Shown here piece by piece: positions 1 to 64,000 of a stretch of DNA of 64,000 nt. Within the stretch, counting starts at the first letter, position 1. Each line of letters opens with the position of its first letter. The notes beneath the pieces are model-generated. The model was not told the DNA's origin, did no database searches, and saw only the letters and a list, made by a program, of their open reading frames with translations. A program made the position numbers and the translations under genes. Origin of the DNA: Candidatus Binatia bacterium (lineage in GTDB: Bacteria > Desulfobacterota > Binatia > HRBIN30); the NCBI GenBank assembly GCA_026415395.1, contig JAOAHD010000020.1:1-64000 (forward strand), given 5' to 3'.

Positions 1-68
<68 letters not shown>

Positions 69-145
69 CTCTTGCGTGGGTAGGCCTTGCGAGCATGTGG
101 TGGTTTGCGTATCCGTGCTTTACTCGGCAGCCCAACAGCACTTTC

Positions 146-219
146 GGTGAGTGTAGCTCAACTGGCAGAGCACCGGACTGTGGCTCCGGGGGTTGAGGGT
201 TCGAGCCCCTTCACTCACC
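146..219 (+). tRNA. tRNA-His (anticodon GTG)
   Basis: All arms can be drawn. Acceptor GTGAGTG pairs with CACTCAC, and the anticodon arm CCGGA/TCCGG encloses CTGTGGC. The T arm is GAGGG-TTCGAGC-CCCTT. G146 precedes the 7-bp acceptor and faces C219, the extra G-1:C73 pair that identifies histidine tRNA. CCA is not encoded. It lies 77 bp downstream of tRNA-Arg on the same strand, so the two may be co-transcribed. Confidence 0.95.
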
Positions 220-308
220 CTACTTAAGATTGTGCCGAGGAACAGCGGGCGCCGCGGGCTCTGCCGGCGAGTCCACTCTCCGGTCACCGCTACGAGCTTC
301 GCCAGTGC

Positions 309-752
309 CTACCTGGAGTGCGCCTCGCCCCAGGGGTCGTACGTACCGAAATACCACAGGTGGCCTTCGGGATCGCGACAACTGAAGCCGCGGCCCCCAT
401 AGGCTTCGTCGTGGAGCGGGATCACGATTTCCGCCCCAGCGGCCTGAGCCCGGGCGTACAAGCTGTCCGCATCGTTCACAACTACGTACGGGGCTTGTGT
501 TTCGCCCCCAACCTGATCAGGCTGCTTCATGAACCGGTTGAAATCGCTGTGGGCGTCGGAAGCTGGTCCGAGCATGACCATCCCGTTGCCGAACCGGAGC
601 TGGGCATGAACGATCTTGCCCTCTTCATCTTCCGCGACCAAGTGGCGCTCGAACCCGAAGGCAGCACACAACCAGGAAATCGCGGCGGCTACATCCCGGT
701 AGCGAAGACATGGAATCACGGTCGCAACGGTGCTTTTCGCGCAGGGTGTCAT
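309..752 (-). CDS. VOC-family (glyoxalase/bleomycin-resistance-like) protein
   Basis: This 147-residue protein has the size and pattern of a single-chain vicinal-oxygen-chelate protein. It has two beta-alpha-beta-beta-beta modules: the first begins VIPCLRYRDVAAAISWLCAAFGF, in the usual position after a short leader, and the second ends in DPEGHLWYFGTYDPW, the typical last strand that carries a metal-ligand Glu. VOC members include lyases, dioxygenases and antibiotic-binding proteins; nothing here fixes the substrate. The ATG start is preceded by AAGGGG three bases upstream. No signal peptide is seen, so it is cytoplasmic. It is last in line after the exported-protein block on the same strand, 199 bp away, and is probably unrelated to it functionally. 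Confidence 0.8.
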   Translation of the reverse strand: MTPCAKSTVATVIPCLRYRDVAAAISWLCAAFGFERHLVAEDEEGKIVHAQLRFGNGMVMLGPASDAHSDFNRFMKQPDQVGGETQAPYVVVNDADSLYARAQAAGAEIVIPLHDEAYGGRGFSCRDPEGHLWYFGTYDPWGEAHSR

Positions 753-951
753 TGGCCCCTTCCGACAGTTCGCCTACGTGGCCGGGCCAACCAAAGCAAC
801 CGGGAGCGAAAATTTTTTGTGCGGCCGCCGGCCCGTGCAAGGGTAGGCCTGCTGGCAGGGGCACAAGCCGTCGCTGCTCAAGCAACGCTCCAGTGAATCG
901 CGCTGCCTCCGCCGCTGGATCGTAACAGCACACGTAGCCGAGCCGAACGTG

Positions 952-1686
952 TCACTGTAAATGCGCGGCAAGTTCGGGGTGAACCCGCCGGATGGCAGCG
1001 AGCGCACGACGCACCGCCTTGCTGACCGCTGCTCGTGCGCACTCCGCCGGCGTGACCCACCGGCCACTTACCTCGGCCAAAGCCCGCAGAACGAGCTGCC
1101 GCTGCTCGCGGAGGGCGGTGGCTCGGCCGACATCTTGATTGCCCAGGGTTTGCTCCAGCTCGTCGTCAAGTGCAGCCAGCATCGCACGCATTTCCTTCAG
1201 CCTCTCTAAGCCCTGCCAAGTTCGTGCACGCCGATGACAGCCGGGAGCCGCGACATTCGCTTCCGCCATGCCGCCAATCAGCTCGAGGGCGGGGATTTCT
1301 CGACCGGAAGCCTCCAAAAGTGCGCGCAAGTAACCGAGACCCAAGCGATGTTTGAGTCGAACCACTTTGCCTTTGTAGGCCAACGTCCAGTATTCACCTT
1401 CGCGGCGAAACACTGCTGTTGCTGCAAAAGCATACGCCTTGCTTCGCGTGCTGACTCGCGGGAGCCCGGCCAGCTCTCGTTCCAAAGCATTGGCCCAAGC
1501 AGTCAAGACCTGCGCCTGCTTCCGCAGCACTTCCACGAGCTCTTCCAAGTTCAAACTCGGCGGTCGGATTCCACACCCGCAATCCTCGGTCGCGTACTGC
1601 ACCCTCGGCAGACTCGCTGCGGCTTTCACCTGGGCTCGGCGCGGGCCCGGAATTTCGCGCCCAGACGCAGGCGTGGCCGGCTTCAT
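952..1686 (-). CDS. Protein with C-terminal wHTH-like/coiled-coil module, probably truncated by an in-frame TGA
   Basis: The 244-residue protein has a leader of about 30 residues with a CGC motif, a helical stretch, then FRREGEYWTLAYKGKVVRLK followed by a 'GLGYLRALLEASGREIPALEL' type segment. Next comes a helical hairpin and a basic helix (AVSKAVRRALAAIRRVHPELAAHL). This architecture is familiar from the C-termini of bacterial ATPase/cyclase-like regulators, where the family continues with an IRTGxxCxYxP-type end. Reading past the TGA at 952-954 gives HVRLGYVCCYDP in frame, a good match to that missing end, so the stop looks secondary. The ATG overlaps the TGA of the upstream beta-propeller gene (ATGA, 1683-1686), implying translational coupling. 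Its role is unknown; possibly regulatory. Confidence 0.6.
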   Translation of the reverse strand: MKPATPASGREIPGPRRAQVKAAASLPRVQYATEDCGCGIRPPSLNLEELVEVLRKQAQVLTAWANALERELAGLPRVSTRSKAYAFAATAVFRREGEYWTLAYKGKVVRLKHRLGLGYLRALLEASGREIPALELIGGMAEANVAAPGCHRRARTWQGLERLKEMRAMLAALDDELEQTLGNQDVGRATALREQRQLVLRALAEVSGRWVTPAECARAAVSKAVRRALAAIRRVHPELAAHLQ

Positions 1687-3033
1687 GCTCCGCACCCTCC
1701 CAATAAACGCACCACCGCGGTAACGATTTCGTCGATGGTCACCGCGTTGTCCCCGGAAGCATCGGCTGCCAAGCACCACGTCGGGGGAGCTTGCTCCTAT
1801 AGCACATTGGCGGCCCGCAAAACCTCATCCACCGTTACCGACCCATCGCCGTCGCAATCTCGCGCGCAGGGTTCCACCGCCGGGCATGCACCGCTCAGCA
1901 CCGTCAATGGATGCGTTGATGCAGAGGCTCGCGTTTGGCCGAGCTGCACCAACGAGTCGGACTCCCACACTGCCAAACTTCCCACCGGTGGGTCGAATAA
2001 CGAACCTGCCACCCACTCCCCATCAGGGCTCATGGTGAGCCCCATCAGCGCTGAGGGTGTAGAACGGGACGCAAAAATTGCCCCGTCGGGAAGCGACATG
2101 AGGAGCAAAGAAGTGTCGCCTTCGCTGCCGCGGGTGACGTACACGGAGGACCCCCCGAGGGGGATGGCCCAAGACCAGCGCCCTCCCAGGCAACGCTATC
2201 GACCCGAGATGAACCGCCCTGGCGCCGTCGACAACCTCAACCCCGTTAGCACGCTGCCTCAAGTAAACCAGTTCGGCAGGACCGACGCCCACGATCTCGT
2301 ACGGAGCAGGGTACTCGGGTCCGGCCGCGGCCAGCAACTGCACAGTGGCTACTAGTCGAGCGGACTCGGCGTCGACGATGGCGAGTCCATACTCCTCGAG
2401 CCCGTTACCGGCGGGTGCCCGATAAGTCGCGTAAACCCGCGGCCCACCCGGAGACGACGCGATCGACCTCGCCATGCCCGGCAGAGTTACCGGGCCGTGC
2501 AGCGCGCTGGCGTCTAAGTCATACAACAGCACCGACGCCTCTAGAGTCACAGCCGCAAGCCAGCGCCCACCCGCGACAAGGGCCAACCCTGTGGCGCCAA
2601 ACGGCAATCGCACTACGGACCGCGCCTGCTGCACGTCGATGACCCAAACCGCGCTCGCGTCCACTGCCACTCCAGCCTGACCGAGCACCCGCACGCTAGC
2701 AGCTGGGCGAAACACCCGCTGCACTGCACAGTACAGCAGCGGTCCCCGCTCCCCACCCACGCAAGGCCCGACGCTGAAATCCCATGATGGTGCCACGGGG
2801 ATCCGATGACGAAACCGGCCCGCAGGCAAGTCCACACCCGTCACCGTTCCTCCGATGTCATCGACAGCGTACCCACAAAACTCCGCAGCCCTCGCGGGTA
2901 CGACAACGGCAAGGACCAAAGAGAGCAGCAAGCCGGAAAGGTACCCGCCCAGCTCGCGCGCCGTTTTTCCGCCGATTGTGCCTCTCGTTACCCGTACCGC
3001 GGGGTCCATGCCGCTCTCCCGCGTTTGTTTCAA
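1683..3033 (-). pseudogene. Exported beta-propeller protein with C-terminal EF-hand pair, broken by a frameshift and an in-frame TAG
   Basis: The N-terminal part (from 3033) has a signal peptide (hydrophobic core SGLLLSLVLAVVVPARA, cleavage before AEF). It is followed by repeats of the type VWVIDVQQARSVVRLPFGATG and GLAIVDAESARLVATV, typical of YVTN-like beta-propeller blades. Removing one base from the C6 run at 2151-2156 (G6 on the coding strand) joins this frame to HPPRG-SSVYVTRGSEG and to a further blade with SPDGEWVAGS. The new frame reaches the EF-hand loop DCDGDGSVTVDE and then meets TAG at 1797-1799. Past that TAG the same frame reads APPTWCLAADASGDNAVTIDE and ends at TGA 1683-1685, overlapping the next ATG. 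The intact protein would be about 449 residues. A sequencing error cannot be excluded. Confidence 0.75.
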
Positions 3034-3125
3034 AACAATTTTAGTTTTTTTATTGCACTAGAAAAGTCAAGCGAAGATCCTCGTGCCCTGCTCCCTGGGT
3101 CCACCGAGCCTCTTCACAATCGGGC

Positions 3126-4984
3126 TCACGTCAACCCGCTCGCCCCGAAAGCGCATCCAAAGAGGGCAATGTTAACGCCAGTCACCAGCTCCTCGATGGT
3201 GACCTCGCCGTCTTCCGCAGCATCGAACCGCGGGCACTGCGCAAGTGGCAATGCCCCCGGCGCGATGCCCACCCCTGTCTCGAGTTCCTCGGTAACGACG
3301 CGGCCGTCGGCGTTGCAGTTACCGACAGAATTCGGCCATGTGAGCGAAGCAGCGTCCAGGTTCAGCCGGGGAAATGTATAGCCGTTGCGTGAATCGAAAA
3401 TCGGTGTGCCCGTTCTGAGCACCCGTGCGATCGTGCAGTCAGCAGAGTCCGATGTAAAACGGTCCTGCGTGCGCAGAGAAGCAATGGCACCAGCGACGTG
3501 AGGGGCGGCTTGCGAGGCACCCGCCATTCCGATCCCGGCAAATTCAATGACCACTCCTGGAGCAAGCAAGCTCAAAAAAGAAGCGCTGTTGGAAAAACAC
3601 GCAACCTGGTCAGCCGTAACATCCACATCTTCGCACACCCGCGTCGCAAATCGAGCGAGCCGGCGATCGTACACCGCACCAACACGCACAACTCGCGGCA
3701 CGCAGGCCGGGTCAGCAAGCCGGTCGCTCCACGCCTCGTTTCCGGAAGCGGCAACCACAATGCGACCTACGCGACGTGGCGCAGCTATAGGCGGCCGTAG
3801 GTCGCTGTCGGGAAAGAGAGTTGAGTTCGCCCCCTCAAAGCTGAGGTTTACGGCTACGATATTCTATTGGCGCCAGTTGTTGAGCACCCAGTTTAGGCCA
3901 GCGATGATATCCGGCGAAAACGCTAATGCGGAACCATCTACCTGCCTGAATACATCCACCCCGACGATGCCCGACTGCGGGGCAACCTGCCAAGAGATAC
4001 CGGCCACGTTAGTGCCGTGAGATGGATCCTCGGGTTCACCACCGGCGGCGTCGTAGGATGCGACGATCGCACAATCGGGCGAGCCGACGCCGCTCGCGCA
4101 CCCCGCACCGAATGCGAACAAGCCGTCGGGATCTCGCCACCGATGATCGATGCGCGTGTCCACCACGGCCACCCGCGCACCCTGGCCGGTAAACCCCCTG
4201 GTGAGGGCAGAGGGCTGACCGATCAAGGGCAGGCTTTGGAAGAGGGCAAGCTTGTACACCCTTGGATCTTGCACCGCTTTGACCTCGGGCAGGGACAAGA
4301 GGGTGGTGAGCGCGGCACTGTCCTGCAGATAAAGTTGAAGTTGGGGCACCCCACGGGGGTGGAAAGCAGGAGCGCAGCGCTGCCTGCGAGTGTCCGCAAC
4401 ACCGACTCCTGCAAGTCTGCCACTGCCGATTCGTATGCGATTTGCGCGGCGTCGCTATCCCACTCGTAACGAGCCAAATCGGCCACACGCTCGCGCGCAG
4501 CCCGTACCGCCGGGTAATCGTCAATCGTAACCATTACGGCTGCAGGGCTACCGCGGGCGAGGAGCTCACCCGCTCGCACCGGTGCAAACTTTTGCCGAGT
4601 TGCTCGAATCGACTGGAGGCGCCATGTGGCCACTGCTCCGCCAGGAAGGGTGAACTCACCGCTGACACCGTTCAAGCCGATGCCCCCACGGAGTCGCCCG
4701 GCGCGAGCAATTGTCCCCTGGTAAAACAGAAAACCTTTCTGGATTCCGCCAGCGCTCCACGTCGCGAGCAAGTTTCCCTTGGGGAAATCGGTGAGCCCGC
4801 GAAACCCGACTCGCCCACTGATTGCTCCAGTACCGTCGATTCCAAGCACGGCGTGCCACGTGCCCTGTTCTGCGCCACGGACCCACACACCTTCAGCCGC
4901 AAACTCCGAGGCCTCCCCCACGGCAACACCGCCAGCGAGGAGCAGGTTTATGGCCGCAAGAAGGTTTAGCGGGCGGCGAATCAA
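3126..4984 (-). pseudogene. Secreted subtilisin-like serine protease with C-terminal EF-hand pair, broken by a frameshift and an in-frame TAG
   Basis: Three collinear open segments (4984-4223, 4349-3864, 3758-3126) reconstruct one S8 peptidase. They give a signal peptide (LNLLAAINLLLAGGVAVGEA), an N-terminal domain of about 130 residues, and a prodomain-like region (VMVTIDDYPAVRAARERVA). The catalytic domain follows with Asp in RVAVVDTRIDH, His in SHGTNVAGI, oxyanion Asn in AASGNEAW and Ser in GASQAAPHVAG. The tail carries loops NCNADGRVVTEE and DAAEDGEVTIEE. One base appears lost in the C/G runs at 4349-4359. TAG at 3864-3866 interrupts NWRQ-stop-NIVAVNLSF, which otherwise reads straight through in one frame. 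All catalytic residues survive, so decay would be recent. It starts 24 bp after the cohesin-like gene. Confidence 0.8.
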
Positions 4985-5008
4985 CGGGTGCCCCCCAAAA
5001 GCCCACTG

Positions 5009-5656
5009 CTACCGCCGCGTTCGTGCACTGCGCGCGCCCGCGCCGACGAGCAAAGCGAGCAGCGCGAACCAAACAGCAGTGCCCCTGTTCGTCGGGTCGA
5101 TCATGCAACCACCGCCGCCCGGCGGCTGCAACACGTGAACAACACCATCGTCGGCGCTAGCGGTGACGGTGACACCGTTTTGCGCGGCAGCGTCCGGGTC
5201 GATGACCCGCACCGGATACGTGCCCGGAGAAGCGCTCCCAGCGATACGCACGGTGCAGCGGAACAATTCCCCAGAGGGCAAATTCGGCTGTGCTCCGGAA
5301 AGATCGACAAACGGCGCCCGTACGGTGTCGCACTCGTCATCCTCGTACCGGCACCCGACCGGCCAAAACACAAATTGGCCAGGGGTCGATACGGCTTCGT
5401 GCGCGCTACAGTCGGGCCGTCCGTCACTGTTGGCCACGACATTCACATTCCTAGGATCGGAAAAAAAGAGTGCGAGACCCACGGAAGAAGGGGCGGCACC
5501 GTTCGCGCCGTGGGACACCGACAAGGGAACAGTCCACCCCGGGTAGCCGCTAGTCTCTGCCGCGTCGACCAACACCTGGGCCAAACAACGAGGCACGGCC
5601 AAAACCACGACCATGGCCGCAACGCCAAGCCGACCCCACTGACGACAGCGAGCCAT
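5009..5656 (-). CDS. Exported cohesin-like domain protein with C-terminal Cys/hydrophobic/Arg anchor
   Basis: The 215-residue protein has a signal peptide (LGVAAMVVVLAVPRCLA). A single beta-sandwich of about 145 residues follows, opening VLVDAAETSGYPGWTVPLSV and continuing with NSDGRPDCSA, GQFVFWPVGC and LFRCTVRIAGSASPGTYPV. This layout matches the cohesin-like domains I know from Binatia exoproteins, with two probable disulfides. It ends GGGGCMIDPTNRG, a 16-residue hydrophobic segment (VWFALLALLVGAGARS) and TRR, a tripartite tail resembling MYXO- or JDVT-type sorting signals, so it is probably surface or outer-membrane anchored. It is first in an apparent operon with the EF-hand-tailed protease and beta-propeller genes, which suggests a cohesin/dockerin-like partnership. 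It is intact, unlike its neighbours. Confidence 0.7.
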   Translation of the reverse strand: MARCRQWGRLGVAAMVVVLAVPRCLAQVLVDAAETSGYPGWTVPLSVSHGANGAAPSSVGLALFFSDPRNVNVVANSDGRPDCSAHEAVSTPGQFVFWPVGCRYEDDECDTVRAPFVDLSGAQPNLPSGELFRCTVRIAGSASPGTYPVRVIDPDAAAQNGVTVTASADDGVVHVLQPPGGGGCMIDPTNRGTAVWFALLALLVGAGARSARTRR

Positions 5657-6079
5657 CCTTCACCTCCTGTGCCGCAGGACATTCGTTCCACCCACTATTG
5701 TGGGACTTCTCTCGGCACGGCTGGGACATCGTAGGGACCGGCACAGCGAAGTCCACCAGGAACTCCCACTCAGCGTGCAGCGTGCGCGGTGACCTTATGC
5801 AGCACGCGCTCAAGTCTTTCGGTGCGGCGCTGTTAGCGGTTGTTGGGCGACCGCAAGCCACGTCAATCGCGCTCGCACTCCTACCGCTCGGCACCGGCTG
5901 GCCGCTCGCGTGCCAAGCCTCCCAGGTAGCGGCTAGCCTTGAACGGAGGGCCCCAGTTCACCGGTTTCTCCGCGCGAATCCGCGCGGCGCTGGCATCATT
6001 CGTGTACGCTCCGCCTTGAACCCAGCCCAACCACACCTTGGGTTGCGCGAAAGGGGGCTCACCGATACCAAATGACGCC
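5657..6079. other. Intergenic region between divergent operons
   Basis: About 420 bases separate the start of the cohesin-like gene (minus) and the MoxR gene (plus), so both promoters should lie here. An SD-like AGGAGGTGAAGG (complement of 5656-5668) precedes the cohesin-like start. The open frames on either strand show no recognisable family, and I see no RNA gene. Confidence 0.5.
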
Positions 6080-6961
6080 ATGTCGCACGATAACGGCTTC
6101 AAACGCTTTCAAGGAACTCCGGGTTATATCGCTTCAGCGGCGTTGGTGGATGCAGTCAACTGCGCCATCGCCCTCGAGCGGCCACTGCTCATCAAAGGGG
6201 AGCCCGGTACCGGCAAAACCGTACTCGCCCGCCACGTGGCGGAAGGGCTCGGACTCAAAATGCTCTCGTGGCACATCAAGTCCACGAGCAAAGCAGCGGA
6301 GGGGCTATACGTGTACGACACGGTGCAACGGCTCAACGATAGCCGCTTTGGCACGGGGGATGTGTCCGACATCCGCCGCTACATCAAGTTGGGGCCCTTA
6401 GGGCAGGCCTTCGCTTCGCCCGAGCGCGTCGTGCTCCTCATCGATGAAATCGACAAGGCTGACCTGGAATTCCCCAACGACCTGCTGCGCGAGCTCGACG
6501 AAATGCGCTTCACCATCGTGGAAACCGGCGAGGAAATTGTCGCGCGGCACCGACCGATCGTGATCATCACGTCGAACAACGAAAAGGAACTGCCGGATGC
6601 CTTTCTCCGCCGCTGCATTTTCTACTACATCGAGTTTCCCGACCCAGCACTGATGCGGCGCATCGTGGCCGTGCACCATCCTCATCTCGATGCCAAGCTG
6701 CTCGATCAGGTGCTCATCAAGTTTTACTGGCTGCGAGAGCAACCGGAATTGCGCAAAAAGCCTTCCACTTCGGAGCTCATTGATTGGATTGCCGCGCTCG
6801 TACGTGCAGGGGTGAGCATCGAGAAAGTCGAGCAGCATATTCCGTTTGTCGGTGCGCTGCTTAAGAAGGAGCAAGATGTCGACGCATTGCTGCGTTACGA
6901 TGCGGCTGGGGGTCGCTTCCCCAAGTCTTGGGCTGAACTTGGGCCGCGATACAACCAATAG
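6080..6961 (+). CDS. MoxR-family AAA+ ATPase
   Basis: The 293-residue protein shows Walker A GEPGTGKT at about 40-47, Walker B VVLLIDEID near 116-124 and sensor-1 region IITSNNEKELPDAFLRRC near 162. This is the COG0714/MoxR layout with no extra domains. MoxR ATPases act as chaperones that mature metal enzymes or remodel complexes, usually together with a von Willebrand A protein. Here the VWA gene follows after 17 bp on the same strand, forming the classical MoxR-CoxE pair. The ATG at 6080 places the family's usual N-terminus; an in-frame start at 6038 would add 14 residues of poor quality. Neither has a convincing SD. The client enzyme is not evident from the neighbours. Confidence 0.92.
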   Translation: MSHDNGFKRFQGTPGYIASAALVDAVNCAIALERPLLIKGEPGTGKTVLARHVAEGLGLKMLSWHIKSTSKAAEGLYVYDTVQRLNDSRFGTGDVSDIRRYIKLGPLGQAFASPERVVLLIDEIDKADLEFPNDLLRELDEMRFTIVETGEEIVARHRPIVIITSNNEKELPDAFLRRCIFYYIEFPDPALMRRIVAVHHPHLDAKLLDQVLIKFYWLREQPELRKKPSTSELIDWIAALVRAGVSIEKVEQHIPFVGALLKKEQDVDALLRYDAAGGRFPKSWAELGPRYNQ

Positions 6962-6978
6962 CCAACGTTGGCGAGCGA

Positions 6979-8193
6979 GTGGCTGACATGTTTCTCGACC
7001 TGTTTTACGGCTTGCGGGAAGAAGGAGTGCCAGTGGGCATTCAGGAATGGATGACCTTCCTCGAAGCCTTGGAGAAAGGTTTGCACGGGTCGAGTTTGCT
7101 TGGCTTTTACCAGCTAGGGCGCGCTTGCTTAATCAAGAGCGAAACATTCTTCGACGCATACGATCGCGTCTTTGCGCGTGTTTTTCGCGGTGTGGAAGGC
7201 TCGCTCGGCGACGAAGTGGTTGAGAAAGTTCTCGAGTGGCTGCGCAACCCGAAAAATTTCCCCAACCTCACGCCCGAGCAGCTCGCGGAACTCGAGCGCC
7301 TAAGCCATCACGAACTCATGCGCCGTTTCTTGGAAACCCTTGAGAAGCAAACCGAGCGACACGACGGGGGCGACAAGTGGATTGGCACTGGTGGGCGCTC
7401 GCCCTACGGGCACTCTGGCCAGCATCCTACCGGCATTCGAGTGGGTGGTCCGCCGCGCAGTCGCTCGGCAATGAAAGTGGCCGAAGAGCGGCGGTTCCGC
7501 GATTACCGTACAGACGTGAGCCTCGACGTGCGCCAAATGCGGGTAGCGCTCCGTCGCTTGCGGCAGCTTACCCGCACTGGCGAGGCCACCGAGCTCGATC
7601 TCGACCGTACCGTCGACGAAACTTGCCGTAACGCTGGCGAGATCGAACTTATCTTCCGCCCGCCGCGGCGTAACGATGTGCGCTTGCTCTTGCTGATGGA
7701 TGTCGGCGGGACCATGGATCCGTACTTCGAACCGGTAAGCCAGTTGCTGACCGCGCTGCATGAAGAGCGGGGGTTGCGTGCCTTCGAGGCGTACTATTTC
7801 CACAACTGCATTTACGACCACGTCTACACCCGGGCACGGATGTTTCGCAGCGACGCTGTCCCCACGGGCGACTTGCTCCGACGTTTGGACTCGCGCTGGA
7901 AGGTGATGCTCGTGGGCGACGCAGCCATGCATCCAGCCGAGCTGCTCGAGCCATTCGGGAACATCGACCCGCGCCGGGTGTCGGCAACGCCAGGAATTGT
8001 GTGGCTCCAACGCATTGCCTCGCACTTCGATCGTGCGGTGTGGGTGAACCCGGAAAAGCCTGCATATTGGGAAGCCGACACTTGTCGCATCATCCGCAAG
8101 CTGTTCCCCATGTTTTACCTGAGCGTTGACGGGCTTACGGAAGCGGTGCAAGCTCTAGTTGGCGCGCGCACGCACGCCCCGAGCCATGCTTGA
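6979..8193 (+). CDS. CoxE-like VWA-domain protein
   Basis: The 404-residue protein has an N-terminal helical domain (MFLDLFYGLREEGVPVGIQEW), a basic linker, and a C-terminal VWA domain. Strand 1 of the VWA domain reads LLLLMDVGGTMDP from D241, a DxGxT variant of the DxSxS metal-ion-dependent adhesion site. It belongs to the COG3552/CoxE type that works with MoxR ATPases on cofactor insertion or enzyme activation. The GTG at 6979 is used here; an ATG at 6988 (MFLDLF) is equally possible. It is cytoplasmic, with no signal or membrane segment. Tight spacing after moxR indicates co-transcription. No CO dehydrogenase or other obvious client lies nearby. Confidence 0.88.
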   Translation: MADMFLDLFYGLREEGVPVGIQEWMTFLEALEKGLHGSSLLGFYQLGRACLIKSETFFDAYDRVFARVFRGVEGSLGDEVVEKVLEWLRNPKNFPNLTPEQLAELERLSHHELMRRFLETLEKQTERHDGGDKWIGTGGRSPYGHSGQHPTGIRVGGPPRSRSAMKVAEERRFRDYRTDVSLDVRQMRVALRRLRQLTRTGEATELDLDRTVDETCRNAGEIELIFRPPRRNDVRLLLLMDVGGTMDPYFEPVSQLLTALHEERGLRAFEAYYFHNCIYDHVYTRARMFRSDAVPTGDLLRRLDSRWKVMLVGDAAMHPAELLEPFGNIDPRRVSATPGIVWLQRIASHFDRAVWVNPEKPAYWEADTCRIIRKLFPMFYLSVDGLTEAVQALVGARTHAPSHA

Positions 8194-8229
8194 GCATTGT
8201 CCCCGTTTTGGTCGTAAGGAGGTGGAGTG

Positions 8230-8856
8230 ATGAAACTGTCGAGCGAAAGCTTCGTGGACGGTGGGCGCATCCCGGAGCGCTGTGCCTTCGGGAAATACCA
8301 CCCGCAGACACACGTCGAGCTGAGCGACAATAAAAACCCGCACTTGGCATGGTCGGATCTACCCGCTGGGACAAAGTCGCTGGTGCTGCTCTGCCATGAC
8401 TCCGACGTGCCGAGCCGGGCGGACGACGTGAACAAGGAAGGTGTCGTGGTCCCTGCAACCTTGCCGCGAGTGGATTTCTTCCACTGGGTCCTCGTGGACC
8501 TCGCGCCGAGCATCAGCAAGATTGCCGAAGGCGAGTTTTCCAACGGGATCGTGCCGCGCGGAAAGCCCGGGCCTGAAGGGCCGCGGGGCACGCGCCAGGG
8601 GATCAACGACTTCACGAACTGGTTCGCCAACGATCCGCAAATGGCCGGCGATTACTACGGGTACGACGGGCCCTGCCCCCCGTGGAACGACGAGATCGTG
8701 CACCACTATCACTTCACGCTGTACGCCACCGACTTTGACCGCTTTCCGCTTTCCGGCAGGTTCACGGGAGGTGAGGTCCTCCGCGCCTTGCAAGGGCACG
8801 TGCTTGCCCAAGCGCGCATCACCGGCCTCTACGCAATCAACCCAAACGCGCGCTGA
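8230..8856 (+). CDS. YbhB/YbcL-type phosphatidylethanolamine-binding protein (PEBP) family
   Basis: The 208-residue protein begins MKLSSESFVDGGRIPERCAFG, the usual opening of bacterial PEBP/Raf-kinase-inhibitor-like proteins. It contains the CHDSDVPSR segment (family CxDPDAP), VDFFHWVLVDL and YDGPCPPWNDEIVHHYHFTLYA (family YxGPxPPxGxxHHYxFxLYA). These are the ligand-pocket signatures. The cellular role of bacterial members is poorly known. ATG 8230 is preceded by AAGGAGGTGG with ideal spacing; a GTG sits immediately before it. It lies 36 bp after the VWA gene and is probably in the same transcript. Confidence 0.9.
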   Translation: MKLSSESFVDGGRIPERCAFGKYHPQTHVELSDNKNPHLAWSDLPAGTKSLVLLCHDSDVPSRADDVNKEGVVVPATLPRVDFFHWVLVDLAPSISKIAEGEFSNGIVPRGKPGPEGPRGTRQGINDFTNWFANDPQMAGDYYGYDGPCPPWNDEIVHHYHFTLYATDFDRFPLSGRFTGGEVLRALQGHVLAQARITGLYAINPNAR

Positions 8857-8960
8857 TATCCCGCGAACCCGGGGGGCGCACCCGCAGGTTCCACCGGCTG
8901 GCGAACCCAGACAGTTCGAGCGGGAGGTGACCGTGCGGTCGCCCGCGCCCAAGGGAGTGC

Positions 8961-11900
8961 TCACCGCACGCCACGCCCTGGCATGTCTGCCGCCGTTACC
9001 GAGGGTGCAACGCCAAACCACACCGCGTACAGGGCGGGCAGGAGCAGCAGCGTGATGATGGTGCCGGCGGTCACACCGCCCATGAGGGCAATAGCCATCG
9101 GCCCCCAAAACGTGTCGGTCGCAAGCGGGATAAAGGCGAGCACGGCTGCGGCAGCGGTGAGCACCACTGGCCGCACCCGCCGCACTGTGGCTTCCACGAT
9201 GGCATCGCGCGCGGGCAGGCCAGCCTCGAGATTGTCGTCCACCTGCTTGGCCAAAATTAGGGTGTTCCGCATGAGAATCCCGGCAAGCCCAATCAACCCC
9301 AGCATGGCGACGAACCCTAAGGGCCTCTGCGCGACCAACAACGCAGGCACCGCCCCAATGATCCCGAGGGGCGCCGTGGCCACAACCAGTAGGGTGCCGC
9401 GAAACGTGCGCATCTGCAGCATGATGACCATGAGCATCAGCAGCAGCATGATGGGCTGCACGGCTTGAATGGAACGCTCGCCTTTTTGCGACTGCTCAAC
9501 CGTGCCGCTGATGTCGATGCGATATCCGGTTGGCAGCCGCGCCCGCAGCGGCTCCAAAGTTTGCCAAATCTGCCAGGTCACATCGCTGGCCTGCGCACCC
9601 TGAACCTCGGCGTTCACGGCAATGAAGGGCACGCGATTGTACCGCTTTAACACCGGTTCCTCGAACTCCACCTCCAACTTGCCCACATGGGTGAGCGGCA
9701 CCGTGCGTCCATCGCCGGTTTTGACCTGCAACGCATCCACCTGCCCATCGCCGCTGCCGCGCAAGAAAAGCGGCACGCCACGAATGTCCTCCCGCAACTC
9801 TGTGGCGGGAAAGCCGCCGAACTCGAATTGCAGTTGCTGAGCCAAATCGCGCGGGGTGAGTCCGATGGCGCGCAACCGCTCGCGGTCGATGCGCCAGCGC
9901 AGCACCGGAACCCGCTCCTGCCATTCGAGGTGAGGATCCACAACATGAGGATTTTGCGCGACGATGTTGCGCACCTCGCGCGCCCAGTGGCGGAGCTCCA
10001 CGAGATCCGGTCCGAGCACGCGAAAACTCACGGGCCACTGCACTGGCGGACCGTACAGCAACGTGTGTGCGCGTACCCGGGCCTCCGGAAACTTGCCCTG
10101 TGCCACTGCGTCACGAATCGCGGCCAGCACCGCCTCACGCTCTCGCGCCGAACCGGTCACCGCCACCACCTTCGCAAACGCCGAATTCGGCATTTCCGGG
10201 TTCAACGAAATAAAAAACCGCGGTGCCCCTGCCCCGACGTACGCGGCCAAACTGCGCACCTCGCGCCGCTCAGCCAAAAACGCCTCCATACGCTTGGCCA
10301 CCCGATCGGTAACTTCGATGCTCGTGCCTTGCGGCAGGTACAAGTCGACAATCACCTCCGCACGGTCTGAAGTCGGAAAGAACTGCCGCGGCACGGCTAC
10401 GTTCAAAACCAGAATACTGGCGAGCAAAATCCCTAGGCTCACCAGCACCACGGTCCAGCGGTGCTGGACACACTGCTGAACGGCCCGCCGCAGCCGCTGA
10501 TACCGCGGGGTGGAGTACAACATGTCCTCGCTGATGCGCTCGCTGCGATAATCGGGCAACAACGCGACACCCAAATAAGGAGTAAACACCACCGCCACGA
10601 GCCACGAAACCAACAGGGCGTAAGCGAGCACCCAAAACATATTGCCCGCGTACTCACCCACTCCCGAGCGGGCAAAGCCAATCGGGAGAAAGCCGAGCGC
10701 GGTGACCACCGTTCCCGTCAGCATCGGCGCCGCCGTTACGGTCCAAGCATATGCCGCTGCAGTTGTCCGCTCCCATCCCTCTTCGAGCTTCACCACCATC
10801 ATCTCGATGGCGATGATGGCGTCGTCCACGAGCAGCCCTAAAGCCACAATCAGCGCCCCGAGCGAAATCCGATCGAGATTGATCCCCGTCAGGCGCATGA
10901 GCAAAAAGGTGAGCCCGAGCGTCAGCGGCACGGCAATGCCAACCACGATTCCGGCACGAGGGCCGAGAGCCACGAGGCTCACGAGGGTCACTACCCCCAC
11001 GGCAATGAAGAACTTCACTTGAAACAATTCGACCGCCGCGGCAATGGCGTGCGCCTGATTCGTCACCTCGTCGAGATGCAAGCCGAGCGGTAGCAACTCC
11101 CGCTGGTGGGCGAGAAAATCCCTGAGGCGCTCGCCGAGCTCGAGCCCGTTTTCGCCGCGGCGCATGACGACGCCGAGAAGCACGGCATCCTTGCCAAACG
11201 CGCGCACGAGGTACGAGGGCGGATCTTCGTATCCCCGATACACGTCGGCGATGTCGCCCAAGGTGATCAAACGGCCCCCCGCGCGCAGGGGCACGTTGCG
11301 TACGGAGTCGAGGTCCGCCAGGTCGGCGTCAACCCGAAACAACAAGCGCGGCCCTTGGATTTCGAATAAACCGGCCGGGACCAAGCGGTTATACGCTTCC
11401 ACTGCATCCAAAACTTGCAGCGGCGAGAGCCCGAGCTGCGCCAGACGGGCGTTGTCGAAGCGAACGAATACGCGCTCCGGCCGCTCTCCAATCACGTGCA
11501 CTTCTTCCACCCCGGGGATGGCGTTTAACCGATCGCGGATCTTTTCCGCTTCGCGGACCAGTTGGCGCGGCGCCAGCTCTGGCGCGGTCAGCGAGTAGAG
11601 CGCGAAGTACACGTCGGAAAACTCGTCGTTGACGAACGGACCAAGCACACCGGACGGGAGCCGGCTCGACTCGTCGAGCATCCGCTTCCGGACTTCATAA
11701 AACAAATCCGGAACCTTGGCCGATGGTGTGTAATCGTGGAACTCCACAACCATGTCGACACGGCCGGGCCGCGCCGTCGTCTCCACGCGGTAGAAATAGT
11801 CCACCCCTTGAATCCGTTTCTCGAGGCGGTCCGCCACCAACTCTTGCATTTGCTGCGCAGTGGCACCGGGCCACACTGCGGATACGACCAACGCACGCAC

Positions 11901-12038
11901 GGTAAACGCTGGATCTTCTGCTCGCCCGAGGGACCAAAACGCCATTGCTCCGGCTACGGCAGTGACCAACAGGAAAAACAACGTCACCGAGCGCTCGCGC
12001 ACCGCCAGCGCAGAAAGATTGAACCCAGCTCTACTCAT
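8961..12038 (-). CDS. RND-family efflux permease
   Basis: The protein is 1025 residues, normal for HAE1/AcrB-like permeases. It has TM1 in NLSALAVRERSVTLFFLLVTAVAG, the porter-domain opener VSAVWPGATAQQMQELV, and a TM4 proton relay GALIVALGLLVDDAIIAIE with the DD pair near residue 400. The second half repeats the architecture, ending in TM8-12 with LGLIGLAGILMRNTLILAKQVDD and GVTAGTIITLLLLPALYAVWF. It drives proton-coupled export of drugs or other amphiphiles from periplasm/membrane. The ATG overlaps the stop of the adaptor gene (ATGA at 12035-12038). No outer-membrane factor gene is in the window, so a TolC homologue must be elsewhere. Substrates are not predictable; the sequence resembles TriC/VexF-type pumps. 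Confidence 0.95.
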   Translation of the reverse strand: MSRAGFNLSALAVRERSVTLFFLLVTAVAGAMAFWSLGRAEDPAFTVRALVVSAVWPGATAQQMQELVADRLEKRIQGVDYFYRVETTARPGRVDMVVEFHDYTPSAKVPDLFYEVRKRMLDESSRLPSGVLGPFVNDEFSDVYFALYSLTAPELAPRQLVREAEKIRDRLNAIPGVEEVHVIGERPERVFVRFDNARLAQLGLSPLQVLDAVEAYNRLVPAGLFEIQGPRLLFRVDADLADLDSVRNVPLRAGGRLITLGDIADVYRGYEDPPSYLVRAFGKDAVLLGVVMRRGENGLELGERLRDFLAHQRELLPLGLHLDEVTNQAHAIAAAVELFQVKFFIAVGVVTLVSLVALGPRAGIVVGIAVPLTLGLTFLLMRLTGINLDRISLGALIVALGLLVDDAIIAIEMMVVKLEEGWERTTAAAYAWTVTAAPMLTGTVVTALGFLPIGFARSGVGEYAGNMFWVLAYALLVSWLVAVVFTPYLGVALLPDYRSERISEDMLYSTPRYQRLRRAVQQCVQHRWTVVLVSLGILLASILVLNVAVPRQFFPTSDRAEVIVDLYLPQGTSIEVTDRVAKRMEAFLAERREVRSLAAYVGAGAPRFFISLNPEMPNSAFAKVVAVTGSAREREAVLAAIRDAVAQGKFPEARVRAHTLLYGPPVQWPVSFRVLGPDLVELRHWAREVRNIVAQNPHVVDPHLEWQERVPVLRWRIDRERLRAIGLTPRDLAQQLQFEFGGFPATELREDIRGVPLFLRGSGDGQVDALQVKTGDGRTVPLTHVGKLEVEFEEPVLKRYNRVPFIAVNAEVQGAQASDVTWQIWQTLEPLRARLPTGYRIDISGTVEQSQKGERSIQAVQPIMLLLMLMVIMLQMRTFRGTLLVVATAPLGIIGAVPALLVAQRPLGFVAMLGLIGLAGILMRNTLILAKQVDDNLEAGLPARDAIVEATVRRVRPVVLTAAAAVLAFIPLATDTFWGPMAIALMGGVTAGTIITLLLLPALYAVWFGVAPSVTAADMPGRGVR

Positions 12039-13126
12039 GGTGCAATCCGAACCGCCTGGCCGGGCTGGAGCAGATGCACCCCCAGAGCGACGACCTGGGC
12101 GTCCGCAGGAAGACGATTTTCAATGAGGGCGTGCTCCCCCTCGAGCGAGTGCACGCGCACAGTTTCGAGCTGTACACGCCCATCGCGCACGATCCACACA
12201 TGCGCCCCATCGCCGTTATCGAACAATGCGGATGCAGCGATGCGCTGGAGCGTTTGCTCCGCCTCACTAAAGACCAGCCGCACGGTAGCCCCGAGGGGCA
12301 GTTCCCGCGTGTCGCCTTGTAGGGCGAACCGGGCTCGCCAAGTGCGCGTTAGCGGATCTGCACTCCCAGCCACCTCCCGTAAGCGCGCCGGCCACTCGCG
12401 GGGATCGCCCCAAACCGTCGCGACCCCCTCGGCTGGCGGATCCGCATGCCGCGTTTCCGGCAAGTACACTTCCGCTTCCCGCGGGCCCTCCAGCGCAACC
12501 ACGGCTACGGGCTGGCCCGGGGCTACCACTTGCCCAACCTCTGCATGAACTTCCGCCACGATTCCGGCCGCCGGGGCGGCAAGCTTGGTGTAGTCGAGCA
12601 GGTTGCGTGCCTGGGCCAGTTGGGCCTCGGCGACACGGAGCCGTTCCCGCGCCGCAGTCGCCGTGGTGGCGGCAAGCTCGTAACCCTGCTCGCTCACGAG
12701 CCGCTGCTCGCGCAACGCCGCGGCACGCACCCGCTCGCGCTCTGCATGTTCGGCCTCGGCCCGCGCCGCAACCACTTGCGCCTCAGCCGCCGCCACTCCT
12801 TGCCGGGCATCGTGGTCGTCGAGCTCGAACAACATCTCGCCCGCAGCCACCCGCCTCCCAGCCTCTACCCAGCGGCGGCGGATTTGCCCGCCAACGCGAA
12901 ACGCCAAAGGAGCTTCCTCGCGTGCGCGAATTGTTCCCGACAAGCTCCAACTTGCAGAGGCAACTTGCTCCACCTTGGCCACCCGCACGAGTGGCGGCAG
13001 TTCCTGACGACCCGCTGGTGCCGATGGACGGCAGCCTGCAAAGAGCACGAGCGCCCACATTGCGGCGGCAAGCGCACTATGCCAGCAAACAGATCCTCTT
13101 CGCCGAAGCGTCATCGAGCCGTACAT
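12035..13126 (-). CDS. RND efflux periplasmic adaptor (membrane fusion) lipoprotein
   Basis: The 363-residue protein opens with a lipoprotein signal: LAAAMWALVLFAG followed by Cys (lipobox LFAGC). It then shows the adaptor order: barrel-sandwich half (VGGQIRRRWVEAGRRVAAGEMLFELD), a long alpha-helical hairpin (roughly 95-165), the second lipoyl half (APAAGIVAEVHAEVGQVVAPGQPV), beta-barrel and membrane-proximal domains. It bridges the RND permease and an outer-membrane channel. ATG 13126 is used; an internal ATG at 13114 would leave more room for a promoter, since only 24 bp separate 13126 from the divergent regulator. Expression is likely repressed by TetR at the 13131-13146 operator. Confidence 0.9.
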   Translation of the reverse strand: MYGSMTLRRRGSVCWHSALAAAMWALVLFAGCRPSAPAGRQELPPLVRVAKVEQVASASWSLSGTIRAREEAPLAFRVGGQIRRRWVEAGRRVAAGEMLFELDDHDARQGVAAAEAQVVAARAEAEHAERERVRAAALREQRLVSEQGYELAATTATAARERLRVAEAQLAQARNLLDYTKLAAPAAGIVAEVHAEVGQVVAPGQPVAVVALEGPREAEVYLPETRHADPPAEGVATVWGDPREWPARLREVAGSADPLTRTWRARFALQGDTRELPLGATVRLVFSEAEQTLQRIAASALFDNGDGAHVWIVRDGRVQLETVRVHSLEGEHALIENRLPADAQVVALGVHLLQPGQAVRIAP

Positions 13127-13130
13127 TATG

Positions 13131-13146
13131 TGAACGGAAGCGTTCA
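13131..13146. promoter_or_regulatory. Probable TetR operator between efflux operon and regulator gene
   Basis: A perfect 6-bp inverted repeat, TGAACG-GAAG-CGTTCA, fills most of the 24-bp gap between the divergent start codons. Its size and GAACG half-sites are typical of operators of TetR/AcrR repressors controlling RND pumps. Binding would cover both start regions, so it should control the pump and autoregulate the regulator. Confidence 0.75.
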
Positions 13147-13150
13147 GTAA

Positions 13151-13822
13151 ATGGCCGCGAGAACGAGAAAACAACCGCAGGCAGCGCGCACTACCCGCCG
13201 GCCGCGCGGGCGGCCGCGCGACGAGCGCAAGCGGAGCGACATCATTGCCGCGGCCCGGCGCATCTTTTTCGCCGCTGACCCCCGCAAGCTGCGCATGGAA
13301 CGGATTGCCCGCGAGGCGGGAGTGTCGAAGGCCACGTTGTATGCCTACTTCCCCAACCTCACCGAACTGCTGCGCGCGGTCATCCAAGACCACCGTGCGA
13401 GCATGACCCGTGCGCTGGACCGGCTCCCGCAAACCACCTCTGACGTTCGGGCTTCTCTCGTCGAGTTCGGGACCCGCTTGGTCGAGTTCCTCACCAGCAG
13501 CGAAACCGTTGCGTTGCAACGCATGCTCGCTGCCGAGCCGTCTCTCCGCCAGCGCTTGGGCCGGTTGATTTACCGCGAAGGACCCGAAACGATGCGGACA
13601 AAAGTGGCACGCATTCTTTCTGCGGCCGAGGCCCGCGGGGACTTGCGCCCTCACGACAGCCAGCGAGCCGCCGAGCAGTTGCTCGGCATGTGGCAGGGAA
13701 TCGTGAGCATCGGCCTTCTCATTGGCGGGCGCCCGGCGCCGAGCCGGAAGGAGCGCGAGCGGGCGGTCGAACACGCTGTCGATGTGTTGCTGCGCGCCTA
13801 CGGGCCGTCGCCGAACGGCTGA
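13151..13822 (+). CDS. TetR/AcrR-family transcriptional regulator
   Basis: The 223-residue protein has a basic N-terminus (RRPRGRPRDERKRSDIIAAARRIFF) leading to a TetR helix-turn-helix (MERIAREAGVSKATLYAYFPNLTELL, about 54-79). An all-helical ligand/dimer domain follows, containing LQRMLAAEPSLRQRLGRLIY. It is divergently transcribed from the RND adaptor, the standard layout of a local efflux repressor. Ligands are probably pump substrates. The very short intergenic gap means its transcript has almost no leader or that its promoter lies inside the adaptor gene. Confidence 0.93.
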   Translation: MAARTRKQPQAARTTRRPRGRPRDERKRSDIIAAARRIFFAADPRKLRMERIAREAGVSKATLYAYFPNLTELLRAVIQDHRASMTRALDRLPQTTSDVRASLVEFGTRLVEFLTSSETVALQRMLAAEPSLRQRLGRLIYREGPETMRTKVARILSAAEARGDLRPHDSQRAAEQLLGMWQGIVSIGLLIGGRPAPSRKERERAVEHAVDVLLRAYGPSPNG

Positions 13823-13832
13823 GTGCGCAGCG

Positions 13833-14294
13833 CTACGAGGAGAAACGAGGAGGGCGACACTGCCCGCTCTTTTGCCGGAGCGAGGCAGCGCCAACGCACA
13901 AAACCAACAATGCGAGGGCTATTCCAGCAACGCCCGTGAGAACGGGCACGGTCGAGACCTCTGCCCTCTGGCATTCCCGCAAGAAGAGAGTGTTCTCCCT
14001 TTGGATGTTCAACTCCTGAAGGGTTGCATCGTCGGGAAGTTCCTGGCCACCAAAGACCAAGCATTGTTCGCTGACCGGGATGCCGATCCTATCCTGAATG
14101 AGCTGTTTTACGAAACCGATCGTGTCTGTCGGCTCAACTTCGAGGGTGATCGTCGTACCAGGAATGGTGCGGACGAAAATCTGCATGGCCAGGGTAGGTC
14201 GAGACATGACAAACAGCACGCATGCGGGCGCGAGGGACAAGATTCGCAAGCAAACCAGGATTTCCTTTATAGATTTGGTTCGGGCCCGTCTCAC
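13833..14294 (-). CDS. Secreted, membrane-anchored ubiquitin-like protein
   Basis: This 153-residue protein has three parts. Residues 1-36 are an export signal ending SRPTLA. Residues 37-106 begin MQIFVRT and continue TITLEVEPTDTI, IQDRIGIP, LVFGGQELPDD and LNIQRENTLFL, giving about 40 identities over 70 positions to eukaryotic ubiquitin with no gaps. Residues 107-153 form a linker, then [20 protein letters not shown] plus SLRQK, resembling an IPTL-CTERM sorting tail. Signal cleavage at LA-MQ would recreate ubiquitin's natural N-terminus. Ubiquitin K27 is kept; positions 6, 11, 29, 33, 48 and 63 are R, T, L, R, Q, R; I44 is V. There is no RGG end, so conjugation is unlikely. The start is GTG. 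The gene is convergent with tetR, 10 bp apart. Confidence 0.85.
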   Translation of the reverse strand: MRRARTKSIKEILVCLRILSLAPACVLFVMSRPTLAMQIFVRTIPGTTITLEVEPTDTIGFVKQLIQDRIGIPVSEQCLVFGGQELPDDATLQELNIQRENTLFLRECQRAEVSTVPVLTGVAGIALALLVLCVGAASLRQKSGQCRPPRFSS

Positions 14295-14642
14295 GGAATA
14301 CCACCCGCTTCTAGACCGCCCGACCCCTACAACGTAAAAGCTCTGTTATGCAACTCTGCGCGGTAGGCGGTCTGCGTTCACAAGGCTCACCCCAGCTCGG
14401 GGCCTCGGCTTGGGCTTCGCAAAAAGATCCGGAGAGCGTCTCTGGATTGCCAGGCGGGCATCACCGGCGCCCGCCCGATTTTTCCGCGCACCAGGAGCGA
14501 CTCCTTCTTCTCGGCCCCCAAAAAGCGGCGGAACAACAACTTCGCCGTGAGCAGAGCGGCGCTGATTTGGCCACCGCGTTAGGAGCCCTCTGCGCGGCGA
14601 CCGCGGGCCGAGCGCCGCTCGAAGTTGGAGGCACCTCTCGGG
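14295..14642. other. Intergenic region with a short start-less open frame
   Basis: It lies between the HIT gene and the ubiquitin-like gene, both on minus. A minus-strand open frame of 63 codons (14387-14578) reads with coding-like composition (LLFRRFLGAEKKESLLVRGK), but it has no ATG start and matches no family I know. It could be a small unrecognised gene or the 3' remnant of one. It should also hold the promoter of the ubiquitin-like gene. Confidence 0.4.
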
Positions 14643-15176
14643 CTACTCCCCAGCAAAGTGGGGTTTGAGCTTCTCGTAAATTGCCTGCAAGTGGTCCGGC
14701 ATCACCTTTACACCCGCAAGCACCGGCATGAAGTTGGTGTCGCCAATCCAACGCGGGACGAGGTGCCAATGCAAGTGGTCAACGAAACCGGCACCAGCCG
14801 CTTGTCCGAGGTTGAGCCCAATGTTCATTCCTTCGGGCTTGTACACCTCCTGCAAAACGACAGCGGCGCGTTGTACGACCTTAAGGAGCTCGCAGGCTTC
14901 TTCTGCAGGCATCCCGGCGAAATCCGCAGTGTGCCGGCGCGGTGCCACCATCAGATGAGCCGTGGCATAGGGAAACTTGTTGAGCATGACCACGGCGGGC
15001 GAGGTGCTCAACACATATTGCTCGGCTGGATCGTTCGCATCGCGGGCACGGCAAAAGATGCAGGTGGGATCCTTGGGTCCACTCAGGTAAACGCCGCGCC
15101 AAGGAGCCCACAGGACTTCGACCACTTCCCCCTCTCCCTGATTCCGCGTGGGCAACCGCCGCTTACGCTTGTCCAC
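14643..15176 (-). CDS. HIT-family nucleotide hydrolase/transferase
   Basis: The 177-residue protein has the histidine triad HLHWHLV at 134-140 (HxHxH), preceded by an N-terminal CIFC motif at 39-42. The cofactor-fold segment LNKFPYATAHLMVAPRRH lies between them. This is the Ap4A phosphorylase-like branch of HIT proteins found in actinobacteria and deltaproteobacteria, acting on dinucleoside polyphosphates or adenylylated substrates. The GTG start has AAGGTG just upstream. It follows ihfB by 62 bp and is probably the last gene of the aromatic/rpsA supraoperon. Confidence 0.9.
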   Translation of the reverse strand: MDKRKRRLPTRNQGEGEVVEVLWAPWRGVYLSGPKDPTCIFCRARDANDPAEQYVLSTSPAVVMLNKFPYATAHLMVAPRRHTADFAGMPAEEACELLKVVQRAAVVLQEVYKPEGMNIGLNLGQAAGAGFVDHLHWHLVPRWIGDTNFMPVLAGVKVMPDHLQAIYEKLKPHFAGE

Positions 15177-15238
15177 CGTTCACCTTCGGTGTTCACATTC
15201 CGGCCCGCGCAACGCGCGCCCGCAGCAAGGGGCTGGTG

Positions 15239-15535
15239 CTAACTGTTCTCTGGCTTTTGCCCATCCACCCGCAAGCGCAGCTCCTTGCCGGCACGGAAAA
15301 ACGGCAGTCGTTTCGGAGCAACACGGAAAGGCTGGCCGGTTTTTGGATTGCGGGCCTCGCGCCCGCGACGCTCGCGAAGCTGAAAGGTGCCGAACCCACG
15401 AATTTCGACCCGTCCATTTTTCTGGAGCGCCTCCACCATGCTGCGAAACACGGTGTGAACCACCACCTCCAAATCGCGGCGCGAGCAATACGGAAACCGG
15501 CGGCCAAGCTCTTCGACCAGCTCTCTCTTCGTCAT
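15239..15535 (-). CDS. ihfB: Integration host factor beta-like DNA-bending protein (HU/IHF family)
   Basis: The 98-residue protein starts MTKRELVEELGRRFPYCSRR and has the body FGTFQLRERRGREARNPKTG. The DNA-arm proline is at position 64 within RNPKTG, which intercalates to bend DNA. The location directly after rpsA is the standard position of ihfB. ATG 15535 has GGAG eight bases upstream; an in-frame GTG at 15550 is less likely. HU versus IHF identity is decided mainly by context. Confidence 0.9.
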   Translation of the reverse strand: MTKRELVEELGRRFPYCSRRDLEVVVHTVFRSMVEALQKNGRVEIRGFGTFQLRERRGREARNPKTGQPFRVAPKRLPFFRAGKELRLRVDGQKPENS

Positions 15536-15561
15536 ACCGCCACTCTCCACCCAACGGCCGT

Positions 15562-17325
15562 TTAGGATTGCGGCGGTTCTTTCTTTTCCGTCTCTGCCCG
15601 CAACTGTTCGGCCATGATGTCCTGCAGAGAGAAGCGGCCCTGGTTGCGGTCGCGCTGCAGGTACGACTCCATTTCCATCCGCTCCTCCGTACGCCGCAAC
15701 GCGCGGATACTCAGGCTAATCTTCCGATCCTTCGGATCCACCAACGTGACTTCCGCCTCGACCTCTTGGCCGGGCTGGAAGAGATCCTGCGGTCGATCCA
15801 CCCGCTCATGGCTCAACTGAGAAACATGGATGAGTCCTTCGACGCCCTCTTCGAGCTCGACGAAGACACCAAAGTCGGTAACCGAGGTGACTTTGCCGCG
15901 CGCCCGACTACCCACGGGGTACCTCTGCGCCATGGTGTTCCAGGGATCCTCCGTGAGCTGTTTCACGCCGAGAGCAACCCGCTCGTGCTCAGGATCGATG
16001 CTCAACACTACCGCCTCGATCGTGTCCCCTTTTTTGTACAACTCAGAGGGATGCTTGATCTTCTTCGTCCAGTGCATGTCCGACACGTGGACCAGGCCAT
16101 CGATGCCTTCAGCAATCCCCACGAACACGCCGAAGTCGGTAATGTGTTTCACGACGCCCGTGATGCGCGAGCCCACCGGATGGTTGATGCGGAGCAAGTC
16201 CCACGGATTAGGGACGGCCTGTTTCAAGCCGAGAGAGATCCGTCGATTTTCCTCATCGACGTCCAACACCACAACCTCGACTTCTTGGTTGGGCTCCACG
16301 ACCTTCGAGGGATGAACCACACGCTTGGTCCACGACATCTCCGATACGTGCACTAATCCCTCGACCCCGGGCTCCAATTCCACGAAGGCACCGTAATCGG
16401 CGATGTTCACCACCCGGCCGCGAACCCGCGAACCTACAGGATAGCGCTCCGCCACTCCTTGCCACGGATCTGGCATGATTTGCTTCATGCCGAGCGACAC
16501 CCGCCCGCGGTCCGGATCATATTTCAGCACTACGACCCGCACACGCTCGCCCACTTTCACCACATCCGACGGATGGTTCACCCGGCCCCAAGCCATGTCG
16601 GTGACGTGCAACAAGCCGTCGATGCCGCCGAGGTCCACAAAGGCTCCGTAGTCCGTGATGTTCTTGACCACGCCCTCGAGAATCACGCCCTCTTCGAGCA
16701 CGGCCAGCGTTTCCCGGCGCATTTGCTCGCGTTCTTCCTCGATGACCTTGCGCCGCGACAAGACGACGTTGCCCCGAGAGCGGTTACACTTAATTACGGC
16801 AAACTGCGCCCGCTGGCCGATAAAGCGATCGAGCGAGCGGACCGGGCGCACATCCACTTGCGAAGCAGGAAGAAACGCGGGCACGCCCACGTCGACTTTG
16901 AGACCACCCTTCACTTTTCCAACGATGACCCCTTCAATCGTCTTCCCTGTTCGCTCTGCTTTTTCGATATCGCTCCACACCCGCAGCTGTTCGGCTTTCA
17001 CCCGCGACAGGCGCACACCGCCCATGTCCGGGTCGAGCGCGACTACATACACATCGATCTCGTCGTCAGGCCGTACTTCAACGTTGCCTTCGCGATCAGT
17101 GAACTCTTCAACTGGAATGGTTCCTTCGGACTTGTAACCAATGTCGACGGTTACGGCATCGTGTGACACATGGACCACACGACCACGAACGACCTGCCCT
17201 GGGCGAGGCGCGCGGGTGCTTTGTTCGAAAAGCTCCCGAAAGTCGTTCTCGCTGCTGGACGCAGCTTCATCTCTTGCTTGTTCCATGTACGGGGTACCCC
17301 CTGGGGCTGAGTTCCGGTTCTTCAT
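15562..17325 (-). CDS. rpsA: 30S ribosomal protein S1
   Basis: The 587-residue protein has six S1 (OB-fold) repeats. The first two are divergent and ribosome-binding (GYKSEGTIPVEEF; GGLKVDVGVPAFLPASQVD). The four RNA-binding repeats carry the signatures ITDYGAFVDLGGIDGLLHV, IADYGAFVELEPGVEGLVHV, ITDFGVFVGIAEGIDGLVHV and VTDFGVFVELEEGVEGLIHV. It unfolds and recruits mRNA at the ribosome. ATG 17325 (MKNRNS) has AGGTG upstream; ATG 17286 (MEQARDE) is an alternative. It directly follows cmk, the near-universal cmk-rpsA pair. Confidence 0.97.
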   Translation of the reverse strand: MKNRNSAPGGTPYMEQARDEAASSSENDFRELFEQSTRAPRPGQVVRGRVVHVSHDAVTVDIGYKSEGTIPVEEFTDREGNVEVRPDDEIDVYVVALDPDMGGVRLSRVKAEQLRVWSDIEKAERTGKTIEGVIVGKVKGGLKVDVGVPAFLPASQVDVRPVRSLDRFIGQRAQFAVIKCNRSRGNVVLSRRKVIEEEREQMRRETLAVLEEGVILEGVVKNITDYGAFVDLGGIDGLLHVTDMAWGRVNHPSDVVKVGERVRVVVLKYDPDRGRVSLGMKQIMPDPWQGVAERYPVGSRVRGRVVNIADYGAFVELEPGVEGLVHVSEMSWTKRVVHPSKVVEPNQEVEVVVLDVDEENRRISLGLKQAVPNPWDLLRINHPVGSRITGVVKHITDFGVFVGIAEGIDGLVHVSDMHWTKKIKHPSELYKKGDTIEAVVLSIDPEHERVALGVKQLTEDPWNTMAQRYPVGSRARGKVTSVTDFGVFVELEEGVEGLIHVSQLSHERVDRPQDLFQPGQEVEAEVTLVDPKDRKISLSIRALRRTEERMEMESYLQRDRNQGRFSLQDIMAEQLRAETEKKEPPQS

Positions 17326-17335
17326 ATCGTCACAC

Positions 17336-18025
17336 CTATAGCCTTGCAAGTTCTGCGCGACGCGCAGCTACAATCTCGTAGAGCATTTGCACCACTTCGT
17401 CGATGCTTTTCTCGGTGGTGTCGACGTAAACCGCATCGGGCGCGGGTTTGAGTGGTGCATGGGCACGCTGCCGATCGCGCGCGTCGCGCTCTGCAATTTC
17501 TTTCGCCACTGCCTCGATCTCTGCTTCGCTGACCTCGCGGTGCCACTCAGCGGCACGCCGGCGGGCACGCTCGAGCGGCGAGGCATCGAGAAAGAACTTC
17601 GCCATGGCATCAGGAAACACCACCGTGCCGATGTCCCGCCCCTCCATGACGACTCCGCCGCGTGCACCGAGCGCGCGCTGCTGGGCCACTAAATGGGCAC
17701 GCACCTCGGGAACGGCGGATACCTTCGAGGCCCACTGCGCCGCTTCGGGGGTGCGGATTGCTTCGGTCAAATCCCGCCCGTCAGCGAAGACACGCGTCCG
17801 CCCCTGTTCATCGTCGCGAAAACTGATGCGCGTTTCACGGCACAACTGGTCGAGCGCCGCTGCGTCATCGGGGGCGATGCCCCGCTCGGCGGCGAGCACG
17901 CCAATCACCCGGTACATGGAACCCGTATCTACATACTGAAAGCCTAGCCGCTGGGCGAGGCGACGGCTCACAGTGCTCTTGCCAGCGCCAGCCGGGCCGT
18001 CAATCGCAACGACCAATGGCCTCAT
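17336..18025 (-). CDS. cmk: Cytidylate kinase
   Basis: The 229-residue protein phosphorylates CMP/dCMP using ATP. It has the P-loop IDGPAGAGKSTVSRRLA at 8-24, DTGSMYRVIGV, the CMP-binding region and GRDIGTVVFPDA, all Cmk signatures, at the usual length. It overlaps the aroA stop by 4 bp (18022-18025) and ends 10 bp before rpsA. Confidence 0.97.
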   Translation of the reverse strand: MRPLVVAIDGPAGAGKSTVSRRLAQRLGFQYVDTGSMYRVIGVLAAERGIAPDDAAALDQLCRETRISFRDDEQGRTRVFADGRDLTEAIRTPEAAQWASKVSAVPEVRAHLVAQQRALGARGGVVMEGRDIGTVVFPDAMAKFFLDASPLERARRRAAEWHREVSEAEIEAVAKEIAERDARDRQRAHAPLKPAPDAVYVDTTEKSIDEVVQMLYEIVAARRAELARL

Positions 18026-19305
18026 CCGCGCAGCGCCTCCAATTTCGCGAAGAATTCGGGAAAGGTTTTACCCACACACTGCGGATTGCGGATGCCGATC
18101 CCCGCCACACGTAGGCCAATGAGCGCCAGGCTCATCGCGATGCGGTGGTCGTCATACGTCTCCACCACTGTGGGTCGAATCGTGCCCGGGTACACAGTGA
18201 GCGCATCCTCTGCCTCTTCCACCCTCACACCCAGGCGATTCAATTCCGTGGCCATGGCATGCAGGCGATCACTCTCCTGCAGGCGCAAATGCGCCACGTT
18301 GCGAATCCGCACCGGTCCGCTGGCAAAGGGAGCGAGGGCCGCCAGGGTCATGGCAGTGTCGGAGATGGCGTTCATGTCGACATCGAGGCCAAACAAGTTC
18401 CCGGTGCCACGCACTTCGATGAAATCCTCGCCATAATCGACGGCAGCGCCCATATGCGCCAACACGTCGGCGAAGCGCACATCGCCCTGTAACGAATCGC
18501 GGCTCAGGCCCGGCACCCGCACGCGTCCGCCACACAGTGCGGCCGCTGCCCAAAAGTAGTGCGCGCTCGACGCATCCGGCTCGATCCGGTAGCGACGGCC
18601 GACATAGCGCTGCGGGCCGATACGGAACGTACCGTGTTCCTCTCGCTCCACTTGAGCACCGAACGCACGCATCACGTGGATGGTCATGTCCACGTACGGC
18701 TCCGCGATCAATGACCCGCGCAAGCGCACCTCGACGGCCTCTTGCGCACAAGGAGCAACTTGCAGGACCGCCGAAAGAAATTGGCTGCTCTTGCTTGCTT
18801 CGAGGGTCGCTTTTCCTCCGCGCAGGCCGTGTGCGTGCACGACGACGGGCGGGCAGCCGTTGAGGTGCTCGGCACGCACGTCGGCTCCAAGTTGGCACAA
18901 GGCATCTAGCAATGGCTGGATGGGCCGCTGGCGCATCCGCGGTGACCCGTCGATCCGATAGCGGCCGTGGCCCAGGCAAAGGGCAGCCACGAGGAACCGC
19001 ATGGCCGTGCCGGCGTTGCCCACGAACAGATCAGCTTCCCGTGCGGGAAAGGTGCCGCTTCCACCGATTACGCGGAAGTACCGAGCGGAGCGATCCTCAT
19101 CGACCCGAATGCCCAAGGCGCGCCACGCTTGCGCCATGTAGATCGTGTCATCGCTGAACAACGCGCCTTCCAAGGTGCTCTCGCCCTCAGCCAAGGCCGC
19201 GAGGAGCAACGCGCGATTGGTGATGCTCTTCGAGCCCGGCACCGCGACCACGGCGTCGATTGGACCCGTGAGTGGTTGAACCCAGTAGACATCGCTTTCG
19301 CTCAT
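18022..19305 (-). CDS. aroA: 3-phosphoshikimate 1-carboxyvinyltransferase (EPSP synthase)
   Basis: The 427-residue protein catalyses shikimate-3-phosphate plus PEP to EPSP, step six of the chorismate pathway. It shows PGSKSITNRALLLAALA, LFVGNAGTAMRFLVAAL, SSQFLSAVLQVAP, and catalytic-loop residues in DMNAISDTAMTLAALAPF and YDDHRIAMSLAL. The glyphosate-contact loop NAGTAMRF has Ala after Gly, as in many class I enzymes. The ATG start overlaps the tyrA stop (ATGA, 19302-19305), indicating translational coupling. Confidence 0.97.
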   Translation of the reverse strand: MSESDVYWVQPLTGPIDAVVAVPGSKSITNRALLLAALAEGESTLEGALFSDDTIYMAQAWRALGIRVDEDRSARYFRVIGGSGTFPAREADLFVGNAGTAMRFLVAALCLGHGRYRIDGSPRMRQRPIQPLLDALCQLGADVRAEHLNGCPPVVVHAHGLRGGKATLEASKSSQFLSAVLQVAPCAQEAVEVRLRGSLIAEPYVDMTIHVMRAFGAQVEREEHGTFRIGPQRYVGRRYRIEPDASSAHYFWAAAALCGGRVRVPGLSRDSLQGDVRFADVLAHMGAAVDYGEDFIEVRGTGNLFGLDVDMNAISDTAMTLAALAPFASGPVRIRNVAHLRLQESDRLHAMATELNRLGVRVEEAEDALTVYPGTIRPTVVETYDDHRIAMSLALIGLRVAGIGIRNPQCVGKTFPEFFAKLEALRG

Positions 19306-20177
19306 GGCTCCTCGCGGCTCGCCCGAAGGTGACGCAAATGGCACTGCCGGCTTTCTTCGAGCCACGCACGCAACTCCTCCGGCGTGGCCGTGCAGATTGC
19401 GTGTCGGAGCTCCTCTACCGCCACGACCAACCCTTCCACCGCGCGAGCAATCGCACTCCGATTCGCGATAAAAATATCCACCCAGGTCTCTGGATGGCTC
19501 GCCGCCACCCGCGTCAGGCTCGCAAAACTTGGCCCGGCCAAGCGTGCCGCGTCAGGTTGATACCGCTCCAAGGCACGGCTTGCCGAAAATGCCAACACGT
19601 GGGGCAAATGGCTCACCCACGCGAGCGCGGTGTCGTGGCTATCGGCGTCCATTTCCAACACGCGCATGCCTACGACTTCCCACAGCGCTCGCACTTGCTC
19701 CAGCGCCGCGGGATCGGAGCGCGTTCCGGGCGTGAGCACGCACCGGCGGCCGCGAAACAAGTCAGGATCGGCAGCGGCGGCGCCGCTGGCTTCCGTGCCC
19801 GCAATGGGATGGGCACCGACGAACCTCACGCCGGCGGGCAGCAGCGGCTCGACCGTGTCGAGGACGTAGCGCTTCATGCTTCCCACATCGGTCACAACGG
19901 CGCCCGGGAGCAACACCGGGCGACACTGTGCGACCACTCCCGCCATGGCGCGCACCGGCACTGCCAGGAGAACGAGGTCCGCCTTGCGCACCGCTTCTGC
20001 CGGGTCGTGGGTGAAAGAATCCACGATGCCGCGACGTCGCGCTTCCTCGAGGTTGACAGGGCTCCGACCTACGCCCACAACCTCACCGAACACACCCGCC
20101 CTCCGTGCCGCCAAGGCCAGCGAGCCGCCAATCAAGCCCACCCCAATCACGGCCACACGGTTAAAATGCAGCGGCAC
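19302..20177 (-). CDS. tyrA: Prephenate dehydrogenase
   Basis: The 291-residue protein opens with the NAD(P) Rossmann motif VAVIGVGLIGGSLALAAR. It has AHPIAGTEASG, the family's catalytic-His signature, and a helical dimerisation domain with WVSHLPHVLAFSASRAL. It makes 4-hydroxyphenylpyruvate or arogenate-derived tyrosine. I prefer GTG 20177: GGGGAGG lies about six bases upstream and it overlaps the hisC stop by 17 bp. No ACT domain is present, so feedback control is probably weak or lies elsewhere. Confidence 0.94.
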   Translation of the reverse strand: MPLHFNRVAVIGVGLIGGSLALAARRAGVFGEVVGVGRSPVNLEEARRRGIVDSFTHDPAEAVRKADLVLLAVPVRAMAGVVAQCRPVLLPGAVVTDVGSMKRYVLDTVEPLLPAGVRFVGAHPIAGTEASGAAAADPDLFRGRRCVLTPGTRSDPAALEQVRALWEVVGMRVLEMDADSHDTALAWVSHLPHVLAFSASRALERYQPDAARLAGPSFASLTRVAASHPETWVDIFIANRSAIARAVEGLVVAVEELRHAICTATPEELRAWLEESRQCHLRHLRASREEP

Positions 20178-21285
20178 GCAGTCCTCCCCCGCGCAGCACC
20201 TGCTCGAGTGCGTGGACACAGCGCTCATTCTCGGCCGCGGTTCCGATGCTGATCCGCACGTGCTCCGGAAATCCGTACACTCCCATGGGCCGCACGATAA
20301 CTCCCTGGCGCAGAAGGGCCTCGTACACGCGCGCGCCGTTGCCCACGCGAACCAAAATGAAATTTGCCCAGCTCGGCACGTACTCCAGTCCCAGCCGCTC
20401 GAACTCGCGGCGGAAGAACTCCATGCCCCGGCGATTTACTTCACGCGTGCGCTGTACATGCTCATCGTCCTCGAGGGCGGCCAGGGCTGCGACCTGCGCC
20501 AAACTGCTGACATTAAAAGGAGCGCGCACACGGTCCATCAGATCCACCAGCGCGGGCGGGGCGATGCCGTATCCAATCCGCAGCCCAGCCAAGCCGTAGA
20601 TCTTCGAGAACGTGCGTAGGGTCAACAGCGCCCGCGTGGGCGATTGACTCGACAGCGAATCGGGATACCGCGGGTCGTCCACGTATTCAAAGTACGCCTC
20701 ATCCATGACCACCAGCACGTCCTCTGGCACCCGAGAGAGGAATTCTTCCCATTCGTTGCGGAAAACAATCGTTCCCGTTGGGTTATTCGGATTAGCGAGG
20801 AACACCATGCGCGTGGCTGGCGTGATCGCGTCGGCCATCGCTTCCAGATTGTGCGTGTAGTGGCGCAGCGGCACCACGCGCGCCGTGGCGCCTTGCGCTT
20901 GCACGACCAGGCGGTAGATCACGAATGCCTGGTCGGCCATCACCGCTTCATCACCCTGCCGGAGAAATGTTCGCACCGCGAGTTCGATGAGCTCGTTGGA
21001 GCCGCTGCCAAACAAGATGGCGTCAGCCGACACCCCGAGCTTCCGCGCCAAAGCTCGTTTCAGGTAATAGCAACTGCCGTCCGGATAGCGGTGCAGTTGC
21101 GTTAGGGCTTCGCGAATTGCGGCGATCGCTCGCGGCGAAGGACCCAACGGGTTCTCGTTGGAGGCAAGCTTGATCGAGTCACGGATGCCATATTCGCGCT
21201 CGAGCTCTTCGATGGGCTTCCCGGGTGGATAGGGTGCAAGCGTACGGATCCACTCCGGCGCTAAGTCTTCCAGCTTCTTCGCCAT
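20161..21285 (-). CDS. hisC: Histidinol-phosphate aminotransferase (possible aromatic aminotransferase)
   Basis: The 374-residue fold-type I PLP enzyme has SNENPLGPSP near residue 42, LANPNNPTGT, VVMDEAYFEYV and the PLP lysine in RTFSKIYGLAGLRIGYG. The sequence is clearly HisC-like. Being between pheA and tyrA suggests it also transaminates phenylpyruvate or 4-hydroxyphenylpyruvate, as proposed for HisC in this supraoperon in other bacteria. It follows pheA by 16 bp. Confidence 0.93.
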   Translation of the reverse strand: MAKKLEDLAPEWIRTLAPYPPGKPIEELEREYGIRDSIKLASNENPLGPSPRAIAAIREALTQLHRYPDGSCYYLKRALARKLGVSADAILFGSGSNELIELAVRTFLRQGDEAVMADQAFVIYRLVVQAQGATARVVPLRHYTHNLEAMADAITPATRMVFLANPNNPTGTIVFRNEWEEFLSRVPEDVLVVMDEAYFEYVDDPRYPDSLSSQSPTRALLTLRTFSKIYGLAGLRIGYGIAPPALVDLMDRVRAPFNVSSLAQVAALAALEDDEHVQRTREVNRRGMEFFRREFERLGLEYVPSWANFILVRVGNGARVYEALLRQGVIVRPMGVYGFPEHVRISIGTAAENERCVHALEQVLRGGGLRAAAF

Positions 21286-21301
21286 CGTCCATCCACTCGG
21301 G

Positions 21302-22390
21302 TCACGTCGGGCGACTCGCCGCCGGATACGACCCCAACACCTTGCAAAACAGCGAACGCCGCTCGACCTCCGCCAGCGCTTTCGCCACGTGCGGCTCCTC
21401 AGCGTGGCCCACCATATCGAGGAAAAATAGATACTCCCAAGGGCGGTTGCGCAAGGGCCTCGACTCGATGTTGCACAAGCTCACGCCGTGCTCCGCAAAG
21501 GGCTGCAACACGCGATACAACGCACCCGCCTCGTGGCGCGCGGAAATGACGATCGATGTTTTGTCGTCGCCACTCGGGCGCGCCAGTCCGTCGTGCCCTA
21601 AAACAAAAAAGCGAGTGAAGTTGTTGGCCAAGTCCTGGATGCTTTCGGCGAGTACATTCAAATCGTAGTACGCAGCAGCGAGCTTGCTCGCTACCGCTGC
21701 CACACCTCGCTCCTTCTGCGCCCGCTGCGCCGCCGCCGCAGTGCTCGGCGCTTCGACTTGCCGCGCATGCGGCAAATGTGCTCGCAACCACAACCGGCAC
21801 TGCGCCAACGCTTGCGGGTGCGCGAAGACTAGCTCCACATCCTCGAGCCGGGACGCCCGCGCCAGCAGACAGTGCTCCACCCGCAGTTGGATTTCCGCCT
21901 TGATGGTAAGCGACGACTCGGCCAACCGATCCAGGGTGACCGCAACCACTCCTTCCGTGGAGTTTTCCACCGGTACCACCCCGTAATCGGCACGCCGGTG
22001 CTCCACTTCGTCGAAGACTTCAGGAATCGTCGGCACCGGCAGGATGTTCGCCTGGCTACCGAACTGCTGCACCACAGCTTGGTGGGAAAACGTACCGAAC
22101 GGCCCGAGGCACGCGACTTTCAGCGGCTGCTCTAAAGCAAGACAGGCGCTGATGATTTCGCGGAAGATACTCCGCACCTGATCCGCCCGCAGCGGGCCCC
22201 GGTTCGCACGCAGCAAACGAGCCAGAATTTGCTTTTCCCGCGCGGGCGCGTAAATGGCCGCGTTCTGTCGCCGCTTGTGTTCACCGATTTCTCGCGCCAG
22301 CCGGGCTCGCCGGTTGAGCAGCGCGAGGACTTTTTGATCGATATCGTCGATGCGAGCTCGCAAGTCATCGATGGAAGTCGGTCGTCGCAC
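21302..22390 (-). CDS. pheA: Bifunctional chorismate mutase/prephenate dehydratase (P-protein)
   Basis: The 362-residue protein has an AroQ-type chorismate mutase (about 1-85; DDLRARIDDIDQKVLALLNRRARL). The prephenate dehydratase domain (GPFGTFSHQA, VENSTEGVVAVTLD, NFTRFFVLG) follows, with a C-terminal ACT domain containing IESRPLRNRPWEYLFFLD, the phenylalanine-binding ESRP motif. Feedback inhibition by Phe is therefore expected. GTG 22390 has GAGGGA close upstream; a GTG at 22432 would add 14 weak residues. It is the first gene of the aro-cmk-rpsA-ihfB operon. Confidence 0.96.
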   Translation of the reverse strand: MRRPTSIDDLRARIDDIDQKVLALLNRRARLAREIGEHKRRQNAAIYAPAREKQILARLLRANRGPLRADQVRSIFREIISACLALEQPLKVACLGPFGTFSHQAVVQQFGSQANILPVPTIPEVFDEVEHRRADYGVVPVENSTEGVVAVTLDRLAESSLTIKAEIQLRVEHCLLARASRLEDVELVFAHPQALAQCRLWLRAHLPHARQVEAPSTAAAAQRAQKERGVAAVASKLAAAYYDLNVLAESIQDLANNFTRFFVLGHDGLARPSGDDKTSIVISARHEAGALYRVLQPFAEHGVSLCNIESRPLRNRPWEYLFFLDMVGHAEEPHVAKALAEVERRSLFCKVLGSYPAASRPT

Positions 22391-22813
22391 AGTTCCCTCT
22401 TGTTGCGCTCGGCCACTACTGCTGGCAAGCACCCAGCAGCACCGCTGTTGGCTCGGCTGCGGTCAACACCCCGTGGCGCATTGGCAGGCTTCAGTGGCTC
22501 GCTCGCGTAGCCGATGTGCGGCTGCTTTGCAACGCAGAAGGTCCGTGCACCGAGCACTTACACCGCGCTCGTTGTCGCCTTCCTACTTGTCCTCCGGGCG
22601 CCCCATTCGCCACCGAGCTGGACATTGCCACCGATGAATCCCGCCGGGGCGAGGAGCCGTCGGTGTCGGATGCCAAGCGAGCAGGGTGGCGTCTTGGCGC
22701 TCGTGGTCAAAGCCTCACCGCCTCTCGACCGAGCCGCATGCCGCGCACGGTTCCGGCTTGCAAACCGTCGAGCTCGGGCATACGCAGCCGAAGCTAAAGG
22801 GGAGGGCACAGGG
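22391..22813. other. Divergent promoter region
   Basis: About 420 bases separate pheA (minus) and the pectinacetylesterase-family gene (plus). Both promoters must lie here. I looked for a Phe-rich leader peptide or attenuator hairpin before pheA and found no convincing one. Open frames in this stretch show no family resemblance. Confidence 0.4.
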
Positions 22814-24619
22814 ATGCACCGTTTGGCGCTATTTGCGTTGATCGCGCTCGCTGGAGGACCAGCTCGGGCGGCCAGTCCGGTGTATCCCACCAATCGCTGC
22901 GTTGCCACCAAACTGAGCGCAGCCGCCGCCTACTGCCGCAACGCGGCACGCGCCTGGGGAGCGTGGGATGTGTCCCAGGACAGCGCCAGGCGCGATGCCG
23001 CTCTGGCCAAAGCAGCTGCTTTGCTGGCAACGCGCTGGAGCAAAGCGGAGCTCGACGCAGCGGCGAAAGGCGTCGATTGCAGCGAGACTACGGCAACTGT
23101 TGCCAGCATGCAAAGCAGCATCGACACTGAAATCCAAGCCGTACGCAGTGCTATTCACGAGGGGCTCGACCTCAACGTCCCGGCGCACGCACGCTGCAGC
23201 CGCTCGCTGCTCCGGGCGGCCGGTGCCAAGTGCCGCGCGTTCTTGGCGGCGGAAGCAACGTTTGTCACTCGCTTGGACAAGGACCCGCAACGCACCAAGC
23301 GCGAGAGCAAGCGGAACCGAGCCGTTGCGAACTTTACGAAGGCTTGGAACAAAGCCACAGCGGGAAGCTGCCCGACCATGGCAACCGAGAGCGCCCTGCA
23401 ATCGCTGGTGGAAGATTTAGTTGGCGCTACGATCGAACTCGCAACCATCTCCCCGGCGGTGCCCGATACCGCTTTCGCAACCATCACGCCGCCCGCCGTG
23501 GTCACGTACCAGGGAGAGACCCTGCGACCGCGCTGCGCCTTCGATACACCCTTTTCCTTCTTCGCGAAGCGCGGCACCACGAACAATCTGCTCATCTACT
23601 ACCAAGGCGGGGGTGCCTGCTGGAACTGGATGACGTGCGGCTTCTTGGTGACGTTTGACACCAGTGTAGACCCCTTAGGCTCGGACAACCCGAACAACCT
23701 GGCGAGCCCGGCTGGGTTCGCGAACTTGAGCAACCCTAACAATCCGTTCAAAGACTGGAACATTATTTTCGTCCCGTACTGCACGGGCGATTTGCACTTT
23801 GGCGATGCGGACCGCGAGTACACCAACTCCTCCACCGTGCTGGTGTACCACCGTGGCTACCACAACGCGCGCGTGGTGGAAAAATGGGCGCGAGAGCATT
23901 TCGTCAATCCCGACGAGGTCTTCGTCGCCGGAACCAGCGCGGGTGCCTACGGGGCTTTTTTCAACGCCCCGCTGCACCACTTCGTTTGGCCAGCCTCTCA
24001 CTTCTCCGTGCTCGGCGATGCCGGCAACGGCGTGATCACCACAAGCTTCTTGCTCAATGAGTTACCGACCTGGAATCTCACCGCACACATTCCTGCGACA
24101 ATCCCCAACGTTCTCGCCGCGCTCCAGGGTGGAGGGCTGCCGGTCTATGTGAGTGCTGTGGCCTCGTTCTTTCCCCACACTGCTTGGGCCCATTACACCA
24201 CTGCTTACGATGGAGGCTCCGGCGGGCAAAGTGGCTTTTACAACATCATGCTGAATCCGACAAACGTATTACAGTGGGCCCGCTGGTGGGATGCCACTTG
24301 CCAATGGAATTCAGTTGCGATGAGCCAGTTGGTGGCGAGCTATGCATCGAATCCGACGAACTACCGGTACTACGTTGGAGCCGGTTCCCGCCACGGCATG
24401 TGGGGCCTGAACAAGGTGTACACCGACCAAAGCGGCGGCGAGTCGATGACCATCGTCGATTGGGTGCAGGCCATGCGCACACGATCCGCGCAATGGGTCA
24501 ACGTGCAGTGCACGGATTGCGGCAAAGTCTTGGCCGGCGACCCGAAACCGAGTCCGCTAGAAGCTCCTTTTGTTTCCGACCCGGGCTCACCGTCTGGCGC
24601 CCGGATCGTCTGCCCCTGA
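22814..24619 (+). CDS. Secreted pectinacetylesterase/Notum-family hydrolase with extra N-terminal domain
   Basis: The 601-residue protein has a signal peptide (LALFALIALAGGPARAAS) and an N-terminal helical region of about 190 residues with paired cysteines of unknown function. A pectinacetylesterase-like alpha/beta-hydrolase domain follows: oxyanion segment LLIYYQGGGACWNW, the nucleophile in VFVAGTSAGAYGAFF, SVLGDAGNG with the probable acid, and a His in GSRHGMWG. Family enzymes deacetylate pectin or, in animals, remove palmitoleate from Wnt; the bacterial substrate is unknown. AGGGGAGG precedes ATG 22814. It is probably periplasmic or extracellular, with no anchor at the C-terminus. Confidence 0.82.
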   Translation: MHRLALFALIALAGGPARAASPVYPTNRCVATKLSAAAAYCRNAARAWGAWDVSQDSARRDAALAKAAALLATRWSKAELDAAAKGVDCSETTATVASMQSSIDTEIQAVRSAIHEGLDLNVPAHARCSRSLLRAAGAKCRAFLAAEATFVTRLDKDPQRTKRESKRNRAVANFTKAWNKATAGSCPTMATESALQSLVEDLVGATIELATISPAVPDTAFATITPPAVVTYQGETLRPRCAFDTPFSFFAKRGTTNNLLIYYQGGGACWNWMTCGFLVTFDTSVDPLGSDNPNNLASPAGFANLSNPNNPFKDWNIIFVPYCTGDLHFGDADREYTNSSTVLVYHRGYHNARVVEKWAREHFVNPDEVFVAGTSAGAYGAFFNAPLHHFVWPASHFSVLGDAGNGVITTSFLLNELPTWNLTAHIPATIPNVLAALQGGGLPVYVSAVASFFPHTAWAHYTTAYDGGSGGQSGFYNIMLNPTNVLQWARWWDATCQWNSVAMSQLVASYASNPTNYRYYVGAGSRHGMWGLNKVYTDQSGGESMTIVDWVQAMRTRSAQWVNVQCTDCGKVLAGDPKPSPLEAPFVSDPGSPSGARIVCP

Positions 24620-24736
24620 ACTCCAGCGGCCGCGGCTTGCCCACACGCTCTCCCGCGCGCTCCGAAGAAGCCGATGCAAGAAGCGCTTGTAGGTGCCGGT
24701 ATGCCGTGCCAAGCAAGAGCAACAGAGAAGAGGGCT

Positions 24737-25912
24737 ATGCGGATACTCTACTTCGACGCGTTTGCGGGCGTGAGCGGAGACATGACCGTCGGCGCTTTGC
24801 TTTCCTTGGGCCTGCCGCTCGATGAGGTGCGCCGCACGCTCGACGCGCTACCGCTCGGCGAGTACGAAGTGCGGGCGTTCCCCCGTATGATCCATGGGAT
24901 CCGGGCTTACAAGTTCGAAGTCCAGGTGCCCGCTCAAGCTCCTCATGTTCACCGCGCCTTCCGCGACATTCGCGCGATGATCGAAAGCGCCCGCATCGAT
25001 CCGCGGGTACAAAAGTGGGCGCTTCAGATTTTTCACCACCTCGCCGTTGCTGAAGGACGGGTGCATAACGTGCCCCCGGAAGACGTGACCTTCCATGAAG
25101 TCGGAGCGGTCGATTCGATTATCGATATTGTCGCCACTGCGGTCGGTTTGCAGCACTTCCAAATTGAAGCGGGGTATGTGCGGACGCTCCCGCTCGGCAG
25201 CGGATTCGTTTCTTCGCAGCATGGCGTGCTACCCGCGCCGGGGCCGGCTACGGTCGAGCTTGTGCGCGGCTTTCCTGTGCACTTTGGCGACGGAGAGGGC
25301 GAACTGGTCACGCCCACCGGTGCAGCGATTGTCGCCACTGTTTGCAAGCCCGGACCTCCACCGCCCCTTGCCGTGTTAGGCGTCGGCTACGGCGCTGGAG
25401 CGCGCGAGTGGTCCGATCGTCCGAACTTGCTCCGGCTCGTACTGGGGGAGCCCGCGCCGCAGTTTACCGAGGACGAATTGATGGTCGTCGAAACCAACAT
25501 CGACGATATGCCGCCGCAGTGGTTCGACTGGGTGTTCGAGCGGCTGTTTGCCGCCGGCGCTCGCGACGTATGGCTTACCCCCGCGCAGATGAAGAAAAAC
25601 CGTCCTGCAAGCGTACTGCATGTTCTCTCGGACGCTGCCGCACACTCTGCGGTCATGCAGGTGCTGCTCAACGAAACCACCTCTCTCGGCGTACGGAGCT
25701 ACCCAGTGCGTCGCCATAGCCTCATCCGAGAGGAGCGGGTTGTGTCCACCCCTTACGGCGAGGTGCGCATCAAGGCGGCGCGGATGCCCGACGGGCGTTG
25801 GAACTTGGTACCGGAGTACGAAGACTGCAAACGCCTCGCTCATGAGGTGAACGTGCCCTTGAAGCTGGTGTACCAAGCCGCCCTGGCTGCTGCTCGTCGA
25901 GAAGACTCGTAG
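24737..25912 (+). CDS. larC: Nickel-pincer cofactor biosynthesis protein LarC
   Basis: The 391-residue protein begins ILYFDAFAGVSGDMTVGALL, the signature of LarC (formerly DUF111). It has DVTFHEVGAVDSIIDIVA in the first half and ETNIDDMPPQWFDWVFERLF in the second. LarC inserts nickel into the pyridinium-thiocarboxylate mononucleotide cofactor used by lactate racemase-type enzymes. It is a single continuous gene here, whereas some bacteria need a frameshift to fuse LarC1 and LarC2. No larB, larE or larA homologue is in the window. ATG 24737 follows AGAGAAGAGGG. Confidence 0.92.
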   Translation: MRILYFDAFAGVSGDMTVGALLSLGLPLDEVRRTLDALPLGEYEVRAFPRMIHGIRAYKFEVQVPAQAPHVHRAFRDIRAMIESARIDPRVQKWALQIFHHLAVAEGRVHNVPPEDVTFHEVGAVDSIIDIVATAVGLQHFQIEAGYVRTLPLGSGFVSSQHGVLPAPGPATVELVRGFPVHFGDGEGELVTPTGAAIVATVCKPGPPPPLAVLGVGYGAGAREWSDRPNLLRLVLGEPAPQFTEDELMVVETNIDDMPPQWFDWVFERLFAAGARDVWLTPAQMKKNRPASVLHVLSDAAAHSAVMQVLLNETTSLGVRSYPVRRHSLIREERVVSTPYGEVRIKAARMPDGRWNLVPEYEDCKRLAHEVNVPLKLVYQAALAAARREDS

Positions 25913-26001
25913 TCGTGCGCAACCCTGCTGGGTCGGCCCCGCGCGCCAAACGAGCCGAGGCCAAGTGCAGCGGACCCTTGCCCTTCCCCGAGAGTTGCTC
26001 C

Positions 26002-26015
26002 TGCCCATAGGGGCA
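26002..26015. repeat. Small palindrome of the GGGGCA/TGCCC type
   Basis: TGCCC-ATAG-GGGCA lies in the larC-to-kinase spacer. It resembles, in inverted orientation, the cores of the GTAGGGGC elements at 46235-46570. It may be a degenerate dispersed repeat; its single short stem makes this weak. Confidence 0.3.
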
Positions 26016-26075
26016 CGCTAGGTCGGCGCCCATCTTTGCTCAGCTCCATTCGTGCTGAATGAAGGAGGAAAGTCT

Positions 26076-27668
26076 GTGCGAACCGACCCGTGGGTACTGG
26101 CCATAGACATGGGCACGAGCGCAGTGAAAACCGCGCTGGTGTCCACCCGCGGAGAAGTAGTCGGCGTGCAAACCTTGCCCATCACCACGCGCTTCCTTCC
26201 AGGAGGCGGTGCGGAACAAGATCCCGAGGAGTGGTGGGCCAGGGTTGCCCAAGGGGCGCAAGCCACGGTGCGGGAAGGCAGCGATTTGGCGGACAACGTC
26301 GTGGCGGTGGCCTGTACGACGCAGTGGGCGGTGACGGTACCGGTCGACCAGTGCGGCTTGCCGCTCGCGCCCGCCATCTCGTGGATGGATTCCCGTGGCG
26401 CTCCATTTGTGCGCGAGATCGTGCGCGGCTGGCCGGAGATTTCCGGCTACGCCGCGCACAAACTGTTCACCTGGATTCGCCTGACCGGCGGCGCACCGGC
26501 GCGCAGCGGAGTGGACGGGCTGGGCCACCTCCTGTTCTTCAAGCATGCAAAACCTGAAATTTATCGCGCGGCTTACAAATTCGTGGAGCCGATGGATTAC
26601 CTCAATGCGCGCCTGACCGGCCGCGTGGCTGCTTCCTTTGGCACCATGTTCCCCTACTGGCTTACCGATAACCGCGACCCGAACCGGATTTTTTATCACC
26701 CGCGCCTTTTGGCCTGGGCAGGAGTGGATGAGGGTAAACTCCCAGAGCTGCGGCCGGTCAACTCGGTGCTCGGACCGCTCCTCCCCGAGGTTGCCGACCT
26801 GCTCGGCCTCCGGCGGGACACGGTCGTGGTCATGGGATCCTGCGATGGGCAGTCAGCTGCCATCGGCGCTGGCTCGGTGCGGGACTTCGTCGGCTACTTT
26901 TACGTCGGCACCACGGCGTGGATGAGCTGCCACGTGCCGTGGAAGCGGAGCGACTTGCGCCATATGCTCACCACCATGCCGGCGGCTCTCGCGGGGCGAT
27001 ATGTGGTCACTGCCGAGCAGGGCATGGCGGGGCGCTGTCTCGAGGTGTTCAAAGACAACGTGCTCCTGCCGAGCAGCGATCCTAGTGTGGCACCGCTCGA
27101 CAACCCGTACGCGTACCTCAATGGACTCGCCGCCTCGGTGCCCCCAGGGAGCGAGAAGCTCCTGTTCACTCCTTGGATCAACGGCGTGCTGGTGCCAGCC
27201 GACGACGCGCGCACGCGCAGCGCCTTTGTGAATCAAACGCACCGCACCACGCGCGCCCACTACGTGCGTGCGGTGATGGAGGGTGTGGCCTTCAACATGC
27301 GTTGGCTCCGCATGCACGTGGAACGGTTCGTTGGCCAGCGCTTTGTGGACTTACGCTTCATTGGTGGCGCGGCAAGCTCGGACTTGTGGTGCCAAATTTT
27401 TGCGGATGTACTCGACTGCCGCATCGTGCGGCCCGCACATCCACGCGTGGCTAACGCGGTGGGCGCAGCGTTTGCTGCCTTCGCCACTCTCGGAATTCTC
27501 TCACCCGAAGAGATGGAGCAACGCATCCCGGTCGAGCGCGAGTTTCTGCCGGAGCCAGCCCACCGCACCATCTACGAGGAACTCTTCCAAGAGTTCCTCT
27601 ACCTGTATCGCCGTTTGCGCCCATTGTACCGCCGGCTGAATCGGCCGGGCGATAGAGGCAACGGCTAG
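26076..27668 (+). CDS. FGGY-family carbohydrate kinase (xylulokinase-like)
   Basis: The 530-residue protein has the ATP-binding phosphate-1 motif VLAIDMGTSAVKTALVS, sugar-binding SWMDSRG, a second FGGY signature region (GVAFNMRWLRMHVE), and the adenosine motif RFIGGAASSDLWCQIFADVL. It would phosphorylate a sugar or polyol; the substrate cannot be fixed, though XylB-like enzymes are the nearest match. GTG 26076 has AAGGAGGA six bases upstream, whereas the more upstream in-frame GTG would include that SD in the coding region. Neighbours give no sugar pathway. Confidence 0.9.
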   Translation: MRTDPWVLAIDMGTSAVKTALVSTRGEVVGVQTLPITTRFLPGGGAEQDPEEWWARVAQGAQATVREGSDLADNVVAVACTTQWAVTVPVDQCGLPLAPAISWMDSRGAPFVREIVRGWPEISGYAAHKLFTWIRLTGGAPARSGVDGLGHLLFFKHAKPEIYRAAYKFVEPMDYLNARLTGRVAASFGTMFPYWLTDNRDPNRIFYHPRLLAWAGVDEGKLPELRPVNSVLGPLLPEVADLLGLRRDTVVVMGSCDGQSAAIGAGSVRDFVGYFYVGTTAWMSCHVPWKRSDLRHMLTTMPAALAGRYVVTAEQGMAGRCLEVFKDNVLLPSSDPSVAPLDNPYAYLNGLAASVPPGSEKLLFTPWINGVLVPADDARTRSAFVNQTHRTTRAHYVRAVMEGVAFNMRWLRMHVERFVGQRFVDLRFIGGAASSDLWCQIFADVLDCRIVRPAHPRVANAVGAAFAAFATLGILSPEEMEQRIPVEREFLPEPAHRTIYEELFQEFLYLYRRLRPLYRRLNRPGDRGNG

Positions 27669-27681
27669 AGTCGGTCACCCA

Positions 27682-27711
27682 CCCGGCGACCCATTCAATG
27701 GGTAACCCGGG
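27682..27711. terminator. Long hairpin between convergent genes, possible bidirectional terminator
   Basis: CCCGG (27682-27686) pairs with CCGGG (27707-27711), and inside it ACCCATT pairs with AATGGGT (27689-27703) around a single C. It spans the stop codon of the DUF3467 gene and follows the kinase stop by 13 bp. There is no U-tract, so intrinsic termination is uncertain. Confidence 0.35.
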
Positions 27712-28009
27712 GGATATCCGTTGCAGCCTGAATGGGCCCGTATGCCGCCTCGTAACGCGCCAAATTCTCCTCGATTGCCTTGAGGATGCGCTTCATGTGC
27801 TCCGGCGAGGTAATCACCCGCGCGCGGAGATTCGCCAACATTTGTCCCTGCGGGGTGCGCTGCGGCTGCACGAACAGAAAGTCCAAGATGAACTCTTCTT
27901 TCCGGTGGCTGATCATCATGAGGTTCGAGTACACCCCGCTAGCATGCTCCGGATCGATTTGAATCTGGATTTGCTCGGTCACTGGGGCGGATTTTTTCTC
28001 TTCGCTCAT
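27695..28009 (-). CDS. DUF3467 family protein
   Basis: The 104-residue protein has the core IQIQIDPEHASGVYSNLMMI followed by SHRKEEFILDFLFVQP and ARVITSPEHMKRILKAIEENLARYE, the characteristic pattern of DUF3467. This is a small conserved bacterial/archaeal family of unknown function. ATG 28009 is preceded by AGGGAG; further upstream open sequence is the end of the neighbouring hydrolase gene in another frame. It lies 10 bp after the alpha/beta hydrolase gene, so the two are co-transcribed. Confidence 0.88.
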   Translation of the reverse strand: MSEEKKSAPVTEQIQIQIDPEHASGVYSNLMMISHRKEEFILDFLFVQPQRTPQGQMLANLRARVITSPEHMKRILKAIEENLARYEAAYGPIQAATDIPRVTH

Positions 28010-28019
28010 CGCCGTCTCC

Positions 28020-28730
28020 CTATGGTTTGTTGCGCCTGCCTGCAGCAATCTTCTTAAGCCATGCGAGGATGTGCAGCACGATGCTCTCGTATACTTCTTC
28101 CTGCGTCTCGCCAAGCGCGCGCGGGACCACGAAGGAATGGTCGCCGCCCTCAATGACTACGAGCTCCACCGGCCGTTGCTGCTGGCCTTGCAACGCTCGG
28201 AGTACAGATCGAAGAATCGCAAGGTCACAGAGAGAATCGCGCGTGCCTTGAATAAACAACATCGGAATCCTGATTTGCCTGAGATGTTCGACCCGGAGTT
28301 GCTCCGGTTTTCCAGCGGGATGCAAGGGATATCCCAAGAGTACGAGCCCCTCGGCCGCTTCACCGTCTGCCGCCAGGTGCGATGCAACCCGGCCACCCAA
28401 GGATTTTCCGCCGATCGCCCAACCCTCAACCTCGTTGCAAAACAGACCGCGCACGAAGGCGAGCGCCTGAGCATAAGTGCGCACGAGCACCGGCAGCGGA
28501 TCGGGCACGCGGCGCCCTTGCTCTTTGTAAAGGAAGTTGAAGGTTACACACAAAACACCGCGTCGCGCTAGCCCGTGCTGCACGCCGGCCAGCAGCGGAG
28601 CAAAGCGGTCATTCCCCGCACCATGGGCGAGCAGCACCCCCAGCGGAACCTCGATGACATCCGGAAGCGCGGCCGTAGCGCCGACCGTGTCGCCTGCTCC
28701 CACGGGAACGCGCAGGTCCCGTTCCTTCAT
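28020..28730 (-). CDS. Alpha/beta hydrolase (dienelactone hydrolase/TEX30-KANSL3-like)
   Basis: The 236-residue protein has LGVLLAHGAGNDRFAP (HG oxyanion strand), a nucleophile elbow WAIGGKSLGGRVASHLA, a probable acid in FIQGTRDSLCD and a terminal His in EGGDHSFVVP. The order and spacing match the single-domain hydrolase family that includes human TEX30. There is no signal peptide. The substrate is unknown. ATG 28730 follows AGGTAGGG. Confidence 0.85.
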   Translation of the reverse strand: MKERDLRVPVGAGDTVGATAALPDVIEVPLGVLLAHGAGNDRFAPLLAGVQHGLARRGVLCVTFNFLYKEQGRRVPDPLPVLVRTYAQALAFVRGLFCNEVEGWAIGGKSLGGRVASHLAADGEAAEGLVLLGYPLHPAGKPEQLRVEHLRQIRIPMLFIQGTRDSLCDLAILRSVLRALQGQQQRPVELVVIEGGDHSFVVPRALGETQEEVYESIVLHILAWLKKIAAGRRNKP

Positions 28731-28812
28731 GTGATCCCTACCTCAACAACGAAGGCGGCAACGCGGAGTCCAATCCCGCCCGCAGGGGTCGGGGTCTCAC
28801 GCCCGTCGGCTG

Positions 28813-29256
28813 CTAGCTCGACTGGCCGATTTTACAATCGCCTTCCAGCACCGCACCGGGCTGCACCACGAGATCTTTGCTGCGAATGGTACCGAACACT
28901 CGGCCACTCGCCCCGATTTCTGTGCGCCCTTCTACGAACACTTCTCCACGCACCTCACCTAAGACGAGCAGTTGCCGTGCTCGGACAGCGCCGTCTACCT
29001 TGCCCTCTTCGCCAATCACCAGCAAATCGCTGGCACGCACCTCACCGTTGAGCACGCCGTCAATGCGCGTCGGTGCGTTGAAGCTCAGCTTTCCGGTCAC
29101 CGTGGTTTCCCGCCCGAGCAATTGACGAACGGCCGGTTGATGGGCCACGGGGCTCGCCGTCGGTTCGGCCGCCGCTGGCGAGCTCGACTCGGCGCGGCCT
29201 ACCTGGGTCGGTGGAACTGCTTTTCCGTCGTCGCTCTCGCGGTTCCAAAATGCCAC
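28813..29256 (-). CDS. Bactofilin-family polymer-forming cytoskeletal protein
   Basis: The 147-residue protein has a disordered, Pro/Ala-rich N-terminus (about 1-45) and a right-handed beta-helix of short hydrophobic repeats: GKLSFNAPTRIDGVLNGEV, DLLVIGEEGKVDGAV, QLLVLGEVRGEVFVEG and DLVVQPGAVLEGDCKIG. Bactofilins polymerise without nucleotide and scaffold cell-shape or division factors. GTG 29256 has GAGGGG about eight bases upstream; TTG 29262 is possible. No peptidase or SPOR gene is beside it. Confidence 0.9.
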   Translation of the reverse strand: MAFWNRESDDGKAVPPTQVGRAESSSPAAAEPTASPVAHQPAVRQLLGRETTVTGKLSFNAPTRIDGVLNGEVRASDLLVIGEEGKVDGAVRARQLLVLGEVRGEVFVEGRTEIGASGRVFGTIRSKDLVVQPGAVLEGDCKIGQSS

Positions 29257-29413
29257 GCTCAATCCCCTCTCGTTTGCCTCTTACCCACTCCCCTCATGCG
29301 GTGCAAACCGATCATACAACAAAGGCAAGCGCCCAATCGCGCCGAGAGCACCGTCGCGAAGGAAGACAAGCGCGGGCAGGGCGGGGGAGTACAACTGAGC
29401 ACGTTGTGTCAGA

Positions 29414-30403
29414 CTACGGTGGTGGGAAGACGTGGCAGGCGACAGCGTGGCCGTCAGCGTTGGCGGTGAGCGCAGGTGCTTCCACGCGGCAGCGTGCCTC
29501 GGCAAACGGACAACGTGGGTGGAAGCGACATCCGGGCGGGGGCGCGATCGGACTCGGCACGTCACCCGGCAAAACGATCCGCTCACGGCGCCGCTCCGGA
29601 TCGGGCTCGGGAACCGCCGACAGCAACGCGCGCGTGTATGGGTGCCGTGGATTGCGATACAGCTCCTCCGCTGGTGCGAGCTCGACGATTTGCCCGAGGT
29701 ACATGATGGCCACCCGGTGGCTAATATGCTCCACCAACCGCAAGTCGTGCGTGATGAACAGGTACGCAAGCCCGCGCTCCTCTTGCAGGTCTTGCAAGAG
29801 GTTCACGATCTGGGCCTGGATGGAAACGTCGAGCGCTGACACTGGCTCGTCAGCCACGATAAAACGCGGCTCTACCGCCAGCGCACGCGCGATGCCGATG
29901 CGCTGGCGTTGTCCGCCGCTGAATTCGTGCGGGTACCGGTCGTAAGCATCGCGCGGAAGCCCGACCCGCTCGAGCAGCGCGAGCACGCGCTCCTTTCGCT
30001 CGCGGCCCCTCGCCAGGCCATGGATGTCCAAACCCTCGCCGACGATGTCCCCCACCCGCATGCGCGGATTCAGCGAACCGTACGGATCCTGAAAAACGAT
30101 TTGCATAAAGCGGCGCCGACGGCGCAACTCCCGGCCGCGCAGCGCAAGCAAGTTCTCGCCCTGAAAGAAGAGCTCTCCTGCAGTCGGTTCGAGCAAACGG
30201 AGCAGCAAACGACCGAGCGTCGACTTCCCGCAGCCAGACTCGCCAGCCACACCCAGGGTTTCCCCCGGACGCACGAACAGATCGACTCCATCGACTGCGT
30301 GGACGAACTCTCGCGCGGGGCCCCAGGCACGCCGAACTGGAAAGTGCTTCACCAAGCCGCGCGCTTCTAAAAGCGGTGGCGTGTTCTCGGCAGGCGCCTT
30401 CAC
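29414..30403 (-). CDS. Oligopeptide/dipeptide ABC transporter ATPase (OppF/DppF type)
   Basis: The 329-residue protein has Walker [11 protein letters not shown]-loop [23 protein letters not shown] signature [15 protein letters not shown], Walker [13 protein letters not shown] and the OppF-type C-terminal extension with the Cys-containing [15 protein letters not shown]. This extension can bind an Fe-S cluster in Opp/Dpp ATPases. The GTG start overlaps the stop of the partner gene (GTGA, 30400-30403). It would form a heterodimer with the OppD-like subunit. No permease or solute-binding gene accompanies the pair. Confidence 0.92.
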
Positions 30404-31371
30404 CGCAGGAACTCCTCCGCGCGAATACACGCCACGCGGTGTGACTCGCTCACCGCTGCCAGCAGTGGGTCGATCTCCGCGCACTGGGCCACAGCATAGG
30501 CACAGCGATCGCGGAAGCGGCACCCTGAAGGCAACGCCAAAGGGTTCGGCACGGTGCCCGGTATGGCCTCCAACCGACGGCCACGCTCACCCAACCGTGG
30601 AATGGAACGCAGGAGGCCGCGCGTGTACGGATGCAGGGGCCGGCGAAACAATTCTGCAGTGGGTGCCTGCTCAACGATGCGCCCAGCGTACATTACGGCA
30701 ACGCGCCGAGCGCGCTCGGCCACAATGCCCAAGTCGTGGGTGACGAAGAGCACCGCCATGCCGAATTGCTCCTGCAGGTGTGCCAGCAGGTCGAGAATTT
30801 GCGCTTGAATCGTGACATCGAGCGCCGTGGTAGGCTCGTCGGCAATGAGCAACCGTGGCCGACAGACAAGTGCCATGGCAATCATCACCCGCTGGCGCAT
30901 TCCCCCGCTCAACTGATGCGGGTAAGCGTCCACGCGCCGTTCCGGCTCGGGGATTTCCACCAGGCGAAGCATCTCGATTGCCTGCGCCCGTGCCTCCTTT
31001 CGGCTCATTCCGCGATGGATCTCCAGCACTTCGCCAATTTGGAAACCAACGGTGAACACCGGGTTCAGGGCCGTCATGGGTTCCTGGAAAATCATGGCGA
31101 TTTGGTCACCACGCAACGAGCGCATCTCCTCCTCTTCCAGCGCGAGCAAATCGCGGCCGTTAAAGGCAATCTCCCCTCCCACGATCCGGCCATTACCGTC
31201 GAGGAGCCTGAGTAAACTCAATGCGGTCACGGTTTTCCCACAGCCAGACTCCCCTACGAGGCCAAACGTTTCCCCTTCGTCGATGGTAAAGCTCACCCCA
31301 TCGACCGCTCGCACCTCTCCGCGGGGCGTAAAGAAGGTCACCCGCAGGTCGCGCACTTCGAGCAATGGCAC
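30400..31371 (-). CDS. Oligopeptide/dipeptide ABC transporter ATPase (OppD/DppD type)
   Basis: The 323-residue protein has Walker [20 protein letters not shown]-loop [20 protein letters not shown], signature [15 protein letters not shown] and Walker [21 protein letters not shown]. Its Cys-rich C-terminal extension is [15 protein letters not shown]. It is the other half of the ATPase dimer energising peptide (or nickel/antibiotic) import. The GTG start has AGAGAGG upstream. Standing without membrane subunits, it must pair with permeases encoded elsewhere, or the rest of the operon was lost. Confidence 0.92.
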
Positions 31372-31708
31372 GTGGCCTCTCTAGCAACACCTCCCGCAGC
31401 GCGAAAGCGAAACCGGTCGTGCCCAGCACTGCAAACGAAGAGCCGCACCCGCGCACCGCTGCCACACCGCAGGAGAAAACCCGGCAAATCAGAAACAGTG
31501 CAGGCCAGCACCGACCCAGCAATTTCCCTGGCGCTGCACAGGAGAGATTTTTTCCATCAACCCGCTTGGGCGGGTTCCCATGTCTGCCCAAAGCGGCGCT
31601 TTACGCTTCCTATTTTCGCGAGGATGGGGCTCAGAAGCATGATCTCCGCAATGGACATCGCGGGGCACACTCGCTGCATCCCGGAGTCCAACCACGGAGG
31701 TGCTGGTC
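31372..31708. other. Intergenic region with a perfect hairpin
   Basis: It lies between oppD (minus) and a small membrane protein gene (plus). It contains AACCCGC-TTGG-GCGGGTT at 31559-31576, preceded on the plus strand by a run of six T at 31549-31554. The T run is on the wrong side for a plus-strand terminator. It may be an operator or leader structure. No coding potential is recognised. Confidence 0.4.
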
Positions 31709-31993
31709 ATGACCGCAATCGACTCGGGAGTTCTCGTTGCCATCCTCACCACCGTCGTCATGGGTCTCATGCTGGTGGCGTTTTACCTCATGCGGGATAC
31801 GGAGGTTGCGCCGGATCGTCGATTCGTCATGAACCTTCCCTGCCCAGTGCACAAGGAGCGTGCCCGGGTAGACGTCCTCGAGCAGCACCGCCATGGCATT
31901 GTGGTGCGTTCGGTGCGGTGGTGCTCATTGCGTGCCGCGGGTGAGCATTGTTGCGAGCAGTGCGTGTGGCGGCTCCCGGCCGGGGCGGCGTAA
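31709..31993 (+). CDS. Small single-pass membrane protein with Cys-rich cytoplasmic tail
   Basis: I do not recognise this 94-residue protein. Residues 6-26 (SGVLVAILTTVVMGLMLVAF) form one transmembrane helix. The tail holds LPCPVHKERARVDV, a conserved-looking HRHG, VRWCSLRAAGEHCCEQCVW: five cysteines and several histidines, suggestive of metal or heme binding. GGAGG lies eight bases before ATG 31709. It precedes the aldehyde dehydrogenase by 134 bp on the same strand. Composition is like its neighbours. Confidence 0.65.
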   Translation: MTAIDSGVLVAILTTVVMGLMLVAFYLMRDTEVAPDRRFVMNLPCPVHKERARVDVLEQHRHGIVVRSVRWCSLRAAGEHCCEQCVWRLPAGAA

Positions 31994-32127
31994 AGCCCCG
32001 GTGTTGCGTCCGCAACTTCGTGCAGGGCAGCCCCTGCGCCACTCACGCTGCTCCGAGCTCGGGTACCACTTGGAGCCCGTACAAGTGGCCTGGCGGTGCT
32101 CGCCAAACGCAGGCTAAGTAGCACGCC

Positions 32128-33492
32128 ATGCCACTGGTGTCTGTCAACCCGACCACGGGCGAAGTGTTGCGCTCCTTTGAGCCTCACTCGCCGGCTGAAC
32201 TCGAGCGAATCCTTGCGCGCGCCCACAAGGCAGCAGGCAGTTGGCGTACCGAGCCCATCCGCAATCGCGCCGCGCTGGTTGGGCGGGTTGGTGCGGAATT
32301 GCGCCGCCAGCGCGAGCAGTTGGCACGGCTGGTGACGCAAGAAATGGGCAAGCCCATTACCCAAGCGCGCGCCGAAATCGAGAAATGTGCCTGGGCTTGC
32401 GAGTACTACGCCGAACACGGGCCACGCTTCTTGCAACCCGAGGTGGTGAGCACCGAAGCGCACAAGAGTTATGTGCGCTTCGACCCTTTGGGCGTGGTTC
32501 TCGCGATCATGCCGTGGAACTTCCCATTTTGGCAGGTGTTCCGCTTTGCGGCGGGGGCAGTGGTGGCGGGCAACGTGATCGTTCTCAAACACGCAGCGAA
32601 CGTTTCCCTGGCCGCGCTCGCGATCGAGCGGCTGTGGCGTGCTGGGCGAGCTCCGGCGGGGGTGTTTCAAGTCATATTGGCCGGCAACGAGCGGGTTGGA
32701 GAGCTCATCGCTGACCCGCGAGTGGCGGCGGTAACGCTAACCGGCAGCGAACGAGCGGGCCAAGCGGTTGCCGCGGTAGCCGGCCAGCACATCAAGAAGT
32801 GCGTGCTCGAACTTGGTGGCTCCGATGCCTTGATTGTGCTGGCGGATGCAGACCTCGAACGCGCCGCGCAGGCAGCCGCGGAAGCGCGGACCATCAATTC
32901 CGGGCAAAGTTGCATTGCCGCCAAGCGCATCATTGTCGAACGCTCGATCTATCGCCGCTTTGTCCCCCTATTCGTTCGGGCGATGACAGAAATGAAGGTT
33001 GGCGACCCCATGGATGAAAACACCCGTGTGGGCCCGCTTGCTCGCGCCGACCTGGTGGAAACCCTGCACCGCCAGGTGGAAGAATCCTTACGCTTAGGGG
33101 CCAAGCTCGAGTGCGGGGGCAAGCGGTTGGAGGGAAAGGGGTTCTTTTATGCGCCCACGGTTTTGACCGGCGTCCGGCCTGGCATGCCCGTGTTCGACGA
33201 GGAAACGTTTGGACCAGTGGCGGCGGTTGTCGTCGCCCGCGATGCTGCACATGCCGTCCAACTCGCAAACGCCAGCCGCTACGGCCTCGGGGCAGCGATT
33301 TGGACCCGCAATCGCCGCCGCGGCGAGGCGCTCGCCGAGCAGATCGACGCTGGCGCGGTGCATGTCAATGATGTCGTACACTCCGACCCGCGGCTACCGT
33401 TTGGCGGCGTGAAGGCTTCCGGCTATGGGCGGGAGCTCGGCATCTATGGCTTACGCGAATTCACCAACATCAAGTCTGTGGTGATGCGTTGA
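32128..33492 (+). CDS. NAD(P)-dependent aldehyde dehydrogenase, succinate-semialdehyde dehydrogenase-like
   Basis: The 454-residue protein is of the shorter SSADH type common in bacteria (MPLVSVNPTTGEVLRSFEPHS). It has cofactor motif MPWNFPFWQVFRFAAGA, general-base Glu in VLELGGSDALIVL, catalytic Cys in NSGQSCIAAKRIIV and EETFGPVAAVV. It ends LPFGGVKASGYGRELG. It probably oxidises succinic semialdehyde to succinate (GABA degradation), but the aldehyde specificity is inferred from overall resemblance only. No GABA transaminase lies nearby. Confidence 0.9.
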   Translation: MPLVSVNPTTGEVLRSFEPHSPAELERILARAHKAAGSWRTEPIRNRAALVGRVGAELRRQREQLARLVTQEMGKPITQARAEIEKCAWACEYYAEHGPRFLQPEVVSTEAHKSYVRFDPLGVVLAIMPWNFPFWQVFRFAAGAVVAGNVIVLKHAANVSLAALAIERLWRAGRAPAGVFQVILAGNERVGELIADPRVAAVTLTGSERAGQAVAAVAGQHIKKCVLELGGSDALIVLADADLERAAQAAAEARTINSGQSCIAAKRIIVERSIYRRFVPLFVRAMTEMKVGDPMDENTRVGPLARADLVETLHRQVEESLRLGAKLECGGKRLEGKGFFYAPTVLTGVRPGMPVFDEETFGPVAAVVVARDAAHAVQLANASRYGLGAAIWTRNRRRGEALAEQIDAGAVHVNDVVHSDPRLPFGGVKASGYGRELGIYGLREFTNIKSVVMR

Positions 33493-33658
33493 GCACGCCC
33501 CTGAACGCGCGCAAATTGCCTCCGCAGCCGGGGGGGTCGAAGAGTAAGACGAGCACACAGCCGAGGAGGCGCACAAATACCAGGGCGACTCCACCACCTG
33601 ACCGCCCACAAAGCCTAAGCCGAGCGTCGGCCCGCCGGAGCCCCACAGGGAAGCGCGA

Positions 33659-33717
33659 AATGCACGCCGTTGGAGGCGCAGTCCAATCCAACGGCGGTCT
33701 GCGCGAGGGCGTGCATT
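33659..33717. repeat. Long inverted repeat between convergent genes
   Basis: AATGCACGCC (33659-33668) pairs perfectly with GGCGTGCATT (33708-33717). Inside, GCGCAG pairs with CTGCGC and TTGGA with TCCAA, giving a stable long hairpin. It sits between the aldehyde dehydrogenase stop and the cytochrome stop (33720), so it could terminate or stabilise both transcripts. No T-tract follows on either side. Confidence 0.6.
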
Positions 33718-33719
33718 CG

Positions 33720-34046
33720 TCAGGATCCACTCGCCCCGGCAAGCCGCTTGATTACGGGGATCACGGCTTGCAGCTCTTCGTCGCTCATTTTTTTCACCGG
33801 CTCCTTATGTTTCTTGTTGACACGGATGTTCTTCATGAGTTCCTCGGCGGAGGCCTCCTGCACCTTCGGGTCACCCACCATGGAGGGGACCTTCATCGAC
33901 TTTCCCGTCGGCGTGTCGCCCTTGCCGGTTTCCCCATGGCACTTGGCACATTTCTCCTTGTACAGCGCCTCCCCATCAAGAGCGAGCGCCCCGCTGGCTG
34001 CTAACGAAAGTGCCGTCCATAGGAACCACCGCGTCCACAATTCCAT
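33720..34046 (-). CDS. Small exported class I cytochrome c
   Basis: The 108-residue precursor has a signal peptide (FLWTALSLAASGALALDG) and a mature monoheme domain of about 85 residues. The heme site is CAKCH at 33-37, and the candidate Met axial ligand lies in KSMKVPSM. The helix MSDEELQAVIPVIKRLA follows, as in cytochrome c6/c552-like carriers. It is a periplasmic electron carrier; partners are not evident. ATG 34046 is chosen because upstream in-frame sequence would destroy the signal peptide. Confidence 0.9.
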   Translation of the reverse strand: MELWTRWFLWTALSLAASGALALDGEALYKEKCAKCHGETGKGDTPTGKSMKVPSMVGDPKVQEASAEELMKNIRVNKKHKEPVKKMSDEELQAVIPVIKRLAGASGS

Positions 34047-34223
34047 GCGCGAACCTCCAGTCTGCCTTAGCAAGCCAGAACGCGTCACAACAGTCAATCG
34101 CTTCCGGCCGGAACGAGTTGCGAGAGGCGAGTGCCGGGGGCACACGTGGCCGCGAACCTGGTTGCATTTGTTCCCCAGGGTTGGCACAAGCGGGACCGGT
34201 GGTGAGCGGGAGGGTCGACGCGG

Positions 34224-35330
34224 ATGCAGAGGCACACGCTAGTACTTGCCGACCACGCGCCGCGCTTTGCCGCTGTGCCCCAGCAAGCTGGGGTGTACGA
34301 GTTCCGCGACGGCACGGGAGCTTCGCTGTACGTCGGCAAAAGCAAAAACCTGCGGCGCCGGCTGCAAAGCTACTTTACCGCAAGACACAACGAGCGGCGC
34401 AAAGCGACAATGGTGAAGCTCTTTGCGGCAACGGTGCACTACGAGCTCACGGGTTCCGACTTCGCTGCGATGCTGCGCGAGTTGGAACTCGTCCAGCAGC
34501 TCCGCCCGCGCTTCAACCGCCGGATGCGCCACCCGGAGCGGTATGCCTACGTGGCAATCGACTTTCGTTTGCCCTTCCCGAGGCTCGTCCTCACCAATGA
34601 AACTGCCGAGGGGCATGTGTTCCTCGGGCCGTTTGCCGCTCGCAGCCGCATGCGTGCTGCACTCGAGCAGATCAACGACGCCTTCGGGCTGCGCACGTGT
34701 GGGGATCCGTTACCTGATGCGGTGCAAGGAAAAGGCTGCTGGCGCTACCGCCTCCGCACTTGCCTCGCTCCTTGCCAAGGGAACGTCTCTCCTGGGGAGT
34801 ACGGAAGAGCCCTTCTCCGCGCGGTGCGAACCCTCACTGGCTCCTCTCACGCGCTCCGGGAATGGGAACAACGGAGAACAGAGTTGAGCGAAGCATTGGC
34901 TTTCGAACGAGCGCAGCGACTTTGGGAGCGCGAGGTACGCGTGCGGAGCGCCCAACGCCTCCTGCACCTTGCCATGCGGCGGGGCGACAACGCGCTGGTC
35001 ATCCAACCGGGGGTGGCGCCTGACAGCCTTGCGTTGTGGGCGATTTGCGACGGGGATGTCGCTTCCCGCACCGAGGTCCCGCGGAACGAGTTACACGCCG
35101 CCTTCCGCCGCACCTGGGAGGCATTGTCCGCCGCGGCGCCCCGTGAAGTGTCGTTCGTCCGCCAGGAGGACCTGGATCGCCGGTGGATCATTTACCGTTG
35201 GCTTCGCACGCCCGAGGGCCGAGAGTGGAGTGTGCCGCTGGCCAGGCGCACGGAACAGGCGGTGTGGGACGACGTAAGCGCGCGTGCCGCTCGCCTCTTT
35301 ACTTCGCCGGTGCTTGTCGCGGCACCGTAG
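34224..35330 (+). CDS. UvrC-like GIY-YIG nuclease lacking the C-terminal nuclease half
   Basis: The 368-residue protein has GIY-YIG elements GVYEFRDGTGASLYVGKSKNLRRRL (24-48), the segment ELELVQQLRPRFNRR, and four cysteines at about 159, 172, 180 and 184 (RTC, GKGC, RTC, APC). Their C-X12-C-X7-C-X3-C spacing parallels the [4Fe-4S] ligands of UvrC. A UVR-like helical segment (ALAFERAQRLWERE) follows. The RNase H-like endonuclease and HhH domains of UvrC are absent. It may make a single incision, like E. coli Cho, though Cho is shorter. Its 3' end overlaps the acyltransferase gene by 32 bp on the other strand. Confidence 0.85.
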   Translation: MQRHTLVLADHAPRFAAVPQQAGVYEFRDGTGASLYVGKSKNLRRRLQSYFTARHNERRKATMVKLFAATVHYELTGSDFAAMLRELELVQQLRPRFNRRMRHPERYAYVAIDFRLPFPRLVLTNETAEGHVFLGPFAARSRMRAALEQINDAFGLRTCGDPLPDAVQGKGCWRYRLRTCLAPCQGNVSPGEYGRALLRAVRTLTGSSHALREWEQRRTELSEALAFERAQRLWEREVRVRSAQRLLHLAMRRGDNALVIQPGVAPDSLALWAICDGDVASRTEVPRNELHAAFRRTWEALSAAAPREVSFVRQEDLDRRWIIYRWLRTPEGREWSVPLARRTEQAVWDDVSARAARLFTSPVLVAAP

Positions 35331-36792
35331 CCCTCGGTGGCAGCGTGGCGCCTCGTTTGCTGGTCGCTCGAGTACTCGCTGTGCGCCGGCCCACCCGCGC
35401 GAGCAGGGCTCGGTGCTCCCGCTCGATCGCATCCACGAGGTCATGCAAGTCCGGGAGAGAGTCCCAGTCTGCATTAAAGCCCCAGAACAAGCCGCCATCA
35501 TAACTCATCAATGCGACATTCAACGCTTGATCCGCGAACAGAGGGACGACCGGGTAAATCTCCCGCATCCGCGAGCCCAACAGGTACAGCGGGCGCTGCG
35601 GACCAGGAACGTTGGTCACGATCATGTTGTACGAATGCGTCGTGGCAGCCAGGCGCGCGAACGTGACAAATAACGAGGTCACCGTGCGGTCGCTCAGCGC
35701 CTCTAAGGCAGCGGCACCTTGGGCCTGGGCGGAGGCCTTCAGCCGTGAGGTTTCCTGGTGGACGCGCTGCAAGCGGCGGACGGGGTCGGACTCGCTGACT
35801 GGCAAATCTATGACCAGCAGCGACACGCGATTGCCCAGCGCACCTTTCTCCTGCTCCGCACGCACACTCACCGGCACGAGCGTGCGGAAGCGGACAACAC
35901 CGACATCCACCCCGCGACGCTGGAGCAGCATGCGAACCGCACCTGCGGTGAGCGTGAGGGCAACGTCATTTACCGTAGCACCGAGACGTTGGCCGATGGC
36001 GCGCACCTGCCCCAGGTCAAGCCTGGTCCAATCGAAACGGCGGTGCGGTCCGATGGGGCGATTCAGTGGCGTCAGCGTGGCTGGTTGGAACCCGCGCGCG
36101 AGCGCCTCGGCAATACCGCCGGCTAGCCGCACGCCGCGCCGCAAGGTCTCGAGTGGGTGCCTTGCTGCTGAACGCAACGCGCCCAGGGCCTCTTCCATCA
36201 AACCCAGCCGGTATGAGGCCTCGTCCAAGAGCAATTTCCAGTCGGGCGGCACAGGTCGCGGGCGCCACGGTTTCGGCGCGCCCGCTTCTGCTCGCGCCTC
36301 CGGGCTCAGCAAGCGCTCCATTAGGCTCACGCCCGCCAGCCCATCGATCATGCAGTGGTGCACCTTGCTCACAGCAGCAAAACGTTTGCCGGATAAACCC
36401 TCGACAAACCACATCTCCCAAAGGGGTTTTCCGCGGTCGAGCTGTTGCGAAAGAATGCGCCCAACCAAGCGCTTGAGCTGGCGTTCGTCTCCCGGATGCG
36501 GCAAGGCCGTGTGCCGCACGTGATAGTGGATGTTGAAGCGGTTGTCGTCTTGCCAGACCGGGTGATCGAAGCCTGGAACGATGTGTATCTTTTGCCGCAA
36601 CCTTGGCACCTCAGCGACGACGCGCTCCGCCAACCGCAGGATGCGCGGGAAATCCAGGGCGCCGTCGGACCCGAGCAACATGCCCCCTTCGAAAATTGCC
36701 GCGGCACCGACGTGCATATGGACGTTGCGGTCCTCAATCTCGAGGAAGAATCGATCCATGGCGCTCAAGCGCTCGTAAAATTCCCTGGCCAT
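35299..36792 (-). CDS. WS/DGAT family wax ester synthase/diacylglycerol O-acyltransferase
   Basis: The 497-residue protein starts REFYERLSAMDRFFLEIED, the family's usual N-terminus. It carries the catalytic HHxxxDG motif in KVHHCMIDGLAGVSL near residue 145, NDVALTLTAGAVRMLL, the PLW-type GKPLWEMWFVEGL, and the later VTNVPGPQRPLYLLG (NVPGP motif). It esterifies acyl-CoA to fatty alcohols or diacylglycerol, producing storage neutral lipid. ATG 36792 has GGGAGG nine bases upstream. Confidence 0.92.
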   Translation of the reverse strand: MAREFYERLSAMDRFFLEIEDRNVHMHVGAAAIFEGGMLLGSDGALDFPRILRLAERVVAEVPRLRQKIHIVPGFDHPVWQDDNRFNIHYHVRHTALPHPGDERQLKRLVGRILSQQLDRGKPLWEMWFVEGLSGKRFAAVSKVHHCMIDGLAGVSLMERLLSPEARAEAGAPKPWRPRPVPPDWKLLLDEASYRLGLMEEALGALRSAARHPLETLRRGVRLAGGIAEALARGFQPATLTPLNRPIGPHRRFDWTRLDLGQVRAIGQRLGATVNDVALTLTAGAVRMLLQRRGVDVGVVRFRTLVPVSVRAEQEKGALGNRVSLLVIDLPVSESDPVRRLQRVHQETSRLKASAQAQGAAALEALSDRTVTSLFVTFARLAATTHSYNMIVTNVPGPQRPLYLLGSRMREIYPVVPLFADQALNVALMSYDGGLFWGFNADWDSLPDLHDLVDAIEREHRALLARVGRRTASTRATSKRGATLPPRATVPRQAPAK

Positions 36793-37291
36793 CGTGGTGT
36801 GCCTCCCGGAGGTTAAGTGGACAAAGCGAGCCAGCAAAGCCAACGCAATCTTCCTGCCAAGCACGAGCAGCAATGCTGCTGCCAGAGAAGCATCTTGGGC
36901 CTTCTCGTGGTTGAGAAGCGCGCCCTGTCCTCGCCGCGGCGACGCGGCTCTTGGGGGCGAGGAAAAACGGGAAACATACACCCGCCAGAATTGCTCACCA
37001 TGCAGCGGGACACTCTTGCCCTCGCTCTGACTCGGCCGACATGCCTCCGAACTGAGCGTTCGAGGTTCCTCGCCAACCAAGGCGTCCGCTCGGGCTCCCA
37101 CGCTTCCCGGGGGAAGGGAGGCGAGGAGGAGGACAAGGCGCCGCCTGCGAGATGCCCCCACCACCTGCGCTGCCCCTTCGGCAGCCGCCCTGCTGGTAAG
37201 CCTACTCGGCGAGCAGCGGACACTCCGACAGTTGCGGCAGGTGAGCGCAGCTCGGGCACCTAGGGCCCTTGCTGCGCGCCGACTTCGAAAG
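36793..37291. other. Non-coding region upstream of acyltransferase and tRNA-fMet
   Basis: About 500 bases have long open frames on both strands but no family resemblance, low-complexity translations and no good SD, so I call no gene. A loose inverted repeat, CCTCGCC (36929-36935) with GGCGAGG (36956-36962), is present. The acyltransferase promoter should lie here. Confidence 0.5.
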
Positions 37292-37365
<74 letters not shown>

Positions 37366-37509
37366 TCGTGACGAGTCGAGCTACCTAGCGGGTACCACCA
37401 AGCAAGTCAACGCATCGTCCTTCAGCACGAGGCCGCTAATTTCTGCTCACACTTCGAATCCATGTTGAGGAAGTTCGTCCAACCGCCCTCGCTTCGAGGA
37501 GGTGCAGAA

Positions 37510-37809
37510 ATGGTTGTGGCGCAGATCCTTGCTGGCGGTGGTGGTTACGTGCTCCCGTTGCGCACTGCGTATGACTCCGAGCTTTTGCTCCAAGCGTTGC
37601 AAAAGTTTTTGCGCGATCGCGAGCGTGTCGTCGTACGCGTTGGTCCGACCTTACACGAGGTGCGGCGCGTTGGGCCGGGCGCGCGCTGCTCTTCCTGCCG
37701 GCAGCTCGTTTACGGAGTGGCTTGGCCGCACGGACGGGCCTCATTGTGCACGCGCTGCGCCTGCGGCTCCCTTGCGCAGGCGCGCCGTGTGCTCGCCAGG
37801 GCGGCCTGA
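37510..37809 (+). CDS. Small zinc-ribbon-like protein of unknown function
   Basis: I do not recognise this 99-residue protein. Its N-terminal half (VVAQILAGGGGYVLPLRTAYDSELLLQALQKFLRD) looks like an alpha/beta unit. The C-terminal half has two Cys pairs, CSSC and CTRCAC, about 25 residues apart, consistent with a zinc knuckle. GAGGAGG lies seven bases before ATG 37510. It is encoded opposite and next to the initiator tRNA. Upstream in-frame extension (from 37462) would include the SD. Confidence 0.6.
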   Translation: MVVAQILAGGGGYVLPLRTAYDSELLLQALQKFLRDRERVVVRVGPTLHEVRRVGPGARCSSCRQLVYGVAWPHGRASLCTRCACGSLAQARRVLARAA

Positions 37810-38077
37810 CTAGCTCGCGTCAGCAGCATTCTATTCAAGGCAGCCCTCCACAACAGGAGCTACCGCTGAGCGCTGACGCCATTGTGCGTCTCGCAGCGCA
37901 CACCCGATGCTCTTCGGCATGCTTGAGCGTGGCTCCCCGGACGCCGATTCTGCTCAAGACCCAGGCGCGGCTCCGCTCGCCTAGCACATGTGCTCGCGCT
38001 CCCTGGCGACACGCTTGCGGACTTCGCTAAAGCCCTCCGGCTAACGTTCCTCGCCTCGAAAGGGAGACTCGGCGCTT

Positions 38078-40366
38078 GTGCTCGCAGCAGCAGTGTTGAC
38101 GGGTTTTGCGGTGGCCGCACTGGCGCCGTGGTGCGTGCAGCGCCTAGGGACCAAGTGGGGCCCGCGGGTGTTACTGGCGTACCCCATCGCCGTGTTCGCA
38201 CTGGCGGCTTCAGCTGCGCTGGATGCGGCGCACGTCGCAACGAGCATCGACTGGGTGCCGCGCTACGGCTTGCGGTGGTCGGTTTTGGTGGATGGCTGGA
38301 GCTTGCTGCTCACGTTGTTGATTTCCGGCATCGGTGCCTTGGTCGTCCTCTATGGTGGTGCGTATCTGCGTCACCACCCCCACCTTGGCCGCTTCTACCT
38401 GTACCTGCTGGGCTTCATGGCGGCGATGCTGGGCGTGGTTTTGGCCAGCAACTTGTTGCTGCTCTTCGTGTGTTGGGAACTCACCAGCATTTTCTCTTAC
38501 CTTCTCATCGGCTTCGAGCACGAAAACGCAAAGGCGAGAAAATCAGCCCTGCAAGCCTTGCTCACGACTGGGGTTGGTGGACTCGGACTGCTGGTTGCCT
38601 GCATTTTGCTGTGGCGTGCTTTCGGCACGTGGGAACTGGCGGACATCTTGCAGCAACCAGTGCGATGGGCTGACGGCGCACAATCGGCGTTACCCATCGT
38701 CCTCGTGATTTTTCTCGCCGCTTTTACCAAATCCGCGCAATTCCCGTTTCACTACTGGCTCCCCGCGGCCATGGCGGCACCGACGCCTGTCAGTGCCTAC
38801 TTGCATTCCGCAACGATGGTTAAAGCAGGTGTTGTGCTGCTTGCGCGCTTGAATCCCCTGTTTCACGATTTCTGGTTGTGGCAACCGGCACTGCTCACCG
38901 TGGGCGGCGCCACCATGGCTCTAGGTGCCCTGTCCGCTTTACCGCAGCGCGACCTGAAACTCCTGCTAGCCTATTCCACGGTGAGCGCGCTCGGCACTCT
39001 CGTATTTCTGCTGGGCGTCGGGTCAACGGAAGCGATCGCAGCCTGTGTGGTGTTTTTGGTAGCGCATGCGTTTTACAAAGGTGGTTTATTCTTTTTCGCA
39101 GGCATTGTGGATCACGAGGCAGGCACACGGAACATCGACGAGCTAGGTGGTCTCGCGAAACACTGGCCTGCGCTTGCGTTTGCTGCCTCGTTGCTCGCGT
39201 TGTCCATGGCTGGGGTGGTGCCCTTTTTCGGCTTCATCGCCAAAGAACTCGCTTATCACGCGGTTCTCCACGCGTCCCGGCCGCCAGCCCTCGCGTTGCT
39301 CGTTCTCTGCAGCGCTTTGCAGGTCGCGGTGGCCGGCTTTGCTGTGGTCCGGCCGTTGTTTTTTCGTTCGCCTGCGGGGCGCCACGCGCCGCATCGACCA
39401 GAGGTCGAGCTCGCTCTCGGCCCCTATCTGTTGGCGGCTACTAGTATTCTAGCAAGCTTGATCCCGTGGCCGGCGTTTTCCCGTTTGCTCGAACACGCGG
39501 CCGGGCAGATCGCAGGCTCCCCGTTAGAGCTCAAGCTCGCACTGTGGCACGGCTGGACGCCCGTCCTTGCTCTCAGCTTCCTGACCGTGCTGCTCGGCGT
39601 AGTGGCCTTCTTCCTCCGCAATCTCTGGTGTGCTGTTGCTCGCAGGGGGCGGGCGTTGGTCGGCGTCGGTCCGGCGGCTGTGTACGACGCTAGCCTCGCT
39701 GGCCTTGCGCGGCTCGCCGCGTGGCAAACGGGCGTCCTACAGACGGGCAAACTCCGGCAATATCAAGCCCTGGTTCTGGTCACCGCCGTCTGCACCGTGC
39801 TCCTCGCAGCCGTGCTTGCGGACTGGGGCCATCTCCACTTTCGGTGGCAAAAGCTGTTCCCGACGGAAGCGGCGGTCATCGTTGCCATGATTGCTGGTCT
39901 GGCCACGACTATCTTTACTCCCTCGCGCCTCACGGCAATCGCCGGACTCGGCGTGACCGGGTATGCTGTCGGTGTCTTCTTTCTCATCTTTGGGGCGCCC
40001 GATCTCGCCATGACTCAGTTCGCGATCGAAACCCTCACGGTGATCTTGTTCGTGTTAGTGTTGTACCGGCTTCCGCGCTTCCAGTCGCGCTCGACCCCCG
40101 CCGTGCGCCTCCGTGATGCGGCGCTATCGCTGGCGGTTGGCGGCGGTGTTGCCCTGGTCGTGCTGGTGTTGCTCGCCGACCCTGCACCTTCGGTGCTCGC
40201 CCCGTTTTTTCTTGCCAACAGTGTGCCCGCCGCTCACGGGCACAATGTCGTGAACGTCATTTTGGTGGACTTTCGGAGCCTGGACACCCTAGGAGAAATT
40301 ACCGTGCTCGGCCTTGCGGCCGTGGGCGTGGGCACGCTGATGGCGATGTGGGGGCGTTACCGATGA
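38078..40366 (+). CDS. mrpA: Mrp/Mnh Na+/H+ antiporter subunit A
   Basis: The 762-residue membrane protein has an N-terminal NuoL-like antiporter domain (about 1-480) with [46 protein letters not shown] and the proton-channel lysine region [37 protein letters not shown]-terminal MbhE/MrpB-like segments follow ([29 protein letters not shown] and [21 protein letters not shown]). It is part of the heptameric Mrp complex exchanging cytoplasmic Na+ for H+. The GTG start is at 38078. Its stop overlaps the mrpB start (ATGA). Confidence 0.95.
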
Positions 40367-40764
40367 GGTCGCTCATTCTCCTCACGGCCACGCGGCTACT
40401 GTTTCCTTTAATGTTGCTGTTCTCCGTTTTCCTGCTTTTACGCGGACACAACGCGCCCGGTGGTGGGTTCGTCGGCGGGTTAGTGGCGGGGGGCGCGCTC
40501 GCCCTGCACGCCCTTGCCCACGGCATCGTCGCCACCCGCCTAATGGTGGGGTTTTCGCCCGTTGCGCTCATTTCGGCTGGGCTGACCCTCGCAGCCATGA
40601 GCGGGCTGGTTGGGTGGTTTTGGCAGAAGCCTTACCTCACTGGGGTGTGGGGTGTGGTGCCGGTGCTGGGTACCGTGGGCACTCCCTTACTGTTCGACCT
40701 TGGAGTCTACGTATTAGTGGTGGGCATCGTTACCCACATGTTGTTCCTTCTCTGGGAGGAGTGA
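40363..40764 (+). CDS. mrpB: Mrp/Mnh antiporter subunit B
   Basis: The 133-residue, four-helix protein has the MnhB signature [25 protein letters not shown] near residue 28 and ends [21 protein letters not shown]. It is a structural subunit of the Mrp complex. ATG overlaps the mrpA stop by 4 bp. Confidence 0.95.
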
Positions 40765-40766
40765 GG

Positions 40767-41111
40767 GTGGAGCTGGTGATCGCCCTGACGATTGGTTGCC
40801 TGTACGGAGGCGCTTTCTACCTCATGCTCCGGCGCAGCATTGTGAAACTGCTGCTGGGCTTAGGCGTGCTGGGTCATGCAGCTAACCTGCTCATTTTTTC
40901 CACCAGCGGCTTGCGGCGGATCGCTCCTATCGTGGAGGGTACCGGCCTCGCGCCTCATGGAGCAGTGGCCGACCCAGTACCGCAAGCGCTGATTCTCACC
41001 GCGATTGTGATCAGCTTCGGGGTGCTCGCCTTTTCCGTGGTGTTGATCAAGCTTACGGCGGCGGCAGCCAAAACCGACGACGTCGATTCCTTACGCACCT
41101 CGGAGGAGTAG
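40767..41111 (+). CDS. mrpC: Mrp/Mnh antiporter subunit C
   Basis: The 114-residue NuoK-like protein has three helices: ALTIGCLYGGAFYLMLRR, IVKLLLGLGVLGHAANLLIF and DPVPQALILTAIVISFGVLAFSV. The DPVPQALILTAIVI motif is typical of MnhC. GTG 40767 has GGGAGGA about six bases upstream; another GTG at 40761 overlaps the mrpB stop. Confidence 0.94.
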   Translation: MELVIALTIGCLYGGAFYLMLRRSIVKLLLGLGVLGHAANLLIFSTSGLRRIAPIVEGTGLAPHGAVADPVPQALILTAIVISFGVLAFSVVLIKLTAAAAKTDDVDSLRTSEE

Positions 41112-41138
41112 CGAGGAGCAGCAAGCGGAGGCGTCGCT

Positions 41139-42620
41139 GTGCAAGGACATTTGCTCGTTTTGCCGCTTCTGATCCCACTGGTTGCAGCGGCCGTTTCGTT
41201 GCCGGCGCGGCTGCCGTTCCAGCGCGGGGCGGCGCTCGCTGCCGTGACCGCCCACCTGCTCGCCAGCCTTTGGCTGCTTCGGGCAGTTTTGCCCGGGGAT
41301 GTGTTGGTGCTGCAGGTGGCAGCCTGGCCGGCGCCGTTCGGCATCAGCTTTGTCGGCGATACGTTCAGCAGCGTACTCCTCGCGAACATGTCGTTTATCG
41401 CTTGGCTGGTCGCGCTGTACTCGATCGCGTCGGTTCCCAGGGAAACCCAACAACTTGCCTTTTTCCCGCTGCTGCTTGTGCTGTTGGCGGGCGTGAGCGG
41501 TGCCGTACTCACCGGCGATCTCTTTAACCTGTACGTGTGGTTCGAAGTCTTGCTTATGGCTTCCTTCATCTTGCTCACGCTCGGTGCCGAGCGCTCGCAG
41601 TTAGAAGGTGGGCTCAAATATGTCGCCCTGAATCTTATCGCTTCGGCCTTCTTTTTGACCGGCGTTGGCCTGCTGTACGGTGCCACGGGGACCTTGAACC
41701 TGGCCGATCTATCCCAGCGGATGCAGGATGCGCCGCTGAGCTTTCCGCGGGTGGCGGCTGTGCTGATCTTGTTCTTGAGCTTCGGCATCAAAGCAGCCGT
41801 GTTTCCCCTGTTCGGATGGCTCCCGGCGTCGTACCACACGCCGCCTGTGGCCATCACAGCGCTCTTTTCCGCACTGCTCACGAAGGTCGGCGTTTATTCG
41901 ATGATCCGCGTCGGCACCCTCCTGCTGCCCGAGCCTCCAGAAGCACTCCGGAACACACTGCTCGTGGTGGCTAGTCTCACCATGGTGACGGGCGTCCTCG
42001 GTGCGGTCGCCCAAATGGAAATGAAGCGTTTGCTTTCCTTTCACATCGTTAGCCAGATTGGTTACCTGGTTCTCGGTTTTGCATTGTACAGTGTCTCTGG
42101 ACTCACAGGTGCGATCTACTTTTTCGTGCACGTCTCCATTGCCAAAGCGGCGTTGTTCCTAGTTGCCGGAGAGCTCGAACGCCTGTACCAAACCACCGAC
42201 TTACGCCACCTCGGCAACGGCTACCGCGACGATCCGCTACTCGCCGCTGCCTGTTTCGTCGGCGCCATGGGCCTTGCCGGCCTGCCCCCACTGTCTGGTT
42301 TTTTTGCCAAGTTGCAACTTGCAGTTGCAGCGCTGGAGGGCAAGGCGTTTCTGAGCCTCGGCGCCGCGCTTTCCGTCAGCATGCTGACCTTATTCTCGAT
42401 GACGAAAATTTGGGCGGAAGCTTTTTGGAAAAGTGCACCGGGGCGCGGGCAAGCGTCGAGCAGGGTGCCGCTGACCATGCGCGTGGCCACATTCGGCCTG
42501 GCGTGCGCGGTCGGACTCCTCGGTGTTTTTGCGGAGCCCTTGTTCACCATCGCGCAGAATGCGGCCGAACAACTGCTCGACCGTCAGGCATACCTGGAAG
42601 CGGTGCTCAGAGGACGATGA
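41139..42620 (+). CDS. mrpD: Mrp/Mnh antiporter subunit D
   Basis: The 493-residue NuoN/NuoM-like antiporter subunit contains NLYVWFEVLLMASFILLTLG (Glu of the proton path), FGIKAAVFPLFGWLPASYHTPPVAITALFSALLTKVGVYS (essential Lys and Pro) and KRLLSFHIVSQIGYLVLG. Start is GTG 41139, 27 bp after mrpC. Its stop overlaps the mrpE start. Confidence 0.95.
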   Translation: MQGHLLVLPLLIPLVAAAVSLPARLPFQRGAALAAVTAHLLASLWLLRAVLPGDVLVLQVAAWPAPFGISFVGDTFSSVLLANMSFIAWLVALYSIASVPRETQQLAFFPLLLVLLAGVSGAVLTGDLFNLYVWFEVLLMASFILLTLGAERSQLEGGLKYVALNLIASAFFLTGVGLLYGATGTLNLADLSQRMQDAPLSFPRVAAVLILFLSFGIKAAVFPLFGWLPASYHTPPVAITALFSALLTKVGVYSMIRVGTLLLPEPPEALRNTLLVVASLTMVTGVLGAVAQMEMKRLLSFHIVSQIGYLVLGFALYSVSGLTGAIYFFVHVSIAKAALFLVAGELERLYQTTDLRHLGNGYRDDPLLAAACFVGAMGLAGLPPLSGFFAKLQLAVAALEGKAFLSLGAALSVSMLTLFSMTKIWAEAFWKSAPGRGQASSRVPLTMRVATFGLACAVGLLGVFAEPLFTIAQNAAEQLLDRQAYLEAVLRGR

Positions 42621-43084
42621 TGGCTTTGTTGCACTTACTTCTCGCCGTGTTGTGGGTGGCGCTCACCGGCCAATGGTCGCTGAGCGATCTCACGTTCGGT
42701 TGGTTTCTTGCGTACGGGGTCTTGTGGCTAACGCACCCTCACGGAGAGGGCACGTACTTTGCGCGAATCCCACGTGTCTTCCGGGCACTCCTGGCATTTC
42801 TGTGGGAAATCGTGCTGGCGAACTTGCGTGTCACCTATCACGTCTTCGCCCCCCTCGAACGCATGCGGCCGGGCATCGTTGCTGTGCCGCTCGAGGTCCA
42901 AAGCGACGCCGCAATCACGATGCTTGCCAATGCGATCACGCTGACGCCGGGCACCTTGAGTCTCGACGTTTCCTCGGACCGCCAGATTCTCTACGTGCAT
43001 GGCATGCGCATTGCGGACCCCGTAACTTTTCGCGCCGAAATCAAATCCGTGCTTGAGCGGCACGTTAAGGAGGTCCTGGAATGA
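42617..43084 (+). CDS. mrpE: Mrp/Mnh antiporter subunit E
   Basis: The 155-residue protein has two N-terminal helices ([29 protein letters not shown]) and a soluble tail with [23 protein letters not shown], the MnhE hallmark. Two tandem ATGs occur at 42617 and 42620, the first overlapping the mrpD stop. Its stop overlaps the mrpF start (ATGA). Confidence 0.94.
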
Positions 43085-43371
43085 TTCCTGCCGTGTGCGT
43101 GTGGGTAATTCTTCCGTTGCTGTCCGTCGCTGTTCTCCTCACCGTCGTGCGGCTTGCCCTCGGACCCAGCTTCCCGGATCGGGTGGTCGCGCTCGATCTA
43201 CTCACCACCATTGGTGTCGGCATCGTTACGGCCGCCGCGCTGGCTTGGCAGCAAGCCGCACTGTTCGACGTTGCGACGGTTCTCGCCCTCGTCTCGTTTC
43301 TCGCCACGGTGGCATTCGCGCGGTACGTGGAAAGGGGGATCCGCCTATGGTCGTCGAATGGGCAAGCGTAG
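43081..43371 (+). CDS. mrpF: Mrp/Mnh antiporter subunit F
   Basis: The 96-residue three-helix protein has RLALGPSFPDRVVALDLLTTIGVGIV, the MnhF signature with the conserved Asp in DRVVALD, and DVATVLALVSFLATVAFARY. It overlaps mrpE by 4 bp and the mrpG start by 25 bp. Confidence 0.94.
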   Translation: MIPAVCVWVILPLLSVAVLLTVVRLALGPSFPDRVVALDLLTTIGVGIVTAAALAWQQAALFDVATVLALVSFLATVAFARYVERGIRLWSSNGQA

Positions 43372-43742
43372 TTTTGTTATTAGCAGGCACGTTCTTCATG
43401 TTGGTTGCGAGCATCGGCATCGTTCGCATGCCGGACGTGTATCTGCGCATGTCTTGCACCTCCAAAGCAGCTACGTTGGGCAGCGGTTGTTTGCTTGCTG
43501 CCTACGCGTTACAGGCCCCGGAAGTTGGGGTTGCCGTGCGCGCGGTGGCCACCGCTGTGTTCCTGCTACTGACTGCGCCGGTGGCCGCCCACATGATCGG
43601 CCGAGCTGCCTACCGCCTCGGCGTGCCTTTGTGGGCGGGCTCGTGCTGCGATGAGTTGCGGGGGAAATATTCCGACGCGGGTGACCTGTTGCGCAGCTCG
43701 CCGGCTGGCACTGGCAACCTGGACGGGCAGAAGGTGCGCTGA
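43347..43742 (+). CDS. mrpG: Mrp/Mnh antiporter subunit G
   Basis: The 131-residue protein has VVLLLAGTFFMLVASIGIVRMPDVYLRMSCTSKAATLG, the MnhG signature, then LLTAPVAAHMIGRAAYRLG. A hydrophilic tail of about 35 residues containing CC is longer than usual. ATG 43347 has AAAGGGGG upstream, inside mrpF. It completes the A-G set. Confidence 0.94.
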   Translation: MVVEWASVVLLLAGTFFMLVASIGIVRMPDVYLRMSCTSKAATLGSGCLLAAYALQAPEVGVAVRAVATAVFLLLTAPVAAHMIGRAAYRLGVPLWAGSCCDELRGKYSDAGDLLRSSPAGTGNLDGQKVR

Positions 43743-43744
43743 AC

Positions 43745-44809
43745 GTGGCGGCGCTCTTGATGGTCGCGGGGCTCGCGTTGCTCCTCGGCGGGGCCGAAGC
43801 GCTTGTCCGCGGGGCCGCGCGGCTGGCCAGCGCCCTGGGGGTGAGCCCGTTGCTCGTAGGGCTGACAATTGTCGCTTGGGGCACGAGCGCACCGGAGTTG
43901 GTGGTGAGCACGATGGCGGCATGGAGCGGTCGAGTCGACATCGCTGTTGGCAACGTGGTGGGCAGCAACGTGTTCAACGTGCTCTTCATCCTCGGTGCTG
44001 CTGCAGCAGTCGCGCCCTTGGCAGTGTCACGTCAACTGGTGCGCATCGAAGTGCCCTTGCTCGTTCTCACGTCTTTGCTGGTATGGTGGTTTGCCACGAA
44101 CGGGCACATCGGGCGCAGCAAGGGATTCCTTTTGCTCCTTCTCGGCGTGGCCTACACGGCGTTGGCGGTGCGCATGGGTGCCACTGCGGACCAAAGCGAG
44201 CCGGTGGTGGTTCGCACTCAGCCGAGCAGAGCGTACAATGTTGCCCTGATCGTCGCCGGCGTTGGATTGCTGGTCGTCGGCGCCCGCTGGTTTGTGCACG
44301 GAGCTGCCGAAGTCGCCCGCTGGTTGGGTGTGTCGGAGCTGGTCATTGGTCTTACCATCGTTGCCGGCGGCACTTCGGCTCCAGAATTTGCCACGTCGGT
44401 GGTTGCCGCCTTCAAGAAAGAGCGCGATTTATCGGTCGGTAACGTCATCGGCAGCAACTTGTTCAACTTGTTCTTCGTGTTGGGCGCGGCGGCTTCGATT
44501 GCGCCGCAGGGCGTGCCGGTTGCTCCCGCAGCCTTGCACTTCGACTTCCCCGTGATGGTGGCGGTTGCTGTGGCCTGCTTGCCGGTATTTTTCACTGGCC
44601 AGACCATTGCCCGATGGGAGGGCTGGCTCTTCCTGGGCCACGGCGCGGCGTACTGGGCCTACCTCCTCTTCGCCTCCGCGGAGCACGATGCGTTACCGAT
44701 GTTCAGCAACGTGATGCTGGTGTTCGTGATCCCGCTTACCCTCGTCACGCTGCTGGTCAGTGTCGCCCGGCAGCTCAGGCGTGCTCGCAGGCCGCAGCCG
44801 AGCCTGTAA
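43745..44809 (+). CDS. CaCA-family Na+/Ca2+ exchanger (YrbG-like)
   Basis: The 354-residue, ten-helix antiporter has two inverted alpha-repeats: VGLTIVAWGTSAPELVVS with GNVVGSNVFNVLFILG in the first half, and IGLTIVAGGTSAPEFATS with GNVIGSNLFNLFFVLG in the second. The Glu of each GTSAPE and the GSN(V/L)FN motifs coordinate cations. GTG 43745 is only 2 bp after the mrpG stop, so it is the eighth gene of the Mrp operon. It would use the Na+ gradient maintained by Mrp to extrude Ca2+, or act in the reverse direction. Confidence 0.92.
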   Translation: MAALLMVAGLALLLGGAEALVRGAARLASALGVSPLLVGLTIVAWGTSAPELVVSTMAAWSGRVDIAVGNVVGSNVFNVLFILGAAAAVAPLAVSRQLVRIEVPLLVLTSLLVWWFATNGHIGRSKGFLLLLLGVAYTALAVRMGATADQSEPVVVRTQPSRAYNVALIVAGVGLLVVGARWFVHGAAEVARWLGVSELVIGLTIVAGGTSAPEFATSVVAAFKKERDLSVGNVIGSNLFNLFFVLGAAASIAPQGVPVAPAALHFDFPVMVAVAVACLPVFFTGQTIARWEGWLFLGHGAAYWAYLLFASAEHDALPMFSNVMLVFVIPLTLVTLLVSVARQLRRARRPQPSL

Positions 44810-44892
44810 GCCCATCGCGGATAGGTGGGTTGACGCACGCCGCGCGGCAGCGCATGCGAAATCGAGCGACACCAACCAAGGAGACCGGCGCC

Positions 44893-46116
44893 ATGGACTT
44901 TACTGTACCCGAGGAAACCCAAGCTCTTTGCCGCGAACTGGACAAATTCATGGACAGCTATGTGTACCCCCTGGAGAGGTCGCGCGAGCGGTGGGTCCTG
45001 CAGGAAGGAGGGCCGCCGTATCCGCCCGCGATTCGCGCCGCGCAACGGAAGGCCAAAGAGTGCGGATACTGGGCTTTCCACTTGCCCAAGGAAGCCGGAG
45101 GTGCCGGCTTGCCCTTCATGCAATACGTGTTCGTGAACGAAATTCTCGGACGCTCACCCTTGGCCCCTGTGATTTGCGGCTCTCAAGCACCCGACTCGGG
45201 CAATGCCGAGATTCTGTGGCGTTTCGGCACCGAGGAGCAAAAGGAGCGTTGGCTGCGCCCACTGGTGGACGGTGAAATTCGTAGTTGTTTCTCGATGACC
45301 GAGCCAGAGGTCGCGGGCTCCGACCCGCGCTTGCTTCGCACCACCGCGGTTCGCGACGGCGAGGAGTACGTCATCAACGGACACAAGTGGTTTACCAGCG
45401 GGGCCCACGGGGCCGCTTTCGCGATTGTGATGGCACTCACCAATCCGGAGCGCGACAACCCGTACCTCCGCTACAGCATGATTATCGTGCCCACGGACAC
45501 GCCCGGCTTCCGCATCGCCCGCGGCGTGCCTGTACTCGGCGAAGACGACAACCACCATGCCGAAATTTGGTACGAGAACTGTCGTGTGCCGGTGACCAAT
45601 CGCCTGGGCGAAGAGGGCATGGGCTTCGTGATTGCTCAGGAACGACTCGGACCGGGCCGCATCCACCACTGCATGCGCTGGCTCGGCATGGCGCAGCGGG
45701 CATTCGACATGATGTGCCGCTACGCCAACCAACGCTTTGCTTTTGGCAGCACGCTCGCACGGAAGGCCAACATCCAGGATTGGATTGCCGAGGCTCGCGC
45801 AGAGATCCAAGCAGCACGCCTGATGACATTGCATGCAGCGTGGAAGATCGACACGGAAGGCGCACACGCCGCCCGCGAGGAAATTTCCCTGATCAAATTT
45901 TTCGGTGCGCGGATGTTGCACAACGTGGTGGACAAGGCCGTGCAGGTCTTCGGAGCGGCTGGCGTGTGCGACGATCTTCCGCTTTCCCACTTTTACCGGC
46001 AGGCGCGACTGGCGCGGATTTACGATGGTCCGGACGAAGTGCACAAAATGGTCGTGGCACGCCGGATTTTGCAAGCATACGCCGACGAGGCTGCGGCCGA
46101 AGGCGCAGCCAATTAA
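44893..46116 (+). CDS. Acyl-CoA dehydrogenase
   Basis: The 407-residue flavoprotein begins MDFTVPEETQALCRELDKFM and has FSMTEPEVAGSDPRLLRTTA (FAD/substrate loop), NGHKWFTSGAHGA and RRFAFGS-type NQRFAFGSTLARKANIQDWIAEA. It ends QARLARIYDGPDEVHKMVVARRIL. This is the ACAD10/11-like branch, acting on medium/long or 4-hydroxy acyl-CoAs; the exact substrate is unknown. It starts 83 bp after the exchanger gene and may be expressed separately. Confidence 0.92.
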   Translation: MDFTVPEETQALCRELDKFMDSYVYPLERSRERWVLQEGGPPYPPAIRAAQRKAKECGYWAFHLPKEAGGAGLPFMQYVFVNEILGRSPLAPVICGSQAPDSGNAEILWRFGTEEQKERWLRPLVDGEIRSCFSMTEPEVAGSDPRLLRTTAVRDGEEYVINGHKWFTSGAHGAAFAIVMALTNPERDNPYLRYSMIIVPTDTPGFRIARGVPVLGEDDNHHAEIWYENCRVPVTNRLGEEGMGFVIAQERLGPGRIHHCMRWLGMAQRAFDMMCRYANQRFAFGSTLARKANIQDWIAEARAEIQAARLMTLHAAWKIDTEGAHAAREEISLIKFFGARMLHNVVDKAVQVFGAAGVCDDLPLSHFYRQARLARIYDGPDEVHKMVVARRILQAYADEAAAEGAAN

Positions 46117-46730
46117 GGGCGCCTACCGTTAGGTTGCGCCGCGCGCCCGACGGCTGTGCCCGTGATGGGATCAGAGTCCAGCGACGAGGCCCCCGCTCAC
46201 CCGTGGTCCAACACACGGGCGGCCGGAAGCAACCGTAGGGGCACGGCATTCCTTGCCCCACAAAAAGCCGCGCCCCAATTGCCATCGGAATCATGCGACA
46301 ACCCTACCGCTCGGCGCCAGCTCCGTTACCTGCGGCTAACCAGTGGCTAATGGGTCGGCGAACGAATGACTGACGACGGGTGGTAGCTGTATGGTGGGCT
46401 CACCACCTTCGCCGCGCCATACAGGGGCTGCCGCGAGTGCCGCGCCGACGGCAAGTGCAAAGAAAATTGTAGGGGCGGGCTTTGTGCCTGCCCGTGGGGG
46501 GTATCGGCCGTGGAGAAGGCAACAGCGGCGTAGTGGCGGGCAACGAGGGCAGCCACAAGGGCTGCCCCTACGATGGCGTTGGTGGCCCGTGGCACGACAG
46601 CCAGGCGCGGGCACTGATGGCAGCACCATCACCAATCCACGTGTTCCCGACTCGCTATTCGCCGCTCGCCATTCGCCGCTCACCGCTCGCACTTTCTTTG
46701 CGGCGCTGGCAGGGTGCACCGGACGACGCC
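46117..46730. repeat. Repeat-rich spacer with three GTAGGGGC-type palindromes and a short tandem array
   Basis: Palindrome 1: GGGGCA (46238-46243) with TGCCCC (46254-46259). Palindrome 2: GTAGGGGCGGGC beginning 46469, with CGGGC (46476-46480) pairing GCCCG (46490-46494). Palindrome 3: GGGCAGCC (46547-46554) with GGCTGCCC (46560-46567), flanked by GTAG (46530-46533) and CTAC (46568-46571). At 46652-46690 the units TATTCGCCGCTCGCC and ATTCGCCGCTCACC repeat in tandem. Translations of this stretch are the low-complexity type that such repeats produce, so no gene is called. Confidence 0.65.
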
Positions 46731-47150
46731 CTAGCGGCTTTGGGCGACGACGTGGTAGCGAGCAGTTCCCGGTGGGCGTTGGAATTCGACATGAAATGTC
46801 GTCGATGAATCCGGCTCCAAAACCGAAACTTGTGTCTTCGCCGGCAGCACCAGCAGCTCATTTCCGGCCTCGTCCAACACCTGCACCGTGACGGTGAGAT
46901 TCCGTGCCCGTCCGCGGCCGCGATTGATTACAGTTCCAGAAACCACCACCGAGGCGCCCTGCGGGTTTGCCTGCTCTTCGACATCGGCAATCGCCAGCTC
47001 TGGCCGCTCGACCACAGGAATATCCTCTTCAACCAATATCTTTGGCGTCGGCACGACGACGGCCTCTGGTTCTGGCGGCTGGCGGGGCACGCAGCCCGCA
47101 AGCAGCAGGGTCACGATGACACCCACGGTTCGCAACGCAGCTTGGTTCAT
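46731..47150 (-). CDS. Lipoprotein with FxLYD-like/transthyretin-like domain
   Basis: The 139-residue precursor has signal TVGVIVTLLLAG and lipobox LLAGC at residue 20, then a Pro/Glu-rich linker. An immunoglobulin-like beta domain of about 80 residues follows, with VVVSGTVINRGRGRARNLTVTVQVLDEAG, LEPDSSTTFHVEF and RYHVVAQ, the pattern of FxLYD domains. It is probably attached to the inner or outer membrane. Function is unknown. It is divergent from bioB. Confidence 0.8.
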   Translation of the reverse strand: MNQAALRTVGVIVTLLLAGCVPRQPPEPEAVVVPTPKILVEEDIPVVERPELAIADVEEQANPQGASVVVSGTVINRGRGRARNLTVTVQVLDEAGNELLVLPAKTQVSVLEPDSSTTFHVEFQRPPGTARYHVVAQSR

Positions 47151-47233
47151 GGGGTCGTCCCTATCGCCCGAAACCCCGCGCTTTCCAAGGCAACGTTGCC
47201 TCTCGCTGGCCTCATTGATACGTAGCGTTGCTA

Positions 47234-48238
47234 ATGTTGGTGCTGGATCCTCCCCCTCTCATCGACTCTCCCTTTGCAACCATTGCGAACAAAATCCTTA
47301 CAGGTGGGGAGATTGACCGTGCCGAGGCGCGAGCCGTGCTGCTTGCACCGGTAGAGGCGCTGCCGGCCTTGCTCTGGTCAGCGTTCAAGGTGCGGGAGCG
47401 GTTCTTCGGCCGGCGGGTGAAGCTTTGCCAGTTACGCAACGCGCGCAGTGGTCTTTGCCCCGAGGACTGCCACTATTGCTCCCAGTCCGCGATTTCCACG
47501 GCACCTATCCCCCGCTACCGTTTGGACTCGGTTGCCCAGCTACTCGAGGGGGCCCGCCGTGCCGTTGCTGCCGGCGCGACACGCTACTGCATGGTGACGA
47601 GCGGGCGCGGGCCGAGTCCGACCGACATCGAGCGCTTCTGTGCCGCTGCGCGGGCGATCAAAAGCGAGTTTCCTCAGTTGGAGCTATGCGTCTCTCCGGG
47701 TCTGCTCGATGCCGACCAGGCCTACGCGTTGAAAGAGGCCGGCATCGACTATGTGAACCACAACCTCAACACCAGCCGCCGTTTCTATCCGGAGATTTGT
47801 ACCACGCATACATTCGACGACCGGGTTGCCACCGTGCGCGCGGTGCAAGCAGCCGGCCTGAGAACTTGCTGCGGCGGCATTGTTGGCCTCGGCGAGACGG
47901 AAGAGGACCTCATCGATCTTGCTTTAGACTTGCGCGCGTTGCGCGTGGATTCGTTGCCGGTGAACTTTCTGCACCCGATCGAAGGGACGCCGCTCGAGGG
48001 CCGCAAGGACCTGGACCCCGCGAAGTGCCTACGGGCGCTCTGCCTCATGCGTTTCGTGCGGCCCGATGCCGAGATTCGCGTTGCCGGCGGGCGTGAACTC
48101 CACCTGGGCTCTTGGCAAGCGCTCGCGCTTTTCCCGGCAAATTCGTTGTTCGTCGACGGCTACCTGACCACTCCTGGAGATGCGGCCGATCAGGTACGCG
48201 CGCTCGTGACTTCGTTGGGCTTCGAGGTGGAAGCCTGA
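47234..48238 (+). CDS. bioB: Biotin synthase
   Basis: The 334-residue radical SAM enzyme inserts sulfur into dethiobiotin. It has the [4Fe-4S] motif CPEDCHYC preceded by NARSGL, YCMVTSGRGPS, SPGLLDADQAYALKEAGIDYVNHNLNTS, CCGGIVGLGE and the [2Fe-2S] Arg region RVAGGRELHLG. ATG 47234 is preceded by a possible TTG at 47228. No other bio gene is adjacent. Confidence 0.95.
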   Translation: MLVLDPPPLIDSPFATIANKILTGGEIDRAEARAVLLAPVEALPALLWSAFKVRERFFGRRVKLCQLRNARSGLCPEDCHYCSQSAISTAPIPRYRLDSVAQLLEGARRAVAAGATRYCMVTSGRGPSPTDIERFCAAARAIKSEFPQLELCVSPGLLDADQAYALKEAGIDYVNHNLNTSRRFYPEICTTHTFDDRVATVRAVQAAGLRTCCGGIVGLGETEEDLIDLALDLRALRVDSLPVNFLHPIEGTPLEGRKDLDPAKCLRALCLMRFVRPDAEIRVAGGRELHLGSWQALALFPANSLFVDGYLTTPGDAADQVRALVTSLGFEVEA

Positions 48239-48248
48239 GGGGGCCGGC

Positions 48249-49337
48249 TCAGGCGAGCTTCTTCCACACGACATCGAAGGCGGCGCAATCCGCCAGCACC
48301 GCTTCCGGATCGAACGCTTGCGCTGGTGCCAACACGCCGCTGCGATTGTAGCCCTCCGCTGCCATACGCAAGGCGCCTTGCGCCGCCACAGCAGCAGTGA
48401 TCCCATAAGGGTCGCGCCCGGTAATCACTAGAGTTTCCCGCCGCGCCTCACCACGGCTCACACCGCGAATTTCCACGCAAATCAAAAAGCGGTCCGCGGC
48501 GCGCACGGCGGGATCCGGTCCGCTCGTCTCGCTGCCCAGTAGCCGCTCGGCAATGCGGACCAGCGGTGTCTTGGCCAAAACCCGCACAGGTGGAACCAGC
48601 CACAGTGCCCCGAGCGCGACCAACTTGGGCAACGCGAGGTAGGTCCGTACCGCACGAGTGCGCACGTGACGGGGAATCGTGAGGATTTCTGCGCTCGGGA
48701 AGCTCACGGCTTCGAGCACTCCCCAGCCCTCCGGCAGTTCCACGGCACGGTGGTAACGCGCCGGTGGTTGACGCACGACTTTGCCCTCCTCGTAGCCGAA
48801 TCCCTCGGCCCCCAACATGCGAAGCACCGACCGTTTCGTGCCCTGGCTGGCATGGAATCGCGTGGCGTAGACGACCTCAATGGAGGCCACGTCGCGGTAA
48901 CCTCGGGCCAGTACAGCGGCGCCGCAGTCTGACAGAGCAATTTCAAACGCATGGGCCGGCACGACAGCAACCCCTGCCTCGCGTGCTTTCGCATCGCGCT
49001 CCTGCACCGCACGGATGAAGGGCTGCTCCCCGGTGGTGTCCAAATAGTGCGCCCGGGCGGCAATCGCTGCATCCACCACAGGTTCTCCTAAATCGACAAA
49101 CGGGCCCGCGCAGTTCACCATCACACGGCTGCGTTCCGCAACCGCTGCAAGCGACTGTGGCCGCGCCACGTCCGCAACCATCGTCGGCAAACCACCGTGC
49201 TCGCGCGCCAAGGCAGCAAGTTTTTGGGCGTTTCGTCCGGCCAAGAGAGGCCGTGCCCCCCGGGCCATCAACTCCGCCACCACTAAGCGGCCTGTGTACC
49301 CGGTGGCGCCAAACACCGTGATGCCGCGCTGCTCCAT
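48249..49337 (-). CDS. Saccharopine dehydrogenase-like NAD(P)-binding oxidoreductase
   Basis: The 362-residue protein opens ITVFGATGYTGRLVVAELMARGARPLLAGRN, a Rossmann GxTGxxG motif. It continues VMVNCAGPFVDLGEPVVDAAIAARAHYLDTTGEQPF, characteristic of the COG3268 family that includes mycobacterial trans-acting enoyl reductase. The substrate is unknown, perhaps a lipid intermediate. ATG 49337 follows GAGGACGC; an upstream start at 49373 is possible. It is convergent with bioB, 10 bp apart. Confidence 0.87.
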   Translation of the reverse strand: MEQRGITVFGATGYTGRLVVAELMARGARPLLAGRNAQKLAALAREHGGLPTMVADVARPQSLAAVAERSRVMVNCAGPFVDLGEPVVDAAIAARAHYLDTTGEQPFIRAVQERDAKAREAGVAVVPAHAFEIALSDCGAAVLARGYRDVASIEVVYATRFHASQGTKRSVLRMLGAEGFGYEEGKVVRQPPARYHRAVELPEGWGVLEAVSFPSAEILTIPRHVRTRAVRTYLALPKLVALGALWLVPPVRVLAKTPLVRIAERLLGSETSGPDPAVRAADRFLICVEIRGVSRGEARRETLVITGRDPYGITAAVAAQGALRMAAEGYNRSGVLAPAQAFDPEAVLADCAAFDVVWKKLA

Positions 49338-49415
49338 GCGTCCTCGTTTCGGCCGATCTCGCGGCGGAGTCAAGCGGGCTACCGCCCACCGCGTTCGCTT
49401 TGGTACGAACGGAGT

Positions 49416-50000
49416 ATGCCGATCGACGACCTTTCCACAAAGTTACTCTGCGTCCGCCACGGGGAAAGCGAGGGAAATCGCGACCGGTGCTTTTGCGCCA
49501 CCCCTGAAGTCCCGCTAACGGCCCTAGGCCGCGAGCAGGCGCTCGCGGCCGCACGCGCCCTGCAGGAGCAATTCCGGCCTGCGCGACTAATTTCGAGCCC
49601 GTACCGCAGAGCCTGGGAAACCGCCCAAGTGATCGCGCACGAGCTCGGCCTACGGGTGGAGGTCGAGCACGACTTGCGCGAGCGCAGCATCGGCATTTAC
49701 GCCGGGCAACCCTACGACGTTGTACTCGAGGACCCGACCTTTCGCGAGCACGACCCATGGGCCTGGCGCCCGTTGGGTGGCGAGTCTCTCCTCGACGTAG
49801 CCGCTCGGGCGGTGCCCGCAGCCCAACGCATTGCCGAGCAAAACCTCGGCAGCGAGGTGGTGCTGGTCAGCCACGCCGGTGTCATTGCAGCGCTGTGTGC
49901 GGCCGCGTGCGGCGGTTGGCAACGCGTGCCTGCAGCCCGAAATGGCCAAATCATCGTCCTGGAATACCGACAGGGCCGGCTCTCGCTGCTTTCCTCTTGA
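49416..50000 (+). CDS. Histidine phosphatase family protein
   Basis: The 194-residue protein has the catalytic RHGESEGN at 14-21, the second Arg in LISSPYRRAWETAQ, acid/base Glu in LRERSIGIYAG and the second His in VVLVSHAGVIAALC. This matches cobC/phosphoglycerate-mutase-like phosphatases. The substrate is not predictable. It is cytoplasmic, divergent from the saccharopine-dehydrogenase-like gene and 66 bp before the MAPEG gene. Confidence 0.92.
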   Translation: MPIDDLSTKLLCVRHGESEGNRDRCFCATPEVPLTALGREQALAAARALQEQFRPARLISSPYRRAWETAQVIAHELGLRVEVEHDLRERSIGIYAGQPYDVVLEDPTFREHDPWAWRPLGGESLLDVAARAVPAAQRIAEQNLGSEVVLVSHAGVIAALCAAACGGWQRVPAARNGQIIVLEYRQGRLSLLSS

Positions 50001-50066
50001 GTGAGGCTGCGGAGGTTTGCGCAAACGAATCTTTTGTGAAACAAGCCAGGACCGAGGAGGTCGACG

Positions 50067-50504
50067 ATGGCGCTTTGGCTCGAACAACCAGCGATGCGAG
50101 TGTTTGCCCTCACGTACTTGTTGTTGGTGCTCAAAATGCTCGCCGTCGGTTGGGTGACGAGCTACTACCGGCTGCGCAAGCGGGTGTTTGCCACGCCGGA
50201 GGATTATGCACTCCAGGGCCTTTCCCCTCGCGAGGTGCGGGACGAGGACGTAGAACGCGCGCGCCGCGCCCATCGCAACGACTTGGAGAATATTTTGCCG
50301 TTCTTTGCGGTGGGCTTCTTTTACGCACTCACCCAACCAAATCCTGCCGTGGCGCGCATTTTATTTGGCGGGTATCTGATCGCCCGTGTGCTGCATTCGA
50401 TCTTTTACCTGGCCGCCCTTCAGCCGTGGCGTACCTTGGCCTTTGCCCTCGGCCAGGCCATCACCGTGGTGATGCTGCTCATCGCGTTCGCCCGCATTTG
50501 GTGA
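50067..50504 (+). CDS. MAPEG-family membrane protein (microsomal glutathione transferase 1-like)
   Basis: The 145-residue protein has four helices: VFALTYLLLVLKMLAVGW, NILPFFAVGFFYAL, ILFGGYLIARVLHSIFYL and AFALGQAITVVMLLIAFA. The MGST1-type motif RARRAHRNDLENILPF at about 64-79 matches the family's ERxxRAHxNDLENI glutathione-site signature. It likely conjugates glutathione or reduces lipid peroxides. GGAGG is well placed before ATG 50067. Confidence 0.9.
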   Translation: MALWLEQPAMRVFALTYLLLVLKMLAVGWVTSYYRLRKRVFATPEDYALQGLSPREVRDEDVERARRAHRNDLENILPFFAVGFFYALTQPNPAVARILFGGYLIARVLHSIFYLAALQPWRTLAFALGQAITVVMLLIAFARIW

Positions 50505-50611
50505 CCGATCGAACGCCGGTTCGCCGACTAGCCAGGGTCCTTGCGCACTGACTTGGTCCCTTGGCTTGAGATATAACACCGCGCCACGTTGCGCGGCGGG
50601 ACTTCCTGCCA

Positions 50612-50628
50612 CACCGCCGGCGGCGGTG
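50612..50628. terminator. GC-rich hairpin between convergent genes
   Basis: CACCGCC-GGC-GGCGGTG is a perfect 7-bp stem with a 3-base loop, located just past the stop of the BtuF-like gene and 107 bp past the MAPEG stop. There is no T-tract. It is a plausible transcript-end structure only. Confidence 0.35.
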
Positions 50629-50631
50629 CGG

Positions 50632-51564
50632 TCACTCCGTGACGCGCATCCAAACTCGTTCAGGGAGCCAATGCGCGCACAACCCGGGCTGGACAAGTCC
50701 GGCAAGAATCCGAGCGCTCTCGACGATTCTCGGTCCCGGCCGGTTGAAGTATGCGTTGCCATCGACGGCGTAGACACGGCCATCTTTCACCGCCGGTAGC
50801 GAGGTCCACTCCGGCTGCTTCCACAGGCAGGGAAGTTCGGCGCGTGTGCGCTCGAGCGGGAAGCCACAAGGCATCAGCACAACAACCTCGGGTGCCGCCG
50901 CGGCAATGTCTGCCCAGCTCGCTGCCGCACTCGCTGTGCCCGGCTGTGCGAGCAGCGGGCGCCCGCCGGCCGCCTCGACCAGGGCCGGCATCCAGTTGCC
51001 CGCGACCATCGGCGGGTCGAGCCATTCCAAACACAGCACACGCGGTCGGTAGCGAGCGCGCATCGTTCTCCCCTGAACGGCCGCAAGTTCTGCTTGCAGG
51101 CGGCCGACCAATGCTTGGCCTTCTTCGGGACAGCCGAGGGCAGTCGCTACCGTCTCGATATCACAAAAAACGCCCGCAAGGTCGTGCGCATGCAACCGAA
51201 CGATTTGCGGAGCAGGCTGCCAATCGACGGCAAGCGCAGCAAGCTGGTTTGCCGGTAGTGCGCAGACAGCGCAGCCATCTTGAACCAGCACTGTTTCGGG
51301 CTCGAGGTTGCGGAGTAACGCCACGTCGAGCTCGTACAAAGGCTCGCCGCGGGCGACGTACGCGCGCACCGCCCGGTCGATCGCGGGGGAGCACTGGTCG
51401 CTATCGAACCGCGCGCGGGTCGCAACCGGAAGCCGCTTCGCCTCCTCGGGGAAATCGCACTCGTGAGAAACCGCCACTAAGCAATCGCCTCGGCCCAAGG
51501 CGAAAACCGTTTCGGTCGCGGCCGGCACTAGAGAGGCTATGCGCATCGGGCACGGGAAGTTCAC
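50632..51564 (-). CDS. BtuF-like cobalamin-binding protein without signal peptide
   Basis: The 310-residue class III substrate-binding fold has RIASLVPAATETVFALGRGDCLVAVSHECDFPEEA at the start, VLVQDGCAVCALP (the CxVC motif of cytoplasmic cobalamin-binding relatives), VLCLEWLDPPMVAGNWMPALVEAAGG and DGRVYAVDGNAYFNRPGPRI. No export signal exists, so it is a cytoplasmic corrinoid-binding protein rather than an ABC receptor. The GTG at 51564 overlaps the stop of the zinc-ribbon gene (GTGA), pointing to coupled translation; ATG 51546 is the alternative. Confidence 0.85.
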   Translation of the reverse strand: MNFPCPMRIASLVPAATETVFALGRGDCLVAVSHECDFPEEAKRLPVATRARFDSDQCSPAIDRAVRAYVARGEPLYELDVALLRNLEPETVLVQDGCAVCALPANQLAALAVDWQPAPQIVRLHAHDLAGVFCDIETVATALGCPEEGQALVGRLQAELAAVQGRTMRARYRPRVLCLEWLDPPMVAGNWMPALVEAAGGRPLLAQPGTASAAASWADIAAAAPEVVVLMPCGFPLERTRAELPCLWKQPEWTSLPAVKDGRVYAVDGNAYFNRPGPRIVESARILAGLVQPGLCAHWLPERVWMRVTE

Positions 51565-51761
51565 ATGTAACGCCTCTGCTCAGGCGGCTGGTCCGGTTCG
51601 AGAGTATCTCCGCAAGTGGATCCGCAGCGCGTGCACACGTATTCGAACTTGTTGCCTTGCGGCAAAATTAACAGCAGCCGCTTGCGCACGGGCATGGCCA
51701 CGCGGCATTGCGGGCACAGTAACAAAGAAGCTTCCAGCCGATCGAAACTATCGCGCGCCAT
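51561..51761 (-). CDS. Small zinc-ribbon protein coupled to the cobalamin-binding protein
   Basis: The 66-residue protein has LLLCPQCRVAMPVRK and, 20 residues on, YVCTRCGSTCG: two CxxC knuckles making a zinc ribbon. No further domain is seen. The start is taken at ATG 51761 (MARDSFDRLEASL); the upstream extension is weak. Its stop overlaps the next gene by 4 bp. Function is unknown; context suggests a link to the corrinoid-binding protein. Confidence 0.65.
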   Translation of the reverse strand: MARDSFDRLEASLLLCPQCRVAMPVRKRLLLILPQGNKFEYVCTRCGSTCGDTLEPDQPPEQRRYM

Positions 51762-51838
51762 CGTCGAACTCACGTTGTGAGCCGTAGATGGTACCGTTAT
51801 ATGGCGAGCCTGCAAGCGTCAACGGATTCGAGGTCACG

Positions 51839-53203
51839 GTGCACGAAACCGAAACCAACTCCGGCATGCTGGAGCGCGGCGCGAGTCGCCGCGTATACAT
51901 TGAAACCTATGGGTGCCAGATGAACCTGGCGGACACGGAGCTTCTACTCGGCCAATTTCGGCACCACGGCTACGAGCCCGTGCGTGACCCGGCGGAAGCT
52001 GATGTCATTCTCTTGAACACCTGCGCGATTCGCGAGCACGCCGAGGAGCGCGTGGTGGGTCGCCTCGGCGACCTTTACCGTTTCAAAGCGCGCCGCCCCC
52101 ACACCCAGCTCGGGATTGTGGGTTGCATGGCGCAACACGTTCGCGATCGGCTGCTCGCCCGCTTGCCCTTCGTGGATTTCGTGGTCGGCCCCGACGGGTA
52201 TCGGCGCCTGCCTGAGGTGTTACGGGCAAACGCGAGCGACCCGTACATCGACGTTCGGCTCGACCGTACGGAGACCTACGCCGACTTGCAGCCCGAGCGC
52301 GAAGCTGGGGTGCGCGCATGGGTGACGATCATGCGTGGCTGCGACAAATTTTGCACCTTTTGCATTGTGCCCTTCGTGCGCGGCCGCGAGCGATCGCTGC
52401 CGGCAGGGTTGGTGTTGCAACAAGTTGAGCAGTTAGCTGCGCAGGGATTTCGGGAAGTCGTCTATCTCGGGCAAACGGTGAACGCCTATCACGACGGAAC
52501 CGTCGACTTTGCCACGCTCCTCCGGCGGACCAACGAGATCCCCGATATTCTCCGTATCCGCTTCACCTCGCCCCACCCCGCTGACATGCGCGAGGCCGCG
52601 GTTGCGGCGATTGCCGAGTGCGACAAAGTTTGCCCACAGGTGCATCTGCCCGTGCAGTCCGGGTCGGATGCAGTGCTTGCGCGCATGGCCCGCGGTTATA
52701 CGGTGGAACAGTACCTGCGGCTCGTGGAGCAACTGCGTGCGGCGCGGGCCGACATGGCCTTGAGCACAGACATCATCGTTGGTTTTCCCGGCGAGACCGA
52801 ACGCGACTTCGAAGCCACTCTCGAGCTTTTGCGCGAAGTACGGTTCGATCAGGCGTTCATGTTTCAGTACTCGGCGCGCAGCGGCACGAAGGCAGCGAAG
52901 TGGCCGGAGACGGTGCCTGCCGAAGAAAAGCAGCGGCGGCTTCGAGCCGTAATCGAGCTGCAAGAATCCATCGCTCGCGAGCGCAATCGTGCGTGGATTG
53001 GCAGGACGGTCGAGGTTTTGGTCGAAGGTCCTGCACGCAAGAAGCCGGAGTGGTTCGCCGGCAAGACCCCACAGTTTAAAACCTGCATCTTTCCTGCCTG
53101 GACGCCGCCGCAACCGGGGACGCTGGTGGACGTGCGGGTTTGCGACGCCAACTCCCACACCTTGTTCGGTGAATTAAGCAGCCCCCCTCGACGGATCGGG
53201 TAA
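51839..53203 (+). CDS. miaB: tRNA-2-methylthio-N6-dimethylallyladenosine synthase
   Basis: The 454-residue protein has an N-terminal methylthiotransferase domain with three Fe-S cysteines (ETYGCQMNLAD, LLNTCAIREHAEERV, IVGCMAQ). The radical SAM motif is CDKFCTFCIVPFVRGRERS, and a C-terminal TRAM domain ends VCDANSHTLFGEL. It adds methylthio to i6A37 of tRNAs reading UNN codons. GTG 51839 has GAGG five bases upstream; ATG 51788 or 51866 are alternatives. Its 3' end overlaps the convergent sensor kinase by 30 bp. Confidence 0.95.
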   Translation: MHETETNSGMLERGASRRVYIETYGCQMNLADTELLLGQFRHHGYEPVRDPAEADVILLNTCAIREHAEERVVGRLGDLYRFKARRPHTQLGIVGCMAQHVRDRLLARLPFVDFVVGPDGYRRLPEVLRANASDPYIDVRLDRTETYADLQPEREAGVRAWVTIMRGCDKFCTFCIVPFVRGRERSLPAGLVLQQVEQLAAQGFREVVYLGQTVNAYHDGTVDFATLLRRTNEIPDILRIRFTSPHPADMREAAVAAIAECDKVCPQVHLPVQSGSDAVLARMARGYTVEQYLRLVEQLRAARADMALSTDIIVGFPGETERDFEATLELLREVRFDQAFMFQYSARSGTKAAKWPETVPAEEKQRRLRAVIELQESIARERNRAWIGRTVEVLVEGPARKKPEWFAGKTPQFKTCIFPAWTPPQPGTLVDVRVCDANSHTLFGELSSPPRRIG

Positions 53204-54505
53204 AGTGGGAACGCGCAGCGGGATCCGCACCTCGAAGGTCGTTCCCTGGCCGACGGTGCTTTCGACGCGGATCGTCCCTCCGAGCGCATCGACTAAGCGG
53301 CTGGTGACGTACAAGCCGAGGCCAATCCCCTGGGAGAATTCCTCCGGCGCTACCCGCCGGAACGGCTCGAAGATAAACGCCTGCTTTTCCTCGGGAATGC
53401 CGATGCCCGTGTCCGTGACATCGATAGCGAGTTCGTCAAAGCTTGCCCGTACGCGCACCCGCACTTCTCCAGCAGGAGTGAACTTCAGAGCATTGTCGAT
53501 CAAGTTCCGCGCGATGAGCTTGATCTCGGTGGCATCCACCAAGGTGGCGGGCAAGTCGGGCGACACGTCCCAGCGCAAAGCGACGCCCGGGGGAGCCGGA
53601 CGCAAAGCATATTCGTGCTGCAGCTCGTGCCACAGTTCGTCCAACGGTTGCCGCGCGCCGCGACGCAGCGACTGTTCGCGGCTCAAGTCCAGCGCCACCT
53701 GAATGGTTTCCAGCGCCTGCCGCCCTACCGCGATCTGCCGCTGCACTACGTCCTTGAGCTCGCCGACATCGTTTCGCGAGCTGAGCCCGTCTCGCAGCAT
53801 CTCCCCGTAGCCTAAGACAGCGGCCAGCAAGTTACGGAGTTCGTGCGACAAAATGGCCGCAAAGCGGGCGTTCATTTCCGCGCGTTCTGCTGCCAGTTGC
53901 GTTTCGGTGAACAAGTCGCGACGGAGGTGCTCGCTGCGCTGGGCAGCAAGCACGCTAATCAAAGCGGCAAAGAACGGGCCCGTGAGTTGGTGGGGCAACT
54001 CGGCATGCGGACCAACAAACCGCTGTGCGTGCCAGCCCACCGCCCAGTAAAGGACCAGGGTCATCCCAGCAGAGAACGTCTGCGCCGCCGGATGCCAAGG
54101 CAACAACATGGCACTGGCCAGCATTTTCACCGAGACGAACAACGTCGTGCCCGAAGTGGGCGTGCCGGGGAACAGAAGCCCGCCAACGATGCCGAGCGTG
54201 TACGCCACGTCGGTGCCCAGCGCAACCAGGTAAGGGCGGTCCGGAGCAAGCCGGAAGTAGGTGATCAACAGCGTACCCAATGGCGTCACGACCAGCACGG
54301 CCAGCCAGGGCCATTCAGAGCGCAGCCGCGGCCAGGAAAACAAGGCCAAGAAGGCAACCAGCAAGAGCGTGATTGCCAGCAATGCCGCGGCCACGCGAGT
54401 GAGCTCGCGAGCGAGGAGCTCCCGCTGGTAGGCACGGTACGCCTGATGATTCCTCGCCCCCCGCAAACCTAGCCGGCCACCCTCGCCACCATCCTGTTCC
54501 GCCAT
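53174..54505 (-). CDS. Membrane sensor histidine kinase
   Basis: The 443-residue protein has about six N-terminal helices (LLAITLLLVAFLALFSW through FFAALISVLAA, residues 40-190). A short coiled coil and HisKA follow with the phosphoacceptor in AAILSHELRNLLAAVLGYGEML. The HATPase has the N box LIARNLIDNALKFTPAG, G1 DVTDTGIGIPEEKQ, F box FEPFRR and G2 GIGLGLYVTSRLVDALGG. The input is sensed in the membrane. No response regulator is adjacent, so it is an orphan. It follows ybeY by 62 bp on the same strand. Confidence 0.93.
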   Translation of the reverse strand: MAEQDGGEGGRLGLRGARNHQAYRAYQRELLARELTRVAAALLAITLLLVAFLALFSWPRLRSEWPWLAVLVVTPLGTLLITYFRLAPDRPYLVALGTDVAYTLGIVGGLLFPGTPTSGTTLFVSVKMLASAMLLPWHPAAQTFSAGMTLVLYWAVGWHAQRFVGPHAELPHQLTGPFFAALISVLAAQRSEHLRRDLFTETQLAAERAEMNARFAAILSHELRNLLAAVLGYGEMLRDGLSSRNDVGELKDVVQRQIAVGRQALETIQVALDLSREQSLRRGARQPLDELWHELQHEYALRPAPPGVALRWDVSPDLPATLVDATEIKLIARNLIDNALKFTPAGEVRVRVRASFDELAIDVTDTGIGIPEEKQAFIFEPFRRVAPEEFSQGIGLGLYVTSRLVDALGGTIRVESTVGQGTTFEVRIPLRVPTLPDPSRGAA

Positions 54506-54567
54506 TAGCGCGCCTGGCGTCGAAAATTAAAACAACCCATGCCGACGCTCAAGAGACCGACAAGGGC

Positions 54568-55011
54568 CTACTCCGCCTCGGTTAGAGCCCGCAGGAGCCA
54601 CCGTTCCTTGCGGCGCATGCGCCGGGCTTCGGCTGCCGAGCGTTCGTGATCGTAGCCCAGCAAGTGCAAGAGCCCGTGCACAGTAAGACAGTGCACTTCG
54701 CGCAGCAAACTATGGCCGTGTTCCCGCGCCTGCCGTTCCGCGGTTTCGACCGAGATGACGATGTCACCTAACCACTGCTCGTCGCCCGGCACGCGTGGTC
54801 CCTCGCGTGCGGCAAAGGCTAACACATCCGTGGGCCGATCCTTCCCGCGATAGCGACGGTTCAACGCGTGGATCGTTGCGTCATCCACCAACTGGACACA
54901 CACTTCGCCCTCGGGCTCCTGCACCAGTTCGAGGGCGCGCTGCACGAAGGCTCGGAGGGCGCGCACTCGCAAACCGCGCTTGGGGCGGGCAGACACCACG
55001 GTAACGCCCAT
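54568..55011 (-). CDS. ybeY: Endoribonuclease YbeY
   Basis: The 147-residue metal-dependent RNase takes part in 16S rRNA 3' maturation and quality control. The metal motif is VHGLLHLLGYDHE (HxxxHxxxxxH), preceded by RYRGKDRPTDVLAFAA and GDIVISVETA, all YbeY signatures. It follows phoH by 39 bp, the conserved phoH-ybeY pair. Confidence 0.95.
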   Translation of the reverse strand: MGVTVVSARPKRGLRVRALRAFVQRALELVQEPEGEVCVQLVDDATIHALNRRYRGKDRPTDVLAFAAREGPRVPGDEQWLGDIVISVETAERQAREHGHSLLREVHCLTVHGLLHLLGYDHERSAAEARRMRRKERWLLRALTEAE

Positions 55012-55050
55012 GGAAAAAGGTAGCCGACGGATCCCCTCGCAGGTGCCGGC

Positions 55051-56109
55051 TCAGTCTGGCTGGCTCTCGCCGTTGCCAGAGCCGTTAGGCCCCTTGGCAC
55101 TGTTCCGTTCCGCTTGGCGCTGGCTTTCGTAACGATCGTATGCGGCGATGATGTCCTGCACCAAGCGGTGGCGCACAACGTCCCGCTCGCTGAACAAGAT
55201 GAACTTGATCCCTTCCACGCCGCGCAACACCTGCTGCGCCTCCTTCAAACCGGACGCGCGCCCAGCAGGCAGGTCGATTTGAGTAACGTCGCCAGTAATG
55301 ACCGCCTTCGAGCCGTACCCGAGGCGCGTGAGGAACATTTTCATTTGTTCGCTCGTGGTGTTTTGCGCCTCGTCGAGAATGACAAAGGAGTCGTTGAGCG
55401 TGCGCCCGCGCATGAACGCCAGCGGCGCGACTTCGATCACGCCACGCTCGATCATCTTCTGCGCCCGGTCAAAATCGACCATGTCGTGCAAGGCATCGTA
55501 AAGCGGACGCAGGTACGGATTGACCTTTTCCACCAAATCGCCGGGCAAAAAGCCCAGCTTCTCACCGGCTTCCACCGCCGGGCGGGTCAAGATCATGCGG
55601 GCAAAGTTGTTCTTCATAATTTCCGCCACCGCCATGGCCATGGCGAGGTAGGTTTTGCCCGTACCTGCTGGCCCGATGCCAAACACGATGTCGTACTCGC
55701 GGATGGCATCGATGTATTCCTTTTGCGCAATGCTCTTTGGGGTGATGATCCGCTTGTGGGAGGAGATGTAAATCGTATCGAGAAAGATGTCGCGGAGATT
55801 GGCATTGCGGTCGCGACTGAGGATCCGCACTGCGTAGTCCACGTCGCTGGGGTAAATCGGGTAACCCTTCTCGACAACGCTGTAGAGCTGGTTCAGCACC
55901 CGCCCGGCGAGCTCACAGGCTACCGGATCTCCCGCCACGTGCAGCGACGTACCGCTCACGCCGATGCGCACGTCGAGCAAGCGCTCCACGGTTTTTACGT
56001 GCTCGTCGTGGTTGCCGAGCAGATCTTGAAACACGCGCGGGTTAGGGAAGCTCAGTTCGAGCTCCGCGGCTTCCGCACTGGTTTCGACCAACTCCGTTTC
56101 AACCGACAA
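55051..56109 (-). CDS. phoH: PhoH-like ATPase (YbeZ)
   Basis: The 352-residue protein has Walker A GIGPAGTGKTYLAMAMAV and Walker B DSFVILDEAQNTTSEQMKMFLTRLG, with TRPAVEAGEKLGFLPGDL between them, the PhoH core. An N-terminal KH-like region (HVKTVERLLDVRIGV) precedes it. It partners YbeY in ribosome biogenesis. No ATG fits; TTG 56109 (LSVETELVE) overlaps the alaS end, with GGAGG 12 bases upstream, so the exact start is uncertain. Confidence 0.92.
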   Translation of the reverse strand: MSVETELVETSAEAAELELSFPNPRVFQDLLGNHDEHVKTVERLLDVRIGVSGTSLHVAGDPVACELAGRVLNQLYSVVEKGYPIYPSDVDYAVRILSRDRNANLRDIFLDTIYISSHKRIITPKSIAQKEYIDAIREYDIVFGIGPAGTGKTYLAMAMAVAEIMKNNFARMILTRPAVEAGEKLGFLPGDLVEKVNPYLRPLYDALHDMVDFDRAQKMIERGVIEVAPLAFMRGRTLNDSFVILDEAQNTTSEQMKMFLTRLGYGSKAVITGDVTQIDLPAGRASGLKEAQQVLRGVEGIKFILFSERDVVRHRLVQDIIAAYDRYESQRQAERNSAKGPNGSGNGESQPD

Positions 56110-58744
56110 TTTCGAAAACAGCCTCCAGGGCTTCTTGTAACTTCTCTGGGTTCTTTCCCCCCGCTTGCGCCAGTTCTGGTTTGCCACCTCCGCCGCCGCC
56201 AATCAACGGGGCAATACGCTTGATAATTTGGCCTGCTGGAAAGCGGGCTGCAAGGTCCTTGGTCACTGCCGCCAGCAACAACGCACGCTCGCCGCGCTTG
56301 GTGCCCAGCACCACGATGCCGGAGCCCAGCCGCTGGCGGAGTTGATCGGCAAGCTCGCGGAGAGCGGCATCGTCCAAGCCATCCACCTCCGCAGCCAAGA
56401 CTTGCACGCCGCTGACCTGACGCGCGTTTTTCAGCAGCAGGTCCGTTTGTCGGCTAGCCAACTGGCTTTGCAACTGCCGCAACTGGCGCTCCCACTCCCG
56501 TTGTTGTGCCAGGAGCTTTTCCAGCCGCTCGGCCAATTCGTCCTCCGGCGCCCGCAACAAAGCGCCGGCCCGCTCCAGTACCCTTTCCCGTTGGCGCAGC
56601 CACTGCCAAGCACCTTCAGCAGTGAGCGCCTCGATGCGACGCACGCCGGCCGCGATCCCCTCTTCACCGCGGATTTTGAACACGCCGATGTCGCCGCTCC
56701 GGCGCACGTGGGTGCCGCCACAGAGCTCGGTCGAGTACTCACCGATGCGGATGACCCGCACCACATCACCGTACTTCTCCCCAAAGAAGGCAAGCGCCCC
56801 AGCTTTGATGGCCTCCTCGTACGGCATTTCCTCGGCCCACACCGGGTCGTTCCAACGAATGCGGGCATTGACCTCCCGTTCGATCTCGGCCAAGCGCTCT
56901 TCCCCCACCGGCCCGTGGTAGGTGAAATCGAACCGCAAGCGATCCGGCGCCACTAGCGAGCCCGCCTGCCGCACATCGCGGCCGAGCTGTTCGCGCAACA
57001 CCGCGTGGAGAATATGAGTGGCGGAGTGATTGAGCCGCGCTGCATCCCGCCGTGCGCGATCGACACGCAACCACACTCGCTGCCCCACGTGGAACGCACC
57101 GCGCCGCAAGACGCCGATGTGCACAATCAGGTTCCCGCGCGCTTTCTGCGTGTCCTTCACCTCGATCAGGTCGCCGCCCTCGCTTTCGATCCAGCCGGCA
57201 TCGCCTACTTGCCCACCGCCCTCTGGATAAAAGGGGGTTTCAGCAACCACGACGTGAACCGCTTCTCCGCTCCGCACCTCGCGCCGCAACTCGCCCTCGG
57301 TTTGCAAAGCCAGGATCTCCGACTCTGCCTCGTAGAGGAAATCCCCCAGGAAGCGGCTTTCCAGTGTTGTGTCCAACGCGAAGGCATCAGTGAGAAGTTC
57401 TGCATGCTCAAGCGCTACTCGCCGCGCCTGCCGTGCCCGCTGGCGCTGCTCTTCCATGCAGCGCTCGAAGCCTTCCGTGTCTACGGTGATTCCCTCGCTC
57501 CGCAAAATGTCCTCCGTCATGTCGAGCGGGAAGCCGTAGGTGTCGTACAGGCGAAAAGCCACTTCACCGGGCAGCACCTTTGAACCACGCGCACGCAGCC
57601 GTTGCTTTTCTTCCTCGAGGAGCTCGAGGCCCTTGTCCAACGTCTCAGCAAAACGCTCTTCTTCCTCGCGCAGCACTGCAGCGATGTCGGCCTGCCGCCC
57701 GAGCGCTTCGGGGTACGCAGCACCGAGGACGTTCAGCACAGGCTCCACCATGCGGCACAAGAACGGCTCGCGAAAGCCCAGATGCCGGGCGTGCCGGGCT
57801 GCCCGCCGCAACACGCGCCGCAATACATAGCCGCGGCCCTCGTTTGCGGGGCGCACCCCGTCGGCCACCAAAAACGTTAGCGCGCGGCTGTGGTCCGCAA
57901 TCACGCGAAAAGCCACATCGTCCACCTCCGAGGCGCCATAACGGCGGCCTGACGCTCTCTCCACAAACTCAATCAGCGGGCGGAACAGGTCGGTGTCGTA
58001 ATTCGAGGGCACGCCTTGCAGAACCGCCGTCACCCGCTCCAGGCCCATCCCTGTATCCACGTGCCGTGCGGCCAACGGCTGCAGTTCCCCACGTTCGTCC
58101 CGGTTGTACTGAATGAACACCAAATTCCACAGCTCGATAAACCGCGCACAGCCAGCATTGACGCCGCAAACATGGCCGGGCACGTGCTGGCGATCGCAGA
58201 GTTCCGGACCCCGATCGATATGGATTTCCGAGCACGGGCCACACGGGCCCACTTCACCCATTTCCCAAAAGTTGTCTTTCTCGTCGAACCGCAAGATCCG
58301 TTCCGGCGCAATGTCGGTCACTTCGCGCCACAACTCCGCAGCTTCGTCGTCGGTGCGAAACACGGTGGCGTACAACAGCTTCTTCGGCAGCCCCCAATGC
58401 TGCGTGAGCAGCTCCCATGCCCAGGCAATCGCTTCCCGCTTGTAGTAGTCGCCAAACGACCAGTTCCCCAGCATTTCGAAGAAGGTGTGGTGGTAACCGT
58501 CGTGGCCGACCTCCTCGAGGTCGTTATGTTTGCCGGACAAACGCAAACACCGCTGATAATTCACCGCGCGGGGGATGCTACGCCGCTCCGTTCCCAAGAA
58601 CACGTTTTTGAACTGCACCATGCCTGCGTTGGTAAACAGCAAGGTGGGGTCCTGTTCCGGCACCAGCGACGCACTCGGCACAAACTCGTGCCCGCGCTCG
58701 CGGAAAAAGGCAACGAACTGAGAGCGGACTTCGGAACCAGTCAT
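56099..58744 (-). CDS. alaS: Alanyl-tRNA synthetase
   Basis: The 881-residue class II synthetase starts MTGSEVRSQFVAFFRERGHEFVPS. It has motif 1-3 elements (LLFTNAGMVQFKNVFLG, GNWSFGDYYK, GMGLERVTAVLQG) and the tRNA-recognition domain. The editing domain has LNHSATHILHAVLREQLG and CGGTHVRRSGDIGVFKI, giving the HxxxH...CxxxH zinc site. A glycine-rich C-Ala domain (IGGGGGGKPELAQAGG) ends the protein. Normal length. It starts 13 bp after recX and ends overlapping phoH. Confidence 0.97.
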   Translation of the reverse strand: MTGSEVRSQFVAFFRERGHEFVPSASLVPEQDPTLLFTNAGMVQFKNVFLGTERRSIPRAVNYQRCLRLSGKHNDLEEVGHDGYHHTFFEMLGNWSFGDYYKREAIAWAWELLTQHWGLPKKLLYATVFRTDDEAAELWREVTDIAPERILRFDEKDNFWEMGEVGPCGPCSEIHIDRGPELCDRQHVPGHVCGVNAGCARFIELWNLVFIQYNRDERGELQPLAARHVDTGMGLERVTAVLQGVPSNYDTDLFRPLIEFVERASGRRYGASEVDDVAFRVIADHSRALTFLVADGVRPANEGRGYVLRRVLRRAARHARHLGFREPFLCRMVEPVLNVLGAAYPEALGRQADIAAVLREEEERFAETLDKGLELLEEEKQRLRARGSKVLPGEVAFRLYDTYGFPLDMTEDILRSEGITVDTEGFERCMEEQRQRARQARRVALEHAELLTDAFALDTTLESRFLGDFLYEAESEILALQTEGELRREVRSGEAVHVVVAETPFYPEGGGQVGDAGWIESEGGDLIEVKDTQKARGNLIVHIGVLRRGAFHVGQRVWLRVDRARRDAARLNHSATHILHAVLREQLGRDVRQAGSLVAPDRLRFDFTYHGPVGEERLAEIEREVNARIRWNDPVWAEEMPYEEAIKAGALAFFGEKYGDVVRVIRIGEYSTELCGGTHVRRSGDIGVFKIRGEEGIAAGVRRIEALTAEGAWQWLRQRERVLERAGALLRAPEDELAERLEKLLAQQREWERQLRQLQSQLASRQTDLLLKNARQVSGVQVLAAEVDGLDDAALRELADQLRQRLGSGIVVLGTKRGERALLLAAVTKDLAARFPAGQIIKRIAPLIGGGGGGKPELAQAGGKNPEKLQEALEAVFEIVG

Positions 58745-58757
58745 GGTCGACCGAGCA

Positions 58758-59252
58758 CTAGCAGCCTTCACCCAGAATGGCCAAGACGACCTCTTCAGGA
58801 AAGCCGCGGGAAAGGAGAAAGCGGGCAGCGCGGGCGCGCTCGCGCACGTCGGCTCGAGCGTGTGGAAACCGGCGGCCGACAATCTCCCGCGCCCGTTCCC
58901 GTTCATCGGCAAAGCTCGCCTGCAGCGCCCTGGCAATCTGTGCCTCGTCCACACCCCGCGCCGCCAAATCGGCACCCGCGCGCAGGCGGCCATAACCGCG
59001 TCGCGCCCAGGCCTGGGCACGGTTTAGCGCAAATCGCTCGTCGTCCAAGAGGTGTTGCTCTTGCAAGCGTTGCAACACGCGCGTGATGATCTCGGGCGGG
59101 CAGCCGATCCGTTCCAAGTAAAGGGCAGTTTCCCCGACGGAGCGATCGAAGCGACCGAGCCAAGCCAAGACTCGCTGCCACGCCTCCTGCTCAGAAGCGT
59201 TCGATTTCCACCCGCGCCGGCCCGCCGAGCCCTTCGCGCCTTTCGAAGTCAT
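58758..59252 (-). CDS. recX: Regulatory protein RecX
   Basis: The 164-residue all-helical protein has three-helix repeats: AWQRVLAWLGRFDRSVGETALYLERIG, LQEQHLLDDERFALNRAQAWARRGYGRLRAGADLAARGV, and RARAARFLLSRGFPEEVVLAIL. It modulates RecA filament growth. ATG 59252 gives a 62-bp overlap with the pilT 3' end. It lies two genes downstream of recA, in a shared operon. Confidence 0.9.
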   Translation of the reverse strand: MTSKGAKGSAGRRGWKSNASEQEAWQRVLAWLGRFDRSVGETALYLERIGCPPEIITRVLQRLQEQHLLDDERFALNRAQAWARRGYGRLRAGADLAARGVDEAQIARALQASFADERERAREIVGRRFPHARADVRERARAARFLLSRGFPEEVVLAILGEGC

Positions 59253-60342
59253 CCCAACGAGTATCACTCGTGGACGAGATCCCGCGCAGCTTCAAGTCGA
59301 AGTCGCCCGGATTCGTAGCGTTTTTCAGCGCCTCCTCGCGGGTAATCAGCCCCTGTTGGTACAACGCCATCAGCGATTGATCGAAGGTTTGCATGCCGTA
59401 ACTCACGTGCCCTTGGGCGATGACCTCGCGCAGGTCGCGCAGCTTTTCTTTGTCGGCAATGTACTCGCGCACGCGCGCATTCGACACCAGCACTTCCACC
59501 GCCGGGACCATGCCCTGCCCGTCAGCCCGGGGAATCAGCCGCTGGCTAATGATGCCCTTGAGCACGCTTGCGAGAATCAACCGCACCTGGTCGCGTTGGT
59601 GCTCCGGAAACACGCTAATGGCCCGAGTGATCGTTTCCGGAGCATCGAGGGTATGCAAGGTGCTCATCACCAAGTGGCCAGTTTCGGCTGCGAGAATCGC
59701 GGTCTCGATCGTTTCCAAATCGCGCATTTCCCCCACCAAGATCACATCGGGGTTTTGCCGCAAGGCGGCTTTCAACGCGGCAGCAAAGCTCACCGCATCG
59801 AAGCCGACCTCCCTTTGGTTTACGAAGCTGAGCTGATCCCGATGGGTGTACTCAATCGGGTCCTCGATGGTGATGATGTGGGCATGGCGGGTACGGTTGA
59901 TGTAATCGATCATGGCCGCCAGCGTGGTGCTCTTTCCACTGCCCGTTGTGCCGGTGACTAAAATAAGCCCCCGACGCTCCTCGGCGATCCGCTCTACCAC
60001 TGGGGGCAGGTTGAGTTCCGCGACCGTGCGGACCTTGTTCGGAATAATGCGCACCACCATGCTCAAGGCACCGCGCTGGCGAAACACGTTGACCCGGAAG
60101 CGACCGAGTTCCGGGCTTTCATACGCAAGGTCCGCCTGCAGCTCGGCGGCAAAGCGCCGCCGGTGGTAATCGTCGAGCACGGCGTCCACGGCGGCCTCGA
60201 CCAACTCGTGGGTGAGCGCAGGGGCCTCGGGCATCGCAACGAGGTCTGCCTTCAGCCGTATGGCCGGGGGTGCCCCGACCTTCAACAGCACGTCGGATGC
60301 TCCTAACGCGACCGCCCGGCGCAAAATTTCATCCAAGTGCAT
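59191..60342 (-). CDS. pilT: Type IV pilus retraction ATPase PilT/PilU
   Basis: The 383-residue hexameric ATPase has Walker A ILVTGTTGSGKSTTLAAMIDYIN, Asp box IITIEDPIEYTHRD, Walker B NPDVILVGEMRDLETIETAI and His box LVMSTLHTLDAPETITRAI. The family C-terminus LITREEALKNATNPGDFDLKLRGI includes the AIxNLIRE-like region. It is of PilU-like length. No other pilus gene is present. It sits between recA and recX, which is unusual. ATG 60342 is preferred over an upstream start at 60360. Confidence 0.94.
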   Translation of the reverse strand: MHLDEILRRAVALGASDVLLKVGAPPAIRLKADLVAMPEAPALTHELVEAAVDAVLDDYHRRRFAAELQADLAYESPELGRFRVNVFRQRGALSMVVRIIPNKVRTVAELNLPPVVERIAEERRGLILVTGTTGSGKSTTLAAMIDYINRTRHAHIITIEDPIEYTHRDQLSFVNQREVGFDAVSFAAALKAALRQNPDVILVGEMRDLETIETAILAAETGHLVMSTLHTLDAPETITRAISVFPEHQRDQVRLILASVLKGIISQRLIPRADGQGMVPAVEVLVSNARVREYIADKEKLRDLREVIAQGHVSYGMQTFDQSLMALYQQGLITREEALKNATNPGDFDLKLRGISSTSDTRWDDFERREGLGGPARVEIERF

Positions 60343-60430
60343 GCGGGCAGGCCTGTGCAAACGGCGTACCGAGTGACTTTTTACTCAACGGTAAGGCTGG
60401 CCAATGCCTCTCAGCGTCAAATGCAAATGC

Positions 60431-61498
60431 TCAAGCGCCTCGCGTGCTCTTTTTTGTGTCGTTGCGGGGAGGTTCCGCCGGCTGGCTCTCCTTGGCCAAG
60501 GGAGGGAGGCCCATCTTGACCCGGATTTTGTCCTCCAGCCGCAAGGCAATGTCCGGGTGTTGGCGCAAAAACTCCTTCGTATTTTCCCGTCCCTGCCCGA
60601 TGCGCTCTCCGTCGAGCGAGTACCAAGCCCCGCTCTTCTCGATGATGCCGAGATCGGCACCGAGGTCCACCAGTTCGCCTTCCTTCGAGATCCCGCTACC
60701 GTAAAGGATATCGAACTCGGCTTCCTTGAACGGCGGGGCGACCTTGTTCTTCACCACGCGCACTTTCGTGCGGTTGCCAATGACCTCCTCCCCTTGCTTG
60801 ATCGAACCGACGCGGCGGATGTCGATGCGCACCGAGGCGTAAAACTTCAGCGCGTTGCCGCCGGTAGTGGTTTCGGGGTTCCCGAACATGACGCCAATCT
60901 TCATGCGGATCTGATTGATGAAGATGACGATGGTTTTGGAGCGGGAGATGGTCGCAGTCAGTTTGCGCAGGGCTTGCGACATCAAGCGCGCTTGGAGACC
61001 CATTTGCGGCTCTCCCATTTCCCCCTCGATTTCGGCGCGAGGAACCAAGGCGGCCACGGAGTCAATCACCAACACGTCGATGGCACCGCTACGCACTAAC
61101 GTCTCGGCGATTTCCAGGGCTTGCTCGCCGTGGTCCGGCTGCGAGATCAGCAAGTCTTCCACTCGAACGCCGAGCTTACGGGCGTAGCCCACATCGAGCG
61201 CATGCTCTGCATCGATGAATGCGCCAATGCCGCCGAGCTTCTGGGCCTGGGCAATAATCTGCAACGCCAGCGTGGTTTTGCCCGAGGACTCCGGGCCGTA
61301 AATTTCAATCACGCGGCCGCGCGGCACCCCGCCGACGCCTAAAGCGATGTCCAGCCCCAGAGAGCCGGTGGGCACAACCTCGATGTCCCGCACCTGGGAC
61401 TGGTCGCCGAGTTTCATGATGGCGCCTTTGCCAAACTGCTTCTCGATTTGGCCCAATGCTAAGTCCAAGGCTCGTTCACGGTTTGGATCCAATGTCAT
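60431..61498 (-). CDS. recA: Recombinase RecA
   Basis: The 355-residue protein has Walker [38 protein letters not shown], Walker [22 protein letters not shown], loop L2 [30 protein letters not shown] and a C-terminal acidic/basic tail. It catalyses strand exchange and SOS signalling. Its ATG overlaps the thpR stop (ATGA, 61495-61498), so its translation is coupled to thpR. I see no LexA box next to it; the promoter is probably upstream of cinA. Confidence 0.98.
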
Positions 61499-62091
61499 GC
61501 TTCTTCGCCCTTTGTCTCCCCCAACGGAGTTTTCCACAGCGGTGTATATACCGCACCTGTGGGTCGTAAGTCACTGCGGTAAAGGATGAATTCTTGCACC
61601 ACGGACTGCCCAAACGACTCATCGAGGTGCGCTTTGACCTTTTCCTCCAACGCCTCCCAGCGCTGCAAACTGCGCACGCGACAGAGGGTGAGATGCGGCT
61701 GAAAGGGCCGCTCTTCTCGCGCAAAGCCTAACGGCGCAAGCGCCTCGTCGAGCTCCCGAGCCACCTGAGCAAGCTTTCCCCCGTCCAGCACTCCCACCCA
61801 CAACACCCGCGGGCGCCGCAACGAGGGAAAGGCGCCGAGCCCGCGCAACTCGATCGTCCAGGGTGCGTGGTTGCGGGCAATGCGGTTGAGGGTGCCAGTC
61901 ACTGCGGGGATCGATGCCTCCGGTGTGGAACCGAGAAACTTGAGCGTGATGTGCAAGCTACTGTTGTCCACCCAGCGCACATCGGCGCGGCTTTTCGCCA
62001 ACGTGCTCTGCAACGCTTGCAGACGTTCACTCACGGCCGAATCCACGTCGACGGCGATAAATGTTCGAATGTGCTTCCCTTCTTCGGTCAT
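61495..62091 (-). CDS. thpR: RNA 2',3'-cyclic phosphodiesterase (2H phosphoesterase)
   Basis: The 198-residue protein has both 2H motifs: [11 protein letters not shown] (HxT) and [12 protein letters not shown] (HxT). The [17 protein letters not shown] opening is typical of ThpR/LigT. It opens cyclic phosphate RNA ends and has weak ligase activity in some species. It lies 67 bp after cinA and overlaps recA. The cinA-thpR-recA order is conserved in many bacteria. Confidence 0.94.
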
Positions 62092-62158
62092 CAATTTCCG
62101 TCTCGGGGGCTGCGTGCCGGTGCACTGCCCGCACGGCCCCCCGGTGGGCTCTCGCAGT

Positions 62159-63439
62159 TTAACGGAAGCGAAAGGTGTCCGGCAGTCCCACCCCAATCGC
62201 ATGGCGCCGCAGCCAGTCGAGCGCAATTTGCGAAGCGAGTAACTTGATCCAATCGCGCGTGCCCCACAATTGGTAGCGCCGCACGAACAGCTGGTCGGCC
62301 GTGCTCAGCGCAAAACACACCGTGCCAACGGGCTTATCCGGCGAGCCACCTTCGGGGCCAGCAATGCCCGTGATGCTCAAACCAACGTCCGCCCCGAAGC
62401 GCTCCCGCACCCCGCGTGCCATTTCCCCAGCGGTCTGCTCACTAACCGCGCCATAGGCTGCCAACGTCTCCGCTCGTACACCGAGCAATGCTTGCTTCGC
62501 TTCGTTGCTGTAAGCCACCACCCCGCCGAGAAAGTACGTCGAGCTACCCGGAACATTGGTGATTCGGTGGCCAACGAGCCCGCCCGTGCACGATTCCGCC
62601 ACAGCGAGTCGCCAACCCCGTCTGCGGAGCTCCTGGCCGACAACCTCTTCCATCGTGGCATCACCTTCGGCGTAGCAATACGCGCCGAGGCGCTCGCGTA
62701 GGCGATCGCCCCATTCGGCAAGGTGGCGCTCCGCCTGCTGGGGTGAACCGTGTACGGTGAGCCGCACGGAAATTTGCGGAAAGGCAGCGCGGAAGTGCAA
62801 ACGACCGCACTCTGCCGGCACCACGCCGGCAACCAATTCGTCCAACGCCGACTCGCTGATGCCAAACGTCTGAAACTCGCGGGTCAAATACACCACGTCG
62901 CGCCCGCGGTGCTCCGTTAGCCACGGGAGAACTTGGTCCATGAACATCGGCTTCATTTCTCGCGGTACACCCGGGAGCGCAAACAAGTGGCGCAGCCCGA
63001 ACTCCGTATGCAAGTCGAGCCGAAAGCCCGGCGCTGTACCCAGCGGGTTGGGCAAGATCACCGCGCCCTGAGGAAAGCGAGCCTGCTTGAGATTGTTCTC
63101 CGGCATCTCGCGACCCATGGCCGCAAATCGCTGGCGGATACTGGCGGCAACCTGCTCGTCCAGAACAAGCGGCCGCTGCGCAAGTTCCGCGATGGCTTCC
63201 GTGGTCAAATCATCGGCCGTCGGCCCTAAACCTCCGGTGCTGATCACTACTTCGGCCTCGCGCATCGCCTCCTTCCAGGCCCAGATGATGCACCCCCGGT
63301 CGTCCCCCACGACAAGGATCGCAGGGACTTCGAATCCGGCCGCAAACAAGCGGTCGGCCAAGAAGTTGGCATTCGTGTCCACCGTGCGGCCGCTCGTCAG
63401 CTCATCTCCAGTACTAATGAGCGCAACTCGTTCGATCAT
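62159..63439 (-). CDS. cinA: CinA-family nicotinamide-nucleotide amidohydrolase/pyrophosphatase
   Basis: The 426-residue two-domain protein has an N-terminal MoCF-like COG1058 pyrophosphatase domain (VALISTGDELTSGRTVDTNANFLADRLFAAGF; STGGLGPTADDLTTEAIA; LFALPGVPREMKPMF). The C-terminal PncC deamidase domain has LAVAESCTGGLVGHRITNVPGSSTYFLGGVVAYSNEAK and SITGIAGPEGGSPDKPVGTV. It recycles NMN/ADP-ribose and is often co-induced with competence or recA. ATG 63439 is chosen over an in-frame start at 63466. Confidence 0.95.
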   Translation of the reverse strand: MIERVALISTGDELTSGRTVDTNANFLADRLFAAGFEVPAILVVGDDRGCIIWAWKEAMREAEVVISTGGLGPTADDLTTEAIAELAQRPLVLDEQVAASIRQRFAAMGREMPENNLKQARFPQGAVILPNPLGTAPGFRLDLHTEFGLRHLFALPGVPREMKPMFMDQVLPWLTEHRGRDVVYLTREFQTFGISESALDELVAGVVPAECGRLHFRAAFPQISVRLTVHGSPQQAERHLAEWGDRLRERLGAYCYAEGDATMEEVVGQELRRRGWRLAVAESCTGGLVGHRITNVPGSSTYFLGGVVAYSNEAKQALLGVRAETLAAYGAVSEQTAGEMARGVRERFGADVGLSITGIAGPEGGSPDKPVGTVCFALSTADQLFVRRYQLWGTRDWIKLLASQIALDWLRRHAIGVGLPDTFRFR

Positions 63440-63840
63440 ACCGTGAGCGTTACCCCATCGCTGCACGCGCTTCCAGGTGATGGACCGAGATCAACTTTTG
63501 CGCCGCTTCACACGGCCGCAGTTTGACCAGAAAACCGCGATGCCAGAACCTGGGCACCGATCTCTAAAGCAGAACGGGGCGTTCTCGCTCCGAGCCCAAG
63601 CGATCACCTGTCCACGGCAGTCGCTCGAGGGACTCTGGTTGGGCAGCGACATTTGTAGAGCGGCGCGCACACCTGCTTGCACGGCGAGCGAGCGTCAAGG
63701 CGCCCATCGCAGGCGGGCAGCGGATCCGCGCTCCGCCTGACACAATGAACCCAACGATGCACCCGTGGTCCGCGCGGGTTGGATCCGACCTGCCTGAGAG
63801 CTGTGGCTGCTCCCGTCGCTGCCGGGAGGGCTGCTTATAT
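63440..63840. other. Intergenic region before the cinA-recA operon
   Basis: 400 bases lie between the pgpA stop and cinA start, both minus strand. This is where the SOS/competence promoter of the cinA-thpR-recA operon is expected. Open frames on both strands show no family match. I could not identify a LexA site with confidence. Confidence 0.45.
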
Positions 63841-64000
63841 TCAGCCGAGCCACAACACGGCTCGGAGGCAAATTTGCGTATACAGGCCAGCCACAACGTC
63901 GTCGAGCACAACTCCCCAGCCGCCACCGACTTCACGGTCGATCCAGGCCGCGGGAAACGGCTTCAGCACATCGAACAAGCGGAACAACAAAAAGGCAGCG
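63841..64000 (-). CDS. pgpA: Phosphatidylglycerophosphatase A, C-terminal part (cut by window end)
   Basis: Reading the minus strand from the window end gives AAFLLFRLFDVLKPFPAAWI, then DREVGGGWGVVLDDVVAGLY and TQICLRAVLWLG before TGA at 63841. The FDxxKPxP, GGxGVxxDDxxAG pattern is the PgpA signature, including metal-binding DD. The enzyme dephosphorylates phosphatidylglycerol phosphate in the inner membrane. pgpA upstream of cinA is a common arrangement. The N-terminal two thirds lie beyond the window. Confidence 0.88.
   Translation of the reverse strand, partial: AAFLLFRLFDVLKPFPAAWIDREVGGGWGVVLDDVVAGLYTQICLRAVLWLG

What the first reader, a model, noticed from the sequence alone, without database searches (positions are those of the whole stretch)
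13833..14294. Exported, membrane-anchored bacterial ubiquitin with its lysines and GlyGly removed
Residues 37-106 align without gaps to eukaryotic ubiquitin at about 40 of 70 positions (counted by eye), far closer than ordinary bacterial ubiquitin-like folds (ThiS, MoaD, TtuB). It sits behind a signal peptide whose predicted cut (TLA-MQIF) regenerates ubiquitin's own N-terminus, and before a hydrophobic/basic tail like IPTL-CTERM. Six of seven conjugation lysines are substituted (two by Arg), K27, the buried structural one, is kept, and RLRGG is missing. No E1, E2 or JAB gene is nearby. This suggests the fold was recruited as an extracytoplasmic display or protease-resistant domain. It could come from a eukaryote or from a little-studied bacterial lineage of ubiquitins.
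Basis: partly seen in the sequence, partly recalled or inferred. Interest (0 to 1): 0.88.

Follow-up and report, generated by a model that had tools for sequence, protein, structure and literature searches.

The report
Exported, membrane-tethered bacterial ubiquitin lacking lysines
This bacterium carries an inserted gene for a ubiquitin that is sent out of the cell, anchored by a tail, and stripped of the parts used for protein tagging; it is an extreme member of a scattered, barely described set of exported bacterial ubiquitins.

Summary
ORF 13833-14294(-) encodes 153 aa: signal peptide, a true ubiquitin domain (PF00240, 74 bits; 41/69 identities to human ubiquitin; AlphaFold pLDDT above 90), then a VPVL-transmembrane-basic tail. 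Six of seven lysines are gone (three to Arg, not two), as is GlyGly. All 16 fold-core positions are kept, so it is not simply decaying. It is no contaminant: it fills an 820-bp gap between TetR and HIT genes that nearly abut in both sister species. Nor is it unique: one scan found 339 related loci across many phyla, cultured isolates included. Most of those kept have a signal peptide cut just before MQIF and a varied C-terminus (autotransporter barrel, repeats, IPTL-CTERM, none). Where the tail is IPTL/VPxL-like, the genome tends to encode exosortase H (7/10 strong or near-threshold, against 0/14). Two phage-like contigs carry such genes. The published precedent is BfUbb, a secreted Bacteroides fragilis ubiquitin that antagonises other strains. 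Best reading: an exported, tethered, non-conjugating ubiquitin domain, perhaps handled by an XrtH-like exosortase, acting outside the cytoplasm. Its partner and effect are not shown. A new variant of a known kind.

The parts
13833..14294 (-). CDS of the exported ubiquitin, 153 aa, GTG start
14187..14294 (-). signal peptide, residues 1-36, basic n-region, hydrophobic helix 9-29, predicted cut TLA|MQIF
   Evidence: sequence; hydropathy 2.57; helix in model; no SignalP available
13980..14186 (-). ubiquitin domain, residues 37-105
   Evidence: PF00240, alignment, AlphaFold and Foldseek
13836..13949 (-). C-terminal tail, residues 116-153: VPVL motif, TM helix 121-143, RQK, 11-residue end
   Evidence: sequence; TM helix in model; no IPTL-CTERM hit
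14301..14306 (-). possible ribosome-binding site GGGTGG, 6 nt before the GTG
   Evidence: sequence; weak, by eye only
13823..14642 (.). species-specific insert between convergent TetR and HIT genes (gap 820 bp here, about 45 bp in G071 and about 100-125 bp in G072)
13151..13822 (+). flanking TetR-family regulator, conserved in sister species
14643..15176 (-). flanking HIT-domain protein, conserved in sister species

Best explanation
A horizontally moving gene for an exported ubiquitin. The protein is exported by Sec, signal peptidase I cuts at TLA|M so that the mature protein begins like ubiquitin (inferred), and the domain folds outside the cytoplasm as ubiquitin (fold predicted with high confidence). 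It stays tethered by the C-terminal VPVL-TM-basic tail, which may be processed by one of the genome's two XrtH-like exosortases and handed to the cell surface (inferred). It cannot work by GlyGly conjugation. I think it acts non-covalently as a displayed or shed binding domain in contacts with other cells, most likely other bacteria, as shown for BfUbb (inferred, about 0.35). Its ubiquitin-specific surface has been replaced while the fold was kept.
For: Domain and fold. Export layout shared: a hydrophobic segment precedes the domain in 75 of 89 relatives, usually ending in an AxA-like site right before MQIF. The same minimal layout (signal peptide, ubiquitin, short TM tail; 130-150 aa) recurs in a Desulfobacteraceae MAG, two gammaproteobacterial MAGs, Marinobacterium iners and phage-like contigs. 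A partial copy with a VPLL-TM-RRRR tail is in family member G075. XrtH at 60 bits or more in 7/10 genomes with IPTL/VPxL-like tails against 0/14 with other C-termini (Fisher p about 0.0004 from these counts; over the curated cut-off 4/10 against 0/14, p about 0.02). In M. iners the gene lies in a glycan cluster 10.4 kb from xrtH. Own genome has two XrtH-like enzymes (84.7 and 82.1 bits, cut-off 86). Fold under selection: 16/16 core positions kept, P 5e-5. Insertion. Mobility of relatives. BfUbb precedent: PMC5705921, PMC3352274.
Against: The window tail does not match the IPTL-CTERM model and runs 11 residues beyond RQK, unusual for an exosortase signal; a plain membrane anchor would explain it. 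Neither XrtH-like enzyme reaches the curated cut-off and neither is near the gene. BfUbb has no tail. No expression or activity data. Only one copy, so selection on this lineage is inferred from the pattern of kept residues.
Confidence: 0.72

Rival explanations
1. A ubiquitin acquired as a mimic or decoy against eukaryotes (grazers or hosts), now released or displayed to interfere with their ubiquitin system or ubiquitin receptors.
For: Most relatives keep 60-71 of 72 residues of eukaryotic ubiquitin, lysines included. BfUbb inhibits ubiquitination in vitro (PMC3352274).
Against: In this copy the Ile44 patch (L8I, I44V, H68F, V70R), lysines, R42, R72 and GlyGly are all changed, so known ubiquitin receptors and E1 should not bind well. 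A membrane tether fits poorly with delivery into a host cell.
Confidence: 0.12
2. A gene on its way out: a horizontally acquired exported ubiquitin drifting after insertion, with no current function.
For: It is the most divergent copy found, with a long branch (1.07). The copy in a family member is already truncated. Neither sister species has it.
Against: Open frame throughout. All 16 core positions are kept while the surface changed (P 5e-5), codon differences to relatives fall mainly on third positions (e.g. 19/20/49), and signal peptide and tail are intact. Much of this may reflect selection before the insertion.
Confidence: 0.15
3. The tail is only an inner-membrane anchor and no exosortase is involved; the domain works in the periplasm.
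For: No TIGR04174 match for the tail; 11 residues follow the basic cluster; XrtH-like genes unlinked.
Against: VPVL/VPLL motif in window and G075; close parallels in genomes with XrtH; two exosortases present.
Confidence: 0.35

Closest known systems
BfUbb of Bacteroides fragilis (PMC3352274, PMC5705921)
   Same: Ubiquitin with a signal peptide cut so that the mature protein starts at ubiquitin residue 1; no C-terminal glycine; strain-restricted gene in a bacterium; a Cys near the end of the domain.
   Different: BfUbb is a 76-residue secreted protein, 63% identical to human ubiquitin, with shown antibacterial activity and no TM tail; the window protein has a TM tail, lost nearly all lysines, and its activity is unknown.
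SP-ubiquitin-IPTL-CTERM proteins (e.g. L061 Thiohalocapsa, L005 Acidovorax, L089 phage-like contig)
   Same: Signal peptide, ubiquitin starting MQIF, C-terminal [IV]PxL-TM-basic tail.
   Different: Their tails pass the IPTL-CTERM cut-off and they keep all or most lysines; the window tail does not pass and only K27 is left.
Ubiquitin-autotransporter fusions (L006, L007, L020, L048, L085)
   Same: Exported ubiquitin at the predicted mature N-terminus.
   Different: PF03797 beta-barrel at the C-terminus in place of a TM tail.
Ruminococcus albus plasmid 'ubiquitin family protein' WP_013483628.1
   Same: Signal peptide plus ubiquitin domain, mobile replicon.
   Different: Longer C-terminal region, lysines kept.

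Membership tests
Ubiquitin family (PF00240) | sequence match over the curated cut-off and beta-grasp fold of ubiquitin | tested here: met
   74 bits against 25.4; AlphaFold and Foldseek, TM-score about 0.9 to monomeric ubiquitin targets, rmsd 0.5-0.8 A
Conjugating ubiquitin system | C-terminal GlyGly, exposed or exposable by a protease | tested here: not met
   LFLRECQRA after the domain
Conjugating ubiquitin system | cognate E2 in the genome | tested here: inconclusive
   no PF00179 hit, but the controls did not ring either
Conjugating ubiquitin system | cognate E1 and JAB-type protease in the genome | not tested
   not searched; none annotated by eye next to the gene
BfUbb-type secreted ubiquitin | signal peptide with cut before ubiquitin residue 1 and no C-terminal GlyGly | tested here: met
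   by sequence and hydropathy; cleavage itself not tested
BfUbb-type secreted ubiquitin | free 76-residue product without membrane tail | tested here: not met
   TM helix 121-143
BfUbb-type secreted ubiquitin | growth inhibition of related strains | not testable with these tools
   needs an assay
IPTL-CTERM / exosortase H substrate | tail matches TIGR04174 or PF18203 over cut-off | tested here: not met
   no hit for the window protein; tails of L005, L017, L049, L061 and L089 do hit
IPTL-CTERM / exosortase H substrate | genome encodes XrtH (TIGR04177) | tested here: inconclusive
   two exosortases whose best model is XrtH, at 85.2 and 82.5 bits, just under the cut-off of 86
ThiS/MoaD sulfur carriers | ThiS/MoaD sequence match and terminal GlyGly | tested here: not met
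   no such Pfam hit; no GlyGly

The most novel reading that the evidence does not exclude
Exported ubiquitins form a widespread, phage- and plasmid-borne class of bacterial surface or secreted effectors, some displayed by exosortase H, and the window gene is a descendant that has shed the whole tagging surface of ubiquitin to become a new extracytoplasmic binding or antagonism domain.
Probability: 0.35. Interest if true: 0.85.

Novelty: new variant of a known kind. Interest (0 to 1): 0.62.

Why it matters
Ubiquitin is treated as a eukaryotic tag; the 2017 BfUbb paper calls B. fragilis one of a few bacteria with a eukaryotic-like ubiquitin. Here 339 related loci turn up across species-level genomes, mostly exported among those read, with repeated fusion to surface-display modules, phage carriage and co-occurrence with an exosortase. 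That makes two questions testable: what ubiquitin does for bacteria outside the cell, and which parts of ubiquitin are kept for folding when conjugation is no longer under selection.

Tried and rejected
Contamination: rejected; one contig, flanks syntenic with two sister species. ThiS/MoaD origin: rejected. Placing the gene by tree: tried, unresolved; AU tests reject neither a grouping with eukaryotic ubiquitin nor the Q28 grouping. Gln28, found in 38 of 84 relatives and in the window, is at most a hint of bacterial kinship. Calling the tail IPTL-CTERM: rejected for the window itself. Mobile-element ends around the insert: no repeats of note, no RNA or tRNA nearby. Close relatives in viral contigs by the window sequence alone: none. 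Match in the phage collection: none. A DNA pattern for other VPxL tails in the own genome gave one uninformative hit. A first codon comparison read the wrong record and was redone. Literature beyond BfUbb: none found in the held library.

Full report
What is there. The minus-strand ORF 13833-14294 starts with GTG and encodes 153 residues. Pfam's ubiquitin family matches residues 39-105 with 74 bits, against a cut-off of 25.4, and human ubiquitin aligns gap-free with 41 of 69 identities. It is the only PF00240 match in the genome. AlphaFold gives the domain pLDDT of about 91-97, with helices at 9-29 and 121-143 on either side; Foldseek's best matches are solved ubiquitins, mostly at 0.5-0.8 A with TM-score about 0.9 to monomeric targets.

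Fold kept, surface replaced. All 16 positions I listed from general knowledge as ubiquitin's buried core (including K27 and Q41) are identical to human ubiquitin, P 5e-5 for that concentration of identities. The Ile44 patch (L8I, I44V, H68F, V70R), R42, R72 and all exposed lysines are changed, and GlyGly is gone. Differences to relatives fall mainly on third codon positions (19/20/49 against L049). So the domain was under selection to fold, not to be conjugated or to bind common ubiquitin receptors. Whether that selection continues after insertion cannot be told from one copy.

Not contamination, but an insertion. The gene sits between convergent TetR and HIT genes. In both sister species these two genes end about 45 bp (G071) and about 100-125 bp (G072) apart; here the gap is 820 bp. 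Of 147 other genomes of the class only one, G075 in the same family, has a match, and it holds only the second half of ubiquitin plus a tail VPLLSRGMGVVLVAMLSLVALLALNRRRR, at another place. The ORF has 56% G+C against 63% for the window. No notable flanking repeats, tRNA or known RNA were found.

A large scattered set of relatives. A scan of one genome per species (84,980 species) found 339 relatives, of which 80 were kept, from Pseudomonadota, Actinomycetota, Bacillota, Verrucomicrobiota, Bacteroidota, Cyanobacteriota, Fibrobacterota, Synergistota, Methanobacteriota and others. Cultured isolates are among them (Rhodoferax lacus, Conexibacter, Dyella, Marinobacterium iners, Thiohalocapsa marina, Pseudovibrio, Leeia), plus a plasmid of Ruminococcus albus. 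In 75 of 89 relatives a hydrophobic segment precedes the domain, usually ending in an AxA-like site directly before MQIF. A few without it (L028, L073, L080, L087, L088, L092) may be eukaryotic or eukaryotic-virus sequence. Frequency is low: one further genome in 398 Pseudomonadota. The scan favours copies close to ubiquitin, because it needs a near-exact peptide seed, so divergent copies like the window's are undercounted.

Architectures. C-termini include autotransporter barrels (PF03797 in five of ten checked), GLUG repeats, IPTL-CTERM tails, or nothing at all. The window belongs to a minimal class of signal peptide, ubiquitin and short TM tail, as in L049, L055, L060, L066 and L089-L091.

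Exosortase link. Tails of L005, L017, L049, L061 and L089 pass the IPTL-CTERM cut-off; those of L083, L066, L060, G075 and the window do not. Genomes in this tail group encode XrtH over the cut-off in 4 of 10 cases and at 60 bits or more in 7 of 10, against 0 of 14 genomes whose ubiquitin has another C-terminus. In M. iners ubiquitin and xrtH share a glycan-synthesis cluster (gene names there by eye), 10.4 kb apart. The window's genome has two exosortases whose best model is XrtH, slightly under its cut-off. The comparison is small and not corrected for relatedness, and the groups partly differ in taxonomy.

Phage carriage. In L119/L089 the SP-ubiquitin-IPTL gene lies just before terminase, portal and major head genes. 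In L085 an SP-ubiquitin-autotransporter gene lies beside a minor tail protein gene. This fits cargo genes of temperate phages and would help explain the scatter, but no phage gene was seen next to the window's copy.

Phylogeny. Seventy residues do not resolve it: the window is a long branch (1.07) inside ubiquitin, in a weakly supported group rich in Gln28 (85/78), and AU tests reject neither alternative. The eukaryotic reference sequences in the tree were written from memory. Origin from a eukaryote at some point is likely for the whole set, from general knowledge of ubiquitin's distribution, but was not shown here.

Comparison with the known. BfUbb of B. fragilis is the precedent: signal peptide, mature start at ubiquitin residue 1, no terminal glycine, secreted, and toxic to other B. 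fragilis strains (PMC3352274, PMC5705921). The window protein differs by its membrane tail and its altered surface. The 2017 paper calls B. fragilis one of a few bacteria with such a protein; I found no survey of the wider set in the held library, which lacks most subscription papers, so absence of a description is not proven.

How it most likely works. Shown: domain, predicted fold, insertion, wide set of relatives, association of similar tails with XrtH. Inferred: export, cleavage at TLA|M, tethering, possible exosortase handling, and a non-covalent role outside the cytoplasm in contact with other cells. The last step is the weakest, about 0.35.

Noticed in passing
L119 (L089:1872-2318), IMGVR_UViG_3300011515_000002: A phage-like contig carries a signal peptide-ubiquitin-IPTL-CTERM gene just upstream of terminase, portal and major head genes; near-identical copies in L090 and L091.
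   Followed up: partly
L085:1890-3335, IMGVR_UViG_3300027773_000160: An exported ubiquitin-autotransporter fusion next to a phage minor tail protein gene; its lysines are also partly lost (K11G, K29Q, K33L, K48I).
   Followed up: partly
L116:5026-5418 and 15820-16344 (Marinobacterium iners): Exported ubiquitin gene inside a glycan-synthesis cluster that also holds exosortase H.
   Followed up: partly
L002:1318-1713 (G075): Partial ubiquitin (second half only) with an intact VPLL-TM-RRRR tail in a genome of the same family; probably a decayed copy.
   Followed up: partly
window 5009-5656 (-): Secreted-looking 215-aa protein ending GGGGCMIDPTNRGTAVWFALLALLVGAGARSARTRR, a Gly-rich/Cys/TM/Arg tail resembling a sorting signal; no Pfam or NCBIfam match.
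   Followed up: partly
L007, L036 (Prochlorococcus single-cell genomes): Exported ubiquitin in marine cyanobacteria; in L007 it is fused to an autotransporter barrel (Pfam), in L036 apparently the same by sequence.
   Followed up: partly
L011, L032, L042 (Methanotrichaceae): Signal peptide-ubiquitin proteins in methanogenic archaea MAGs; in L032 the domain is followed by what look, by eye, like SdrD-type repeats.
   Followed up: no
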